Shown here piece by piece: positions 1 through 42,692 of a stretch of 42,692 bases of DNA (its first letter is position 1; each line of letters begins with the position of its first letter). The stretch is from contig JAIKWY010000134.1 of assembly GCA_024684395.1 (NCBI GenBank), positions 1-42,692 of the forward strand. Direction: 5' to 3'. The notes beneath the pieces are model-generated. The model had not been told where the DNA came from, made no database searches, and worked only from the letters and a program-made list of their open reading frames with translations. This DNA is from Oscillospiraceae bacterium (GTDB lineage Bacteria; Bacillota; Clostridia; Oscillospirales; Ruminococcaceae). Both the position numbers and the translations under genes were made by a program.

Positions 1-740
1 ACTTCCTCGCCGACGTTCAGCTTTCCACGCTCTACACGGCCGGTAACAACGGTACCACGGCCAGAAATGGTCATAGTATCCTCGATCGGCATCAGGAACG
101 GCTTAGCATCGTCACGCTCAGGAGTCGGGATATAGGAGTCAACAGCATCCATCAGGTCAAGGATCGGCTTGTAAGCCGGGTTGCTCAGATCATCCGGAGC
201 CTCGAGAGCCTGCAGAGCAGAGCCCTTGATGATCGGAATCTCATCGCCCGGGAAGTCATAGGAAGACAGAGTGTCGCGGATATCCATCTCAACGAGCTCC
301 ATCAGCTCCTCGTCGTCAACCTGGTCAGCCTTGTTCATGAAAACAACGATTGCCGGTACGCCTACCTGACGAGCCAGCAGGATGTGCTCCTTGGTCTGAG
401 CCATCGGGCCGTCGGAAGCAGCTACTACGAGGATAGCACCATCCATCTGCGCAGCACCAGTGATCATGTTCTTTACATAGTCAGCGTGGCCGGGGCAGTC
501 TACGTGTGCATAGTGACGAGCATCAGTCTCATACTCTACGTGAGCAGTGTTGATCGTGATACCACGCTCTCTCTCCTCGGGAGCCTTATCGATCATGTCG
601 TAAGCCTCAAACTTTGCCTGACCCTTCATTGCCAGAGTCTTGGTGATAGCAGCCGTCAGAGTGGTCTTGCCGTGGTCTACGTGACCGATGGTACCAATAT
701 TAACGTGCGGCTTCGTTCTCTCAAATTTTGCCTTTGCCAT
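1..740 (-). CDS. tuf: Elongation factor Tu, N-terminal part (runs off the window)
   Basis: EF-Tu is the GTPase that delivers aminoacyl-tRNA to the ribosomal A site. The visible 246 residues begin [20 protein letters not shown] and contain the P-loop GHVDHGKT, the switch/G3 motif DCPGH and the G4 motif NKAD, so the G domain and the start of domain 2 are present. The C-terminal part lies to the left of position 1. The ATG at 738-740 has a good upstream AGGAGG. It is the last gene of a leftward rpsL-rpsG-fusA-tuf cluster, but a 172-bp gap with its own consensus-like promoter separates it from fusA, so it can be transcribed both with the operon and on its own. Confidence 0.98.
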
Positions 741-808
741 TGGAAGTTTCCTCCTTCAAAATCAATTTGGTTTCTCCAGCCATAGCTTGTACGGCTGACG
801 ATACCATT

Positions 809-837
809 ATTATACCACATTTCCCAGTGAATTGCAA
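809..837 (-). promoter_or_regulatory. tuf promoter (extended -10)
   Basis: On the minus strand TTGCAA (837-832) is followed after 17 bp by TATAAT (814-809), with TGG directly before the -10 (extended -10). Transcription would start near 802, leaving a leader of about 60 nt before the tuf ATG. The -35 lies inside one arm of a long inverted repeat (825-890). Confidence 0.75.
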
Positions 838-890
838 GTGCTTTTTCAAAAAAATCTTTTTGACATACGCACTTTTTATGCAATTCACTG
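825..890. repeat. Long interrupted inverted repeat in the fusA-tuf gap
   Basis: CAGTGAATTGCA (825-836) and TGCAATTCACTG (879-890) are perfect 12-bp inverted repeats. Inside them AAGTGC (836-841) pairs with GCACTT (869-874), and the centre holds an A/T-rich TCAAAAA...TTTTTGA segment. RNA from upstream fusA transcription could fold into one long hairpin across most of the gap, and the left arm overlaps the tuf -35. It could be an mRNA processing site, a weak terminator or an operator; the sequence does not decide. Confidence 0.6.
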
Positions 891-912
891 AAAACTGCGT
901 GTTTGCGGGATT

Positions 913-2991
913 TTAGCCCTTGTTTCTGTTGGTCATGATGCCCTCAGCGATGTTCTTCGGCACTTCCTTGAAGCTGTGAGGCTCCATGGAGTACTGACCA
1001 CGACCCTGGGTGTTGGAACGCAGGTTGTTGGAGTAGCCGAACATCTCAGACAGCGGAACCAGTGCATCGACCTGTACGGTACCCGGACGGGTCTCCTGAC
1101 CCTGGATCTCGCCACGACGAGAGCTCAGGTCGCCGATGATGTTGCCCAGATAGTCATCCGGAGCGATAACGGAAACCTTCATGATCGGCTCCATCAGTGC
1201 CGGATCAGCCTTACGCATAGCCTCCTTGAATGCCATAGAACCAGCGATCTTGAACGCCATTTCAGAGGAGTCTACCTCGTGGTAGGATCCATCGTAAAGC
1301 TCGACCTTGACGTCAACTACCTGATAGCCTGCCAGTACACCAGCCTGCATTGCGCCCTTGATACCGGCATCAACAGCAGGGATATACTCCTTCGGGATAG
1401 AGCCGCCGACAACAGCGTTGATGAACTCGTAGCCCTTGCCAGGCTCGTTCGGGGATACACGGATCTTGACGTGACCGTACTGACCGGAACCACCGGACTG
1501 CTTCTTGTACTTGTAGTCCACATCGGCATTGCCCTTGATGGTCTCCTTGTAGGATACCTGCGGAGCGCCGACGTTAGCCTCGACCTTGAACTCGCGCAGC
1601 AGTCTGTCTACGATGATGTCGAGGTGCAGCTCGCCCATGCCGGCGATGATGGTCTGACCGGTCTCCTCGTCCGTCCAGGTTCTGAACGTCGGGTCCTCTT
1701 CTGCCAGCTTCGCCAGAGCGATGCCCATCTTTTCCTGACCAGCCTTGGTCTTGGGCTCGATCGCCAGGTTGATAACCGGCTCCGGGAACTCCATAGACTC
1801 AAGGATTACCGGATGCTCCTCGTCACAGAGGGTGTCACCGGTGGTGGTCTGCTTCAGACCGATCGCAGCTGCGATGTCGCCGGAGTAAACCTTCTCCAGC
1901 TCCTTACGGGCGTTAGCGTGCATCTGCACGATACGGCCGATTCTCTCGTGCTTGCCCTTGGTGGAGTTCAGAACGGCAGAACCCTTGTCCAGAACGCCGG
2001 AGTATACACGGAAGAATGTCAGCTTACCAACATAGGGGTCGGTAGCGATCTTGAATGCGAGCGCTGCAAACGGCTCGTCATCGGAGGAAGGTCTCTCCTC
2101 CTCCTCACCAGTCTCGGGGTTCACGCCCTTGATGGCCGGAACGTCGAGCGGGGAGGGCATATAGTCTACGATAGCTTCGAGCAGCTTCTGTACGCCCTTG
2201 TTCTTGTAGGAAGTACCGCAGCATACCGGAACCATCGTATTAGCCAGCGTGGACTTTCTGATGCAGGACTTGATCTCCTCGATGGTGAGCTCCTCGCCTG
2301 CAAAATACTTCTCCATCAGCTCTTCGTCCTGCTCAGCAACATGCTCGAGCAGAGACTCATGATACTCCTGAGCCTTCTCCTTCATGTCATCCGGGATCTC
2401 CTCGACACGAATATCCTTGCCCAGGTCATCATAGTAAACGTAAGCCTTCATCTCGACCAGGTCGATGATACCCTTGAAGGTCTCCTCGGCACCGATCGGG
2501 AGCTGGATCGGAACAGCGTTACACTTCAGACGGTCGATCATCATGTCTACGACTCTGTAGAAGTCTGCACCCATGATGTCCATCTTGTTGACGTAAGCCA
2601 TTCTCGGTACCTGATACTTATCAGCCTGACGCCATACGGTCTCAGACTGCGGCTCAACGCCGCCCTTTGCGCAGAGAACGGTTACGGAACCGTCCAGTAC
2701 ACGCAGGGAACGCTCTACCTCTACGGTAAAGTCAACGTGTCCGGGAGTATCGATGATGTTGATTCTGTGACCAGCCCAGTAAGCGGTCGTTGCAGCGGAG
2801 GTGATGGTGATACCTCTCTCCTGCTCCTGTGCCATCCAGTCCATGGTAGCGGCACCCTCATGGGTCTCGCCGATCTTATGGTTAACGCCGGTGTAGAACA
2901 GGATACGCTCAGTGGTAGTGGTCTTGCCGGCATCGATGTGTGCCATGATGCCGATGTTTCTGGTCATTTCCAGACTACAATCTCTTGCCAT
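913..2991 (-). CDS. fusA: Elongation factor G
   Basis: EF-G is the translocase GTPase that moves tRNA and mRNA through the ribosome and acts with RRF in recycling. The 692-residue length is normal for bacterial EF-G. The P-loop AHIDAGKTT, the G3 motif DTPGH and the G4 motif NKMD are all visible near the N terminus, and the C-terminal domains IV-V follow without interruption. The start at 2991 is supported by AGGAGG 7 nt upstream. Only 22 nt separate it from rpsG upstream, consistent with one transcript. Nothing suggests a fusidic-acid-specific paralogue. Confidence 0.98.
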
Positions 2992-3013
2992 AGCATAGCC
3001 TCCTTAGCCGGTC

Positions 3014-3484
3014 TTACCAGCGATAGTGAGCAAACGCCTTGTTAGCCTCAGCCATCTTATGCGTATCCTCACGCTTCTTGCACGCACCGCCGTTGCCGTT
3101 CAGTGCATCCATGATCTCGCCAGCGAGTCTTTCCTTCATGGTCTTCTCGTTGCGCTCTCTCGAGTACTTGGTGATCCATCTCAGACCGAGGGTCTGACGT
3201 CTCTCCGGACGTACCTCCATCGGAACCTGATAGGTCGCACCGCCGAGACGGCGAGCCTTGACCTCGAGCTGAGGCATGATGTTTTCCATAGCCTCTTCAA
3301 AAACCTCCAGTGCATCTCTGCCAGTCTTTTCAGCGACAATCTCAAATGCACCGTAAACGATCTTCTGTGCTACACCCTTCTTACCGTCGAGCATGATATT
3401 GTTGATCAGACGGGTAACGAGCTTGGAACCGTATACAGGATCCTGCAGCACATCACGCTTTGCGACATTACCTCTTCTTGGCAT
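3014..3484 (-). CDS. rpsG: 30S ribosomal protein S7
   Basis: S7 is the primary assembly protein of the 30S head and lies at the mRNA exit/E site. The 156-residue product begins [13 protein letters not shown] and ends AHYRW, the normal S7 length and termini. An in-frame upstream extension exists, but the S7 family starts at MPRRG, and GGAGGG lies just upstream of this ATG. It sits second in the str operon. The 209-bp spacer to rpsL is long for this operon and contains small GC-rich inverted repeats (for example CCGGC/GCCGG at 3551-3565), possibly regulatory or processing structures. Confidence 0.98.
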
Positions 3485-3693
3485 TTCGCTTCCCTCCTTC
3501 ACATTATTTGTGCGGTTTATTCCGCATGTCGTGAACTCATAGGTACTCGTCCGGCATCCCGCCGGCACGTCAGGCCAATGCAGAGGCTTATACAGTCACA
3601 TCTATATAAAGACTCCACACCTAAACCTGTGGTAATCATGATTCACTTCAACTTGTTTGACCTTGCGGTCGCTTTTACCTCAGTGCAGCAGAA

Positions 3694-4116
3694 TTACTTC
3701 TTGCCTGCCTTCGGCTTCTTGGCACCGTACTTGGAACGTGCCTGGCCACGGTTTGCAACGCCCTGTGCATCGAGCGCACCACGGATGATGTGATAACGCA
3801 CACCAGGGAGATCCTTAACACGTCCGCCACGGATCAGTACTACAGAGTGTTCCTGCAGATTGTGACCGATACCCGGGATGTAGGATGTTACCTCGTAGCC
3901 GTTCGTCAGCTTTACTCTGGCGATCTTACGCATTGCAGAGTTCGGCTTCTTCGGGGTCGTGGTCTTTACGACGGTGCACACGCCTCTCTTCTGCGGAGCG
4001 CTCTGGTCGATCTGGACCTTCTTCTTGGCATTGTAGCCCTTCTGGAGCGCCGGAGCAGTAGACTTGGAAGCCTGCACCTTTCTGCCCTTGCGGACGAGCT
4101 GGTTAAATGTTGGCAT
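3694..4116 (-). CDS. rpsL: 30S ribosomal protein S12
   Basis: S12 sits in the decoding centre and controls translational accuracy. The 140-residue product begins [19 protein letters not shown] precedes this ATG, so an upstream in-frame extension is rejected. The segment [13 protein letters not shown] carries the usual lysine at the classic streptomycin-resistance site, and [13 protein letters not shown] keeps the second one, so no resistance substitution is visible. It is the first gene of the leftward str operon, preceded by two minus-strand promoters in the gap shared with rpoB. Confidence 0.98.
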
Positions 4117-4172
4117 CTGTTTTCCTCCTTTTTTTAGTAATTTCATGCGGCAGATGTACCACATGCCTAAAT

Positions 4173-4201
4173 ATTATACACCACTTTGCAGCGGATGTCA
4201 A
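4173..4201 (-). promoter_or_regulatory. str operon promoter proximal to rpsL
   Basis: A perfect TTGACA (4201-4196), 17-bp spacer and TATAAT (4178-4173) on the minus strand, giving a leader of about 50 nt before rpsL. Immediately upstream of the -35 (4205-4244) lie runs of A on the transcribed sense at roughly 10-bp spacing, resembling an UP element or curved DNA. Confidence 0.85.
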
Positions 4202-4331
4202 GGGTTTTTTCGGATTTTTTTGGTTTTTTCGCAAATTATTTTTTCGACGGCGCAGATCATACACGATTTGTCGCTTTTCTATGAATTTTTGGATTGCATT
4301 TTATGCATATATCCAAAATTTTCAAGGCCTC

Positions 4332-4360
4332 TTGACAGCTATATTATAATGTGCTATAAT
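4332..4360 (+). promoter_or_regulatory. rpoBC promoter (extended -10)
   Basis: TTGACA (4332-4337), 17-bp spacer, TATAAT (4355-4360) with TGC directly before the -10. The predicted start near 4367 gives a leader of about 120 nt for rpoB. That leader contains the oppositely oriented promoter at 4414-4442. Confidence 0.85.
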
Positions 4361-4413
4361 TGTAAAATGCACCATTATGGCTCTCGGCAGCCGTGGGTAC
4401 CGGGGGACAAAAT

Positions 4414-4442
4414 AGTATAGCACAATCCGATTTATTTGTCAA
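4414..4442 (-). promoter_or_regulatory. Distal leftward promoter facing the rpoBC promoter
   Basis: On the minus strand TTGACA (4442-4437), 17 bp, TATACT (4419-4414), preceded by TGC (extended -10). It would start RNA near 4407, running left through the rpoB promoter and on to rpsL with a leader of nearly 300 nt. It lies within the predicted rpoB 5' UTR. Confidence 0.65.
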
Positions 4443-4489
4443 GTCCCCGGTGAAGTTATCCGCAAATTTTGCAAGGAGGTATTCCGCCT

Positions 4490-7400
4490 ATGGTTAATGT
4501 AACTGCCAAACAGCTCGGAAAGAATGTCAGGATGAGCTTCGGCAAGATCCCGGAAGTCCTGGATATGCCGAACCTGATCGAGATCCAGAAAAATTCCTAC
4601 AAATGGTTCCGTGAGGAAGGACTGGGTGAGGTCTTCCGTGACTTCTCCGCCACCGACTACAACGGCAACCTCGTTCTGACGTTCACGGGCTATCGCTTCG
4701 ACGACGAGCACCTCAAGTACAAGACCATTGCCAAGGCAAAGGAGCATCAGGCTACCTTCGCTTCTCCCCTGCGTGTCACCGCAAAGCTCTGGAACAAGGA
4801 GACAGGCGAAGTCAAGGAGAGCGAGATCTTCATGGGCGACTTCCCGCTCATGACAGAGTCCGGTACCTTCGTCATCAACGGTGCCGAGCGTGTCATCGTC
4901 TCCCAGCTCGTTCGTTCTCCGGGCGTGTACTATGATATGGAGAAGGACAAGACCGGTAAGGAACTGTTCAAGTCCACCATCATCCCGAACAGAGGTGCAT
5001 GGCTGGAATACGAGATGGATTCCAACGACATCGTCTATGTCCGCATCGACAAGAACCGCAAGATCCCGCTGACTACCTTCCTGCGTGCGATCGGTCTCGG
5101 CTCCGACCAGGAGATCGAGGAGATGTTCGGTCATGACGAGCGTCTGTATGAGACCATCCTCCAGAAGGATACCGCAAAGTCCATCGAGGACGGTCTGATC
5201 GAGGTCTACAAGAAGCTCCGTCCGGGCGAGCCGCCCACAGTCGAGAGCGCTCAGGGTCACCTCGATATGCTGTTCTTCGATCCGAGACGCTACGACCTCT
5301 GCAAGTTCGGTCGTTATAAGTATAACAAGAAGCTCGGCATCTCTGCCCGCATCAGCGGCAGACAGCTCTCCCGCCCCGTTGTGGACACCACGACCGGCGA
5401 GGTGCTCGCCGAGGCAGGTGAGACACTTTCCTATGAGAAGGCATGTGCCATCCAGCAGGCTGGTATCATGGAGGTCTTCCTCACCGTTGAGTCCAAGCAG
5501 TACTATACCAACGAGAACGGTCAGACCGCTGTCCGCATGATCGAGAAGGAGATCAAGGTACTCGGCAACGGCATGGTCGAGCTCGGGCCGTATGTCAACT
5601 TCGATCCCAAGGAGATCGGCATCAAGGAGCTCGTCTCCATGCGTGTGCTCCGTGAGATCCTCGAGGAGACCGATCCCGCTGACCTCAAGGAGGTCTGCGC
5701 AAAGCGTGCCGAGGAGCTGGTGCCCAACCACATCACCCTCGACGACATCTTTGCTTCCGTCTCCTACTTCCTCAACCTCTGTGAGGGCGTCGGCAACATC
5801 GACGACATCGACCACCTCGGCAACAGACGTATCCGCCGTGTCGGCGAGCTGCTCCAGAACACCATGCGTTCCGGTATGGCAAGAATGGAGCGTGGCATCC
5901 GTGAGAGAATGAACACCCAGACCCAGGATATGGACGTCATCACGCCCCAGGCGCTCGTCAATATCCGTCCGGTAACTTCTCAGATCAAGGAGTTCTTCGG
6001 TTCCTCTCCGCTGTCCCAGTTCATGGATCAGAACAACCCGCTCGCAGAGCTGACGCACAAGCGCCGTCTGTCTGCGCTGGGTCCCGGCGGTCTGTCCCGT
6101 GACCGTGCCGGATTCGAGGTCCGTGACGTACACTACTCCCACTACGGCAGAATGTGCCCCATCGAGACCCCCGAAGGTCCGAACATCGGTCTGATCTCCT
6201 ATCTGGCGACCTTCGCCAAGATCAACGAGTACGGCTTCGTGGAGGCTCCCTACAGACGTGTGGACAAGAGCACCGGCATCGTTACCGATGAGGTCGTTTA
6301 CATGCCTGCCGACATGGAGGATAACTTCATCGTGGCACAGGCGAACGAGCCGCTGACCGAAGAGGGCAGATTCGCCCGCCAGAAGGTCACCGCACGTTTC
6401 CGTGATAAGATCCTCGAGTGCGACAACAGCCAGGTGGATTACATGGACGTATCCCCGAAGATGGTAGTTTCCGTCGCAACTGCGATGATCCCGTTCCTTG
6501 AAAACGACGATGCGAACCGTGCTCTGATGGGTGCGAACATGCAGCGTCAGGCAGTGCCGCTCCTCAAGACCGAGCGCCCGTTCGTCGGCACCGGTATGGA
6601 GTACAAGGCTGCCGTTGACTCCGGTGTCTGCATCCTGTCTGAGACAGACGGTACCGTCACCTTCGTATCCGCCGACAAGATCGTTGTGCAGGATGCGGAT
6701 AAGGTCGATCATACCTATGAAATGATCAAGTTCCAGCGCTCCAACCAGGATACCTGCGTGAACCAGCGCCCGATCGTCAACCTCGGCGACACCATCCGCA
6801 AGGGTCAGGTGCTCGCAGATGGTCCGGCAACTGCTGACGGCGAGATCTCCCTCGGTAAGAATGCCCTCATCGGCTTCATGACCTGGGAAGGCTACAACTA
6901 CGAGGACGCTGTACTGCTGAACGAGCGTCTGGTACGTGAGGACGTATTCACCTCCATCCATATCGAGGAATACGAGCTCGAGTGCCGTGACACCAAGCTC
7001 GGTCCGGAGGAGATCACCCGTGACATCCCGAATGTCGGCGAGGATGCCCTCAAGAACCTCGACGAGCACGGCATCATCCGCATCGGTGCGGAGGTCACTG
7101 CCGGTGATATCCTTGTCGGCAAGGTAACGCCCAAGGGCGAGACCGAGCTCACCGCTGAGGAGCGCCTCCTGAGAGCGATCTTCGGTGAGAAGGCAAGAGA
7201 AGTCCGTGATAACTCCCTGAAGGTGCCGCACGGCGAATGCGGTATCGTCATCGACGTGAAGATCTTCAAGCGCGGCGAGAAGATCTCCGATGATACAGGT
7301 GCAGAAGTTTCCGAGCTCGGAACAGGCGTCAACATGCTCGTGCGCTGCTACATCGCCCAGAAGCGTAAGATCTCTGTCGGCGACAAGATGGCAGGTCGTC

Positions 7401-8389
7401 ACGGCAACAAGGGCGTTGTGTCCCGCATCCTGCCGGAGGAGGACATGCCCTTCCTCGAGGACGGCACACCGCTCGACATCGTACTGAACCCCCTCGGCGT
7501 ACCGTCCCGTATGAACATCGGTCAGGTACTCGAGGTACACCTCGGCATGAGCGCAAAGGCTCTCGGCTGGCACATCATGACACCGGTATTCGACGGTGCG
7601 CATGAGGATGACATCCGTGCTTGCTTCCGTGAAGCCAATGAGAAGAATGCCCCCTACCGCAGCGAGCCGTTCGACATCGGCAAGATGGACAAGGTCATCA
7701 ACCCGAAGGCGATCACCATGAACGAGGACGGCAAGTTCACGCTGTACGACGGCAGAACCGGTGAGAAGTTCGACAACCGTGTCACCGTCGGCTATATGTA
7801 CTATCTGAAGCTCCACCACCTCGTAGACGACAAGATCCATGCACGTTCCGTTGGTCCGTACTCCCTCGTTACCCAGCAGCCTCTGGGCGGTAAGGCGCAG
7901 TTCGGCGGTCAGCGTTTCGGTGAGATGGAAGTATGGGCGCTCGAGGCATACGGCGCAGCTTATACCCTGCAGGAGATCCTGACGGTCAAGTCGGATGATA
8001 CGGTCGGCCGTGTCAATACCTACGAGCATATCGTCAAGGGTCAGAACGTTCCGAAGCCCGGCATTCCGGAGTCCTTCAAGGTACTCATCAAGGAGATGCA
8101 GTCCCTCGGTCTTGATGTCAGAGTGCTCGATGCCAACAACGAGGAGATCGACCTCAAGCAGCACTTCGAGGAGGATGACGACTACCAGATGGCAGCCGTT
8201 GATCTGCCGGATGATCTCAGAGGCAGCGAGGACGAGTTTGAAAGCCACGGCTTCTCCACCGGCGATGTTGAGGACATCGACAAGCCGCTGGATGAGGACG
8301 AGGAGTATTACGGTCCCGAGAAGGATTATCCGGAGGATGATGACCTCGGCGACGACGAGCCGTTCTTCGATGACGAAGACAATCTTTAA
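4490..8389 (+). CDS. rpoB: RNA polymerase beta subunit
   Basis: Beta subunit of RNA polymerase, which carries half of the active-site cleft and the rifampicin pocket. The 1299-residue product starts [19 protein letters not shown] at ATG 4490, behind AAGGAGG; a TTG further upstream is in frame but has no better support. The rifampicin region (about residues 504-535) reads [20 protein letters not shown] with the usual Asp, His and Ser, so no known resistance change is seen. The last 60 or so residues form a strongly acidic tail rich in Asp and Glu, ending DDEDNL. Unlike many Firmicutes it is not preceded by rplJ-rplL and points away from the str operon. Confidence 0.98.
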
Positions 8390-8397
8390 ATACCACA

Positions 8398-8432
8398 GGT
8401 AAGGTGCTGACAGCATCAAGCGGCACCTTACC
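8398..8432 (+). other. rpoB-rpoC intercistronic hairpin
   Basis: GGTAAGGTGC (8398-8407) and GCACCTTACC (8423-8432) form a perfect 10-bp stem with a 15-nt loop, 8 nt after the rpoB stop. No U-tract follows, so it is more likely an mRNA stability or processing structure than a terminator. Confidence 0.6.
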
Positions 8433-8474
8433 GCTAACCTCTCATTTTCTAACTTCAACAAGGAGGTCAATGGT

Positions 8475-12611
<4,137 letters not shown>

Positions 12612-12617
12612 TCACCC

Positions 12618-12650
12618 CATCCCCCTCCCTGAGCGGAGGGGGATGCTTTT
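12618..12650 (+). terminator. rpoBC intrinsic terminator
   Basis: CATCCCCCTCC (12618-12628), 6-nt loop, GGAGGGGGATG (12635-12645), then CTTTTTCT. An 11-bp perfect GC-rich stem, 7 nt after the rpoC stop. Confidence 0.92.
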
Positions 12651-12681
12651 TCTCTTGCCGGAAAATGTCACATTCTGGCGC

Positions 12682-12710
12682 TTTACAAAACCGACAAATT
12701 ATGCTATAAT
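12682..12710 (+). promoter_or_regulatory. Promoter of the lysozyme operon
   Basis: TTTACA (12682-12687), 17-bp spacer, TATAAT (12705-12710) with TGC before the -10. The predicted transcript starts near 12717, leaving a highly structured leader of about 145 nt. Confidence 0.8.
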
Positions 12711-12745
12711 AATACATGACTATCCTGTATTTCAAAGATGCAGGT

Positions 12746-12818
12746 GCAGGAGACTCAGCCTCCTGCCGAGGAGGTTTAGGAGGGGCGAGCAGCCCCTCCT
12801 AAGTCGGCGCAAGCCGAC
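12746..12818 (+). other. Three consecutive leader hairpins
   Basis: The leader contains GCAGGAG/CTCCTGC (12746-12752 with 12760-12766), an 11-bp stem TTAGGAGGGGC/GCCCCTCCTAA with loop GAGCA (12776-12802), and GTCGGC-GCAA-GCCGAC with a GNRA loop (12803-12818). None has a following U-tract. It could be a structured 5' UTR or a palindromic repeat insertion. I do not recognise a known riboswitch. Confidence 0.6.
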
Positions 12819-12860
12819 AAATCTGCCCATATGACATAGAAACCAAAGGAGGTATGCCCG

Positions 12861-13784
12861 TTGAAACGCAGTTCCGCAGCTGCCGGCAAGATCATTCTGC
12901 TCGTGGTGACGGTGATCGTGCTCTGCATCGCTCTGATCGTGGGAGCGTTTATGATACTGCTGCGCATCAGGGATCATTTCAGAGAGGATCCTGTGATCAT
13001 AGAGGAGACAGAGCCCGCCACAGAGCCGTCCTTCCTGTTCAATGACCCCGAATACGGGGAGATCTGGGTGCCGGATCTGCCGGGTGTGGCGCATTGCAGC
13101 TATGATCCAAAAAACACCGTGGTCCGCAACGGACGCATGTACTACATAGAAGACGAGAAGATCACCTCTGTGACCGGCATTGATGTTTCCTATGCACAGG
13201 AGGACGTTGACTGGGAGCAGGTCAAGGCATCCGGGATCGACTTCGCCTTCATCCGCTGCGGCTGCCGCACCTACGGCTCCGGCAAGCTGGTGGAGGACAC
13301 GATGTTCCGGGAGCATATGGAAGGCGCACTGGCAGCCGGTCTCGATGTCGGCATCTACTTCTTCTCCCAGGCGATCACGACCAAGGAAGCCGAGGAGGAG
13401 GCTGCGCTCGTGCTGGCGCTCGCCGACGGCTATGACATCACCTATCCCATCGTCTTTGACTGGGAGGTCGTGACGGATGATGAAGCCCGCACGGACGAGC
13501 TTTCCTGTCAGGAGCTGACGGCATGTACGCTCGCCTTCTGCAACAAGATCCGGGAAGCCGGCTATACACCGATGATCTACCAGAATGCCGAGACCATCCT
13601 GTCCAAGCTCGATCTGACGCAGCTCACGGACTATGATGTCTGGCTCGCCGAGCACGGAAGGCTCTCGGGCTATTACTACGACTACCGCATCAGACAGTAC
13701 AGCTCCGAAGCAAAGGTGCCCGGTATTCGTGGCGATGTGGACATCAACATCTGCTTTAAGCCCTACACGAGGACAGAAGGATGA
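12861..13784 (+). CDS. Membrane-anchored GH25 lysozyme-like glycosidase
   Basis: Predicted N-acetylmuramidase cleaving peptidoglycan. The 307-residue product starts at TTG 12861, 8 nt after AAAGGAGG; the ATG at 12854 is out of frame. An N-terminal hydrophobic segment (about residues 9-33) anchors it, leaving the enzyme outside the membrane. The GH25 domain follows from about residue 97, with GIDVSYAQEDVDWEQV, GIYFFSQAIT and PIVFDWEV (the Asp and Glu typical of the active site), ending GDVDINICF. It overlaps the next gene by 4 nt (ATGA), so the two are probably translated together. The exact substrate form is inferred from the family. Confidence 0.9.
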   Translation: MKRSSAAAGKIILLVVTVIVLCIALIVGAFMILLRIRDHFREDPVIIEETEPATEPSFLFNDPEYGEIWVPDLPGVAHCSYDPKNTVVRNGRMYYIEDEKITSVTGIDVSYAQEDVDWEQVKASGIDFAFIRCGCRTYGSGKLVEDTMFREHMEGALAAGLDVGIYFFSQAITTKEAEEEAALVLALADGYDITYPIVFDWEVVTDDEARTDELSCQELTACTLAFCNKIREAGYTPMIYQNAETILSKLDLTQLTDYDVWLAEHGRLSGYYYDYRIRQYSSEAKVPGIRGDVDINICFKPYTRTEG

Positions 13785-14899
13785 AACTGAAAAAGACGAC
13801 CATCGTGATGCTCTGCATCATCGGTCTGATGCTGGTGATCAACCTGTTCGCAAGGCTCTGCCCACCGGCAGCAGACTTCTATATCCTGCATATCTTCCCG
13901 CTGATCTCGGGCTTCTGGAGCCGCATCACGGGGCTGTTCCCCTTCTCGGTCGGCGAATGGATGATCGTGATCGGCGTGGTGCTGCTGATCCTGCTGGTAC
14001 CGGGCTATGTGCTCCTGCTGGCGATCGTCAGGAAGGATGACCGTCCGAAGGCGGCGGGCATCTACGGGCATGTGTACGGGTGGATCTTCACCTGGCTGAG
14101 CGTGATCGTGACGCTGCACTTCACGGTGCTCTATCAGGGGACTTCCCTCTCGAAGCAACTCGGCGATGTGACATATGAGGATGCCGATGTGCTCGAAGTC
14201 GTACAGAAGCTCGTGGACACAGCCAACGAAGAAGCAAAGTATGTCGCACGGGATGAGGACGGCTATTTCGCCATGACGGACGAGCTGATGCCCGAGGCAA
14301 AGAACTGTATGCAGCGCCTTGCGGTGATGTATCCGCAGTTCCGGGGCTGGTATCCGAATGCAAAGCCCATCTTCCACAGCTATTTCTTTTCGCAGCAGAA
14401 CCTGCTCGGGATCTATTATCCGCACACGCTCGAAGCGAACTACAATCCGGTCGTGTATCCGGTCAATCTGCCGGTCATCATCTGCCATGAGTACACACAT
14501 CTCAAAGGCAATATCTTTGAGGATGAGGCGGGGTATTATGCCTTCCTGGCGTGCATGACGAGTGCGAGCCATGATTTCCGCTATTCCGGCTGCATCTCGG
14601 CGCTGGAGTATCTGAACCTCGATTTCTCGGACGATCCGGCTGCACAGGCGCAGTACAAGGAGATCCTCGAAGGGCTGGATCCGGCTGTGCGGAAGGATAT
14701 GTATACCTATGTGCCGCCGGATTACTGGGAGAGCCATGCCAAAGAGGAGGTCATCCCGACCCAGATCGTCAAGAACACGGCGGATGCGGTGGTGGATACC
14801 TCGCTGCGTGTCAACGGCGTCCCGGAGGGCAAACAGAGCTACCGTGGCATGGTGGCACTGCTGCTGCACGATTACCTTGGCGATGAAAATGCGGGATAA
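13781..14899 (+). CDS. DUF3810-like membrane protein with an HEXXH motif
   Basis: A 372-residue protein with three hydrophobic segments in the first 120 residues (starting about 8, 62 and 95), then a soluble domain containing CHEYTHLKGNIFEDEAGYY. HEYTH fits the HEXXH zinc-metallopeptidase signature, and the downstream Glu in FEDEA could be the third ligand. This matches what I recall of the DUF3810 family, whose substrate is not established. The start overlaps the stop of the GH25 gene, so a shared role in cell-envelope turnover is a reasonable inference. No clear terminator follows; the next promoter begins 13 bp after the stop. Confidence 0.75.
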   Translation: MKLKKTTIVMLCIIGLMLVINLFARLCPPAADFYILHIFPLISGFWSRITGLFPFSVGEWMIVIGVVLLILLVPGYVLLLAIVRKDDRPKAAGIYGHVYGWIFTWLSVIVTLHFTVLYQGTSLSKQLGDVTYEDADVLEVVQKLVDTANEEAKYVARDEDGYFAMTDELMPEAKNCMQRLAVMYPQFRGWYPNAKPIFHSYFFSQQNLLGIYYPHTLEANYNPVVYPVNLPVIICHEYTHLKGNIFEDEAGYYAFLACMTSASHDFRYSGCISALEYLNLDFSDDPAAQAQYKEILEGLDPAVRKDMYTYVPPDYWESHAKEEVIPTQIVKNTADAVVDTSLRVNGVPEGKQSYRGMVALLLHDYLGDENAG

Positions 14900-14912
14900 T
14901 TTGTAAAAAAGC

Positions 14913-14941
14913 TTGACATTACGCCTTAAATATGGTATAGT
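14913..14941 (+). promoter_or_regulatory. Promoter of the ACT-hom operon
   Basis: TTGACA (14913-14918), 17-bp spacer, TATAGT (14936-14941) with TGG before the -10. The leader to the ATG at 15000 is about 50 nt. Confidence 0.8.
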
Positions 14942-14999
14942 ATAATATGCAGGTACAATTGTATGTTGTACGTGGACGATTCATGAACGGAGGGATCCT

Positions 15000-15443
15000 A
15001 TGGAACATCGGTCACAGCTCATCGTGGTGGATGCTTCTGTGCTGCCGGATGTGATCGGAAAGGTGCTCGAAGTGAAGAAGCTGCTTGCATTCCGGGAGGA
15101 GAAAAGCTCTGCTGCCGCCTGTAAGCGTGTGGGCATCTCACGGAGCGCCTACTATAAATATAAGGACTGTGTATTTTCCTATGAGGACAAGCTGACACAG
15201 CGCATCATCAACCTGCATATCATCCTCCGGGATGAGGCGGGCGTGCTGTCCAATGTGCTTTCGGCGCTGTATGCGCTTGAAGCCAATATCCTGACCGTCA
15301 ACCAGAACATCCCGATCGACGGCGTGGCAGGCGTGACATTCTCGATCCGGCTGGGCGCTGATGTGCAGAGCCCGCACAGCATCGAGGACAAATTGCAGAC
15401 GGTGGACGGCGTTGTCAGCGTCAAGATCCTGTCGGGAGAATAA
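15000..15443 (+). CDS. ACT-domain protein of the UPF0735/PheB type
   Basis: A 147-residue protein. The N-terminal part contains a helix-turn-helix-like stretch (ACKRVGISRSAYYKYKD, about residues 40-56). The C-terminal part is an ACT domain beginning INLHIILRDEAGVLSNVLSA (about 70-147), a fold that binds amino acids in regulatory proteins. The family usually sits beside homoserine dehydrogenase or chorismate/phenylalanine genes, and here hom follows 35 nt downstream. A ligand-sensing regulatory role in aspartate-family amino-acid synthesis is inferred; no enzyme activity is expected. GGAGGG precedes the ATG. Confidence 0.85.
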   Translation: MEHRSQLIVVDASVLPDVIGKVLEVKKLLAFREEKSSAAACKRVGISRSAYYKYKDCVFSYEDKLTQRIINLHIILRDEAGVLSNVLSALYALEANILTVNQNIPIDGVAGVTFSIRLGADVQSPHSIEDKLQTVDGVVSVKILSGE

Positions 15444-15478
15444 ACCATCACTGAAAATGAAATGTAAGGAGTAAACCA

Positions 15479-16711
15479 ATGGATAAATTTGCGGTACTCG
15501 GCTGCGGCGTGGTAGGTTCCGGCGTAGTTGAACTGTTTGAGAAGAATAAGGAACTGATCATGAAGCGCTGCGGCAAGGAGCTCGAGATGGGCTATATCCT
15601 CGATCTGCGGGATTTCCCGGACAGACCCTATGCCGATCTGCTCGTCAAGAAGATCGACCCCATCCTTGCCGATCCGGCTGTCACCGTTGTGGCAGAGTGC
15701 ATGGGCGGCGTGGAGCCGGCATTCACCTTCGTGAAGCAGTGCCTCGAAGCCGGCAAGAGCGTTGCCACCTCCAACAAGGAGCTGGTCGCTGCCAAGGGCG
15801 ATATTCTTCTCAAGACAGCCAAGGAGCACAATGTGAACTTCTTCTTTGAGGCAAGCGTCGGCGGTGCGATCCCGATCATCCGCCCGCTGCACAAGTGCCT
15901 TGCTGCCAATGATTTTTCTGCCATTGCAGGTATCCTGAACGGCACCACCAATTTCATCCTCAACAAGATGATCAAGGAGAACATGGACTTTGCTACGGCA
16001 CTGGCGCTCGCACAGGAAAAGGGCTATGCCGAGAAGGATCCGACTGCGGATGTGGAAGGTCATGACGCCTGCCGCAAGATCTGCATCCTCTCCTCCCTCG
16101 CATTTGGCAAGCATGTATATCCGGAGAGCGTACACACCAAGGGCATCCGTGAGGTAGCCCTCGAAGACGTGGAGCTTTGTGCAAGCCTTGGCTACAGCAT
16201 CAAGCTCATCGCCCGTGTACAGCGTCTGGAGAACGGCAAGATCCTGCCGACCGTTATGCCGATGGCTGTGGAGGAGGACAATCTGCTCTCCCAGGTGAAC
16301 GGCGTTTACAATGCCGTGATGGTACGCGGCGACGGCATCAGCAAGGCGATGTTCTACGGCAGAGGTGCCGGCAAGTTCCCGACCGCAAGCGCTGTCCTCG
16401 GCGACATGATCGAGGAGGTACAGCTCGACCACACCATCCCGTCCCAGACCTGGGAGAATGTGAACTCCACCGACTTCATCGAAGACTTCTCCGCCTTCAA
16501 GGCAAAGCGCTACATCCGCACCACGGCGGCTGACGCTGCGGTACTGCGTGAGATCTTCGGCGAGCTTTCCGCTGAGAAGACCACCGACAAGGGCGAGGCA
16601 GTCATCGTGACAGAGGCAGATCTGAACGCTGCACAGGTGGCAAGAGCTGCCGAGGCACTCTCCCAGAAGGGCATCCAGCTGCTGGCTGAGTATCCGGTAC
16701 TTGTTAGCTAA
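15479..16711 (+). CDS. hom: Homoserine dehydrogenase
   Basis: Reduces aspartate semialdehyde to homoserine with NAD(P)H, at the branch to threonine and methionine. The 410-residue length fits the monofunctional enzyme. The Rossmann motif GCGVVGSGV is at residues 8-16, followed by the substrate-domain motifs ASVGGAIPIIRPL, GILNGTTNFIL and GYAEKDPTADVEGHDA. The region after about residue 330 corresponds to the small C-terminal ACT-like part, somewhat divergent. AAGGAG lies before the ATG. It is cotranscribed with the upstream ACT protein, which may adjust it according to amino-acid levels. Confidence 0.97.
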   Translation: MDKFAVLGCGVVGSGVVELFEKNKELIMKRCGKELEMGYILDLRDFPDRPYADLLVKKIDPILADPAVTVVAECMGGVEPAFTFVKQCLEAGKSVATSNKELVAAKGDILLKTAKEHNVNFFFEASVGGAIPIIRPLHKCLAANDFSAIAGILNGTTNFILNKMIKENMDFATALALAQEKGYAEKDPTADVEGHDACRKICILSSLAFGKHVYPESVHTKGIREVALEDVELCASLGYSIKLIARVQRLENGKILPTVMPMAVEEDNLLSQVNGVYNAVMVRGDGISKAMFYGRGAGKFPTASAVLGDMIEEVQLDHTIPSQTWENVNSTDFIEDFSAFKAKRYIRTTAADAAVLREIFGELSAEKTTDKGEAVIVTEADLNAAQVARAAEALSQKGIQLLAEYPVLVS

Positions 16712-16930
16712 GCGGGGAGCCCCCGCGGGCAGGTTGCTCCGCAGATCATAATGCACTTTTTAACGACCACAAGCTCCCAATGCCTTCGGCAAAGGGAGCT
16801 TTGTTATGCAGTTTTTGACATCGCTGCTAAAGCTGCTCTCTTGCAGTTCTTTTGCGTTTCAGACAATGGTGCAGTTAACGAATCTTCTGTTTTCAGGCAT
16901 TTTTATCTCGATAAGAGCGGGTCAAGGGGG

Positions 16931-16961
16931 CGCCGCCGGTGAGAAACCGGCGGTGTTTTTT
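16931..16961 (+). terminator. Intrinsic terminator downstream of hom
   Basis: CCGCCGGT (16933-16940), loop GAGAA, ACCGGCGG (16946-16953), then TGTTTTTT. It lies about 220 bp after the hom stop; an additional weak hairpin AAGCTCCC/GGGAGCTT is at 16771-16801. Confidence 0.8.
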
Positions 16962-17004
16962 GCCCTACTCCCCTGCTAAGGGAGTCGAGCGATACTTTGC
17001 CTAT

Positions 17005-17036
17005 CATTCACGATTCATTCACGATTTATTCATGAT
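17005..17036 (+). repeat. Three 11-bp tandem repeats upstream of marR
   Basis: CATTCACGATT occurs perfectly at 17005-17015 and 17016-17026, followed by a degenerate copy TATTCATGAT (17027-17036). The period is one helical turn. It lies 50-80 bp upstream of the likely marR promoter and could be a binding array. Confidence 0.65.
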
Positions 17037-17082
17037 ATGTACTTGTATTTCCTTTCAAAAAATAGTAAACTTATAATTACTG

Positions 17083-17114
17083 TTGTTGTGATTTAACAAT
17101 ACACCAGTTATAAC
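17083..17114 (+). promoter_or_regulatory. marR promoter with overlapping palindrome
   Basis: TTGTGA (17086-17091), 17-bp spacer, TATAAC (17109-17114). The palindrome TTGTT-GTGATTT-AACAA (17083-17099) covers the -35, in the position and size typical of a MarR autoregulatory operator. Another imperfect palindrome (AGTAA/TTACT) lies just upstream. The promoter is the weakest-scoring of those listed. Confidence 0.45.
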
Positions 17115-17139
17115 ATCTTGCTCTAAAGGGGGGAACTGC

Positions 17140-17589
17140 ATGAACGACCAGGAATTGAACAGGATGCTCCATCTGCTGACGGGACAGTGGCACCGCTTCA
17201 TTGCAAAGCCCTACAAGGCGCTGCTCAACGAGCACATCAGCCCGGGCGTGTTCCACTGTATGCTGATCTTGCAGCAGCACGGCGACAATATGACGATGTC
17301 CGAGCTGGCACGGCACTCCCAGTGCTCCAAGCAGCAGATGACCAAGCTCGTGGATAAGCTCATCGAAAACGGCTTTGCGGAGCGCATCTCCGATCCTGAC
17401 GACCGGAGGATCATCCGGCTGCGGCTCACGGAGTCGGGGCAGGATTTCCTCACACGCTTCTGGCAGGACGCCGACACCTACTACAACAGCCTGCTCGGAG
17501 AGATGTCCGAAGACGAACAAAGCGATTTCTGTCAGGCGCTCGGCACGCTGCACCGCATCTTCACACGGCTCGAACAGGAGCAGCAATGA
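17140..17589 (+). CDS. MarR-family transcriptional regulator
   Basis: A 149-residue winged-helix regulator. The recognition region reads MSELARHSQCSKQQMTKLVDKL (shown only in part by homology), followed by the wing motif ISDPDDRRIIRLRLTESG that marks the MarR family. The N- and C-terminal helices would form the dimer interface. GGGGGG lies before the ATG at 17140. Two ABC exporter subunits follow 24 nt downstream, so it most likely controls its own operon in response to a compound the exporter handles; the ligand is unknown. A candidate operator overlaps its promoter. Confidence 0.92.
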   Translation: MNDQELNRMLHLLTGQWHRFIAKPYKALLNEHISPGVFHCMLILQQHGDNMTMSELARHSQCSKQQMTKLVDKLIENGFAERISDPDDRRIIRLRLTESGQDFLTRFWQDADTYYNSLLGEMSEDEQSDFCQALGTLHRIFTRLEQEQQ

Positions 17590-17613
17590 TTTTCCACAGA
17601 AAGGACTGTATCT

Positions 17614-19344
17614 ATGCTCAAAAAACTCCTCTCGTGCGTCAGAGAGTATAAAAAACCGACGCTGTTCACGCTGGTCTTCATTTTAGGCGAGGCGGTCATC
17701 GAGACGCTCATCCCCTTCCTGACGGCGGATCTGGTCAATGACATCAAGATCGGCTCTCCCATGTCGGAGGTGCTTAAGGTCGGCGGGATCCTCGTGGCGA
17801 TGGCGGTCATCTCCCTGAGCTTCGGCGCCGGCGCCGGCTTCACCAGTGCGAAGGCGGCAAGCGGCTTTGCGAAGAATCTCCGTGAAGACATGTTCCGGAA
17901 GATCCAGAGCTATGCCTTCCAGAACATCGACAAATTCTCCTCCTCATCGCTTGTCACCCGTATGACAACGGACGTCACCAATGTCCAGATGTCCTACATG
18001 ATGATCATCCGCATGGCGGTGCGTTCGCCGCTGATGCTCGTGTTCTCCTCGGCGATGGCGTTCTACATGGGCGGCGGGCTTGCGATGGCGTTCGTCATTG
18101 CCATCCCGGTGCTGGTCTTCGGTCTGCTGATGATCGGTAAGTTCGCCATGCCGGCGTTCCGTTCGGTCTTCAAGAAGTATGACCGGCTGAATGAGTCCAT
18201 CGAGGAAAATGTCCGTGCCATGCGTGTTGTCAAGGGCTTTTCCCGTGAGAACTATGAAAAGGAGAAGTTCGGCAAGGCGGCTGAGGACATCCGGAAGGAT
18301 TTCACCACCGCCGAGCGCATCGTGGCGATCAATATGCCGCTCATGACGCTGTGCATGGACTTTGATATGGTATTCATTTTGCTGGTCGGCTCCAAGATGG
18401 CAATCGCAGATGCTTCCATCAACATCGGTCAGATCTCCGCCATGATCACCTATGGCGTGCAGATCCTCATGAGCCTGATGTTCCTCTCCGTGATGTATGT
18501 CATGGTGACCATGTCCCTCGAATCGGCAAAGCGTATCACCGAGGTGCTTGACGAGGAATCCACGCTGCACAGCCCTGACAACGCTGTAGCAGAGATCAAG
18601 GACGGCAGCATCGACTTTGAGGGCGTATGCTTCAAGTACAGCGAGACTGCCGAGCGCTATGCGCTGTCCGGCATCGACCTGCACATACCCTCCGGTGCGA
18701 CAGTCGGCATCATCGGCGGTACGGGCTCGAGCAAATCCACGCTCGTGCAGCTCATCCCCCGTCTGTATGATGTCAGCGGCGGTGTGCTGCGGGTCGGCGG
18801 CAGGGATGTCCGGGAGTATGACCTCCAGGCGCTCCGTGATGCCGTGGCGATGGTATTGCAGAAGAACCTGCTCTTCTCCGGCACCATCCGGGAGAATCTC
18901 CAGTGGGGCAATGAGACTGCAACGGATGAAGAGATCATCGAAGCGTGCAAGCTGGCACAGGCTGCCGAGTTCGTGGAGAGCTTCCCGGACAAGTATGACA
19001 CCCGCATCGAGCAGGGCGGCTCGAATGTCTCCGGCGGTCAGAAGCAGCGTCTCTGCATCGCCAGAGCGCTCCTGAAAAAGCCGAAGATCCTCATCCTCGA
19101 CGACTCCACCAGTGCCGTCGATACCAAGACCGATGCCCTCATCCGGCAGGGCTTCCGCACCTATATCCCGGATACGACCAAGCTCATCATTGCGCAGCGT
19201 ATCGCTTCGGTACAGGATGCGGATATGATCGTGGTGCTCGACAACGGTACCATTTCCGATGTCGGCACACATGACGAGCTGCTGATCCGCTCGGACATCT
19301 ACCGTGAGGTATATGAGCAGCAGACGAACGGAGGTGACGAGTAA
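17614..19344 (+). CDS. ABC exporter subunit with a degenerate nucleotide site
   Basis: A 576-residue half-transporter with six membrane segments (about residues 15-310) followed by a nucleotide-binding domain. The P-loop region reads GGTGSSKST, the signature VSGGQKQR, and the Walker B is ILILDDSTSAVD, where Asp replaces the usual catalytic Glu. This pattern is known for the degenerate-site subunit of heterodimeric exporters (BmrC/BmrD, LmrC/LmrD, TM287/288). The partner subunit is the next gene, overlapping by 1 nt (TAATG). The substrate is unknown; drug or lipid export is a family-based inference, in line with the MarR regulator in front. Confidence 0.93.
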   Translation: MLKKLLSCVREYKKPTLFTLVFILGEAVIETLIPFLTADLVNDIKIGSPMSEVLKVGGILVAMAVISLSFGAGAGFTSAKAASGFAKNLREDMFRKIQSYAFQNIDKFSSSSLVTRMTTDVTNVQMSYMMIIRMAVRSPLMLVFSSAMAFYMGGGLAMAFVIAIPVLVFGLLMIGKFAMPAFRSVFKKYDRLNESIEENVRAMRVVKGFSRENYEKEKFGKAAEDIRKDFTTAERIVAINMPLMTLCMDFDMVFILLVGSKMAIADASINIGQISAMITYGVQILMSLMFLSVMYVMVTMSLESAKRITEVLDEESTLHSPDNAVAEIKDGSIDFEGVCFKYSETAERYALSGIDLHIPSGATVGIIGGTGSSKSTLVQLIPRLYDVSGGVLRVGGRDVREYDLQALRDAVAMVLQKNLLFSGTIRENLQWGNETATDEEIIEACKLAQAAEFVESFPDKYDTRIEQGGSNVSGGQKQRLCIARALLKKPKILILDDSTSAVDTKTDALIRQGFRTYIPDTTKLIIAQRIASVQDADMIVVLDNGTISDVGTHDELLIRSDIYREVYEQQTNGGDE

Positions 19345-21263
19345 TGCCGAAGCCAATGGACAAGGGCAGACCGCCCATGAAAAAAGGCGTACTCGGACGC
19401 CTGATGAAGATGCTGTTCCGGTTCTATCCGGTCATGATGCCGGTGACGATCTTCTGCATCATCTTCTCCTCGATCGCTGCGGCGATCCCGGATATGTATA
19501 TCCAGAAGGTCATTGCCATCATCACGAATGCCGTGGACAACGAGATCCCGTGGGAGCAGGCAAAGGCAGAGGTCATGCCGAATATCATCTTCCTGATCGT
19601 GCTGTATGTGATCGCCATTGCTGCGGTGGCGCTGTACTCCCAGCTCATGGCATTCATCACACAGGGCTGTCTCAACAAGATGCGTCAGTCCATGTTCAAG
19701 GGGATGCAGGATCTCCCCATCCGCTATTTTGACACGCACAAGCACGGCGACATCATGAGCTACTACACCAACGACATCGACACGCTCCGGCAGCTCATCT
19801 CCCAGGCACTCCCGACGCTGCTGCGGGCAGGCGTCGTGGTCATCACCGTGTTCGGCATCATGCTCTACTACTCATTCTGGCTGACCTTGCTCATCATCGT
19901 TGGCGTCATCATCATGTTCATGGTCTCCGGCAAGATGGGCGGCGGCTCGGCAAAGTACTTCCTCCGGCAGCAGCAGTCCATCGGTAAGGCAGAGGGCTAC
20001 ATCCAGGAGATCATGAACGGTCAGAAGGTCGTCAAGGTCTTCAACCGGGAGGACAAGTGCATCGAGCAGTTCGACGAGATCAACAAGGAGCTCCAGAACG
20101 ACAGCTACAAGGCGCACGCCTATGCCAATACCCTTGCGCCCGTTGTCATGAACATCGGCAATGTGCTGTATGTGCTCGTGGCAGTGGCAGGCGGTCTGAT
20201 GGTGCTGTGGGACGGCTTTGTGAATTTCAGCATCTCGGGCATGGCGCTCGATATTTCCATCGTGGTCGCCTTCCTGAACATGACAAAGCAGTTCACCGGC
20301 AACATCAACCAGGTCGTACAGCAGTTCAATGCCGTGATTATGGCGCTGGCAGGTGCCGACCGCATCTTCACCCTCATGGATGAGGAGCCGGAGACGGACG
20401 AGGGCTATGTGCGTCTGGTAAATGCCGAGATCAGCCCGTCCGGCGAGATCACCGAGGTAGACCATCACACCGGTCAGTGGGCATGGAAGCACTTCCACAA
20501 GGCAGAGGGCACCATCACCTATACCCGTCTCGAGGGCGACGTGCTGCTCGACCATGTGGACTTCGGCTATGATCCGGATAAGCCGGTGCTGCATGACGTT
20601 TCCGTCTTTGCAAAGCCGGGTCAGAAGGTCGCTTTCGTAGGTGCCACGGGTGCCGGCAAGACGACCATCACGAACCTCATCAACCGCTTCTACGACATTG
20701 CGGACGGCAAGATCCGCTATGACGGCATCAACATCAACAAGATCGTCAAGTCCGACCTGCGGCGTTCGCTCGGTCTGGTATTGCAGGAGACGAACCTGTT
20801 CACCGGCACGGTCATGGACAACATCCGCTACGGCAAGCTCGATGCGACCGATGAGGAATGCATCGCGGCGGCAAAATTAGCGGGTGCGGATGACTTCATC
20901 ACCCGTCTGCCGGAGGGCTACGGCACGCTGCTGACGGGCAACGGCTCGAACCTCTCGCAGGGACAGCGTCAGCTCATCGCCATCGCCCGTGCGGCGGTCG
21001 CTGATCCGCCTGTCATGATCCTCGACGAGGCGACATCCTCCATCGACACACGTACCGAAGCCATCGTGGCACGGGGCATGGATAAGCTCATGGAGGGCAG
21101 AACGGTATTCGTCATTGCGCACCGTCTCTCAACGGTCCGGAACTCTGACGTCATCATGGTGCTCGACCACGGCAGCATCATCGAACGTGGCAGCCATGAC
21201 CAGCTCATCGCACAGAAGGGGCATTATTATCAGCTCTATACAGGGGCTTTTGAGTTGGATTAA
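19344..21263 (+). CDS. ABC exporter subunit with a canonical catalytic site
   Basis: A 639-residue half-transporter with six membrane segments and a nucleotide-binding domain. The P-loop is GATGAGKTT, the signature LSQGQRQ and the Walker B MILDEATSSID, with catalytic Glu present. It thus complements the upstream subunit, which has Asp there. About 60 additional residues between the membrane and ATPase domains (around residues 350-410) are common in the larger subunit of such pairs. GGAGGTGA precedes the ATG, which overlaps the upstream stop. A strong terminator follows. Confidence 0.93.
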   Translation: MPKPMDKGRPPMKKGVLGRLMKMLFRFYPVMMPVTIFCIIFSSIAAAIPDMYIQKVIAIITNAVDNEIPWEQAKAEVMPNIIFLIVLYVIAIAAVALYSQLMAFITQGCLNKMRQSMFKGMQDLPIRYFDTHKHGDIMSYYTNDIDTLRQLISQALPTLLRAGVVVITVFGIMLYYSFWLTLLIIVGVIIMFMVSGKMGGGSAKYFLRQQQSIGKAEGYIQEIMNGQKVVKVFNREDKCIEQFDEINKELQNDSYKAHAYANTLAPVVMNIGNVLYVLVAVAGGLMVLWDGFVNFSISGMALDISIVVAFLNMTKQFTGNINQVVQQFNAVIMALAGADRIFTLMDEEPETDEGYVRLVNAEISPSGEITEVDHHTGQWAWKHFHKAEGTITYTRLEGDVLLDHVDFGYDPDKPVLHDVSVFAKPGQKVAFVGATGAGKTTITNLINRFYDIADGKIRYDGININKIVKSDLRRSLGLVLQETNLFTGTVMDNIRYGKLDATDEECIAAAKLAGADDFITRLPEGYGTLLTGNGSNLSQGQRQLIAIARAAVADPPVMILDEATSSIDTRTEAIVARGMDKLMEGRTVFVIAHRLSTVRNSDVIMVLDHGSIIERGSHDQLIAQKGHYYQLYTGAFELD

Positions 21264-21274
21264 CACAAACACAG

Positions 21275-21306
21275 CACCCCCGGAGAACGGTTCTCCGGGG
21301 GTGTTT
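21275..21306 (+). terminator. Terminator of the marR-ABC operon
   Basis: CACCCCCGGAGAA (21275-21287), CGG loop, TTCTCCGGGGGTG (21291-21303), then TTTCTC. A perfect 13-bp stem between convergent genes. Confidence 0.85.
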
Positions 21307-21307
21307 C

Positions 21308-22066
21308 TCATGGTTCCTGTTTGTGCAGGTCATAGCGGTCGCTGTTGGTGTTGCGGTACTGCATCGGGGTCATGCCGGTAAAGCGGCGGAAGGCGGCTGA
21401 AAAGGCGCTCTGGGAGGAGAATCCCAGCGATGCGGCGATCTCGGCGATCGGGAAATCCGAGAACACCAGAATGTTCTGCGCCGTTGAGATCCTCGCTTTC
21501 AGGATGTAGGCTTTGAGCGGGATGTGCATCTCCTTCGCAAAGAGCTTGGACAGATAGCTCGGGTTCAGCCCCTCGTGCGCTGCGGCGGCTTCGAGCGTCA
21601 GGTGCTCCCCGAGATGCTGATAGATATAGTCCACCGTCCTGCGGACATGCAGAGACACGCTGTCTGCCTTGCGGAGCTCGTGCATCCGCTCGGCATAGTC
21701 CAGCATCATCTCACCGGTCAGCAGGATGACCTCCTCCGGCTGCGTACACTTGTCACAGCGGCGGATATAGATGTCTGCCAGCGTATATGCCACATTATGC
21801 CCCATGCCGCCGTCGATGCAGACTCTTGCAATGATGCCTGTGCCGATCACAAAATGATACTGGTTGTTGCGGAGCAGATTGTCGGACAGCACACCCTTGC
21901 CCTCGTAGTAATGCACCTTGATCTCCTCGAAATTCTCACGCACCTTCTCCACACTGCCGTTGCGGATGTCATCATAGCGGGCAAATTCGCTCTTGATCTC
22001 CGTCCGGCGGAAATCCTCTTCGAGCTGTACGAACAGTCTGTAGTTCAGCTCCCGGTTGGTATTCAT
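21308..22066 (-). CDS. AraC-family transcriptional regulator
   Basis: A 252-residue regulator. The C-terminal ~100 residues carry the two helix-turn-helix motifs: LTLEAAAAHEGLNPSYLSKL, and IAEIAASLGFSSQSAFSAAF followed by GMTPMQYR. The N-terminal ~140 residues have no recognised cupin motif but would be the sensing/dimerisation part. The ATG at 22066 is preferred over an in-frame ATG at 22072, because GGGAGGG abuts the latter directly and is 6 nt from the former. It is divergent from the MATE gene by 130 bp, so it may regulate that pump; the effector is unknown. Confidence 0.9.
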   Translation of the reverse strand: MNTNRELNYRLFVQLEEDFRRTEIKSEFARYDDIRNGSVEKVRENFEEIKVHYYEGKGVLSDNLLRNNQYHFVIGTGIIARVCIDGGMGHNVAYTLADIYIRRCDKCTQPEEVILLTGEMMLDYAERMHELRKADSVSLHVRRTVDYIYQHLGEHLTLEAAAAHEGLNPSYLSKLFAKEMHIPLKAYILKARISTAQNILVFSDFPIAEIAASLGFSSQSAFSAAFRRFTGMTPMQYRNTNSDRYDLHKQEP

Positions 22067-22098
22067 CTGCATCCCTCCCCTGCCGCTCTCTTTTCATA

Positions 22099-22127
22099 AG
22101 CATAGCATATTTTTGATAAAAAGTCAA
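22099..22127 (-). promoter_or_regulatory. Promoter of the AraC-family gene
   Basis: On the minus strand TTGACT (22127-22122), 17 bp, TATGCT (22104-22099). It lies in the divergent gap shared with the MATE gene. Confidence 0.6.
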
Positions 22128-22159
22128 TGGATCTGATAGAAGAAAAGGAGGTTTCCCGG

Positions 22160-22165
22160 TATAAT
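22160..22165 (+). promoter_or_regulatory. Probable -10 of the MATE gene
   Basis: TATAAT at 22160-22165, 31 bp before the ATG. No good -35 stands at 17 bp, which would fit activator dependence, perhaps on the divergent AraC-type regulator. Confidence 0.4.
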
Positions 22166-22196
22166 AGTTGTAGTATCAAACAAAGGAGGGGTCGGC

Positions 22197-23585
22197 ATGA
22201 AGGCTGCAACAGATCTGACACAGGGCAGTATTGTCAAGGTGATACTGCGTTTCTATTTTCCGATGCTGGCAACAGCGATGTTACAGCAGTTCTATTCATT
22301 CGCAGATACGGTGATCGTCGGCAAGGGGCTTGGTGACAATGCACTTGCTGCGGTCGGGAACATGTCCTCGCTGTGCTTTCTGATCGTCGGCTTCTCGCTC
22401 GGACTGGCAAACGGCTTTTCGGTACTGGTCGCACAGCATTTCGGGGAGAAGGATTATCCGCAGCTCCGCCGGACGCTGGTCGCCATCATCCGGCTCGCCG
22501 TTGTCCTGACGGCGCTCCTCACGGCAACGAGCATCACACGTCTCCGGATGGTGCTGGTTCTATTGCAGACCGATGAGGTCATCATGCATGACAGCCTGCT
22601 CTACGGCTGGATCATATTCGGCGGTCTGCCTGCCACGATCGCCTATAACATGAGCGCCGGGATCCTGCGCTCGCTCGGAGACAGCCGCACGCCGCTCCAT
22701 GCGATCGTGCTGTCCTCCGTCCTGAATATTCTGCTCGACATCCTGTTCATCTTCGTGCTGCACACCGGTGTCGGCGGTGCGGCGGCGGCGACCATCCTGT
22801 CGCAGCTCGTTTCGGCGGCGGTATGCCTGCAAAAGCTGATGAAGCTCGACTTCCTGAAGATCCAGCCCGAGGAAAGAGTGACGGACGTCATGCTCTATCT
22901 CCGGCTGCTGAAAAACGGCATCCCGATGGCGCTGATGAACTCCATCACCGCTGTGGGCTGCATGGTCGTGCAGTATTATGTCAACGGTCTGGGCGTGGCA
23001 TTCACCTCCGCCTATTCCGCTTGCAGCAAGTACGACACCATGTTCATGCAGCCTGCCTGCACGGCGGGATACACCATTTCCGCCTTCACCGGGCAGAATT
23101 ACGGCGCCAGGAAATTCGACCGCATCCGGGAGGGACTGCGGGTGTGCCTGTACATTGCAGGGATCTCGTATCTGCTGCTCGGGTCGCTGATGTTCTTCCT
23201 GCCGGGGATGCTGGCAAAGCTGTTTCTGCACGGCGAAGAGCAGATCTCGTATGCGGTGCAGTTCCTGCCGATCTGTGGCTGTATGCTCTTCACGGTCGAT
23301 ATGCTGTTCGTCTACCGCAGTGCGGTACAGGGCATGGGCTTCCCGCTCGTGCCGATGATCTCGGGCATCCTCGAAATGGCGCTCCGGGTCGGTGCGATCA
23401 TGCTGCTGATCGGGGATCTTGGCTTCCGGGCAACGGCATTTGCGGAGGTCTTCGCCTGGTGCGGTGCGCTTTCGCTGAATACGGCGGCTTTCTACTGCAT
23501 CTACATGCGGGAAAGGCGGAAAGCCGGCTGCGACATCACAACTGCCAATACCAACTCTCTCTATCCTATCCCGAAAACACCCTGA
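22197..23585 (+). CDS. MATE-family multidrug/cation efflux transporter
   Basis: A 462-residue integral membrane protein with about 12 hydrophobic segments arranged as two similar halves. Typical MATE features include an N-terminal FYFPMLATAMLQQFYSFADT with the following GLGDNALAAVG, and SAGILRSLGDSRTP between helices. The family exports organic cations or drugs in exchange for Na+ or H+; the substrate here cannot be told. AAGGAGGGG precedes the ATG. The stop codon lies inside a perfect 12-bp hairpin (23576-23602). Confidence 0.93.
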   Translation: MKAATDLTQGSIVKVILRFYFPMLATAMLQQFYSFADTVIVGKGLGDNALAAVGNMSSLCFLIVGFSLGLANGFSVLVAQHFGEKDYPQLRRTLVAIIRLAVVLTALLTATSITRLRMVLVLLQTDEVIMHDSLLYGWIIFGGLPATIAYNMSAGILRSLGDSRTPLHAIVLSSVLNILLDILFIFVLHTGVGGAAAATILSQLVSAAVCLQKLMKLDFLKIQPEERVTDVMLYLRLLKNGIPMALMNSITAVGCMVVQYYVNGLGVAFTSAYSACSKYDTMFMQPACTAGYTISAFTGQNYGARKFDRIREGLRVCLYIAGISYLLLGSLMFFLPGMLAKLFLHGEEQISYAVQFLPICGCMLFTVDMLFVYRSAVQGMGFPLVPMISGILEMALRVGAIMLLIGDLGFRATAFAEVFAWCGALSLNTAAFYCIYMRERRKAGCDITTANTNSLYPIPKTP

Positions 23586-23602
23586 CGGTTCGTCAGGGTG
23601 TT
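23576..23602. terminator. Hairpin overlapping the MATE stop codon
   Basis: AACACCCTGACG (23576-23587), GTT loop, CGTCAGGGTGTT (23591-23602). On the plus strand G-rich sequence follows instead of U; on the minus strand only TT extends the stem. It is probably a terminator or a barrier to convergent transcription. Confidence 0.5.
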
Positions 23603-23655
23603 GGGGGGAAATGAATGAGGTTTTCACTCACTACAGATACGCTCATATGGTAATA

Positions 23656-23682
23656 CCCCCTCACTTCCGGGAAGTGAGGGGG
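23656..23682 (-). terminator. Hairpin after the esterase gene
   Basis: CCCCCTCACTTCC (23656-23668) pairs with GGAAGTGAGGGGG (23670-23682), leaving a tight loop. It sits 10 bp past the stop of the leftward esterase gene. The following U-tract is weak. Confidence 0.5.
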
Positions 23683-23691
23683 ATCGTTGTG

Positions 23692-25197
23692 TTACTTTTC
23701 AAACAGCATCCGCTTCATGATGCCGAGGTCGAAGATGTCGATCACGCCGTCCGGGTAGAGATCGGCGGCTTGGTAGTCGGCGAGCCTGATCTCCGGGTCG
23801 GCTAAGAGCCATCTTTGCAGGGCTACCACATCCCGTGCATCCAGTACGCCGTCGCCGGTGACATCGCCTGCCACTTTGAGTACGGGCTGGGTCTCGGGTT
23901 CGGTCGGTTCTGTCTCGGGCTCGGTCGGCTCTGTTTCGGGCTCGGTCGGGACAGTGCCGTCTGTCTTCATCACGAGCACCTCATCGAGGAAGAAATCGCA
24001 TTTGTCGCCGTCTGTCTCGAAGTACAGGAGCGGGCTGCTGCCGCTCTTCATGACATAATCCGGACAGGAGAGCGTGATCCACTCACCGGTCTCGGCATCG
24101 GCTTCTGCAAAGGTGTCATAGACTGCCGTGCCGCCGTCATCGTACTGCATCGTCATCTTGAAATGCACGGGGCTGCCGGAGTTCTGCTTGATCCTTGCCG
24201 AAATGCTGAGGTGCGTTCCCTCCGGGCAGCGCCTGCTGCTGAGCGAATAGGCGATGCCTGCCCAGTCTGCGCCACGGCTGCTCACGGATGCGGCTGCGGC
24301 ACCCTCGGCATGTTCGCTCGTGGTGGTGTCCACCGTCGCCGTACCTCTCGACTTCCAGCCGGAAATGCCGTTCTCGAAGTCGGAATGCAAGATCTCCGGG
24401 TTCTCCGGGGCATCGGGGTCGCTCTGGGTGTCCAGATACTCCTCGATGACCTCTGCCCAGTACTTGCCCATCAGCTCATAGCCGGTGGCATCCGGGTGAA
24501 GATTATCGCTCTGCATGTGCGCCATGCCGCCCAGACAGCTATGGACATCTGCAAACTGCACATTGTCATCATAGGACTCGGCGACCTTCTGGACAACGGC
24601 ATTGTAGTTTTTAACACGGGTCGCATTGCCGCCGTATGCCGTGAAGTCCGGGATGGAGCCCATGAAGACCATGCCGCCCTCCGGCATGTTTTCGAGGATG
24701 TAGTCCACGAGCGTGTGGAGATCCTGCTCGCAGGCGGTCAGGTCACGGTTGGCGGTCATATCGTTGGTGCCGATGATGAGCAGGACGATGTCCGGCTGGG
24801 CATTCTTCACGGCATCCTTGCTCTGGAGCTTTTCAAGCAGACCGTTCTCGCCCCAGCTCGGGATGGGGTACTGCTGCTTGATGGTGAAGCCGCTGTAGCC
24901 GGCGTGGTTGTTGTCATACTCCACGGTCTGCCCGTTATAGTTGAAGGTGGCGGAGTTGCTGCCTTCGGGGCCGACCATATCGAACTCGATGCCCTTGCTT
25001 TTCAGCGCCTGGTCGAGGAACTTCCGGTAGCCGCCGTCCATGCCCGGACCGTAGCCGAAGGTGATGGAATCGCCGATCGGCATGATGTTGACCTGGTCGG
25101 CTGCCACGGTCTCAAGGGGCGGCGCGTACCATCCCGCTGAAACAAGCGCAGTGAGTGTCATCGCTGATGCTGTCAGGATCGCTTTGATTCTTTTCAT
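23692..25197 (-). CDS. Secreted SGNH/CE3-like esterase with CBM and type I dockerin
   Basis: A 501-residue modular enzyme. The signal peptide is about residues 1-33. An SGNH hydrolase domain (about 35-260) shows IMPIGDSITFGYG with the nucleophile Ser, LLIIGTNDM with the oxyanion Asn, and DNLHPDATGY with the catalytic Asp/His. It most resembles CE3 acetylxylan esterases. A beta-sandwich module like CBM22/CBM4_9 follows (about 265-410), then a Pro-Thr-Glu linker and a C-terminal dockerin with two Ca-binding segments, GDVTGDGVLDARD and ADLYPDGVIDIFD. The dockerin implies attachment to a cellulosome scaffoldin, so the likely role is deacetylation of plant xylan outside the cell. It has its own promoter. 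Confidence 0.9.
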   Translation of the reverse strand: MKRIKAILTASAMTLTALVSAGWYAPPLETVAADQVNIMPIGDSITFGYGPGMDGGYRKFLDQALKSKGIEFDMVGPEGSNSATFNYNGQTVEYDNNHAGYSGFTIKQQYPIPSWGENGLLEKLQSKDAVKNAQPDIVLLIIGTNDMTANRDLTACEQDLHTLVDYILENMPEGGMVFMGSIPDFTAYGGNATRVKNYNAVVQKVAESYDDNVQFADVHSCLGGMAHMQSDNLHPDATGYELMGKYWAEVIEEYLDTQSDPDAPENPEILHSDFENGISGWKSRGTATVDTTTSEHAEGAAAASVSSRGADWAGIAYSLSSRRCPEGTHLSISARIKQNSGSPVHFKMTMQYDDGGTAVYDTFAEADAETGEWITLSCPDYVMKSGSSPLLYFETDGDKCDFFLDEVLVMKTDGTVPTEPETEPTEPETEPTEPETQPVLKVAGDVTGDGVLDARDVVALQRWLLADPEIRLADYQAADLYPDGVIDIFDLGIMKRMLFEK

Positions 25198-25273
25198 ACT
25201 GATTCCTCCCTGTCAAATTTCCCTATCACATTTTGACGCGGCACATGGCTGCCCGTCATTGGTTTGTAGTTAT

Positions 25274-25302
25274 AGTATATAATACATGCAGAGATCTGTC
25301 AA
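25274..25302 (-). promoter_or_regulatory. Esterase promoter
   Basis: On the minus strand TTGACA (25302-25297), 17 bp, TATACT (25279-25274). The leader to the ATG at 25197 is about 70 nt. Confidence 0.8.
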
Positions 25303-25343
25303 GACGTTTTATCGGATTTCCTACGAAATTCCACATAAAATAA

Positions 25344-25368
25344 GGGAGCACCCGGTTCAGGTGCTCCC
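25344..25368 (-). terminator. Terminator of the GNAT-VOC-YolD-DUF3795 operon
   Basis: GGGAGCACC/GGTGCTCCC, 9-bp stem with a 7-nt loop, followed on the minus strand by TTATTTTATG. It overlaps the last codons of the DUF3795-like gene. Confidence 0.75.
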
Positions 25369-25770
25369 CTGCTCTTTCAGGGCATTCAGGTTCTGTTCTT
25401 TCTCAAAAAAGGCTTTCCGGAGCTGGTCATATTCCGCATCGGTGCAGACAGCTCTGCACTGCGGGGCGAAGGACAGCGTGACGGCAAAGCATTCCTGCAT
25501 GTTGGCGCAGGGATAGTCCGGGCATTCTGCGCAGGTCGTGATCCCCTTCTCTGCGCAGCAGCCTGCCACACGGTATCTGCACCAGTTCTCCGGTCGGCAG
25601 CCTGTGCAGGCGATCTCGTCATTGGATACGACCGTCTCCCGGTAGCCGATCTTCTGCCAGAGCTCGGCGGTGTGATGCAACGCCACTTCGGTCTTTTCAT
25701 ACGGCGGCACCGTATACCTCGGGCACGCTGCACAGTCGTTTCCGCAGGCGGCGATGATGCGTTCTTTCAT
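25357..25770 (-). CDS. Cys-rich DUF3795-like protein
   Basis: A 137-residue protein with many cysteines in pairs: CGNDCAACPRY at the N terminus, then CTGCRPENWCRYR, CC, CAECPDYPC and further single Cys. The pattern matches the small DUF3795-type family, which probably binds zinc or an iron-sulfur cluster; no function is established. The start overlaps the stop of the YolD-like gene by 4 nt (ATGA), so it is the last gene of a four-gene leftward operon. The end of the coding region lies in the terminator stem. Confidence 0.75.
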   Translation of the reverse strand: MKERIIAACGNDCAACPRYTVPPYEKTEVALHHTAELWQKIGYRETVVSNDEIACTGCRPENWCRYRVAGCCAEKGITTCAECPDYPCANMQECFAVTLSFAPQCRAVCTDAEYDQLRKAFFEKEQNLNALKEQGST

Positions 25771-26192
25771 GCGTCTGCCCCGCTTTCCTCTATGAACTGC
25801 ACCGCATACAGCTCCGGCACGGCGATGCGCTCACCGTCCTGAAACACGAGCGTATTCTCAAAGCTGTCAAAAATGCGCACGATGCCGGTCTTCTGCACAT
25901 AGCTGCCGCCCGCCTTCCGCTCATCGGGGACGAAATAGGTCACACGGATCACGGGCTGCGCCGGGAGCGCATCGAGCAGGCGGTTCAGATTCTCATTCAA
26001 AGCACAGATCTCGTCCTCGGTCAGCTCTACCCGGCTGTCCACGAGCCTTGCCGTTTCGGCGACCTCGTCATCATAGCCCACGAGCGCCGCAAACGGGCTG
26101 AACTGCGCCGCTCGGTCATGCCGGGACATCGGCGGCAGGTCGGGATACTGCGGGCGGGAAAGGTGCTTGATGTCCTCATAATGATCGACCAT
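25767..26192 (-). CDS. YolD-like protein
   Basis: A 141-residue protein with the YolD-type pattern. The N-terminal MSRHDRAAQFSPFAAL is the hallmark, followed by a helical region and a small beta-rich domain that reads GIVRIFDSFENTLVF near the C terminus. YolD-like proteins are usually encoded beside Y-family polymerases of the UvrX/YqjW type and are thought to modulate them. Here the polymerase gene lies across the divergent intergenic region instead of in the same operon. GGAGG precedes the ATG. Direct biochemical function is not established. Confidence 0.8.
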   Translation of the reverse strand: MVDHYEDIKHLSRPQYPDLPPMSRHDRAAQFSPFAALVGYDDEVAETARLVDSRVELTEDEICALNENLNRLLDALPAQPVIRVTYFVPDERKAGGSYVQKTGIVRIFDSFENTLVFQDGERIAVPELYAVQFIEESGADA

Positions 26193-26207
26193 AGTTGACC
26201 TCCGTTT

Positions 26208-26591
26208 TCAGACTGTGAGCTCGATCAGGTTCCCCTCGATGACAGCGATGCAGCTTTCGTAATAGCCGTCGCCGGTCGTCCGGGGTCCGCTGATGATGGT
26301 ATAGCCCGCCTGCCGCAGCGTTTCGGTGAGGGCGTCCACCCGTTCCCGGCTGCCGACAGAAAAGGCGATGTGCGCATAGCCGGTGCGGTCGGGGTGCCTG
26401 GCATCGTCATGCATGGCAGGCTTGTGCATGAGCTCCAGCCGTGCGCCGCCGTCAAATGTGATGAAATAGGAGCGGAAACCTGTCCGGGGATTCCGGTAGC
26501 CGTCATTGGAGCGCCCGCCGAGATAGGTCACGAAGAACGCCCGTGCCTTTTCAAGGTCATTGACATATAGTGCAATGTGTTCGATATGCAT
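26208..26591 (-). CDS. VOC-family (glyoxalase/bleomycin-resistance fold) protein
   Basis: A 127-residue single-domain protein starting MHIEHIALYVNDLEKARAFF, the classic VOC N-terminal strand with a metal-ligand His. It has YFITFDGGARLELM in the middle and VIEGNLIELTV at the C terminus, with a likely Glu ligand. An upstream in-frame extension is rejected, because AGGAGG stands directly before this ATG. Members range from glyoxalases to antibiotic-binding proteins; substrate cannot be assigned. The 19-nt spacing to the GNAT gene and 15-nt spacing to the YolD-like gene indicate one operon. Confidence 0.88.
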   Translation of the reverse strand: MHIEHIALYVNDLEKARAFFVTYLGGRSNDGYRNPRTGFRSYFITFDGGARLELMHKPAMHDDARHPDRTGYAHIAFSVGSRERVDALTETLRQAGYTIISGPRTTGDGYYESCIAVIEGNLIELTV

Positions 26592-26610
26592 ATGTTCCTC
26601 CTGCGGCGGT

Positions 26611-27153
26611 TCAGCGGAACCATTTATCGGCGATCGTCGGCTGCGGATAGCCCCAGTCCTCCGGGACGGCACGGGCTGTCCGGATGAAGCCGTTCTTTTC
26701 GAGCACCCTTGCGGAAGCCTGGTTCTCGATCATCGTGCTGGCGGTGATGATCTCGGTATCCGTCTGTTCAAACAGATAGCCGACCATGAGGGCAACGGCG
26801 GCTGTGGCGATGCCGCACCCCCAGCGATCCTGCCGCAGACGGTAGCCGATGCAGGTCTTTTGCAGGCTGTCCTTGAAGCCGTAAAACTCGGCGAGCCCGC
26901 AGAATGCCCCGTCCGCCTTCCGCTCGACTGCCAGGATCAGGCTCTCCTTCGAGGCAAAGAGCTGCCCGTAGAGCTCTTCGAGCATCCGGTCGAGATCGTC
27001 GTACTGCTGTTCAAACAGAAAGGTCGGCAGATAACGATAGACCCGCTCATCCGTGATCATTTCACGCAGCGCCGGCAGATCGGCAGCGCTCAGCCGCCGG
27101 AGGACGATCCGTTCATCACTGAGATACGGGATCTCATCAAATAATTTTTTCAT
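26611..27153 (-). CDS. GNAT-family N-acetyltransferase (RimJ/RimL type)
   Basis: A 180-residue acetyltransferase starting MKKLFDEIPYLSDERIVLRR, as is usual for the RimJ/RimL-like group. The acetyl-CoA loop is RWGCGIATA (about residues 115-123), followed by ASTMIENQASARVLEKNGF, the standard C-terminal motif. In-frame ATGs further upstream (27168, 27228) lack a good ribosome binding site, and 27228 lies upstream of the promoter, so 27153 is preferred. It is the first gene of the leftward operon. The acceptor could be a protein N terminus or a small molecule. Confidence 0.9.
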   Translation of the reverse strand: MKKLFDEIPYLSDERIVLRRLSAADLPALREMITDERVYRYLPTFLFEQQYDDLDRMLEELYGQLFASKESLILAVERKADGAFCGLAEFYGFKDSLQKTCIGYRLRQDRWGCGIATAAVALMVGYLFEQTDTEIITASTMIENQASARVLEKNGFIRTARAVPEDWGYPQPTIADKWFR

Positions 27154-27193
27154 TGCAGCATTCCCCATCACCTGACAGACTGTATTTGTATCC

Positions 27194-27222
27194 AGTATAG
27201 CACATTTTTTGTGGGATGTCAA
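27194..27222 (-). promoter_or_regulatory. Promoter of the GNAT-VOC-YolD-DUF3795 operon
   Basis: On the minus strand TTGACA (27222-27217), 17 bp, TATACT (27199-27194), with TGC before the -10. No LexA-like box overlaps it. Confidence 0.82.
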
Positions 27223-27230
27223 TTTCATTA

Positions 27231-27310
27231 AAGGGGGGCAAGGGGGCTTCGCCCCTTAAAAACCTACCTCCTTCAACGGGGAGGTGCCGCCGAACGGTGC
27301 GGAGGGGGGG
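27231..27310. repeat. Cluster of three G/C-rich palindromes
   Basis: Between the two divergent promoters lie AAGGGG/CCCCTT (27240-27257), ACCTCC/GGAGGT (27266-27285) and CCGC/GCGG (27287-27302), set in G-runs. The segment resembles a REP-like palindromic intergenic element and is outside both predicted transcripts. Similar G-rich palindromic sequence occurs at 27468-27530 and 16916-16961. Confidence 0.5.
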
Positions 27311-27369
27311 CAGATCACAGGTGCCTGACCGGATACATACTTCTATTTTATTGCTTTCACAGAAAAAGA

Positions 27370-27438
27370 GAACATTTTTTCGATTTAGACTTGAATATAT
27401 GTTCGCCCTGTGGTATAATAGAAACAGAAAGTATGTTC
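27370..27438 (+). promoter_or_regulatory. Three LexA-like boxes around the polymerase promoter
   Basis: GAACATTTTTTC (27370-27381), GAATATATGTTC (27393-27404, overlapping the -35 and spacer) and GAAAGTATGTTC (27427-27438, just after the start site) each differ by one base from GAAC-N4-GTTC, the Gram-positive LexA core. The middle one extends to G on its right flank as in CGAAC-N4-GTTCG. Confidence 0.6.
27391..27419 (+). promoter_or_regulatory. Promoter of the Y-family polymerase gene
   Basis: TTGAAT (27391-27396), 17-bp spacer, TATAAT (27414-27419) with TGG before the -10. The leader is about 158 nt and contains an 11-bp hairpin, CCCCTTCCGCC/GGCGGAAGGGG (27468-27498). Confidence 0.82.
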
Positions 27439-27467
27439 TCGTGTTATTGATAGACAAGTGGAACTTG

Positions 27468-27530
27468 CCCCTTCCGCCGCAAGCGGGGGCGGAAGGGGGT
27501 TTAAGGGGGGCTGCGTCCCTTGACCCGCTA
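27468..27530 (+). other. Structured 5' UTR of the polymerase gene
   Basis: An 11-bp stem (27468-27478 with 27488-27498, 9-nt loop) is followed by AAGGG...CCCTT pairing (about 27503-27521). CCCTTGACCCGCT (27517-27529) is the reverse complement of AGCGGGTCAAGGG at 16916-16928. This may be a dispersed palindromic repeat rather than a gene-specific regulator. Confidence 0.5.
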
Positions 27531-27583
27531 TAGCTATCTTAGTTTTGAGGATCAGTAGCATTTGTCAGGAAAGGCGGTACACT

Positions 27584-29077
27584 ATGGACAAGGTATATGT
27601 TGCGATCGACCTGAAATCCTTCTATGCATCGGTCGAATGCATGGAGCGGAAGCTCGACCCGCTGAACACTTATCTGGTGGTGGCGGATCCGAGCCGCACC
27701 GAAAAGACGATCTGTCTCGCTGTTTCGCCGTCACTCAAAAGCTATGGCATCGCCGGCAGAGCAAGGCTGTTCGAGGTCGTGCAGCGTGTGGAGCAGATCA
27801 ACCGTGAACGGGCAAAGCGGGCGCCCTATGGGCAGTTCACCGGCGGGAGCTGTATCCATTCGGAGCTGATGCGGGATCCTTCGCTGGCACTGGAGTATAT
27901 CGTGGCAGCGCCGCAGATGGCGCTTTATATGAAGGTCAGTGCGCAGATCTACGGCATCTATCTGAAATATGTCGCACCGGAGGATATTTTTGCCTATTCC
28001 ATTGACGAGGTCTTCATGGATGTCACGGGCTATCTCAGAGCCAATCACACCGATGCCCACGGCTTCACCCGGATGCTGATCCAGGATGTTCTGGATACGA
28101 CCGGCATCACGGCAACGGCGGGCATCGGCACGAACATGTTCCTCTGCAAGGTGGCGATGGATATTGTGGCAAAGCATCTCCCGGCGGACAAGGACGGCGT
28201 GCGGATCGCCTATCTTGACGAGCAGTGCTTCCGGGAGACGCTGTGGCAGCATGTGCCGATCACGGACTTCTGGCGGATCGGCGGCGGGACGGCTGCAAGG
28301 CTCGAACGATCCGGCATCCGCACGATGGGCGACATCGCACGGTGGTCGCTCGACCGCTATCACATCGGGAAGCTCTACAAGATGTTCGGAAAGAATGTGG
28401 AGCTGCTGATCGACCATGCATGGGGCATCGAGCCGACGACCATCGAGGATGTGAAAGCCTACCGTCCGCAGAACAACAGCATCTCCTCGGGACAGGTCCT
28501 GCAGGCGCCGTGCGATTATGACCGGACACGGCTCATTATGTGGGAAATGGCGGATATGCTGTCGCTCGATCTGGTGGACAAGGGGCTGGTGACGGATCAG
28601 ATCGTGCTGACGGTCGGTTATGACCGTGCGAGCCTTGCGGACGGGCAGTACAGGGGCGAGGTCGTGACGGATCACTACGGCAGGGCTGTGCCGAAACATG
28701 CACACGGGACGATCCGGCTGAAAAAGCACACCGCCTCCACCCGGAAGATCACCGAAGCGACAATGCAGCTGTTTGACCGCATCATCGACGGCTCTTTGCT
28801 GACTAGGCGGCTGAACATCACGGCGTGCAATGTCATCCATGAGGAGGACATCCCCGAAAGCGAGCGCTATGAGCAGCTCAGCCTGTTCGATACGGAGGAA
28901 GTGCTCCGCTCCCGTGAGAAGGATGAAGCGGCGCTCGAAAAGGAACGGGCACTACAGATCGCAATGCTCCGTATCAAGCGCAGATTCGGGAAAAATGCCA
29001 TTCTGAAAGGCGCTAATTTCTCGGATGGCGCAACCGCCAGACAGCGCAACCGGCAGATCGGCGGTCACAGCGCCTGA
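27584..29077 (+). CDS. Y-family DNA polymerase (UmuC/UvrX type)
   Basis: Translesion polymerase that copies damaged templates. The 497-residue product begins MDKVYVAIDLKSFYASVEC, with the first metal-binding Asp; the second carboxylate motif is YSIDEVFMDV. A helix-hairpin-helix-like thumb region follows (GTNMFLCKVAMDIVAKH, TDFWRIGGG). QLSLFD near residue 430 is a standard sliding-clamp-binding motif. The size and the long little-finger region fit the UmuC/UvrX branch rather than short DinB. LexA-like boxes surround the promoter, and a YolD-like gene lies in the divergent operon, so DNA-damage induction is the natural inference. Confidence 0.93.
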   Translation: MDKVYVAIDLKSFYASVECMERKLDPLNTYLVVADPSRTEKTICLAVSPSLKSYGIAGRARLFEVVQRVEQINRERAKRAPYGQFTGGSCIHSELMRDPSLALEYIVAAPQMALYMKVSAQIYGIYLKYVAPEDIFAYSIDEVFMDVTGYLRANHTDAHGFTRMLIQDVLDTTGITATAGIGTNMFLCKVAMDIVAKHLPADKDGVRIAYLDEQCFRETLWQHVPITDFWRIGGGTAARLERSGIRTMGDIARWSLDRYHIGKLYKMFGKNVELLIDHAWGIEPTTIEDVKAYRPQNNSISSGQVLQAPCDYDRTRLIMWEMADMLSLDLVDKGLVTDQIVLTVGYDRASLADGQYRGEVVTDHYGRAVPKHAHGTIRLKKHTASTRKITEATMQLFDRIIDGSLLTRRLNITACNVIHEEDIPESERYEQLSLFDTEEVLRSREKDEAALEKERALQIAMLRIKRRFGKNAILKGANFSDGATARQRNRQIGGHSA

Positions 29078-29107
29078 GCTTGGCTGCGGCTGAGCAGCTG
29101 TCATCAC

Positions 29108-29147
29108 AACCGTTCGTCCCGCAGAAAGGGCGAACGGTTTCGTTGTT
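29108..29147 (+). terminator. Terminator after the polymerase gene
   Basis: AACCGTTCG (29108-29116) pairs with CGAACGGTT (29131-29139), with inner CCC/GGG pairing, followed by TCGTTGTT. Confidence 0.7.
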
Positions 29148-29222
29148 ATGCACAAATTATAGACGTTCATCAAACCAGATATGACGGATACGTAGAATAT
29201 CATAGTTAAAAATAGCATTCTC

Positions 29223-29252
29223 TTGCTTTTAATTGTGTGGATGATGTACAAT
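29223..29252 (+). promoter_or_regulatory. Likely promoter of the five-gene transport/signalling unit
   Basis: TTGCTT (29223-29228), 18-bp spacer, TACAAT (29247-29252). The leader of about 115 nt includes several GGATCA repeats and a GGTC/GACC stem near 29335. I do not recognise a known riboswitch in it. Confidence 0.45.
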
Positions 29253-29373
29253 AATTATGTATAAAATGATCCGGGATGGCATGGAAATGGGTACATAGAG
29301 GATCACGCAGATCGCATCCGCCGACGGTCGGATCAGACCTACCGATCAGATAACGAAGGATCAGTGAACAGTT

Positions 29374-30933
29374 ATGAGAGAAAAGCAAAAGAACGTGCCG
29401 AAAAAACTGCTGGCGATCATCATGGTCATATTCCTTTTGACGATGTGTTCGTTGGCTGTCCGGGCAGCCGCAGAGGAGCCTGCTGCGCAGGATGAGCTCG
29501 CCTTCCTGTCAGAAAAAGGCACTCGCATCGGCGTAGGCAGCGGCAGTATCCAGGAAGTTTTGGTCAACGAACTGTATCCGGATGCGGATATCTATTACTA
29601 TGACAAGTTCCAGGGCTATATCGCACTCGAACAGGGCAAGCTGGACGCCTATATCTATGACAAGAAGCAGATGGAGCTTGCCGTGAAGAACGGTCAGAAG
29701 GGCGTCAGGGTGCTCGATTCCACGATCGGTGACCCGATCCGCATCGCACTCGGCATCTCCAAGACCTCCGCCATCCCGGATCTCGAAGCACAGGTCAACC
29801 GCTTCATCGAGACAGCGCAGGCGGACGGAACGATGGACGAGCTCTATGACCGCTGGATCAACAAGGGCGATTTCACGATGCCGGAGATCGAGCGTCCCGC
29901 CTCGCCGAAGTACCATCTGACGGTGGGCACGACCGGCGACGTGGAGCCGTACAGCTTCTACCAGGGCGAGACACTGACCGGCTTCGACATCGAGCTGATG
30001 TACCGCCTTGCGGCATGGCTCGATGCCGACATCGACTTCCAGGTATTCTCGTGGGATTCGATCGTGCCGGGGCTCCAGTCGGGAAAAGCGGACATCATCG
30101 CATCCAACTTGCAGATCTCGCCGGAGCGTGCTGCCGAGATCACCTTCTCCACGCCGCTCTACGAGGAAAAGAACGGCATCATGGTACGTGACGAGTTCGG
30201 AGCGTCCAGAGAATCCTTCCTGAGCGCCCTGTCGAGCAGCTTTGAAAAGACCTTCATCCGTGAGGATCGCTACAAGCTGTTCCTCTCCGGTATCTTCACG
30301 ACGCTGCTCATCACCGTGCTCTCCATCCTGTTCGGCACGGCGCTCGGCTTCCTCGTCTATATGGCGTGCCGGAACGGCAACAAGGCCGCCAACTTCATCG
30401 CACGCATCTTTGTATGGCTCATTCAGGGAATGCCGGTCGTGGTGCTGCTGATGATCCTGTATTATGTCATCTTCTCGGATGCCAACATCAGCGGTACGGC
30501 GGTGGCGATCGTTTCCTTCACGCTCGTGTTCGGCGCCGGCGTCTTCGGTATGCTCACGACCAGTGTCGGAGCGATCGACAAGGGGCAGACAGAAGCTGCC
30601 TATGCGCTGGGCTACAGTGACCTGCGCACCTTCTTCCGCATCATCCTCCCGCAGGCGGTGCCGCATTTCCTGCCCTCCTACAAGGGCGAGATCATCGGAC
30701 TCATCAAGGCGACCTCCATCGTGGGCTATATCGCCGTGCAGGATCTGACCAAGATGGGCGACATCATCAGAGGCAGAACCTACGAGGCATTCTTCCCGCT
30801 GATCGCCGTGGCAGTGATCTATTTCATTCTGGGCGGTCTGCTGACCTTTATCGTAGACCGCATCGAGATCGGTACAGATCCGAAGCGCCGCAAGAAAGAG
30901 CGCATCCTGAAGGGGGTAAAGACAAATGATTGA
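29374..30933 (+). CDS. Amino-acid-type ABC importer: lobe-swapped binding domain fused to permease
   Basis: A 519-residue fusion. After a signal/anchor segment (about 10-32), residues about 47-165 look like the second lobe of a family 3 solute-binding protein, from KGTRIGVGSGSIQEVL to ADGTMDELYDRWI. Residues about 178-275 look like the first lobe: LTVGTTGDVEPYSFY, GFDIELMYRLA and LQISPERAAEITFSTP. The lobes are therefore in reverse order. The permease domain (about 300-500) has five hydrophobic segments and the EAA loop EAAYALGYSDLRTFFRIILP that contacts the ATPase. The predicted substrate class is a polar amino acid. The ribosome binding site (AAGGA, distant) is weak. Its ATPase overlaps by 8 nt. 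Confidence 0.88.
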   Translation: MREKQKNVPKKLLAIIMVIFLLTMCSLAVRAAAEEPAAQDELAFLSEKGTRIGVGSGSIQEVLVNELYPDADIYYYDKFQGYIALEQGKLDAYIYDKKQMELAVKNGQKGVRVLDSTIGDPIRIALGISKTSAIPDLEAQVNRFIETAQADGTMDELYDRWINKGDFTMPEIERPASPKYHLTVGTTGDVEPYSFYQGETLTGFDIELMYRLAAWLDADIDFQVFSWDSIVPGLQSGKADIIASNLQISPERAAEITFSTPLYEEKNGIMVRDEFGASRESFLSALSSSFEKTFIREDRYKLFLSGIFTTLLITVLSILFGTALGFLVYMACRNGNKAANFIARIFVWLIQGMPVVVLLMILYYVIFSDANISGTAVAIVSFTLVFGAGVFGMLTTSVGAIDKGQTEAAYALGYSDLRTFFRIILPQAVPHFLPSYKGEIIGLIKATSIVGYIAVQDLTKMGDIIRGRTYEAFFPLIAVAVIYFILGGLLTFIVDRIEIGTDPKRRKKERILKGVKTND

Positions 30934-32014
30934 GCTCCGACACCTGAAAAAAGAATATGACATCGTGACACCGCTGAAGGATGTTTCCGTGACGATCAAT
31001 GACGGCGACGTCATCTCGATCATCGGTCCCTCCGGCACGGGCAAGTCCACGCTGATCCGCTGCATCAACCTGCTCGAAAAGCCGACCTCCGGTCAGATCC
31101 TTCTGAACGGCGAGGACATCACGGCAAGGGGCTACGACATCAAGAAGGCTCGCCGCAAGATGGGCATGGTATTCCAGTCCTTCAACCTGTTCGGGCATCT
31201 GACGGTCATCGAGAACATCATGCTGGCACCGATGGATCTGCTGCACAAGGGCAAGCAGGAGACCTATGACAAGGGCATGGAGCTGCTGCACAGGGTCGGT
31301 CTGGCGGAGAAGGCGCTGTCCTATCCCGATGAGCTGTCCGGCGGTCAGAAGCAGAGAGTGGCGATTGCAAGAACGCTCTGCATGGATCCCGAGGTGATCC
31401 TCCTCGACGAGCCGACCAGTGCGCTCGATCCTACGATGGTATCGGAGGTACAGGCGGTCATCAAGGATCTCTCCAGGAGCGGCAAGACGATGATGATCGT
31501 CACCCATGAGATGAACTTCGCACGTTCGATCTCCAACCGGGTATTCTACATGGACGACGGCGGCATCTATGAGGACGGCACGCCGGAGCAGATCTTTGAA
31601 GATCCGCAGAAGGAGCGCACCAAGCGGTTCATCCGGAAGCTGAAAGTCTTTGAGAAGGACATCGTGGGTGCGAACTATGACTTCATCGTATTCGACAGCG
31701 AGCTGGAAAAGTATCTCCAGATGAACGATGTGGCGCCTGCCACGAAGTACCGCATCCGGCTTGTCATCGAGGAGCTGACCCGCCAGATCCTGTTCCCGGT
31801 GCTCCCCGATCCGCAGATCCATGTGGTCACGGAATACTCCATCATAGACGGGAGCTGTGAGATCACAGTGATCTATGCCGGCAAACAATTCGACATCAAC
31901 GATACCGCCAACGAGCTTTCCCTGAACCTGCTGAAAAAGACTACCGATTCCATCCGGTACAGCTATGCGGAAGGCGAGGAAAGACCCAATCGTGTCGAGA
32001 TCAGGCTGAATTGA
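30926..32014 (+). CDS. ABC ATPase (GlnQ type) with a C-terminal degenerate GHKL domain
   Basis: A 362-residue protein, against about 240 for a normal polar amino-acid ATPase. Residues 1-240 are canonical: Walker A GPSGTGKST (34-42), LSGGQ (137-141), Walker B VILLDE (157-162) and the H-loop His194. The extra ~120 residues align by eye with the GHKL domain ending the next protein: LVIEELTRQI against LFVEELAGNI, an FDI/FDP strand, and SLNLLKKTTDSIRY against GIRLVMKLAKDIRY. Here the N-box Asn and the G1 Asp are lost, so it probably does not hydrolyse ATP and may act as a binding or sensing domain. The upstream overlap implies assembly with the permease fusion. Confidence 0.85.
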   Translation: MIELRHLKKEYDIVTPLKDVSVTINDGDVISIIGPSGTGKSTLIRCINLLEKPTSGQILLNGEDITARGYDIKKARRKMGMVFQSFNLFGHLTVIENIMLAPMDLLHKGKQETYDKGMELLHRVGLAEKALSYPDELSGGQKQRVAIARTLCMDPEVILLDEPTSALDPTMVSEVQAVIKDLSRSGKTMMIVTHEMNFARSISNRVFYMDDGGIYEDGTPEQIFEDPQKERTKRFIRKLKVFEKDIVGANYDFIVFDSELEKYLQMNDVAPATKYRIRLVIEELTRQILFPVLPDPQIHVVTEYSIIDGSCEITVIYAGKQFDINDTANELSLNLLKKTTDSIRYSYAEGEERPNRVEIRLN

Positions 32015-32041
32015 CAGCTGCATGGCATGAAGGAGAAAACT

Positions 32042-33826
32042 ATGCAAGAAAAGAAAAAAGGGCAGGATATCGTAACCAATATGTTTTTACCGGCTGCCAT
32101 CGTGATGATCTTCACGCAGATGACCGGTGTGGTCGCCAATATCATCGACGGCGTTGTGACGAGCCGCTTCCTGGGACCGGATGCCTACTCGTCCGTCTCC
32201 CTTCTGGGACCGATGGTCAATATCATCCTCCTGCTGGCGAGCTTTATTTCCATCGGCGGACAGATCGTGTGCTCCCGGAAGATCGGCACGGGCGAACGTG
32301 ACGAGGCAAATGCGATCTTTACATTTTCCGTGATCTTCGGCATCGGCGTGGCTGCGCTGTTTGTGGTGCTGAGCCTGACCGCTCCCAGCATCCTGTTCCG
32401 GATCTGCGGCGTTTCGCTCGACAAGCGTCCGGAGCTGTACGAGTACATGCTGGAATACCTCAGAGGCTATCTGATCGGCATCCCCGCCGTGATCCTGGTG
32501 CAGATCCTGAGCCCGTACCTGGTCATGGACAACGGCAAACCGCTGGTCTCTGTCTCGGCGGGTATCCTCTGCGTGACTGACGTAGCCGGCGACCTGCTGA
32601 ATGCATGGGTATTCCACGGCGGTCTGTTCGGTATGGGACTTGCCACGACGGTCTCTGTGATCCTCCAGCTGCTGGTGCTCTGCATCCACTTCCTGACGAA
32701 GAAGGGGTATTTCCGCTTCTCGCTGAAAGCGCTGACGAAGAACAATCTGATCGACGCTGCCAAAAACGGCTCGCTTTCCTTTGTGAAGAAGCTGGCGACG
32801 ATCGTCCGTGACATCGCCACCAACCGGATCAACCTGCTCATCGCTGTCAGCACGGCAGCGGTCGCAGCCAAGGGTATGCAGAGCGATATCAACATGCTGA
32901 TGTTCTGCTTCAGCATCGGCATCGGAAGAACGCTGCTGACGATCTCGGCGATGTATTACGGCGCATCCGACAAGGAGGGGCTGAAACGGGTATTTGGCTA
33001 TGCCATGAAGCTCTGCGTCATCATCACGACCGTGGTCGGCGCCATCCTGTTCGTTGTGGCACCGCTGATCTCCTCGATCTATACGGACGATCCGGAGGTC
33101 ATCGAGCTGTCCGTATTCAGTATCCGCTGCCTGGCGCTCGGGCTCGGGCTCGATGCCATCACCGAGGCGTTCCAGGACTATCTGCAGGGCATCCAGAACC
33201 GCAAGATGGTCAACATCCTGTGCTTTGCAGAGCGTCTCTTCGTGCCTGTTGCCACAACGCTCGTCCTGGGGTCGCTGTTCGGCACCAAGGGCATCATGGC
33301 ATCGGTGGCTGTGGGCAAGGCGCTCCTGCTGCTGCTCCTGTTCCTCTACCTCTGCATCCGCTGCAAGGGCATCCCGCATAAGATCGAGGATTACATGTTC
33401 CTGCCCAAGGGCTTCGGCGGAAGCGCTGAGGACAATCTCAACGAACATATCTCGTCGATGGAGGACGTGATGCGTGTGAGCCGGGAGGCATTTGACTTCT
33501 GCCGTGCGCACAATGTGGACGAACGGCATTCCAATCATATGGCACTGTTCGTGGAGGAGCTTGCCGGCAATATCGTGACCCACGGAAAGCCCCGGAAAAA
33601 AGGCGGTGCCTGTGCGGATTACAGGCTCTTTGCCGACAACGGCAAGATCTGTCTCAGCCTGCGGGATTACTGCGAGGCATTTGATCCGATGATGTATTTT
33701 GAACTGCACAAGGACGATGCGGATGAAAAAAGCCTTGGCATCCGTCTCGTGATGAAGCTCGCCAAGGATATCCGGTATGTCAATACATTCAATAGCAATT
33801 GTCTGATGATCTATATGGAGGTGTGA
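32042..33826 (+). CDS. MATE-type transporter with a C-terminal GHKL (RsbW-like) domain
   Basis: A 594-residue fusion. Residues about 15-445 form a MATE transporter with some 12 hydrophobic segments. After a linker, residues about 465-594 are a GHKL ATPase domain of the RsbW/SpoIIAB type: N-box MALFVEELAGNIVTHG (near 500-515), a G1-like LRDYCEAFDP (near 540) and a G2-like SLGIRLVMKLAKDIRY (near 563). The start is ATG 32042, because AAGGAG lies 6 nt before it; an in-frame ATG at 32027 has none. RsbW-type domains are Ser kinases and anti-sigma factors that act on STAS proteins, and the next gene encodes a STAS domain. This links transporter state to a signalling partner by inference. Confidence 0.87.
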   Translation: MQEKKKGQDIVTNMFLPAAIVMIFTQMTGVVANIIDGVVTSRFLGPDAYSSVSLLGPMVNIILLLASFISIGGQIVCSRKIGTGERDEANAIFTFSVIFGIGVAALFVVLSLTAPSILFRICGVSLDKRPELYEYMLEYLRGYLIGIPAVILVQILSPYLVMDNGKPLVSVSAGILCVTDVAGDLLNAWVFHGGLFGMGLATTVSVILQLLVLCIHFLTKKGYFRFSLKALTKNNLIDAAKNGSLSFVKKLATIVRDIATNRINLLIAVSTAAVAAKGMQSDINMLMFCFSIGIGRTLLTISAMYYGASDKEGLKRVFGYAMKLCVIITTVVGAILFVVAPLISSIYTDDPEVIELSVFSIRCLALGLGLDAITEAFQDYLQGIQNRKMVNILCFAERLFVPVATTLVLGSLFGTKGIMASVAVGKALLLLLLFLYLCIRCKGIPHKIEDYMFLPKGFGGSAEDNLNEHISSMEDVMRVSREAFDFCRAHNVDERHSNHMALFVEELAGNIVTHGKPRKKGGACADYRLFADNGKICLSLRDYCEAFDPMMYFELHKDDADEKSLGIRLVMKLAKDIRYVNTFNSNCLMIYMEV

Positions 33827-33830
33827 TATT

Positions 33831-35012
33831 ATGCGTACAAAGATGGAAAATGACCGTGTGATCGTGTATTTCGAGGGGCGGATCGACTCCTCAAATTCCC
33901 CTGCGGTCGGACAGGAACTGAGTGAGATCGCAGCGGCGGCAGAAGGCAGAAAGATCGTGATCGACGCCGAGCAGCTGCAATACATTTCCAGTGCCGGGCT
34001 CCGTGTGCTTTTGCAGCTTTTGAAGAAGCAGGGCGGTTTAGAGATGCTGAACGTCTCTCTGGAGATCTATGAGATCCTGGAGATGACAGGGTTCACCGAT
34101 CTGTTGCAGGTCACGAAGCGGATGCGGAAGTTCAGCGTCGAGGGCTGCGAACTGGTGGGAAAGGGTGCGGTCGGCACTGTTTACCGTGTGGACGATGACA
34201 CGATCGTCAAGGTATACGAGACCCCCGACAGCCTGCCGATGATCGAGAACGAGCAGAAAAGAGCAAAGCAGGCGTTCCTGAAAGGCATCCCCACGGCGAT
34301 CTCCTATGATGTGGTGAAGGTGGGGGATCAATACGGCTCTGTCTTCGAGATGATCAAAGCCAAGACCTTCAACCAGCTGCTCATTGAGTCGCCGGAGAAC
34401 ATCGACGATATCATGCACCGGTACATCCGGTTCATCAAGCAGATCCACGGGGTCGAAGCGGATCCCGGCGAGCTGCCGGACGCCAAGAGCGTGTACCTCG
34501 AATATCTGGATCTGCTCAGGGACATCCTCGGCGAGGCGATGTGTTCCCGGCTGCGTGAGTTGTTTGACGCTATGGGGGATGACCTGCACATCGTCCACGG
34601 CGACTTGCAGATGAAGAACGTCATGCTCAGCGGGGATGATCCGCTGCTCATCGACATGGATACGCTCAGCGTCGGCGACCCGGTATTCGACCTGACGGGG
34701 CTCTGTGTCACCTACCAGCTCTACAACGAGGATGAGCCGGAAAATGCACAGTCGTTCCTCGGCATCACCAACGATATGGCGAACTACATCTGGAAGAGCA
34801 TCATGGCGCTCTATTTCGAGGGACAGGATGCTGCACAGATCGCAAAGACGGAGGATACGATCCGTGTCGTGGCATCGGTACGGTTCCTGTACCTTGTCGC
34901 CATTCTCGACATCACCAAACCGGAGCTGAAACAGATCCGGATCGACCGTACACTTGCGCATCTGCGTGAGCTGATCGGGCGTGTGGACCATCTGGAAGTC
35001 GGCACAAAATAA
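33831..35012 (+). CDS. STAS domain fused to an APH-like kinase
   Basis: A 393-residue fusion. Residues 1-100 are a STAS domain of the anti-sigma-factor-antagonist type: VIVYFEGRIDSSNS, then YISSAGLRVLL, with Ser54 at the position phosphorylated in SpoIIAA/RsbV. Residues about 110-390 are a kinase-like domain with a Gly-rich loop GKGAVGTVYRV, a Lys in TIVKVYE, the catalytic HGDLQMKNVML and the metal motif LIDMDTL. This resembles aminoglycoside/choline-type phosphotransferases. GGAGG precedes the ATG, 4 nt after the MATE-GHKL gene. The natural model is that the GHKL domain upstream binds or phosphorylates the STAS domain. The kinase substrate is unknown. Confidence 0.87.
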   Translation: MRTKMENDRVIVYFEGRIDSSNSPAVGQELSEIAAAAEGRKIVIDAEQLQYISSAGLRVLLQLLKKQGGLEMLNVSLEIYEILEMTGFTDLLQVTKRMRKFSVEGCELVGKGAVGTVYRVDDDTIVKVYETPDSLPMIENEQKRAKQAFLKGIPTAISYDVVKVGDQYGSVFEMIKAKTFNQLLIESPENIDDIMHRYIRFIKQIHGVEADPGELPDAKSVYLEYLDLLRDILGEAMCSRLRELFDAMGDDLHIVHGDLQMKNVMLSGDDPLLIDMDTLSVGDPVFDLTGLCVTYQLYNEDEPENAQSFLGITNDMANYIWKSIMALYFEGQDAAQIAKTEDTIRVVASVRFLYLVAILDITKPELKQIRIDRTLAHLRELIGRVDHLEVGTK

Positions 35013-35035
35013 CGTGATCCTGACTGGAGGAAAAA

Positions 35036-35896
35036 ATGGACGATTATCTGCTTGAAAAGAAACTGAAGGAAACATCTCCCGAGCTGAACAAGCGAGTTGC
35101 CGACAGCGTTGTCGTGCTGAAAGAGATGCTGGATTCCTTCCTGTCGTGGTTCCCGGATTTTACCGACCACTCCTTGCTGCACAGCATGGATGTGCTGTTC
35201 TTTGCCAACAATCTGCTCGGAAAGCAGGTCGATCAGCTGAGCAGTGCCGAATGCTATGTGCTGATCATGTCGTGCTATCTGCATGACATCGGCATGGGAC
35301 TGAGCCAGAAGGAATTTGATACATTCATCCGGCACATTGATCTGACCGGATACCGCAAGAAGCGCCCCAATGCCGACACCCCGAGAATGATCCGTGATCT
35401 GCACAACGAGCTCAGCGGTCTGTTCATCCGGAAGTATGCCAATATGTTCGACATTCCCTCGGAGGACATCACCTTTGCCATCGTGCAGGTCAGCCGGGGA
35501 CACCGCAAAACGGATCTGCTCGATGAGAAGGAGTATCCGGACATCATGACGTCCTACGGCGTGATCCGGACGGCGTATCTTGCAGCGATCCTGCGGCTGG
35601 CGGACGAGATCGACGTGGGCGCAGAGCGAAACTCCGAGCTGCTGTTCGACACCTCCAAGCTGACAAAGCAGGTGGATATCGACGCCTTCGGCACACACGA
35701 ATCCATTCGGGAAGTGATCCTGACGGACGATGCGATCATCCTGCGTGCAAAGCCCAAGGAGCCACGCTTTGTGCCGCTGATCGAGGAGCTTGCCGGAAAG
35801 ATCCAGGAAACGCTTGACTATTGCAGCGCCGCCGCAGAACAGCGCTCTGATCTTCGCATCACGCAGCAGCGTGTCGAGATCGAGTGGGAAGAATGA
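35036..35896 (+). CDS. HD-domain protein (HD-CE-like)
   Basis: A 286-residue protein with HD-superfamily metal motifs in order: DHSLLHSMDV (His45/His49), CYLHDIGMGL (the His-Asp pair near 82-83), VSRGHRKTD and AAILRLADEID. The pattern resembles the HD-CE group found with Hsp90-like GHKL ATPases, including ones in conflict systems, rather than GTP/ppGpp or c-di-GMP HD-GYP enzymes. It is probably a metal-dependent phosphohydrolase; the substrate is unknown. It is the last gene of the five-gene unit, 23 nt after the STAS-kinase gene, and a strong bidirectional terminator follows. GGAGG precedes the ATG. Confidence 0.85.
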   Translation: MDDYLLEKKLKETSPELNKRVADSVVVLKEMLDSFLSWFPDFTDHSLLHSMDVLFFANNLLGKQVDQLSSAECYVLIMSCYLHDIGMGLSQKEFDTFIRHIDLTGYRKKRPNADTPRMIRDLHNELSGLFIRKYANMFDIPSEDITFAIVQVSRGHRKTDLLDEKEYPDIMTSYGVIRTAYLAAILRLADEIDVGAERNSELLFDTSKLTKQVDIDAFGTHESIREVILTDDAIILRAKPKEPRFVPLIEELAGKIQETLDYCSAAAEQRSDLRITQQRVEIEWEE

Positions 35897-35927
35897 GCGG
35901 GAGGCTCTGACAACGCAAACAGACATG

Positions 35928-35963
35928 AAAATCGGTCAGTCCTGCAAGGCTGACCGATTTTAT
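35928..35963. terminator. Bidirectional terminator between the five-gene unit and hup
   Basis: AAAATCGGTCAG (35928-35939) and CTGACCGATTTT (35950-35961), perfect 12-bp stem, 10-nt loop. Terminal A and T runs make it work in both directions. Confidence 0.9.
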
Positions 35964-35983
35964 TGAATTACAATAGATGCACA

Positions 35984-36013
35984 AGATCCCCCGTGCAGAC
36001 GCACAGGGGATCT
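35984..36013 (-). terminator. Additional hairpin after hup
   Basis: AGATCCCC/GGGGATCT with inner GTGC/GCAC. It is 10 bp past the hup stop; on the minus strand the U-tract is poor, and the bidirectional terminator follows. Confidence 0.55.
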
Positions 36014-36022
36014 GTCGTAGCA

Positions 36023-36337
36023 TTACTTTGCCTTCTTGGACTTCTTGGCTTTCTTAGCGGGCTTGGTGTTGACCTTCTCCTTCAGAGCCTTGCCTGCCTT
36101 AAACTTCACCTGGGTAGATGCTGCGATCTTGATCTCTTCGTGGGTACGGGGATTCTTACCCACACGAGCGGCTCTCTCGCCTGTCTCAAACGTACCGAAG
36201 CCGATCAGCTGCACCTTTTCCTTCTTCTGGAGCGCATCGGATACAACGCCCACAAAGGACTTCAGCGCCGCATCCACGTCCTTCTTGGAAAGACCGGATT
36301 CCTTAGCGATCGCATCAATGAGTTCTGACTTATTCAT
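36023..36337 (-). CDS. hup: HU-family DNA-binding protein with a Lys-rich tail
   Basis: A nucleoid protein that bends and wraps DNA. The 104-residue product starts MNKSELIDAIAKESGLSKKD and has the standard HU body with GFGTFETGERAARVGKNP, where the DNA-intercalating arm lies. After the usual ~90 residues it has a C-terminal extension KPAKKAKKSKKAK, a basic tail like that of some clostridial and actinobacterial HU proteins. GGGAGG precedes the ATG, and a perfect consensus promoter lies upstream. It is single-gene, flanked by terminators. Confidence 0.96.
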   Translation of the reverse strand: MNKSELIDAIAKESGLSKKDVDAALKSFVGVVSDALQKKEKVQLIGFGTFETGERAARVGKNPRTHEEIKIAASTQVKFKAGKALKEKVNTKPAKKAKKSKKAK

Positions 36338-36381
36338 AACAACATTCCTCCCTTTAATGGTTTGGCAGATTACGCATTTGC

Positions 36382-36419
36382 GTTGTACTTATTATACAAC
36401 ATTACAAACGATTTGTCAA
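36382..36419 (-). promoter_or_regulatory. hup promoter with overlapping inverted repeat
   Basis: Perfect TTGACA (36419-36414), 17 bp, TATAAT (36396-36391) on the minus strand. GTTGTA (36382-36387) and TACAAC (36395-36400) form an inverted repeat across the -10, a possible operator. An A-rich stretch lies upstream of the -35. Confidence 0.85.
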
Positions 36420-36477
36420 GGGTTTATGTATAAAAAAGTGATTAAAAAACGAAAGAAGTTGTATTTTAGACATTTGA

Positions 36478-36511
36478 AAGGCGCCGGGACCCGCACAGCG
36501 CCTTGCTTTTC
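36478..36511 (+). terminator. Terminator-like hairpin without an assigned gene
   Basis: AAGGCGC (36478-36484), GCGCCTT (36498-36504), then GCTTTTCT. It is oriented rightward, in the gap between divergent hup and the membrane-protein gene. No rightward gene or promoter upstream of it was found. The remaining gap (36338-36746) otherwise holds only the two promoters listed. Confidence 0.4.
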
Positions 36512-36657
36512 TCCCCTGCCGGGCCACACAGCCATGCCGGATACGGCGAAATATAGCGGTTTTCGCGATCTTTTCAAGAAGAAGAGCATCCGACTGAAAT
36601 TCCCGCAGCACAGACAGGCGCTCTGCCGCTTTTTCTGACAGATTGACAAATTGGCAA

Positions 36658-36686
36658 TTGATTTTGACCGCTTTACATGGTATACT
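36658..36686 (+). promoter_or_regulatory. Promoter of the truncated membrane-protein gene
   Basis: TTGATT (36658-36663), 17 bp, TATACT (36681-36686) with TGG before the -10. An overlapping alternative is TTGACC (36664-36669), 16 bp, TATACT (36686-36691). Confidence 0.6.
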
Positions 36687-36746
36687 ATACTTATAATAGA
36701 AAAAAATGTCTGACGGCGTTCAGGCTTATCCTATCGGAGGAACTTT

Positions 36747-37349
36747 ATGGAAAAATATATCTATCTGGCTCTGACCCTCAGCGCCGCTGTGGGGTTCGGG
36801 TATGGGCTGTACCGGTTTTTCCGGCAAAGATCGGCGATGTATATCAAAATGATCGTGTTCGGCATCGGCTGTGCGATGCTCGGGCGGCTGTTCGAGACGC
36901 TCCAGCTCTTTGCCAACGGGCAGATCCAGACCGGCTTTCATGTCGGCGTGCTCGGCGTTGTGGGGAGCTTTCTGTTCTTCTTCACGGCGAATTACGGACA
37001 GATGGACTCGCTCGTGGACGACAAGACAACGGCATTCCGGAAGTACCGGCTGATCGCACTGGCTGCACCTGCCTGCATCATGCTCCTGTACCTGTTCTAT
37101 TTCCTGAAAGTCGGGATGGGGCAGGCTGCGGTCGTCCGGGGGATCGAAACGCTGATCATTTCACAGGCTGCCTACTATCACCTCAAGCACCTCATCATGC
37201 CGGATGTGGACTACGGCGTGATCCGGTCACTTCGGCTGTATAATCTGCTGGCACTGGGCTACAGCTTTCCTATGGGGAGAACGAAGAGTTCTCCATCATC
37301 CCCTGCAACACGGGCGGCGGTGCTGTCGATGACAGCGGGATCGGTGTGA
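36747..37349 (+). CDS. Truncated multi-pass membrane protein
   Basis: An open frame of 200 codons with five or six hydrophobic segments up to about residue 173 (MEKYIYLALTLSAAVGFGYG at the start, then LGVVGSFLFFFTANYGQMDS). After LLALGYS the reading continues as low-complexity sequence (MGRTKSSPSSPATRAAVLSM) that is merely the wrong frame of the adjoining lectin-like pseudogene. The true C-terminal part thus appears to be lost at about 37266. GGAGG precedes the ATG, and the promoter looks intact, so a truncated product may be made. I do not recognise the family. It was probably a partner of the response regulator whose 3' end lies at 38604-39158. Confidence 0.6.
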   Translation: MEKYIYLALTLSAAVGFGYGLYRFFRQRSAMYIKMIVFGIGCAMLGRLFETLQLFANGQIQTGFHVGVLGVVGSFLFFFTANYGQMDSLVDDKTTAFRKYRLIALAAPACIMLLYLFYFLKVGMGQAAVVRGIETLIISQAAYYHLKHLIMPDVDYGVIRSLRLYNLLALGYSFPMGRTKSSPSSPATRAAVLSMTAGSV

Positions 37350-38603
37350 TCCACCTCTACAAAGCCCACCGCAAAACAAACCAGCGCTGGAGGATCCGGC
37401 GCAGCGGCGACTATGTGTATTTCCAGGAAGCCAACGGCAAGGTCATCAGTATCCCCGGCAACGGCGGCAGCGGCGATTAGCTCTGGCGGCTGGAGGAGCT
37501 GGGGGACGGTACGTTCGCCATCCACAGCAAGCGCAATGACAACCTCGTCTGAGACATTGCAGCGTTCGGTCAGGACAACGGCACAGCGATCTGCGTGTAC
37601 AGCTATCACGACGACCGGAACCAGCGGTTCAGCTTTGTGCCGCTGACCACGCAGGAGCCCCTGAGCGAATGGGGCGCCTCCCGCCACGATTGCAGCGGTT
37701 CGGACTGGAGCATCTGGGACGGTTCGCTGAGCTATGACTGGTATTTTGTAGATCAGAATGCCAAGGATATGTACATCAGCAGTGCGGCTGATCTTTATGG
37801 CTTCACCTCGCTCGTGGTGAACGGCTGGAATTTCAACGGCAAGACCGTCCATCTCACCCGTGACATCAACCTTGCAGGCATCGAGTGGACACCGATCGGC
37901 AACCGGGAGCACATGTTCCACGGCAGCTTCAACGGCGAGGGACATTCCATCATCGGGCTGTTGATCACGCAGAAGAACGACTTTCAGGGTCTGTTCGGCG
38001 TGGTGCAGGGCGGTTCGATCGGCAACTTTTCCGTCAAGGGCTCTGTGAGCGGCGATGACCATGTCGGCGGCGTTGTCGGCTGGTTCGCAGAGGGGCATCT
38101 TTATGATATTTACAGTGAAGTCACGCTGACCACGGCGACCGACCAGTACGAGGGCGGCATCGCAGGGCAGAATTTTGACGGCAAGATCGAGTTCTGTGCC
38201 AATCACGGCATGGTCGGCGGCGGCGAGGATACCGAGCTGGCTGGCGGCATTGCAGGCGAGACCAACGCAGGCTCAGTGATCTATGGCTGTTACAATGACG
38301 GCTTCATCTACAGCAGCAATGACGACTTTGTCGGCGGCATCAGCGGCGCCAACAACGGCGGTCTGGTGGCGTGCTGCATCAACAACGGCAAGGTGCAGGG
38401 CGACGACCATGTCGGCGGCATCCTCAGTGTCAGCTACTGCCTTGCCTGCTACAACGGCGGCTATGTACTCGGCGACGAGGAGTGCGGAGCGATCACCGGT
38501 GATACGGCGGGAGAACTCAACTGGTGCCGTGCGCTCGCCTGGACGAATCCCTATCTCAACGGCACGCATGACAGCAACAATGCGGAATGGATCGGCGCAG
38601 CAG
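37267..38603 (+). pseudogene. Ricin-type lectin / GLUG-repeat surface protein fragment
   Basis: The frame from TAT 37271 encodes a beta-trefoil (RICIN) segment with HLYKAHRKTNQRWRIR and later GTFAIHSKRNDNLV and DRNQRFSFV. It is followed by GLUG-type repeats such as GLFGVVQGGSIGNFSVKG, HVGGVVGWFAEG and ELAGGIAGETN. Two in-frame stops interrupt the lectin part: TAG at 37478-37480 (where CAG is likely ancestral) and TGA at 37550-37552 (TGG likely). There is no start codon, signal peptide or proper C terminus, and both ends are fused to unrelated genes. It is therefore a nonfunctional piece of a large secreted carbohydrate-binding or adhesion protein. Confidence 0.75.
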
Positions 38604-39158
38604 ATGTCATTCGATGCCTATGCCGTGCATCCGGTCGGGTATCTGCTCAAGCCTGTCCCGCCGAAAAAGCTGGCAGAAAAGATCCGCTATGCTGCCCGGT
38701 CGATGCCGGTGCGCAGCGATGCCCATATCCGGATCACAACGTTCGGTTACTTTGATGTGTATGTAGACGGGCGTGCGGTCAGCTTCAAGCTGGCGAGATC
38801 CAAGGAGATCCTGGCGTTTTTGGTGGATAAGCACGGCGCCGGACTGACACGCCCGGAGCTCTTTGCCGGCGTGTGGGGGGACCGCCTGTATGACCGCAGG
38901 ATGCAGAAACAGCTCGATGTCTATATCCGTTCCCTCCGGGAGACACTGCGGGACTATGGCATTGCGGAGATCCTGCAAATGGAAAAGGGCGTCCTGCGGG
39001 TGGATCCGGACACGTTCCTGTGTGACGCCTATCTATTCTCTGAGGGGGATCACACGGCGATCAATGCGTATCATGGGGAATATATGAGCTCCTACTCGTG
39101 GGCGAGCACGACAGAGAGCGCTCTGTTCTGGCGCTCCCGCAGCAAGACGACGGAATAA
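38604..39158 (+). pseudogene. 3' fragment of a response regulator with a winged-helix (SARP-like) domain
   Basis: From about 38604 the frame reads SFDAYAVHPVGYLLKPVPPKKL, the end of a CheY-like receiver domain with its conserved Lys-Pro. It continues with IRITTFGYFDVYVDGRAVSF, the start of a winged-helix DNA-binding domain, and EILAFLVDKHGAGLTRPEL, and ends HGEYMSSYSWAS...KTTE. The first ~85 receiver residues, including the phospho-acceptor Asp, are missing, replaced upstream by the GLUG fragment. ATG 38604 has no ribosome binding site. The ending is intact. A remnant DNA-binding product is possible but unlikely. Confidence 0.7.
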
Positions 39159-39213
39159 GGCTATTCCGACCAGTAAAAATGCACAGCTTTTAGAAAAATT
39201 TATGAAAATGTGC

Positions 39214-39242
39214 TGGACAATTCTCCTGTTGTGTGCTATAAT
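39214..39242 (+). promoter_or_regulatory. Promoter of the MBL-GAF-GGDEF gene
   Basis: TGGACA (39214-39219), 17 bp, TATAAT (39237-39242) with TGC before the -10. The leader is about 47 nt. Confidence 0.8.
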
Positions 39243-39295
39243 GGAAGTATCAAACGATCCGTTCCTGCATACAGGATCCACAAAGGAGGGTTTCT

Positions 39296-41035
39296 ATGCT
39301 GCAATTTTTAGGACGTGGCTCTGCATTTTCGGAGCTGCACAACAGTGCATTTTTCCTGAGAGGGAGTTCCCTGATCCTTCTGGACTGCCCCACATCCGCC
39401 TTCCAGGCGCTGAAACAGGCGCCGTTTTTGGCGGCTTGCTCGGACATCCGCATTTTTGTCACACATACCCATGCCGATCATATCGGCGGGATCCCGCTGC
39501 TGATCCACTATGCGTTCTATATCCTGCATACGCCGGTCGTTGTCACGGCGCCCTCAGAAGAGGTGGCAGAGGATCTGCGGCTGTATCTCTCCCGCATCGA
39601 GGGCTGCGATCCGGCAGGCTACCGCATCGAAACCGCAGCAGACGGAGCACTCCCCTTCTCTGCTCATGCTGTCCCTGTGACACATGCGCCACGCCTTGAC
39701 GGGCGGTGCTTCGGTTGGTGCCTGACTGTGGACGGACAGGAGATCGTCTATACGGGAGACACCGTCTCACTCGATCCGTTCCTGCCGTATCTGCACGAGG
39801 GTGTCATTCTCTACACAGAAGCGTGCTCCTGGGAATCCGACGTGCATATGCATATCGACACGCTTCTGCCTGTCCTGCAACAGCTCAGACAGAACGGCGT
39901 CAGCGTCTATCTGATGCATCTCGACAACGAAGCGAAGATCACCGAAGCGATCAGCGGCACGGACATTGCGCTTGCGCCGCTGTATGAGACAGAAGGAGAA
40001 ACAGCCATGTCAGACAGCAAAGCACAGGAAACACTCGACAGCATCTTTTCCATCACGCACGACCTGTACAAACGGATGTGCAGCGATCAGGAAAGCACCC
40101 ACGACACACTGTTCACCGATCTCACGGCGCTCGGCAAGATCCTGACCGGCGCCGACCGGGCAAGCTTCTGGAAATGGGACAAGCGGCGGCATGAGCTGTG
40201 GACGCTCTCTGCGATCGGCACCGAGCGCATCGTCATCCCCGAAACGACCGGTCTTGTCGGAAAGGCACTCCGGGAGCAGCAGGTCGTTGTCACCAACGAT
40301 CCCTACAGCGATCCGGATTTCAACCAGGATGTAGACAAGAAGACCGGCTATGTGACCCGCTCTGTTCTGGTCATGCCCGTGGCAGATGTCAACGGCGAGT
40401 TTATCGGCGCCTACCAGATGATCAACAAGCCCGGCGGGTTCGATGCCGCCGAGGACTGCCGCCGGCTGTCCCCTGCTGCGCTCATCTGCGGTCTGGCGCT
40501 CGAATCCGAGACATTCTTAGAGGATTCCCAGCACGATCGTCTCACCCAGCTCAAAAACCGCATGGGCTTCTATGCCGATTATCTCCACCGCTACGGGAAA
40601 ATGCTCGCTGCCGGCAGGAATGTCTCCATGTTCCTCTGCGACATCGACCATTTCAAGCGTGTCAACGATACCTACGGACATAACGCCGGCGATGATGCGC
40701 TTGCCTTTATTGCCGATATCCTGCAAAAAAGCTGCCGCCCCGGAGACAATGCCTACCGCTGGGGCGGTGAGGAGTTCATCATGCTCATGCCGGATACGAC
40801 ACTGGAGGAAGCCGCAGCGCTGGCAGAGGCGATCCGTGTGCGTGTCATGGATGCGACCTGCCTTGCGGACGGGAACGAGATCCGCATGACGCTCAGCTTC
40901 GGCTGCTGTGCGATGGACAGCAGCATCTCGGTCGAGGGGAATGTCAGCCGTGCCGATCAGCTCCTTTATGTTGCCAAGCAAACCGGCAGAAACAAGGTCG
41001 AATGGAAGCCTGACGCTTTGGAGCAGAAGCCCTGA
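39296..41035 (+). CDS. MBL-fold / GAF / GGDEF fusion, predicted diguanylate cyclase
   Basis: A 579-residue cytoplasmic protein with no membrane segment. Residues 1-230 are a metallo-beta-lactamase fold with HTHADH (57-62), a downstream YTGDT and MHLDN, like RNase Z or cyclic-phosphodiesterase-type hydrolases. Residues about 245-400 form a GAF sensor domain. Residues about 410-575 form a GGDEF domain with FLCDIDHFKRVNDTYGH and the active-site GGEEF (about 490-494). RPGD stands exactly five residues before GGEEF, matching the RxxD product-inhibition site. It is predicted to make c-di-GMP. The MBL ligand or substrate is unknown. AGGAGG precedes the ATG. It is a single-gene unit. Confidence 0.9.
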   Translation: MLQFLGRGSAFSELHNSAFFLRGSSLILLDCPTSAFQALKQAPFLAACSDIRIFVTHTHADHIGGIPLLIHYAFYILHTPVVVTAPSEEVAEDLRLYLSRIEGCDPAGYRIETAADGALPFSAHAVPVTHAPRLDGRCFGWCLTVDGQEIVYTGDTVSLDPFLPYLHEGVILYTEACSWESDVHMHIDTLLPVLQQLRQNGVSVYLMHLDNEAKITEAISGTDIALAPLYETEGETAMSDSKAQETLDSIFSITHDLYKRMCSDQESTHDTLFTDLTALGKILTGADRASFWKWDKRRHELWTLSAIGTERIVIPETTGLVGKALREQQVVVTNDPYSDPDFNQDVDKKTGYVTRSVLVMPVADVNGEFIGAYQMINKPGGFDAAEDCRRLSPAALICGLALESETFLEDSQHDRLTQLKNRMGFYADYLHRYGKMLAAGRNVSMFLCDIDHFKRVNDTYGHNAGDDALAFIADILQKSCRPGDNAYRWGGEEFIMLMPDTTLEEAAALAEAIRVRVMDATCLADGNEIRMTLSFGCCAMDSSISVEGNVSRADQLLYVAKQTGRNKVEWKPDALEQKP

Positions 41036-41070
41036 GTTGTGCCGCCTTCGTTACATATCATAAATGCATA

Positions 41071-41105
41071 AAAATGCGGAAGAACGCCATGTTCTTCCGC
41101 ATTTT
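41071..41105. terminator. Bidirectional terminator between the GGDEF gene and the surface-protein gene
   Basis: AAAATGCGGAAGAAC (41071-41085), GCCAT loop, GTTCTTCCGCATTTT (41091-41105), a perfect 15-bp stem with A and T ends. It serves two convergent genes. Confidence 0.92.
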
Positions 41106-41112
41106 GTTTGTA

Positions 41113-42692
41113 TCAGAAGGAATGGACTGTCGAGGAGCCATCACCGGAATCGGACGATCCCTCACCGGAGTCCGACGATTCCTCACCGGAGTCCGACGAT
41201 TCCTCACCGGAGTCTGACGATCCCTCACCGGAGTCTGACGATTCCTCACCGGAGTCTGACGATTCCTCACCGGAGTCTGACGATCCCTCACCAGAGTCTG
41301 ACGATTCCTCACCGGAGTCCGACGATTCCTCACCGGAGTCCGACGATTCCTCACCGGAGTCCGACGATTCCTCACCGGAGTCCGACGAATCATCTTCAAT
41401 GTTTGTCCAAACCGCTTCGGCGCCGGTGATCAGCAGCGGTTCATCGCCGCTGTTTTCGAGCATGGATACCAGGATTTCAAAGTCTAACGGATCGCTTTCA
41501 TCGCCGCCCGATGCCACCCGATAGCGGAATTGATCCAGACCGACCCCGTATTCCTCTTCAAACATGATCATTGCATCAGCACCCTGCAGATCTACAAAAT
41601 CCATTGCAGGCTCTTCAGGGCTGAACTGGATCGCCAGGAGGTATCTGTAGCAGAGTTCCCCGCCCTCTCCGATGTATGTCGGGCAGAGCAGCGTGCAGGT
41701 CCTCGTATAGGTCTCTCCATCTACATCCAGCTTGAACGTGAGATCGGTGTACCGGCAGTACGTAAATTCGTACTCGTTCATCTCCGGATCTTCGAGGCAA
41801 GGATATTCAAACGGCGTGTCTGAGATCCATTCGCCTTCCCAGGTCATGAACCATGCCTTGCTGTAACCATCTTCCGGTGTTTCGGGGAGCTCCAGCTCCG
41901 GCGTACACAGGAGCGGCACCTCCGTTGTTGCAGGCACATCCGGGTCGTAGCCGGTCTTGCAGTAGGTGATCAGCGTGACAAGCGGTGTATAAACTGCATA
42001 GACATCCTGATCTTCCTCTATATTGGTGTATTCGCCGTCCCAGTATGCGAAGAAGAGCGTCTTTCCGTCCGTAGATTCGATAGTACCCGGGAGACCGGTG
42101 TCCTTGGTCGGCAGTACAGCATCTCCACCTCTTTCAACAGTCTGTGTTTCAATGAGATGATCCTCATCACCGGTAGAACCCCATTCCACAGCATAGAACC
42201 GGACATAAACCGGGTCAAGAATGGTGGTGGTGGTCTCGGTGGTGGTTTCAGTGGTAGTGGTTGTCGTTTCAGTGGTGGTCGTTGTGGTGGTGGCTTCGGT
42301 GGTCGCTGTTGTAGTAGTGGTTTCGGTGGTCGTGGTTGTCGTTGTGGTAGTAGCTTCGGTGGTCGTGGTTGTCGTTGTGGTAGTGGTTTCGGTTGTCGTG
42401 GTTGTCGTTGTGGTGGTGGCTTCGGTGGTCGTGGTTGTCGTTGTGGTAGTAGCTTCGGTGGTCGTTGTCGTTGTCGATGTGGTGGTCTCGGTGGTTGTTG
42501 TAGTACTGGTGGTCGGTTGCGTGGTGGTCGTCGTTTCTGTTGTTGTCGAGGTAGTGGTGCTTGTTGCCGGCTTGGTGGTTGTGGTCTCGGTAGTGGTTTC
42601 GGTGGTTGTTGTAGTCGTGGTAGTTTCGGTGGTCGTTGTTGTTGTCGTGCTGGTGGTCGGCTTCGTGGTTGTCGTTTCTGTTGTTGTTGAAG
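41113..42692 (-). CDS. Surface protein with Thr-rich linker, InlB-like repeat and acidic SSDSGEE tail (partial)
   Basis: The frame is open from the right window edge to the stop at 41113, with no ATG, so the N terminus (probably signal peptide and catalytic or binding domain) lies outside. Visible in order: a ~165-residue linker made almost entirely of Thr with spaced Glu/Ala and a few KP/QP (42690-42200); an InlB/Flg_new-type repeat (VYVRFYAVEWG ... DVYAVYTPL); a ~170-residue domain of unknown family; and 12 tandem heptads SSDSGEE/SSDSGEG, ending SSTVHSF. Thr-rich linkers are typical of Ruminococcus extracellular enzymes and scaffoldins. No LPXTG or dockerin is seen at this end. The acidic tail may bind cations. 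Confidence 0.75.
   Translation of the reverse strand, partial: STTTETTTTKPTTSTTTTTTTETTTTTTTTETTTETTTTKPATSTTTSTTTETTTTTQPTTSTTTTTETTTSTTTTTTEATTTTTTTTTEATTTTTTTTTETTTTTTTTTTEATTTTTTTTTETTTTTATTEATTTTTTTETTTTTTETTTETTTTILDPVYVRFYAVEWGSTGDEDHLIETQTVERGGDAVLPTKDTGLPGTIESTDGKTLFFAYWDGEYTNIEEDQDVYAVYTPLVTLITYCKTGYDPDVPATTEVPLLCTPELELPETPEDGYSKAWFMTWEGEWISDTPFEYPCLEDPEMNEYEFTYCRYTDLTFKLDVDGETYTRTCTLLCPTYIGEGGELCYRYLLAIQFSPEEPAMDFVDLQGADAMIMFEEEYGVGLDQFRYRVASGGDESDPLDFEILVSMLENSGDEPLLITGAEAVWTNIEDDSSDSGEESSDSGEESSDSGEESSDSGEESSDSGEGSSDSGEESSDSGEESSDSGEGSSDSGEESSDSGEESSDSGEGSSDSGDGSSTVHSF
41137..41388 (-). repeat. 21-bp tandem repeat, 12 copies
   Basis: Twelve near-identical 21-bp units encode SSDSGEE with E-to-G changes at the last position in units 5, 8 and 11 (from the N-terminal side) and a degenerate final unit. 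There are no unique spacers, so it is not a CRISPR array. The unit length keeps frame, so copy-number change would alter tail length only. Confidence 0.92.
42200..42690 (-). repeat. Low-complexity Thr-codon tract
   Basis: On the minus strand the codons are almost all ACA, ACC, ACG or ACT with periodic GAA/GAG/GCC. The Thr codons are mixed, which suggests selection at the protein level and not a simple DNA repeat. It continues to the window edge. Confidence 0.8.

Follow-up and report, generated by a model that had tools for sequence, protein, structure and literature searches.

Introduction

The SpoIIAA/SpoIIAB/SpoIIE and RsbV/RsbW/RsbU partner switches share with the locus described here a STAS domain with serine at the phosphorylation-site position and a GHKL domain with an N box, and 19 of 33 related MATE-GHKL genes have a SpoIIE-type phosphatase gene no more than 5 kb away. 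Unlike in these switches, the GHKL domains of our locus are carried by a MATE transporter and, in degenerate form, by an importer ATPase, and the STAS domain by a kinase; no sigma factor gene was found nearby and the unit holds no phosphatase gene. SiaABCD of Pseudomonas aeruginosa (PMC9239204) follows the same PP2C/STAS/GHKL logic with a target other than a sigma factor, in that a phosphatase, a STAS protein and a kinase control a c-di-GMP enzyme. The output there is a diguanylate cyclase, whereas here the GHKL domains sit on transporters. In MlaFEDB (PMC7367683) the ABC ATPase MlaF is bound and regulated by the STAS protein MlaB, whose binding is weakened by a phosphomimetic at the STAS site; the C-terminal extension of MlaF is short (about 25 residues) and not a GHKL domain, unlike that of gene 2 here.

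GlnPQ-type importers with fused binding domains resemble genes 1 and 2 in joining a binding domain to a PAAT-type permease that is paired with a GlnQ-like ATPase, but genes 1 and 2 differ by the permuted halves of the binding domain and by the GHKL-like tail of the ATPase. The TIGR02172 kinases match the kinase half of gene 4, which differs by a score below the family cut-off and by the added STAS domain. The initial annotation of this DNA knew of no described system with this gene set, and we likewise found no description of such a system in searches of open-licence PMC papers.

Results

The window is the whole stretch of DNA analysed, positions 1-42,692 of contig JAIKWY010000134.1 of an Oscillospiraceae bacterium (assembly GCA_024684395.1), and the unit occupies positions 29374-35896 (Table 1). 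Its five open reading frames follow one another on the plus strand; genes 1 and 2 overlap by 8 nt and the following gaps are 27, 4 and 23 nt. The start of gene 3 was set downstream of a GGAG motif, the mechanically called frame opening at 32027. The closing hairpin has a folding energy of -22.8 kcal/mol (z -6.4), and none of 200 shuffled sequences was as stable; it was not among the 8 sites listed in the region by a consensus terminator scan, for which 5.5 are expected by chance. A scan of the plus strand ahead of gene 1 gave no promoter-like match. The arrangement, the gaps and the terminator at the end thus agree with the initial annotation, as do the domain types that it named for the five proteins, by Pfam and, for the ABC tail, by profile comparison. 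We infer that the five genes are transcribed together as a single unit.

Table 1. Features of the five-gene unit and its borders in the window
Feature	Coordinates	Strand	Basis
Terminator-like hairpin upstream of unit	29108..29139	+	12-pair stem, consensus scan
Gene 1, binding domain-permease fusion, amino-acid (PAAT/HEQRo) type importer	29374..30933	+	Pfam SBP_bac_3 and BPD_transp_1
C-terminal half of SBP_bac_3 domain, placed first	29515..29862	+	Alignment to solved structures
N-terminal half of SBP_bac_3 domain, placed second	29917..30192	+	Alignment to solved structures; Pfam
Permease domain BPD_transp_1	30340..30864	+	Pfam, aa 323-497
Gene 2, GlnQ-like ABC ATPase with C-terminal tail	30926..32014	+	Pfam ABC_tran; overlaps gene 1
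Degenerate GHKL domain, tail of ABC ATPase	31640..32011	+	Alignment, hhalign, Pfam of homologous tails
Gene 3, MATE transporter with C-terminal GHKL domain	32042..33826	+	Pfam MatE and HATPase_c_2
HATPase_c_2 (GHKL) domain of MATE protein	33461..33805	+	Pfam 2.2e-10, over cut-off
Gene 4, STAS domain fused to APH-fold kinase, TIGR02172-like	33831..35012	+	Pfam STAS 7.9e-12, APH 2.6e-16
Ser53-Ser54 codons, STAS phosphorylation-site position	33987..33992	+	Invariant in 39 aligned sequences
APH kinase domain	34149..34733	+	Pfam; HGD, N263, IDM invariant in 39 aligned sequences
Gene 5, HD-CE phosphohydrolase-like protein	35036..35896	+	Pfam HD-CE 6e-35
Terminator-like hairpin closing unit	about 35928..35961	+	Folding energy against shuffles

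Genes 1 and 2 together have the parts of a PAAT amino-acid ABC importer, namely an SBP_bac_3 domain, an HEQRo permease and a GlnQ-like ATPase. The HEQRo_perm_3TM model exceeds its cut-off and the GlnQ and GlnP models score under theirs. In gene 1, residues 48-163 align with the C-terminal part of amino-acid binding proteins, in 4zv1 with residues 116-232, whereas residues 182-273 align with the stretches 14-106 in 5tuj and 25-117 in 5t0w. By these alignments the halves of the binding domain stand in permuted order, which is of interest in its own right for the mechanism of importers. Walker A, signature and Walker B motifs are all readable in the alignment of the gene 2 ATPase.

The tail of this ATPase had been annotated as GHKL-like. 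The homology is borne out by profiles, in a degenerate form: Pfam gave no match on the tail of gene 2 itself, and 6 of 12 homologous ABC tails matched HATPase_c_2 at E values up to 0.5 (best 0.0003). The ABC tail profile aligned by hhalign with the MATE GHKL profile (96.6 %, E 5e-10) and with that of the GHKL domains that end some STAS-kinases (97.2 %, E 4e-11). The N box retains its two glutamates; its asparagine is replaced by glutamine in gene 2, and across the 12 tails the position, read by eye from the alignment, holds Asn in 3, Gln in 6 and Thr in 3. With this asparagine lost, a change that the initial annotation did not note, docking is a likelier role for the tail than kinase activity.

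Gene 3 is a member of the MATE family, with MatE found in two stretches (3.9e-27). Asp36, which we take to be the aspartate of TM1 that serves transport, is invariant in 14 of 14 MATE-GHKL proteins, and by their motifs both the importer and this exporter look functional. In the GHKL domain the N-box residues E51, E52 and N56 are invariant in the 9 proteins aligned; the asparagine is gone from two more distant MATE GHKL domains (L082 and L084). Kinase activity of the MATE GHKL domain is not certain, because its G1 box (RDYCEAFDP) lacks the usual glycine. Among the loci examined, relatives above 60 % of the gene 3 MATE occur only in L096, L097, L099 and a fragment in L164. A search with the MATE of L097 through a sample of 391 genomes from the class gave gene 3 as the only close relative (67 %), and six further relatives stood at 27-30 %.

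The STAS half of gene 4 has serine at the phosphorylation-site position, Ser53-Ser54, presumably the phosphorylation site by comparison with SpoIIAA. The gene 4 profile matches the SpoIIAA chains 1th8 and 1auz and weakly picks up chains such as Ttg2E, which we take to be MlaB homologues. TIGR02172 matches the kinase half at 1.2e-30, with 107.1 bits against a family cut-off of 228.2. The predicted fold is confident (pLDDT 92), and the structures nearest to its kinase half are APH-type small-molecule kinases (best E 1.2e-9). We rejected an aminoglycoside resistance enzyme, to which the best matching APH structures point, because the APH fold is that of small-molecule kinases in general and because the fusion to STAS is conserved. 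Among the matches listed, gene 4 has its closest relative in L091 (76 %); no MATE gene lies ahead of it, and the contig ends too early to show whether an HD-CE gene is there. Some STAS-kinases elsewhere end in a GHKL domain.

Gene 5 belongs to the HD-CE family (PF24391; 121.6 bits, cut-off 27). Residues H49, H83, D84, H156 and D190, the probable HD metal ligands, are invariant in all 5 aligned sequences. No solved structure was matched by sequence, and the model has a weak likeness of fold to PPX/GppA and cyclic-nucleotide phosphodiesterases (best E 1.1e-3).

The initial annotation had proposed a search of other genomes for these genes as neighbours, and had set uniqueness to one genome as a refutation of its reading. 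The gene set is not unique. In the Lachnospiraceae contig L164 each of the five gene types is present, in a different order and with some of them split or cut; L096 and L097 hold the core of MATE-GHKL, STAS-kinase and HD-CE genes, in L097 with no ABC importer nearby. The complete set was found only twice among the loci examined, in this unit and in L164. Among 295 genomes of the order, at least 26 carry a MATE-GHKL fusion; HD-CE is present in 10 of the 295, and 5 of these 10 also have MATE-GHKL (p 0.0007), or 4 of 9 when this unit is left out (p 0.004).

A STAS or SpoIIE-phosphatase gene lay within 5 kb in 25 of 33 MATE-GHKL loci compared with 1 of 26 control windows, a count that is partly circular for some loci because the STAS, PP2C and GHKL profile seeds include proteins taken from them, and that enters loci of one genus separately (for example L063/L067, L065/L068 and L058/L060). 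With L082 and L084, two MATE-GHKL loci reached through the binding-protein (SBP) query and omitted from it, the count is 27 of 35. The 26 control windows came from 14 hand-picked stretches of the same genomes; one window overlaps the outer edge of a MATE-GHKL stretch (L193) by 1.9 kb. The enzyme beside the switch differs among MATE-GHKL loci and may be a formyltransferase, a GNAT, a GH3 or a STAS-kinase. Group-transfer enzymes of several families lie between the MATE-GHKL and SpoIIE genes of related loci. NHLP bacteriocin exporters were seen near three related loci and near one PP2C/STAS/GHKL locus of the same genome as our unit.

Directly adjoining 102 STAS-kinase genes (99 distinct, L029/L162, L101/L105 and L160/L161 being duplicate or near-duplicate pairs), MATE-GHKL was found at 8 and phosphohydrolases of three kinds at others: HD-CE at 6, PHP at 4 and a Y_phosphatase3 cluster at 4. 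In a scan of named genomes anchored on the STAS-kinase alignment of gene 4, 59 of 80 loci (the best 80 of 551, many on short contigs) had no MATE, STAS, SpoIIE, GHKL or HD-CE gene within 5 kb. Other genes of the module lay within 8 kb of the ABC-GHKL importer in 5 of 10 loci, and none in the other 5.

A search with one phmmer query, the sigma protein of this genome, found no sigma factor gene within 5 kb of gene 3 or of 33 other MATE-GHKL genes (contig ends cut 7 of the windows), in line with the absence of a sigma factor that had been annotated for the unit. Elsewhere in the genome, a sigma-like gene stands near a STAS gene on contig C65, and there are further PP2C/STAS/GHKL loci. By open reading frames and Pfam, the unit contains no PP2C/SpoIIE phosphatase gene; the six SpoIIE matches in the genome are all on other contigs. 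Of the 33 other MATE-GHKL loci, 19 have a SpoIIE phosphatase gene within 5 kb; one of two such phosphatases examined carries Cache and HAMP sensor domains, and our unit has no such gene. The proposal that solute import is the input gained no support.

Discussion

We regard the unit as one form of a partner-switching module that recurs and is built on transporters. That such a module targets the transporters, in the full form proposed below, is our best explanation, plausible but tentative. The reading in the initial annotation is partly upheld, since the domains, the lack of a nearby sigma gene and the recurrence support it, and import as the input gained no support.

The mechanism that follows is inferred in every binding contact, in its direction of control, and as to solute and kinase substrate. 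The STAS-kinase would dock through its STAS domain on two partners, the GHKL domain of the MATE exporter and the degenerate GHKL tail of the importer ATPase. The former, with its N box kept, would phosphorylate STAS at Ser53/54 and release it; the importer tail, unable to phosphorylate, would serve as the alternative dock, and STAS would therefore move between importer and exporter according to its phosphorylation state. Its position would set the relative activity of the two, and would bring the small-molecule kinase to the occupied transporter, where it may act on the transported compound or on a messenger derived from it. The HD-CE enzyme would remove or degrade the phosphorylated product; the idea of a phosphohydrolase that undoes the work of the kinase gains indirect support from the three phosphohydrolase families adjoining some STAS-kinase genes. 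STAS could be reset by a SpoIIE phosphatase in many related loci; for our unit such a phosphatase would need to work in trans, because the SpoIIE matches sit on other contigs. The strongest form of the claim is doubtful though possible: a new class of partner-switch output, in which a single STAS-kinase would move back and forth between the exporter, with an active GHKL, and the importer, with a pseudo-GHKL, so that the phosphorylation of one serine balances uptake against export and delivers a modifying kinase with no transcription step. The domain assignments, the kept motifs, the neighbourhood counts and the recurrence speak for transporters as the targets, with MlaB-MlaF and SiaABCD as precedents. 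Against the proposal, STAS-kinase genes are mostly apart from the other genes of the module, and half of the ABC-GHKL importers are alone. The altered G1 box of the MATE GHKL domain, the lack of a phosphatase gene in the unit, the L091 relative with no MATE gene ahead of it, the L097 core with no importer nearby and the few close relatives of the MATE also count against it.

A rival reading is a switch that controls the enzymes and not the transporters, in which the membrane GHKL domains merely hold the STAS-kinase, its release and capture toggle a small-molecule or messenger kinase opposed by HD-CE, and transport is the input rather than the output. The absence of MATE-GHKL beside most STAS-kinases, the adjoining HD-CE, PHP or Y_phosphatase3 genes and the weak likeness of the HD-CE model to PPX/GppA and phosphodiesterase folds all fit this. 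We nevertheless think it rather unlikely, since in MATE-GHKL loci the enzyme varies and the transporter is constant (a constancy that exists by construction, because the loci were found through the MATE-GHKL fusion), and a degenerate GHKL on the importer ATPase is not readily explained. That tail is left unexplained as well if the MATE GHKL domain is a membrane anti-sigma factor, with STAS as its antagonist and the sigma factor encoded elsewhere. This conventional pathway in trans would suit families that are the two halves of SpoIIAB/SpoIIAA and a genome with the C65 sigma-like gene and additional PP2C/STAS/GHKL loci, but the one-query search around 34 MATE-GHKL genes, 7 of the windows being cut, disfavours it and we hold it to be quite unlikely.

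The varied group-transfer enzymes, the amino-acid type of the binding protein and the NHLP exporters would agree with metabolite modification and export, whereby an amino-acid-like compound enters through the importer, is phosphorylated by the kinase and leaves through the MATE protein, with STAS and GHKL as assembly domains only. Such a pathway is improbable, as the conservation of Ser53/54 in 39 STAS-kinases and of the N-box asparagine in 9 of 9 MATE GHKL domains, lost in L082 and L084, argues for regulation by phosphorylation. Very improbable is a chance run of unrelated same-strand neighbours; the full set does occur only twice and its components are often on their own, yet it recurs in another order in L164 and as a core in L096 and L097, and the neighbourhood enrichment, small gaps and flanking hairpins speak against chance.

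The regulation of transporters remains our preferred reading, and it suggests that the same switch may control transport here instead of gene expression. If true, a SpoIIA/Rsb switch would directly control transporters in gut and rumen Clostridia, and many orphan STAS, GHKL and SpoIIE genes would have an explanation for their site of action. The ABC ATPase would also provide a naturally occurring pseudo-GHKL dock, testable in vitro, and the switch a general way of coupling import with export.

Organization of the unit and recurrence of its gene set

The five same-strand genes lie where the initial annotation placed them, and the 8-nt overlap and the following gaps of 27, 4 and 23 nt were confirmed on the sequence. 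Pfam assigns to genes 1 to 5, respectively, SBP_bac_3 plus permease, ABC ATPase, MATE plus HATPase_c_2, STAS plus APH, and HD-CE. The hairpin 3' of the unit (-22.8 kcal/mol, z -6.4) was equaled by 0 of 200 shuffles. Upstream of the unit, a pattern scan with near-chance yield marked a terminator-like hairpin (Table), and the same region scan found no promoter-like match on the + strand before gene 1.

The neighborhood search suggested in that annotation recovered the gene kinds again. L164, a locus of Lachnospiraceae RGIG4927 among the best 80 of 551 STAS-kinase loci, contains all five kinds in an order unlike that of the window: MATE-GHKL end, HD-CE, STAS-kinase, binding domain, permease and ABC gene start. 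Its set is incomplete at both contig ends, and its binding domain-permease gene is split. The core MATE-GHKL, STAS-kinase and HD-CE follows the window's order in two further loci, L096 and L097; in L096 the MATE gene is split and HD-CE is partial. Another locus, L099, has STAS, MATE-GHKL (70 % identical) and STAS-kinase. The whole five-kind set was seen twice among the loci examined.

MATE-GHKL loci

A profile search (E <=1e-90) gave at least 29 MATE-GHKL fusions in 26 of 295 genomes of the order, a lower bound because four candidates per genome were scored. STAS, STAS-kinase or SpoIIE lay within 5 kb of 25 of the 33 loci found by the MATE query (27/35 with two excluded loci from another query); the seeds of the neighbor profiles include proteins from some of these loci. 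A SpoIIE gene was present in 1 of 26 control windows from the same genomes (Fisher p 1e-8). The eight loci lacking such neighbors are L057, L058, L060, L061, L064, L065, L068 and L187; contig ends cut the neighborhoods of L058, L060, L061 and L064, and L065 and L068 carry HD-CE instead. With the genome's own sigma-like gene as the single query, which recovered that gene, no sigma factor gene was found around the window's and 33 other MATE-GHKL genes, seven windows being cut by contig ends.

Between MATE-GHKL and the phosphatase there is often a gene for a group-transfer enzyme (formyltransferase, GNAT and GH3, two Pfam-checked cases each; two further genes in this position had no Pfam match), as if this slot were exchangeable. 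One of two SpoIIE phosphatases inspected has Cache and HAMP domains. Bacteriocin export genes of NHLP type also occur near MATE-GHKL or PP2C/STAS/GHKL loci, hinting at regulated natural-product export, and very long ORFs that look NRPS-like by eye adjoin some loci of these two kinds (Table).

STAS-kinase and HD-CE

Across the 39 aligned gene 4 sequences, no substitution occurs at Ser53-Ser54 of the STAS domain or at the kinase motifs HGD, N263 and IDM. In the predicted structure of gene 4 (pLDDT 92, pTM 0.77), the kinase half most closely resembles small-molecule kinases of the APH type (best E 1.2e-9). The STAS-kinase alignment, searched against one genome per species, yielded 80 loci (the best 80 of 551), by title mostly rumen or gut metagenome-assembled Clostridia. 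At 59 of these 80, many on short contigs, no MATE, STAS, SpoIIE, GHKL or HD-CE was found within 5 kb; thus the STAS-kinase is used more widely than in the window's unit.

Direct neighbors (same strand, gap <=250 nt) were counted for 102 STAS-kinase genes (99 distinct) from 99 sources including the window: MATE-GHKL 8, HD-CE 6, PP2C 4, PHP 4, a Y_phosphatase3 cluster 4, and MATE without GHKL 2. The Pfam check of these phosphohydrolases covered one PHP and two Y_phosphatase3 members.

HD-CE is rare (10 of 295 genomes, E <=1e-10). MATE-GHKL occurs in five of these ten, two of which belong to one genus, vs. 0.9 expected (p 0.0007; 4/9 without the window, p 0.004), and in three of the HD-CE genomes, one of them the window's, the two genes are neighbors. 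The HD residues of gene 5 are kept in 5/5 aligned sequences. Its model (pLDDT 81), built on five sequences, gave weak fold matches, the best of which (E down to 1.1e-3) are to PPX/GppA and cyclic-nucleotide phosphodiesterases.

Table. Positions of features in the window and in fetched loci (L-numbers; other genomes unless stated)
Feature	Positions	Remark
Terminator-like hairpin	29108-29139	window
Permuted binding-domain halves, then permease	29515-30192	window
HD-CE beside ORFs resembling NCS2 purine/xanthine permeases	L088; L212:5442-8163	by eye
PHP or Y_phosphatase3 replacing HD-CE beside STAS-kinase	L033:7410-8261; L059:10049-10918; L063:3403-4278; L036:8931-9809; L108:2189-3010	L059, L036, L108 Pfam-checked; L059 PHP match just below cut-off
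STAS-kinase-GHKL triple fusions, both switch halves in one protein	L056:5230-6816; L059:8452-10041; L063:1770-3389; L066:8310-9905; L032:1260-2840	
Second gene-4-type kinase directly 3' of SpoIIE phosphatase	L041:6316-9595	own genome, C139; no STAS detected
Group-transfer enzymes (GH3, formyltransferase, GNAT) between MATE-GHKL and SpoIIE	L082:11896-13566; L173:3942-5624; L084:13091-13921; L171:9917-10822; L175:7541-8380; L176:10553-11359	
NHLP-type bacteriocin export ABC genes near MATE-GHKL or PP2C/STAS/GHKL	L084:709-5064; L171:15114-19001; L172:2047-4296; L217:13758-18476	L217 own genome
Very long NRPS-like ORFs adjoining PP2C/STAS/GHKL or MATE-GHKL	L217:3307-7551; L182:1-8664	by eye

The importer and its GHKL-like tail

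In alignments with solved amino-acid binding proteins, residues 48-163 of gene 1 match the C-terminal half and residues 182-273 the N-terminal half, which adjoins the permease part; the order of the halves is therefore permuted. The C half also comes first in all ten related loci fetched via gene 1 (L081-L090, nine genomes), so that a leading C half looks like a trait of this importer family; in L084 it is a separate gene 5' of the permease gene. Related loci with several halves allow an ordinary domain to be parsed in the middle, and in the window's gene 1 the permuted pairing is the sole possible parse.

The 124-residue tail of the window's ABC ATPase had no Pfam match of its own; 6 of 12 homologous tails matched HATPase_c_2 (best E 0.0003). 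In profile-profile alignment, the tail profile matched the MATE GHKL profile (96.6 %, E 5e-10) and that of the GHKL domains with which some STAS-kinases end (97.2 %, E 4e-11). All aligned tails share both N-box Glu, and the Asn position, read by eye, is Gln in 6/12 (including the window), Asn in 3/12 and Thr in 3/12. From these residues we infer that the tail may be a pseudo-kinase that serves for docking. N-box Glu-Glu and Asn are present in 9/9 aligned MATE GHKL sequences; two more distant ones (L082, L084) lack the Asn, and the G1 box of the window's MATE GHKL lacks the usual Gly.

All ten importer loci carry a GHKL-like tail, each being a row of the tail alignment, and L082, L083 and L086 join binding domain, permease, ATPase and tail in one protein. 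STAS, MATE, SpoIIE, GHKL or HD-CE lies within 8 kb of five (L082, L083, L084, L088, L089); none of these was found within 8 kb of the other five.

Relation to known systems

The individual parts of the unit are already known. Passages of PMC7367683 describe in MlaB-MlaF an ABC ATPase bound by a STAS protein, and excerpts of PMC9239204 present SiaABCD as a partner switch without a sigma factor. Our searches of open-licence PMC papers brought up no MATE-GHKL or ABC-GHKL system. As far as these searches go, the combination on transporters, the putative degenerate GHKL dock and the recurrence appear to be undescribed. In the fuller form of the module, the SpoIIE phosphatase could reset STAS. The window's form contains no such phosphatase; it includes a STAS-kinase, an HD-CE enzyme and an importer. 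Judging from sequence, we read the unit as belonging to a modular family whose GHKL/STAS partner-switching pair would target transporters.
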